NCBI GenBank assembly: GCA_023249255.1
Contig: JAHFCY010000207.1
Coordinates: forward strand, 1 to 5,714
DNA: 5,714 nucleotides
From: Candidatus Lindowiibacteriota bacterium
GTDB lineage: Bacteria > Lindowbacteria > 2-12-FULL-62-27
Direction of reading: 5' to 3'
Part shown: piece after piece, positions 1 to 5,714 of the stretch
Layout: every line of letters begins with the position of its first letter
Numbering within the stretch: position 1 is the stretch's first letter
The notes under the pieces: generated by a model
Seen by the model: only the letters and a program-made list of their open reading frames with translations
The model's database searches: none
Told to the model about the DNA's origin: nothing
Made by a program: the position numbers and the translations under genes

Positions 1-270
1 GACTTTGCGGCCTATGTCAACGCCGGTTTGAACGACTGGGGCGGCGTGTCGCCCGTAACGCCCGACCACATCAATCCCGAGCGCGCCTGGCCGGCGATCG
101 CCCGACTCAACGGGGCCACCGAGTCCGCGGGGTTTACGCTGCGAGAGAGGCTGACGATTTATCCGCGATACGCACGCGATCCTGAAAAATTTCTTGCGCC
201 CTCGATGCGCGAGCCGGTCGCCCATCTGGCCGGGATGGACGGACTAGCCGCGGAGTCCCGCCGATCATGA
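1..270 (+). CDS. cofG: FO synthase subunit 1 (CofG), C-terminal end only
   Basis: The frame is open from the first base and gives 89 residues before a TGA stop at 268-270; the 5' part lies outside the window. CofG is a radical-SAM enzyme that completes the deazaflavin FO, using the tyrosine adduct made by CofH. The radical-SAM cysteine motif is not in the visible part. The assignment rests on the family's C-terminal signature, LNDWGGVSPVTPDHINPE, followed by the GFTLRERLTIYPRYA stretch, which matches my knowledge of CofG and of the CofG half of FbiC. The next gene is cofH, the usual partner, and the two overlap by four bases (ATGA), which implies one operon and coupled translation. The stop codon is also the first triplet of a 58-bp stem-loop repeat. 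Confidence is high for the family; nothing can be said of the upstream part. Confidence 0.93.
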   Translation, partial: DFAAYVNAGLNDWGGVSPVTPDHINPERAWPAIARLNGATESAGFTLRERLTIYPRYARDPEKFLAPSMREPVAHLAGMDGLAAESRRS

Positions 271-1556
271 CCGGCCGGATGAAGGGAACCCCGCGAAGTC
301 CACGGATGGACGAGAGCGGGGTGACCGTCCTCGCCGACCGCACGCTCGAATCGCTCCTGTCCGAGGCACGGCCGGACATCGCCGGGATTTTGGATGGCGT
401 GATGACGGGACGCGAGCTTTCGCCGCCGGACGCCCTGACACTCTTTGGCGCCGAAGGCCCGGACCTTCAGGCTGTGCTGAAAACTGCGGACGAACTGCGG
501 CGAGCCAAAAACGGCGACGTCGTGACGTTCGTCATCGTCCGCAACATCAATTTCACGAACATCTGTTACACCGGATGCAAATTCTGCGGATTTGCGAAAC
601 GCAAAGACGATCCGGAGGCGGAATTTCTGACGCTCGACGAGATCGCGCGGCGAGCCGAAGAGGCCCGGCAGCGCGGGGCAACTGAAGTCTGCATTCAAGG
701 CGGGCTTTTTCCGAACATCGCCGGAACGTATTACCGCGACATCTTGACGGCGATCAAGACCCGTGTGCCGGACATTCATATCCACGCCTTTTCGCCCTTT
801 GAAATCAAATATGGGTCTGAACGGATGGGCATCCCGGCCCGGGAATTTTTGATCATGCTCAAAGACCACGGCCTTGGCACGATCCCCGGCACAGCCGCCG
901 AAATTCTCGACGTCGAAATCCGACAACAACTCACTCGAAACAAGCTGACCGCCGAAGAATGGATTTCCATCGTCAAAACCGCCCACGGACTCGGCATCCG
1001 GTCGACCTCGACCATGATGTACGGCCACATCGACGGACCGGAACACTGGGTCGGCCATCTCAATACCCTGCGTGAAATTCAAAAAGAAACCGGCGGGTTC
1101 ACGGAATTTGTCCCGCTCGGATTCATCCACTGGGACGCGCCGCTGTATTACGCCGGCGGCGCAAGGCCCGGTCCCACGCGCGACGAAAATCTGAAAGTCC
1201 ACGCGATCGCGCGGATTTTTCTAAATGGCTGGATCGACAATGTCCAGGTGTCGTGGGTCAAACTCGGGCCGCGGTTGGCCCAGTACGTTCTCAAAAATGG
1301 CGGCGCCAACGACTTCGGCGGCACGCTCATGAACGAAACCATTTCGCGGTCGGCCGGAGCGCCGCACGGCGAAGAAGTCACGCCCCTCGAAATGTGCCGG
1401 ATGATCCGCGCCATCGGCCGGACCCCGGCGCGGCGCAACACCCTCTATGACATCCTCGAACGCTACGACGACCACGACCCGCCCGACATCCCGCCTCTTG
1501 TTCCCCGAACACCCGACCAAGAAAGGCAATTGGCTGCCGTCAACAACGGGTTCTGA
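267..1556 (+). CDS. cofH: FO synthase subunit 2 (CofH), radical SAM
   Basis: CofH joins L-tyrosine to 5-amino-6-(D-ribitylamino)uracil using S-adenosylmethionine, the first committed step of FO and F420 synthesis in the cytoplasm. The radical-SAM cluster motif CxxxCxxC is seen as CYTGCKFC, with cysteines at residues 100, 104 and 107, preceded by the typical RNINFTNI strand. Other family marks are CIQGG, HAFSPFEI, GTAAEILD, TSTMMYGH and FVPLGFIHWDAPLY. At 429 residues it is longer than archaeal CofH as I recall it (about 360). Part of the excess is N-terminal: residues 1-19 are encoded by a 58-bp repeat that recurs after the gene's own stop. The ATG at 267 overlaps the cofG stop. ATG 279, ATG 306 and GTG 321 are in-frame alternatives, and 306 or 321 would leave most or all of the repeat outside the protein. 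Family assignment is near certain; the start is not. Confidence 0.96.
   Translation: MTGRMKGTPRSPRMDESGVTVLADRTLESLLSEARPDIAGILDGVMTGRELSPPDALTLFGAEGPDLQAVLKTADELRRAKNGDVVTFVIVRNINFTNICYTGCKFCGFAKRKDDPEAEFLTLDEIARRAEEARQRGATEVCIQGGLFPNIAGTYYRDILTAIKTRVPDIHIHAFSPFEIKYGSERMGIPAREFLIMLKDHGLGTIPGTAAEILDVEIRQQLTRNKLTAEEWISIVKTAHGLGIRSTSTMMYGHIDGPEHWVGHLNTLREIQKETGGFTEFVPLGFIHWDAPLYYAGGARPGPTRDENLKVHAIARIFLNGWIDNVQVSWVKLGPRLAQYVLKNGGANDFGGTLMNETISRSAGAPHGEEVTPLEMCRMIRAIGRTPARRNTLYDILERYDDHDPPDIPPLVPRTPDQERQLAAVNNGF
268..325 (+). repeat. 58-bp stem-loop repeat, copy 1 (cofG/cofH junction)
   Basis: This copy is 54/58 identical to the one at 1554-1611 and starts at the cofG TGA stop. It folds as a two-tier hairpin: outer arms ACCCCGC (288-294) and GCGGGGT (316-322), inner arms GTCCA (298-302) and TGGAC (307-311), a CGGA loop (303-306), and an internal bulge GAA/GAGA between the tiers. 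Similarity to the other copy begins at the stop codon and ends at GTGAC/ATGAC. It lies inside the predicted cofH N-terminus. The family is not one I can name; it resembles REP/BIME-type intergenic elements in size and structure only. Confidence 0.9.
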
Positions 1557-1611
1557 CCGACCGGATGAAGGGAATCCCGCGAAGTCCACGGATGGACGGG
1601 AGCGGGATGAC
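1554..1611 (+). repeat. 58-bp stem-loop repeat, copy 2 (after cofH)
   Basis: This second copy begins exactly at the cofH TGA stop. It has outer arms ATCCCGC (1574-1580) and GCGGGAT (1602-1608), inner arms GTCCA (1584-1588) and TGGAC (1593-1597), and a CGGA loop. Compared with copy 1, the outer-stem pair C289-G321 is replaced by T1575-A1607, so pairing is kept while both bases change. The remaining two differences are G274/A1560, outside the stems, and A314 (GAGA) against G1600 (GGGA) in the bulge. No run of T follows the hairpin, so it is not an obvious intrinsic terminator, although it could protect the 3' end of the cofGH message. Confidence 0.9.
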
Positions 1612-1638
1612 AAATTCTGTCCTGTTTCTAAACAAAAA

Positions 1639-1668
1639 TTCGACTTCTGCCGATGTAGGCAGTATAAT
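1639..1668 (+). promoter_or_regulatory. Sigma70-like promoter for the small exported protein
   Basis: A perfect -10 box TATAAT lies at 1663-1668, with a weak -35 candidate TTCGAC at 1639-1644 (18-bp spacer). The spacer holds an inverted repeat CTGCC (1647-1651) / GGCAG (1658-1662), and a second dyad TGTTT-CT-AAACA (1623-1634) lies just upstream. Either could bind a regulator. Transcription would start near 1675 and give a leader of about 70 nt before the ATG at 1745. The -10 box is convincing; the -35 box and operators are inference. Confidence 0.6.
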
Positions 1669-1687
1669 TCGGGTACAAAGGCAGGGA

Positions 1688-1744
1688 GGGTTCACGGCTG
1701 CGTTGCGGTAAGGGGGTCAAAACCGTAGCACGGAGGATGAGCCC
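1688..1744 (+). promoter_or_regulatory. Structured 5' leader and ribosome binding site
   Basis: The leader before the 1745 ATG can fold. A hairpin pairs 1698-1709 with 1722-1733 around a 12-base loop, with 11 of 12 positions paired as RNA (three G-U, one C-A mismatch). An outer helix GGGTTC (1688-1693) / GAGCCC (1739-1744) has five Watson-Crick pairs and one G-U. The Shine-Dalgarno GGAGGA (1732-1737) lies between the two helices, shares two bases with the inner one, and sits 7 nt from the start codon, so the fold could mask it. It matches no riboswitch class that I recognise. No energy was computed. Confidence 0.45.
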
Positions 1745-2035
1745 ATGAAACGTATCCTGATTCTGACAGCCGTCTTGCTGGTATTGCTCGCCCATGTCAC
1801 TTCGGCCTGCGCTTCGATGCAGGCATCTTCGATGCAAGCATCTCGAACACCGTTACTATCCAAATCCGGGCCGGTTGATTTTCTCGTGACACCGATTCAA
1901 TTGTTCGTGTCGGTCAGCCAGGCGCCCATGACCGTGATGGGGAAATCAATCACGGCGATTCTGCATCAGGTTCTGTTCGGCCACAAGCCGATGCCCGCAA
2001 AGACACTGAAGCAAATGCGCGTCCCGCGCATCTAA
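1745..2035 (+). CDS. Small exported protein, possible lipoprotein, unknown function
   Basis: This 96-residue protein has a classic export signal: MKR, then a hydrophobic core at residues 4-16, then HVTSAC with a cysteine at 22. The -3 residue is T rather than L, so the lipobox is poor; cleavage by signal peptidase I after ACA is an equally good reading. Residues 24-33 are a perfect tandem SMQAS-SMQAS, encoded by a 15-bp DNA duplication. The mature part (about 70 residues) has a hydrophobic stretch PVDFLVTPIQLFVSVSQAPMTVMG and a basic tail ending KQMRVPRI. I do not recognise a family. The gene is well supported: perfect -10 box, strong GGAGGA ribosome site 7 nt from ATG, and a strong terminator 20 bases after the stop. 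It appears monocistronic, so a link to F420 is only by location. Confidence 0.75.
   Translation: MKRILILTAVLLVLLAHVTSACASMQASSMQASRTPLLSKSGPVDFLVTPIQLFVSVSQAPMTVMGKSITAILHQVLFGHKPMPAKTLKQMRVPRI
1812..1841 (+). repeat. Tandem 15-bp duplication within the small exported gene
   Basis: Two adjacent 15-bp units (1812-1826 and 1827-1841) differ at one base (G1822/A1837). Each unit contains a dyad: GATGC-AG-GCATC in the first and, running two bases past the unit, GATGC-AA-GCATC in the second. The duplication is in frame and encodes the repeated SMQAS just after the signal peptide. Slippage could change copy number without breaking the frame. Confidence 0.85.
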
Positions 2036-2055
2036 TTCGATGAGGTCGACGGGGT

Positions 2056-2084
2056 GAGGCCCCGCTACAGTCAGGCGGGGCCTC
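2056..2084 (+). terminator. Intrinsic terminator between convergent genes
   Basis: A perfect 10-bp stem, GAGGCCCCGC (2056-2065) with GCGGGGCCTC (2075-2084), encloses a 9-base loop. On the + strand it is followed by GTTTCTCATT, a moderate U-rich tail, so it should stop transcripts of the small exported gene. It ends 5 bases before the end of npdG on the opposite strand. Read from the - strand the tail is CACCCCG, without a U run, so termination of the npdG transcript here would be weaker or need Rho. Confidence 0.85.
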
Positions 2085-2089
2085 GTTTC

Positions 2090-2737
2090 TCATTCCCAGA
2101 TTTTGAGTCCGGCGTGTTTGAGTTTGTATTTGATGTTGAGGCCGATCAGCACCGCCGTCATGGCCTCGACGGCGCGCGCGCTTTCCGGCCCGCCCGCGTC
2201 GTAGGCTTTCACTCCCAATTTTTCCATGAGCGCGATCGCCTCGGCTTTTGCGTCCTTGTCCTTCCCGCAGACCAGAATGTCACAGTGGATCGGATGGTCG
2301 ATGTCCTTGAGCGAACCCGAAGAAACGTTCTGAAGCGCCGCGACGACGTGAACAGAATCGCCGAGAATCGCCATGGCTTCTTCCGTCGCTGATCCTTCCA
2401 GCGGCATGATGACACGCCGGGGATTTTGCGGATCGAGCGGCACGGTCACATCCACAAGAATTTTTCCGGCCAACTGCGATTTGACGTCAGTTAGGGTCGC
2501 CTTGTGGGCTGAATACGGAACGGTCAGGACAACCAGCCGTTCCGCGGCGGCGGCGGCGGCCGCATTCGATGCGCCGGTGAGTCGCGGACCTTGATGGAGT
2601 TGATTCAATTCCGCCGCGGCCGTTTCAGCTCTGGCCGCATCACGCGATCCGATGACCACGTCCACGCCGGCCTTGGCCCACCGTGCCGCAAGACCCGATC
2701 CCTCTTTACCCGTCCCGCCCAAAATCGCGATTTTCAT
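2090..2737 (-). CDS. npdG: NADPH-dependent F420 reductase (F420H2:NADP+ oxidoreductase)
   Basis: A 215-residue cytoplasmic enzyme that transfers hydride between NADP(H) and coenzyme F420. The Rossmann dinucleotide motif GGTGKEG is at residues 7-13, and the first strand-helix unit ends in IGSRD (29-33), whose SR fits an NADP 2'-phosphate pocket as in archaeal Fno. Also visible are VVLTVPYSAH, ILVDVTVPL and the family stretch VVAALQNVSSGSL, thought to contact the deazaflavin. Length matches the family (about 210-230). The ATG at 2735-2737 follows a strong GGGAGG (2743-2748 on the + strand) at a good distance. Its start is 25 bases downstream of the cofE stop, so the two form an operon with cofE first. 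An alanine run (residues 58-65, SNAAAAAAAER) comes from a CGG-rich tract. The gene links F420 made by its neighbours to the NADPH pool. Confidence 0.95.
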   Translation of the reverse strand: MKIAILGGTGKEGSGLAARWAKAGVDVVIGSRDAARAETAAAELNQLHQGPRLTGASNAAAAAAAERLVVLTVPYSAHKATLTDVKSQLAGKILVDVTVPLDPQNPRRVIMPLEGSATEEAMAILGDSVHVVAALQNVSSGSLKDIDHPIHCDILVCGKDKDAKAEAIALMEKLGVKAYDAGGPESARAVEAMTAVLIGLNIKYKLKHAGLKIWE

Positions 2738-2742
2738 TTTTT

Positions 2743-2748
2743 CCTCCC
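2743..2748 (-). promoter_or_regulatory. Strong ribosome binding site of npdG
   Basis: On the - strand the sequence reads GGGAGG followed by five A residues before ATG, an ideal Shine-Dalgarno at normal spacing. It fixes the npdG start at 2737. It contrasts with cofE just upstream, which has no recognisable ribosome site. Confidence 0.85.
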
Positions 2749-2762
2749 AAAAGATTCAACCT

Positions 2763-3491
2763 TCATCTAAACAAATCCCCGCCGGGAGCGCGAATGAGAT
2801 CGGCCGCGCGGCCCGGCGGCGCATCCGCGCGAAATCCTTGAACCAGCACCGCGGGGATCCTATCTAACTTTCCCATCAAAAGTCCCGCGGCCGCGGCCAG
2901 TTCGTCCGCGACGGCAAGTTCCGTCGTCTGAAGAAGTCTGCCGGACGAATCGGTCTGCCCGCGGCAATCACGGATCGCCGCGACACCCGACACGCCGATG
3001 GCGACGTTGACCAGCCCCACGCGCCACGGCCGGCCGAACGAGTCGGTGAGGATGACGCCCAGATCGACGCCGAGCATTTGATGAAGGTCGGCGCGAATTT
3101 TCGCGGCGCTCGCATCCGGATCTTCCGGCAGGCACAGCACCGTATCGGGCTCGTCGAGATTGGATTCGTCTACGCCGGCGTTGGCGCAGACGAGGCCGTG
3201 ATGTGTCTCGCAGATGATCACACCCCGTCCGGCCGATTCGATCCATTCGGCTCGGACGATCCGGCGACTTTCCCGCAGGATGATTTCGATCTTCCGCGGA
3301 TCGATCCGAAGCCGCGCGGCAATCGCCTCGGCGCCGGCCGAGGGCACGACGGACGACAGCCGCACGACCCGCCCCTCGGATTTCGACACGATTTTTTGCG
3401 CGATGACCAGTACGTCGCCGGTCGAGGGATTGATATTTTCCCGGCGGACGGCGGCGGCCAGAATCTCGCCCAGCGGGTCGCCTTCGCGCAC
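2763..3491 (-). CDS. cofE: Coenzyme F420-0:L-glutamate ligase (CofE)
   Basis: CofE is a GTP-dependent, metal-requiring cytoplasmic ligase that adds gamma-linked glutamate to F420-0. Numbering from the GTG at 3491 (242 residues), motifs are IVSKSEGR (34-41), ILRESRRIVR (71-80), the HGLVCANAGVDESN block (98-111), LPEDPDASA (121-129) and GVILTDSFGRPWR (145-157), then VAIGVSG, DCRGQTD and VADELAAAAGL. There is no fused nitroreductase-type domain of the actinobacterial FbiB kind. The oddity is the start. The frame stays open upstream to a TGA at 3549-3551 and encodes SLTLTGLRGIPAV, which matches the N-terminal strand of CofE proteins, yet it has no ATG, GTG or TTG before the GTG at 3491. Starting at 3491 would remove that strand, so the true start is probably a non-standard codon near 3524, or a sequence error hides it. 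Confidence 0.94.
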   Translation of the reverse strand: MREGDPLGEILAAAVRRENINPSTGDVLVIAQKIVSKSEGRVVRLSSVVPSAGAEAIAARLRIDPRKIEIILRESRRIVRAEWIESAGRGVIICETHHGLVCANAGVDESNLDEPDTVLCLPEDPDASAAKIRADLHQMLGVDLGVILTDSFGRPWRVGLVNVAIGVSGVAAIRDCRGQTDSSGRLLQTTELAVADELAAAAGLLMGKLDRIPAVLVQGFRADAPPGRAADLIRAPGGDLFR

Positions 3492-3548
3492 AGCCGGGAT
3501 GCCGCGAAGACCGGTCAGCGTCAGAGAGGGCGAAGGATCGATGTCAGA
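3492..3548 (-). other. In-frame N-terminal extension of cofE without a standard start
   Basis: This stretch continues the cofE frame upstream of GTG 3491 and reads SDIDPSPSLTLTGLRGIPA. The segment LTLTGLRGIPAV aligns by eye with IEILPVIGLPEF near the start of mycobacterial FbiB as I recall it. Candidate non-standard starts are CTG at 3522-3524 (giving 253 residues, a normal CofE length), CTG at 3516-3518 and ATC at 3540-3542. None has a purine-rich ribosome site upstream. The putative transcription start near 3557 would make the leader very short, consistent with leaderless translation. That is inference. Confidence 0.6.
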
Positions 3549-3564
3549 TCACGTGGACGCGAAG

Positions 3565-3592
3565 ATTACACACTACCGGATGATCCGGTCAA
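3565..3592 (-). promoter_or_regulatory. Promoter of the cofE-npdG operon
   Basis: Read on the - strand, a -35 box TTGACC (3592-3587, 5/6 match) and a -10 box TGTAAT (3570-3565, 5/6 match) are separated by 16 bases. Transcription would begin near 3557, shortly before the cofE coding frame. The promoter overlaps the 3' end of the upstream TPR gene, whose TAG stop is at 3573-3575. The cofE-npdG pair can therefore be expressed independently of the genes upstream. Confidence 0.6.
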
Positions 3593-3971
3593 ATTCGGAC
3601 GCGACAGGTGAAGAGGAATTCTTGAGGATCATCCGCTGCCACAAAGAGACCTGTTCTCCGCGTGTTTGCTCGGGGGCGCCAAACGCCGCGGCGTATTGCG
3701 CTACGAGGGACGGATTGATATTCCGAGCCGTTTGAAATGTCGCGTTGGCCTCGTCCGTCCTTCCCAGAGATTCCAACAAAAGCGCGAGATTCAAAATCGG
3801 CCGCGGATCTCCGGGATTGAGTTTGATCGATTCGTGAAACGCCGTTTCCGCTTCTTTCGCGTCTCCCCGGCGCGCCGCCGCGACTCCCAGATAAAATTTG
3901 GCCTCCGCGTCCGATCCCGCCATCTTGTCGGATTCACGCCACGCCATTTCCGCGTCCGCCGCGCGATCCAT
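3573..3971 (-). CDS. Short TPR protein, probably the 3' remnant of a larger TPR gene
   Basis: The frame encodes 132 residues with tetratricopeptide repeats. Units are seen at about residues 21-54 (AEAKFYLGVAAARRGDAKEAETAFHESIKLNP) and 55-88 (GDPRPILNLALLLESLGRTDEANATFQTARNINP), followed by a non-TPR tail. The first residues, MDRAADAEMAWRESDKMAG, look like the second helix of a preceding TPR, so the protein begins inside a repeat unit. Upstream of the ATG the frame soon enters AT-rich sequence and meets a stop at 4008-4010. No Shine-Dalgarno is evident. The first 38 bases overlap the end of the membrane-protein gene in another frame. TPRs mediate protein-protein contacts; no partner can be inferred. 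It could still be translated by coupling, but I favour a truncated gene. Confidence 0.7.
   Translation of the reverse strand: MDRAADAEMAWRESDKMAGSDAEAKFYLGVAAARRGDAKEAETAFHESIKLNPGDPRPILNLALLLESLGRTDEANATFQTARNINPSLVAQYAAAFGAPEQTRGEQVSLWQRMILKNSSSPVASEFDRIIR
3575..3589. promoter_or_regulatory. 15-bp perfect palindrome in the cofE promoter, candidate operator
   Basis: ACCGGAT-G-ATCCGGT is a perfect 7+1+7 inverted repeat that fills most of the spacer and reaches into the -35 box, a classic repressor position. A shorter match to its core, GGATCATCC, lies at 3626-3634, 48 bp away centre to centre. No T-run follows it, so it is not a terminator for the TPR gene. The bound protein is unknown. Confidence 0.5.
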
Positions 3972-4737
3972 CTGCCATAAACAAAACCATAAACAAAACG
4001 CTTTGAATTATCATCAGAAAGATAAACGCCAAGGTGAACGGTTTCTCCTGATGAAAAGTCGACAATAGATTGCAAACTTGGATTAATAGCCAAACGGATG
4101 AAACGAGGAGTATATACGACGCGATGGCCAGAACACGTTTTATGCGCTCGCCTTGACCGCCAGATAGGGAGAATACAGTTAACCAAATGGCAAATATACC
4201 CCAACTGTGCAGGAGCACTAACTTCTCGTCATCTGGCAACGACGTTCGACTACAGACAACACCCAATGCAATAAATAGCCATATCAGGGTATCCCCTATG
4301 CGTGGTTTCACGAATATCGTCACGGTAGATACGTTAGTGGAGAATTGGGTTGTGGAGTTGTGGTTACTCCACTCGGCTATAACAGCCGAAAGACAGCACA
4401 CCACAAACAAGGTGCTCTGCAAAACCACAATATAATAAAATGAAATGGTAAAAGAGGGTTCATATCGGAAAAGGGATAACATCTTGACTGTTTTCCATAT
4501 GACAGAGATTACAAGGACAAATATAAAAACAGGGGTTCCTATTCTTACTAACTTTTTCTCCGACCGTATTTTATCCCTAAAAACGTAGAATAAGAGTGAG
4601 CTTAAAAGTAAATCGTATGCAATTATCAAATTGCTCAGTAATAGTGTTTCACTTGTAGGCAATGTAATTTGCGAAACCAGAAATCCAGTAACTAAAAATA
4701 TTACGAAAAGGATTACTGAAATATGATCTCTTGTCAT
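3934..4737 (-). CDS. Eight-helix membrane protein with two tandem four-helix halves, unknown family
   Basis: The start chosen is the ATG at 4735-4737, which overlaps the upstream gene's TGA as ATGA; an ATG at 4785 would add 16 polar residues and a longer overlap. The 267-residue protein has hydrophobic segments near 6-22, 32-53, 67-84, 96-120, 150-163, 173-190, 202-220 and 234-254. The two halves resemble each other: ITLPTSETLLL (24-34) with TSLPDDEKLVL (165-175), and PSFTISFYYIVVLQSTLFVV (94-113) with KPFTLAFIFLMIIQSVLFMV (232-251). Each half has LP at the second helix and a Q-S-x-L-F motif in the last. A polar linker (about 122-148) joins them. No catalytic motif is recognised. The last 13 residues, ADGSRGGRGNGVA, are read out of frame from the TPR gene and are probably not original. 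Codon and base use differ from all neighbours, suggesting transfer. Confidence 0.75.
   Translation of the reverse strand: MTRDHISVILFVIFLVTGFLVSQITLPTSETLLLSNLIIAYDLLLSSLLFYVFRDKIRSEKKLVRIGTPVFIFVLVISVIWKTVKMLSLFRYEPSFTISFYYIVVLQSTLFVVCCLSAVIAEWSNHNSTTQFSTNVSTVTIFVKPRIGDTLIWLFIALGVVCSRTSLPDDEKLVLLHSWGIFAIWLTVFSLSGGQGERIKRVLAIASYILLVSSVWLLIQVCNLLSTFHQEKPFTLAFIFLMIIQSVLFMVLFMADGSRGGRGNGVA
3975..3998. repeat. Perfect 12-bp tandem duplication at the island edge
   Basis: CCATAAACAAAA occurs twice in a row (3975-3986 and 3987-3998). On the - strand it encodes VLFM-VLFM at residues 247-254 of the membrane protein, the end of its last helix. It sits exactly where GC-rich TPR sequence gives way to AT-rich sequence, so it may mark a recombination or slippage event at the junction. 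Confidence 0.8.
4351..4373 (-). repeat. Hairpin with GTGGAGT/ACTCCAC arms, copy A
   Basis: Within the membrane-protein gene, arms GTGGAGT (4352-4358) and ACTCCAC (4366-4372) enclose a 7-base loop. The same arms and loop length occur at 4762-4784. A further AGTGGAG at 4336-4342 can compete for pairing with CTCCACT (4367-4373). The segment encodes the polar linker EWSNHNSTT between the two halves of the protein. Confidence 0.55.
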
Positions 4738-5714
4738 GGTGATTTGGGAGCATTGGGATCCTGTGGAGTTGCTGTCACTCCACAATCTCTAAGATCAGCG
4801 AGGTATTTAATTGTATCCAGCGGCATTTCAATCCTCTCCTCCGCCGCGAAAACGCCATCGCGATTGCGGTCGACGTAAAGATGAAGTGGGCCGGGCACAG
4901 CCGTCAAATCCAGCATGTTCCGAAGACCGCCCCACCTGTTTCTAGAGGAATCGCCGCCCCAGAAGACATAGTCCCCCGTGTTGAGAAACATGTTGCCGTC
5001 CTCCAGAAATCGCTCGGCCAGGGAACCATCCGGCTGGGTATTGCCGGAAGGATATATCGAGTTGGGAAAATCTCCAAACAGGACGATGATGTCCATGGCG
5101 CCGTCACCGACATTTCGTTTGGTCCATCCCGGCAGATCTGTTTCGGACACCACCTCAACGCTCTTCATTTTCCTTCCGATCGCCTTTTGGATCTGCGCCG
5201 CTTCCCGCGCCGCACTTTCCCTTGGAATCCAGTTGGTCTGTTCGGTGTAGAATGCGACGTCGACCTTGGAAAGATCCGCGACGGTCGGCAGCCATTTCAG
5301 CATGAATTCAGTGATGACATTTGCCTTGGGAAAAACTGTTTCGACAGTTGTTTCGGGGTTTACAATTTCGTCGGCCGTCTGGTAAATCAGCGCGACGCGT
5401 CCGCCATCCCGACGGTTGCGGATCACGACCGGATCGGCGTTTTCGCCGCCGTCATCCGCGAAACTCGCTTCGACCTTCCAGTCCCCGCCCAGTTGCCGGA
5501 CGGGAAGCGCCCGTGGAGATTGGAAGGGTTTCAGGCTTGGGAGAAATTTTTTCCCGAGTGCGGAGACTTTCATCTTCGGTCCGTCGTTCCAATTATGCAG
5601 AGGAATGGAAATCGGCCGGAAAGATCCGGTTGGCCTGTCAAATAGAATCGAGACCGTGTTGTTCCGGCCGCTTCCGATCTCAAATGAACCGTACAGCGGG
5701 GCGAAACGCAGGAG
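4734..5714 (-). CDS. Secreted-type protein of unknown function with EF-hand-like calcium loop, 5' partial
   Basis: The frame is open from the window edge to a TGA at 4734-4736, giving 326 visible residues; the true start lies beyond the window, and the ATG at 5573 is internal (LYGSFEIGSGRNNTVSILFD precedes it in frame). Near the C-terminus, DRNRDGVFAAEE (visible residues 282-293) is a textbook 12-residue EF-hand or dockerin-type loop with D, N, D, G and E at positions 1, 3, 5, 6 and 12. A central part with alternating hydrophobic strands, DIIVLFGDFPNSIYP, then DGSLAERFLEDGNMFLNTGDYVFW, resembles a flavodoxin-like or amidotransferase-like fold, but no catalytic Cys-His-Glu set is evident. I do not recognise the family. 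The last 30 residues come from lower-GC DNA and contain a hairpin, so the C-terminus may have been altered by the neighbouring island. Confidence 0.75.
   Translation of the reverse strand, partial: LLRFAPLYGSFEIGSGRNNTVSILFDRPTGSFRPISIPLHNWNDGPKMKVSALGKKFLPSLKPFQSPRALPVRQLGGDWKVEASFADDGGENADPVVIRNRRDGGRVALIYQTADEIVNPETTVETVFPKANVITEFMLKWLPTVADLSKVDVAFYTEQTNWIPRESAAREAAQIQKAIGRKMKSVEVVSETDLPGWTKRNVGDGAMDIIVLFGDFPNSIYPSGNTQPDGSLAERFLEDGNMFLNTGDYVFWGGDSSRNRWGGLRNMLDLTAVPGPLHLYVDRNRDGVFAAEERIEMPLDTIKYLADLRDCGVTATPQDPNAPKSP
4762..4784 (-). repeat. Hairpin with TGTGGAGT/ACTCCACA arms, copy B
   Basis: A perfect 8-bp stem (4762-4769 with 4777-4784) encloses a 7-base loop. It lies inside the 3' end of the upstream gene, 25 bases before the membrane-protein start, where it could influence coupled translation. 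Arms and loop size match copy A at 4351-4373, but loop sequences and reading frames differ. Confidence 0.55.

Follow-up and report, generated by a model that had tools for sequence, protein, structure and literature searches.

The cofG-cofH locus of a Candidatus Lindowiibacteriota bacterium raises the question of how one short hairpin repeat can begin exactly at the stop codons of two successive genes. In the stretch of DNA analysed here (5,714 nucleotides, hereafter the window), the 3' end of cofG (positions 1-270, + strand; NCBIfam F420_cofG, 9.5e-24) is followed by cofH (267-1556, + strand; TIGR03551, 6.1e-152), and the longest repeat is a 58-bp pair at 268-325 and 1554-1611. Re-measured, the two copies are identical at 54 of 58 positions (93%), as reported in an earlier note on this DNA. 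Open reading frames and NCBIfam matches place the cofG stop at TGA 268-270 and the cofH stop at TGA 1554-1556, so that both copies do begin at the TGA of a cof gene. The start of cofH is overlapped by the first copy, with an ATG at 267 or, alternatively, a GTG at 321.

The inserting unit is 54 nt long with TGAC at either end. Repeat searches and an empty site in relatives delimit copy 1, the mobile 54-bp element plus flanking TGAC, to 267-325 (+ strand). Its left target TGAC (268-271, numbered -4 to -1) was assigned from covariation, T268 being the proposed partner of guide position +17. A 15-nt spacer (272-286, +1 to +15) follows, recognised as the degenerate remnant of a first hairpin, with GGATG kept, by comparison with two-hairpin copies from the same genome and with a cross-phylum alignment. 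The putative guide at the hairpin foot (287-290, +16 to +19), placed from the geometry of IS608 (PMC5934647), reads AACC here and AATC in the consensus. The fold is the one previously described, a two-tier hairpin (288-322) with a 7-bp outer stem (288-294/316-322), a 5-bp inner stem (298-302/307-311), purine internal loops and a CGGA loop (303-306), and the right TGAC lies at 322-325, at the right end of the consensus. A possible GTG start for cofH supplied by the element (321-323), behind an SD-like GAGAG (312-316), was located by alignment with the CofH starts of relatives; the ATG at 267 is the alternative. Copy 2 lies in the 3' flank of cofH (1553-1611, + strand; repeat search and fold), with its target at 1554-1557, guide AATC at 1573-1576, outer stem 1574-1580/1602-1608, inner stem 1584-1588/1593-1597, loop 1589-1592 and right TGAC at 1608-1611. 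The folding z-scores of the two copies are -3.3 and -3.0.

Elsewhere in the window, a second small repeat, TGTGGAGTTG..(T/C)ACTCCAC, occurs at 4351-4372 and 4762-4783. Its copies are 86% identical, are themselves palindromic (GTGGAGT...ACTCCAC) and flank a low-GC membrane-protein ORF. On the - strand (3573-4785), a TPR-like ORF ends at an AT-rich 283-aa ORF without an NCBIfam match; the composition of this region is unlike that of its neighbours, and it is possibly acquired DNA. At 1660-1745, a purine-rich leader ahead of a 96-aa ORF looks structured by eye and has no Rfam match.

A covariance model built from 28 copies identified 41 copies (E < 1e-4) in the genome that holds the window (3.35 Mb, 88.7% complete), where a pattern search gave 9 close copies and BLAST about 30. 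Hence the possibility, raised beforehand, that only the window's two copies exist did not survive this genome-wide search. The copies are dispersed short palindromes, mostly extragenic (30 of 38 outside coding sequence). Just two of the 60 relatives searched carry the element, both from the same family, with 11 and 3 copies, and the plasmids, phages and viral contigs searched contained none. Copies also accompany core genes, in the rpsO-pnp gap, in the flagellar operon at and downstream of fliR-flhB, and in frame within a glyS-like gene (L014, L024, L032 and L065). At four loci (L021, L299, L107, L085), copies stand head to tail in tandem with a period of 52-54 nt and share the target motif with their neighbours, a pattern to be expected from insertion of a new copy at the terminal target motif of an old one.

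The stems covary. In the 28-copy alignment, 95.2% of the cells are paired and two-sided changes occur at five pairs, against a shuffled mean of 1.6; none of 500 shuffles reaches the observed values, and shifting the partner abolishes pairing. The change from C289-G321 to T1575-A1607, on which the earlier note had based its case, is truly compensatory, the same pair being U-A in 24 copies, U-G in 3 and C-G in 1, and this sole C-G belongs to the window's first copy. The structure is maintained, yet most probably as the substrate of the moving enzyme.

Positions relative to stop codons were listed with genes called by a simple codon-usage script, which leaves start sites uncertain. The TGA of the element is a same-strand stop codon in 13 of 38 copies, compared with 16 of 612 TGAC sites of the same DNA (2.6%; P = 8e-12). 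Of the 38 copies, seven are intragenic on the same strand as the gene and one is intragenic on the opposite strand. Frame 2 of the element opens with TGA and the remaining two sense frames are open, so that, on sequence arithmetic, insertion at a stop codon or at an ATGA leaves both neighbours readable; since the unit is 54 nt (3 x 18), intragenic copies stay in frame. Many downstream genes begin at the 3' ATG or GTG of the element, directly after GGGAG or GAGAG, which suggests, as far as sequence can tell, that they may use the element's own start codon.

Empty sites in relatives show that the element inserts. The protein ends flanking 24 copies were fused into two queries, and the same gene pairs were sought in two relatives. 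In both, cofG and cofH meet in an ATGA start/stop overlap and the element is absent. The plsY-gpsA junction reads TTCTGACCATG or TTTTAACCATG in relatives, and in the window's genome it is split by a clean 53-nt insertion without duplication beyond GA; many copies have TGAC at both ends. Further junctions are empty in relatives, including those upstream of argC, after a flgG-like gene and several others, and the empty sites show ATGA or TGAC at the junction. One copy lies within a protein gene that is uninterrupted in relatives, and a second intragenic copy is common to genome G002 and missing from the paralogues in G001. The earlier note's option of a mobile REP-like repeat supplying stop codons gains support from copy number, covariation and empty sites.

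The family extends well beyond this lineage. A scan of 84,980 species with an inner-hairpin pattern returned more than 110 places among the matches listed, in Sedimenticola, Woeseiaceae, Acidiferrobacterales, Spirochaetes, Eremiobacterota, Nitrospira, a Bacillota MAG, Deferrisomatales and others. In these copies, a GGA-loop hairpin comes first and is joined by a 5-nt linker to the same second hairpin, whose invariance across phyla is partly imposed by the scan pattern; hairpin 1, linker and target lie outside the pattern, and hairpin 1 covaries strongly across phyla. Hairpin 1 is degenerate in the window copies and intact in a third subfamily of the same genome (L290-L293). A wide-family model built without the window's lineage detected 34 copies in the window's genome, as well as 74 and 95 in two gammaproteobacterial genomes. 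In one Sedimenticola genome, some copies are about 100 nt long (e.g. C100:89106-89205), through a roughly 42-nt insertion or by nesting in a longer repeat with agcctgccc...gggcaggc flanks. The protein families recurring beside cross-phylum copies are just common genes or belong to the longer Sedimenticola repeat itself.

Across phyla, the linker varies together with the bases preceding hairpin 1. In 37 distinct target/linker combinations, mutual information is 0.44 bits between target base 1 and linker base 3 (shuffled 0.07) and 0.98 bits between target base 2 and linker base 2 (shuffled 0.14), with P < 1/2000 in both cases; this cross-phylum covariation may come partly from shared ancestry. 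The first contact is Watson-Crick (T-A 14, C-G 11, C-A 5, T-G 0; Fisher P = 9e-5 across phyla), and the second, between target base 2 and +16, is mostly non-Watson-Crick (G.A, A.G, T.T). Within the window's lineage, targets are TGAC with A+17 and CGAC with G+17: T at -4 goes with A+17 in 33 of 33 copies and C at -4 with G+17 in 4 of 4, with none crossed (P = 1.5e-5). Two copies, L072 and L285, have an identical 15-nt spacer and differ in target base as well as guide base. The spacing between target and guide is constant, and the right-end cleavage site covaries weakly with the guide.

On a count from the target, the two linker bases fall at +17 and +16, with the hairpin beginning at +20. The left end of IS608 (ISHp608, IS200/IS605 family) has the same layout, a 4-nt target, a spacer from +1 to +15, a guide from +16 to +19 and a hairpin from +20 (PMC5934647). 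In the IS608 structure, this guide contacts the target through A+17:T-4 and A+16:T-3 (PMC5934647). The covarying pairs of the element, +17/-4 and +16/-3, had been computed before the comparison and coincide with these two structurally known contacts. Unlike IS608, the element has no internal transposase gene, is only 54 bp in total and apparently uses one hairpin for both ends. In addition, most lineages have a spacer that itself forms a GGA-loop hairpin, and the guides differ by lineage along with the target.

GTAG REPs and their RAYT (TnpAREP) enzymes offer the other close comparison, with short dispersed palindromes, a tetranucleotide at the 5' foot, possible TAG stops and locations in ORFs (PMC3733652, PMC6006769, PMC8266576). 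Such REPs are known to supply TAG stops and to lie within ORFs (PMC3733652), and work on one TnpAREP has demonstrated a guide at the REP foot and a predictable shift of the cleavage site (PMC8266576). In contrast, the element has no GTAG. Its feet are AATC, AATG, AGTG, TATG or GGTG, and none corresponds to GT[AG]G: AATC is used in the window's lineage and other NNTG guides elsewhere. It inserts at TGAC, with its TGA stop, whereas REPs are cleaved at CT, and it forms 53-54-nt head-to-tail tandems with no flanking RAYT found. The element thus works like an IS608 end or a REP but lacks both the GTAG foot and the flanking RAYT. CGTC REPs and Rickettsia palindromic elements are alike in inserting in frame in protein genes and in having no dedicated transposase known (PMC3733652). 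The element differs from them in stem, loop and organisation; it carries no CGTC tag, its consensus running TGACCG...GGGATGAC.

The TwoAYGGAY RNA motif (RF01731) consists of two hairpins with GGA-containing loops, which are likewise present in the element. Neither this nor any other Rfam covariance model gave a match at the element in the window or in eight cross-phylum loci. A literature search by sequence strings returned no description of the repeat family, and, to judge from these searches, neither the family nor a natural guide-target code across phyla appears to have been described.

We also searched for the enzyme. Y1 (PF01797) genes are present in all ten genomes checked. About 34 Y1 loci in these genomes have no copy within 1.5 kb, so the suggested link to a RAYT-type transposase is not borne out by proximity. 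The pattern, two covariance models and a scan for generic GGA-loop hairpins returned nothing convincing within 1.5 kb on either side of these loci. The best match near a Y1 locus (L205, E = 0.08) was rejected; it falls on a ribosome-binding site and start codon. Long terminal inverted repeats of a different type flank most of the Y1 genes examined. A typical RAYT (L040) was also discarded as cognate enzyme: the GTAG hairpin upstream of it is single-copy and unrelated to the element. This hairpin (L040, 1350-1385, same genome) lies directly upstream of the RAYT gene and forms a REPtron without dispersed REPs. As the element is non-coding and no Y1 gene was found near it, its mobilisation by Y1 is something that we infer.

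Several other explanations bear on the same observations. A structured RNA in operons, selected at intercistronic junctions and controlling mRNA stability or downstream translation (for cofH, through sequestered GAGAG and GTG), would account for covarying stems in which G-U pairs occur. It would also fit the position of most copies, which lie on the coding strand between genes of the same direction, one of their ends carrying a stop and the other an SD-like sequence and ATG. We nevertheless regard it as rather unlikely, because the same junctions lack the element in relatives, copies also occur in frame inside genes, in non-coding DNA and, in Sedimenticola, behind terminators, and an RNA role does not predict that an unpaired flanking target covaries with the guide. 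The element itself has no intrinsic terminator features, its hairpin being followed by GATGAC without a T run. The narrower proposals of the earlier note, balancing of cofG and cofH expression or stabilisation of 3' ends, fall away as reasons for the element since many unrelated gene pairs and gene interiors carry it; a cof-specific role is unsupported. In both hairpin loops of two-hairpin copies, within covarying stems, GGA forms part of CANGGAUG, which we take to be close to the CsrA consensus, and a dispersed CsrA/RsmA decoy or binding site could be imagined. This reading is very unlikely: csrA was not found in three genomes (the window's own, G000, as well as G002 and G065, all incomplete assemblies; it is present in six others), a result that speaks against the GGA loops existing for CsrA binding, the insertions are separate events in unrelated places, and the covariation of guide and target is left unexplained. 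In Acidiferrobacterales ES_Gamma_002, there are 15 full or partial CsrA-like matches, one of which (C87, 2532-2696) abuts an element copy (2479-2535).

Mobility by another route, through homologous or site-specific recombination at TGAC or a DDE transposase that duplicates a TGAC target, could explain TGAC or ATGA at both ends of many copies and its sharing by tandem copies. It is nonetheless improbable given that terminal inverted repeats are absent, and that a hairpin, a fixed 15-nt spacer and a guide that covaries with the target make up the layout of a Y1 substrate. Finally, local duplication of a cof 3' end without structural selection, suggested by the close similarity of the window's two copies, is refuted by about 41 copies beside unrelated genes in the same genome.

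We therefore consider it likely that the repeat is a 54-bp non-autonomous element moving as single-stranded DNA, guide-targeted, with a Y1 (HUH) transposase most probably mobilising it in trans. The two-tier hairpin would be the binding site of this transposase, and the guide AATC (+16 to +19) at the hairpin foot would pair with the TGAC target 15 nt upstream and, as in IS608, determine where cleavage and insertion occur. Selection of TGAC by this guide would place copies at stop or start codons, and an (A)TGAC target would yield tolerated insertions at TGA stops and ATGA start/stop overlaps. The upstream gene would keep its own stop, the downstream gene could start at the 3' ATG or GTG of the element after GGGAG or GAGAG, and intragenic insertions would remain in frame through the 54-nt length and the two open sense frames. 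Relatives in other lineages have different guide-target pairs. Sedimenticola and relatives have a T run as target, and 14 of 40 such copies lie directly behind a hairpin-plus-T-run terminator, compared with 4% of the T runs present at those loci. That location follows target type agrees with insertion sites being set by a guide; the observed distribution must also bear the mark of selection against harmful insertions.

Chances appear even that these copies represent a widespread, undescribed family of ~54-bp single-strand mobile elements in at least five phyla, with co-evolved guide and target. It seems equally balanced whether the pairs AATC/AATG-TGAC, AGTG-CGAC, GGTG-CATT and TATG-TTTT reflect natural retargeting, through guide changes, to tolerated sites, for instance start/stop overlaps or the T runs of terminators. 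In the laboratory, a changed guide has been used to retarget IS608 (PMC5934647). If this reading is true, evolution would have performed the same retargeting repeatedly and across phyla, in a code readable from genomes. The family would then provide a compact natural data set of guide-target pairs accepted by a Y1-type enzyme, and would explain how a repeat can start exactly at stop codons while leaving both genes unharmed.
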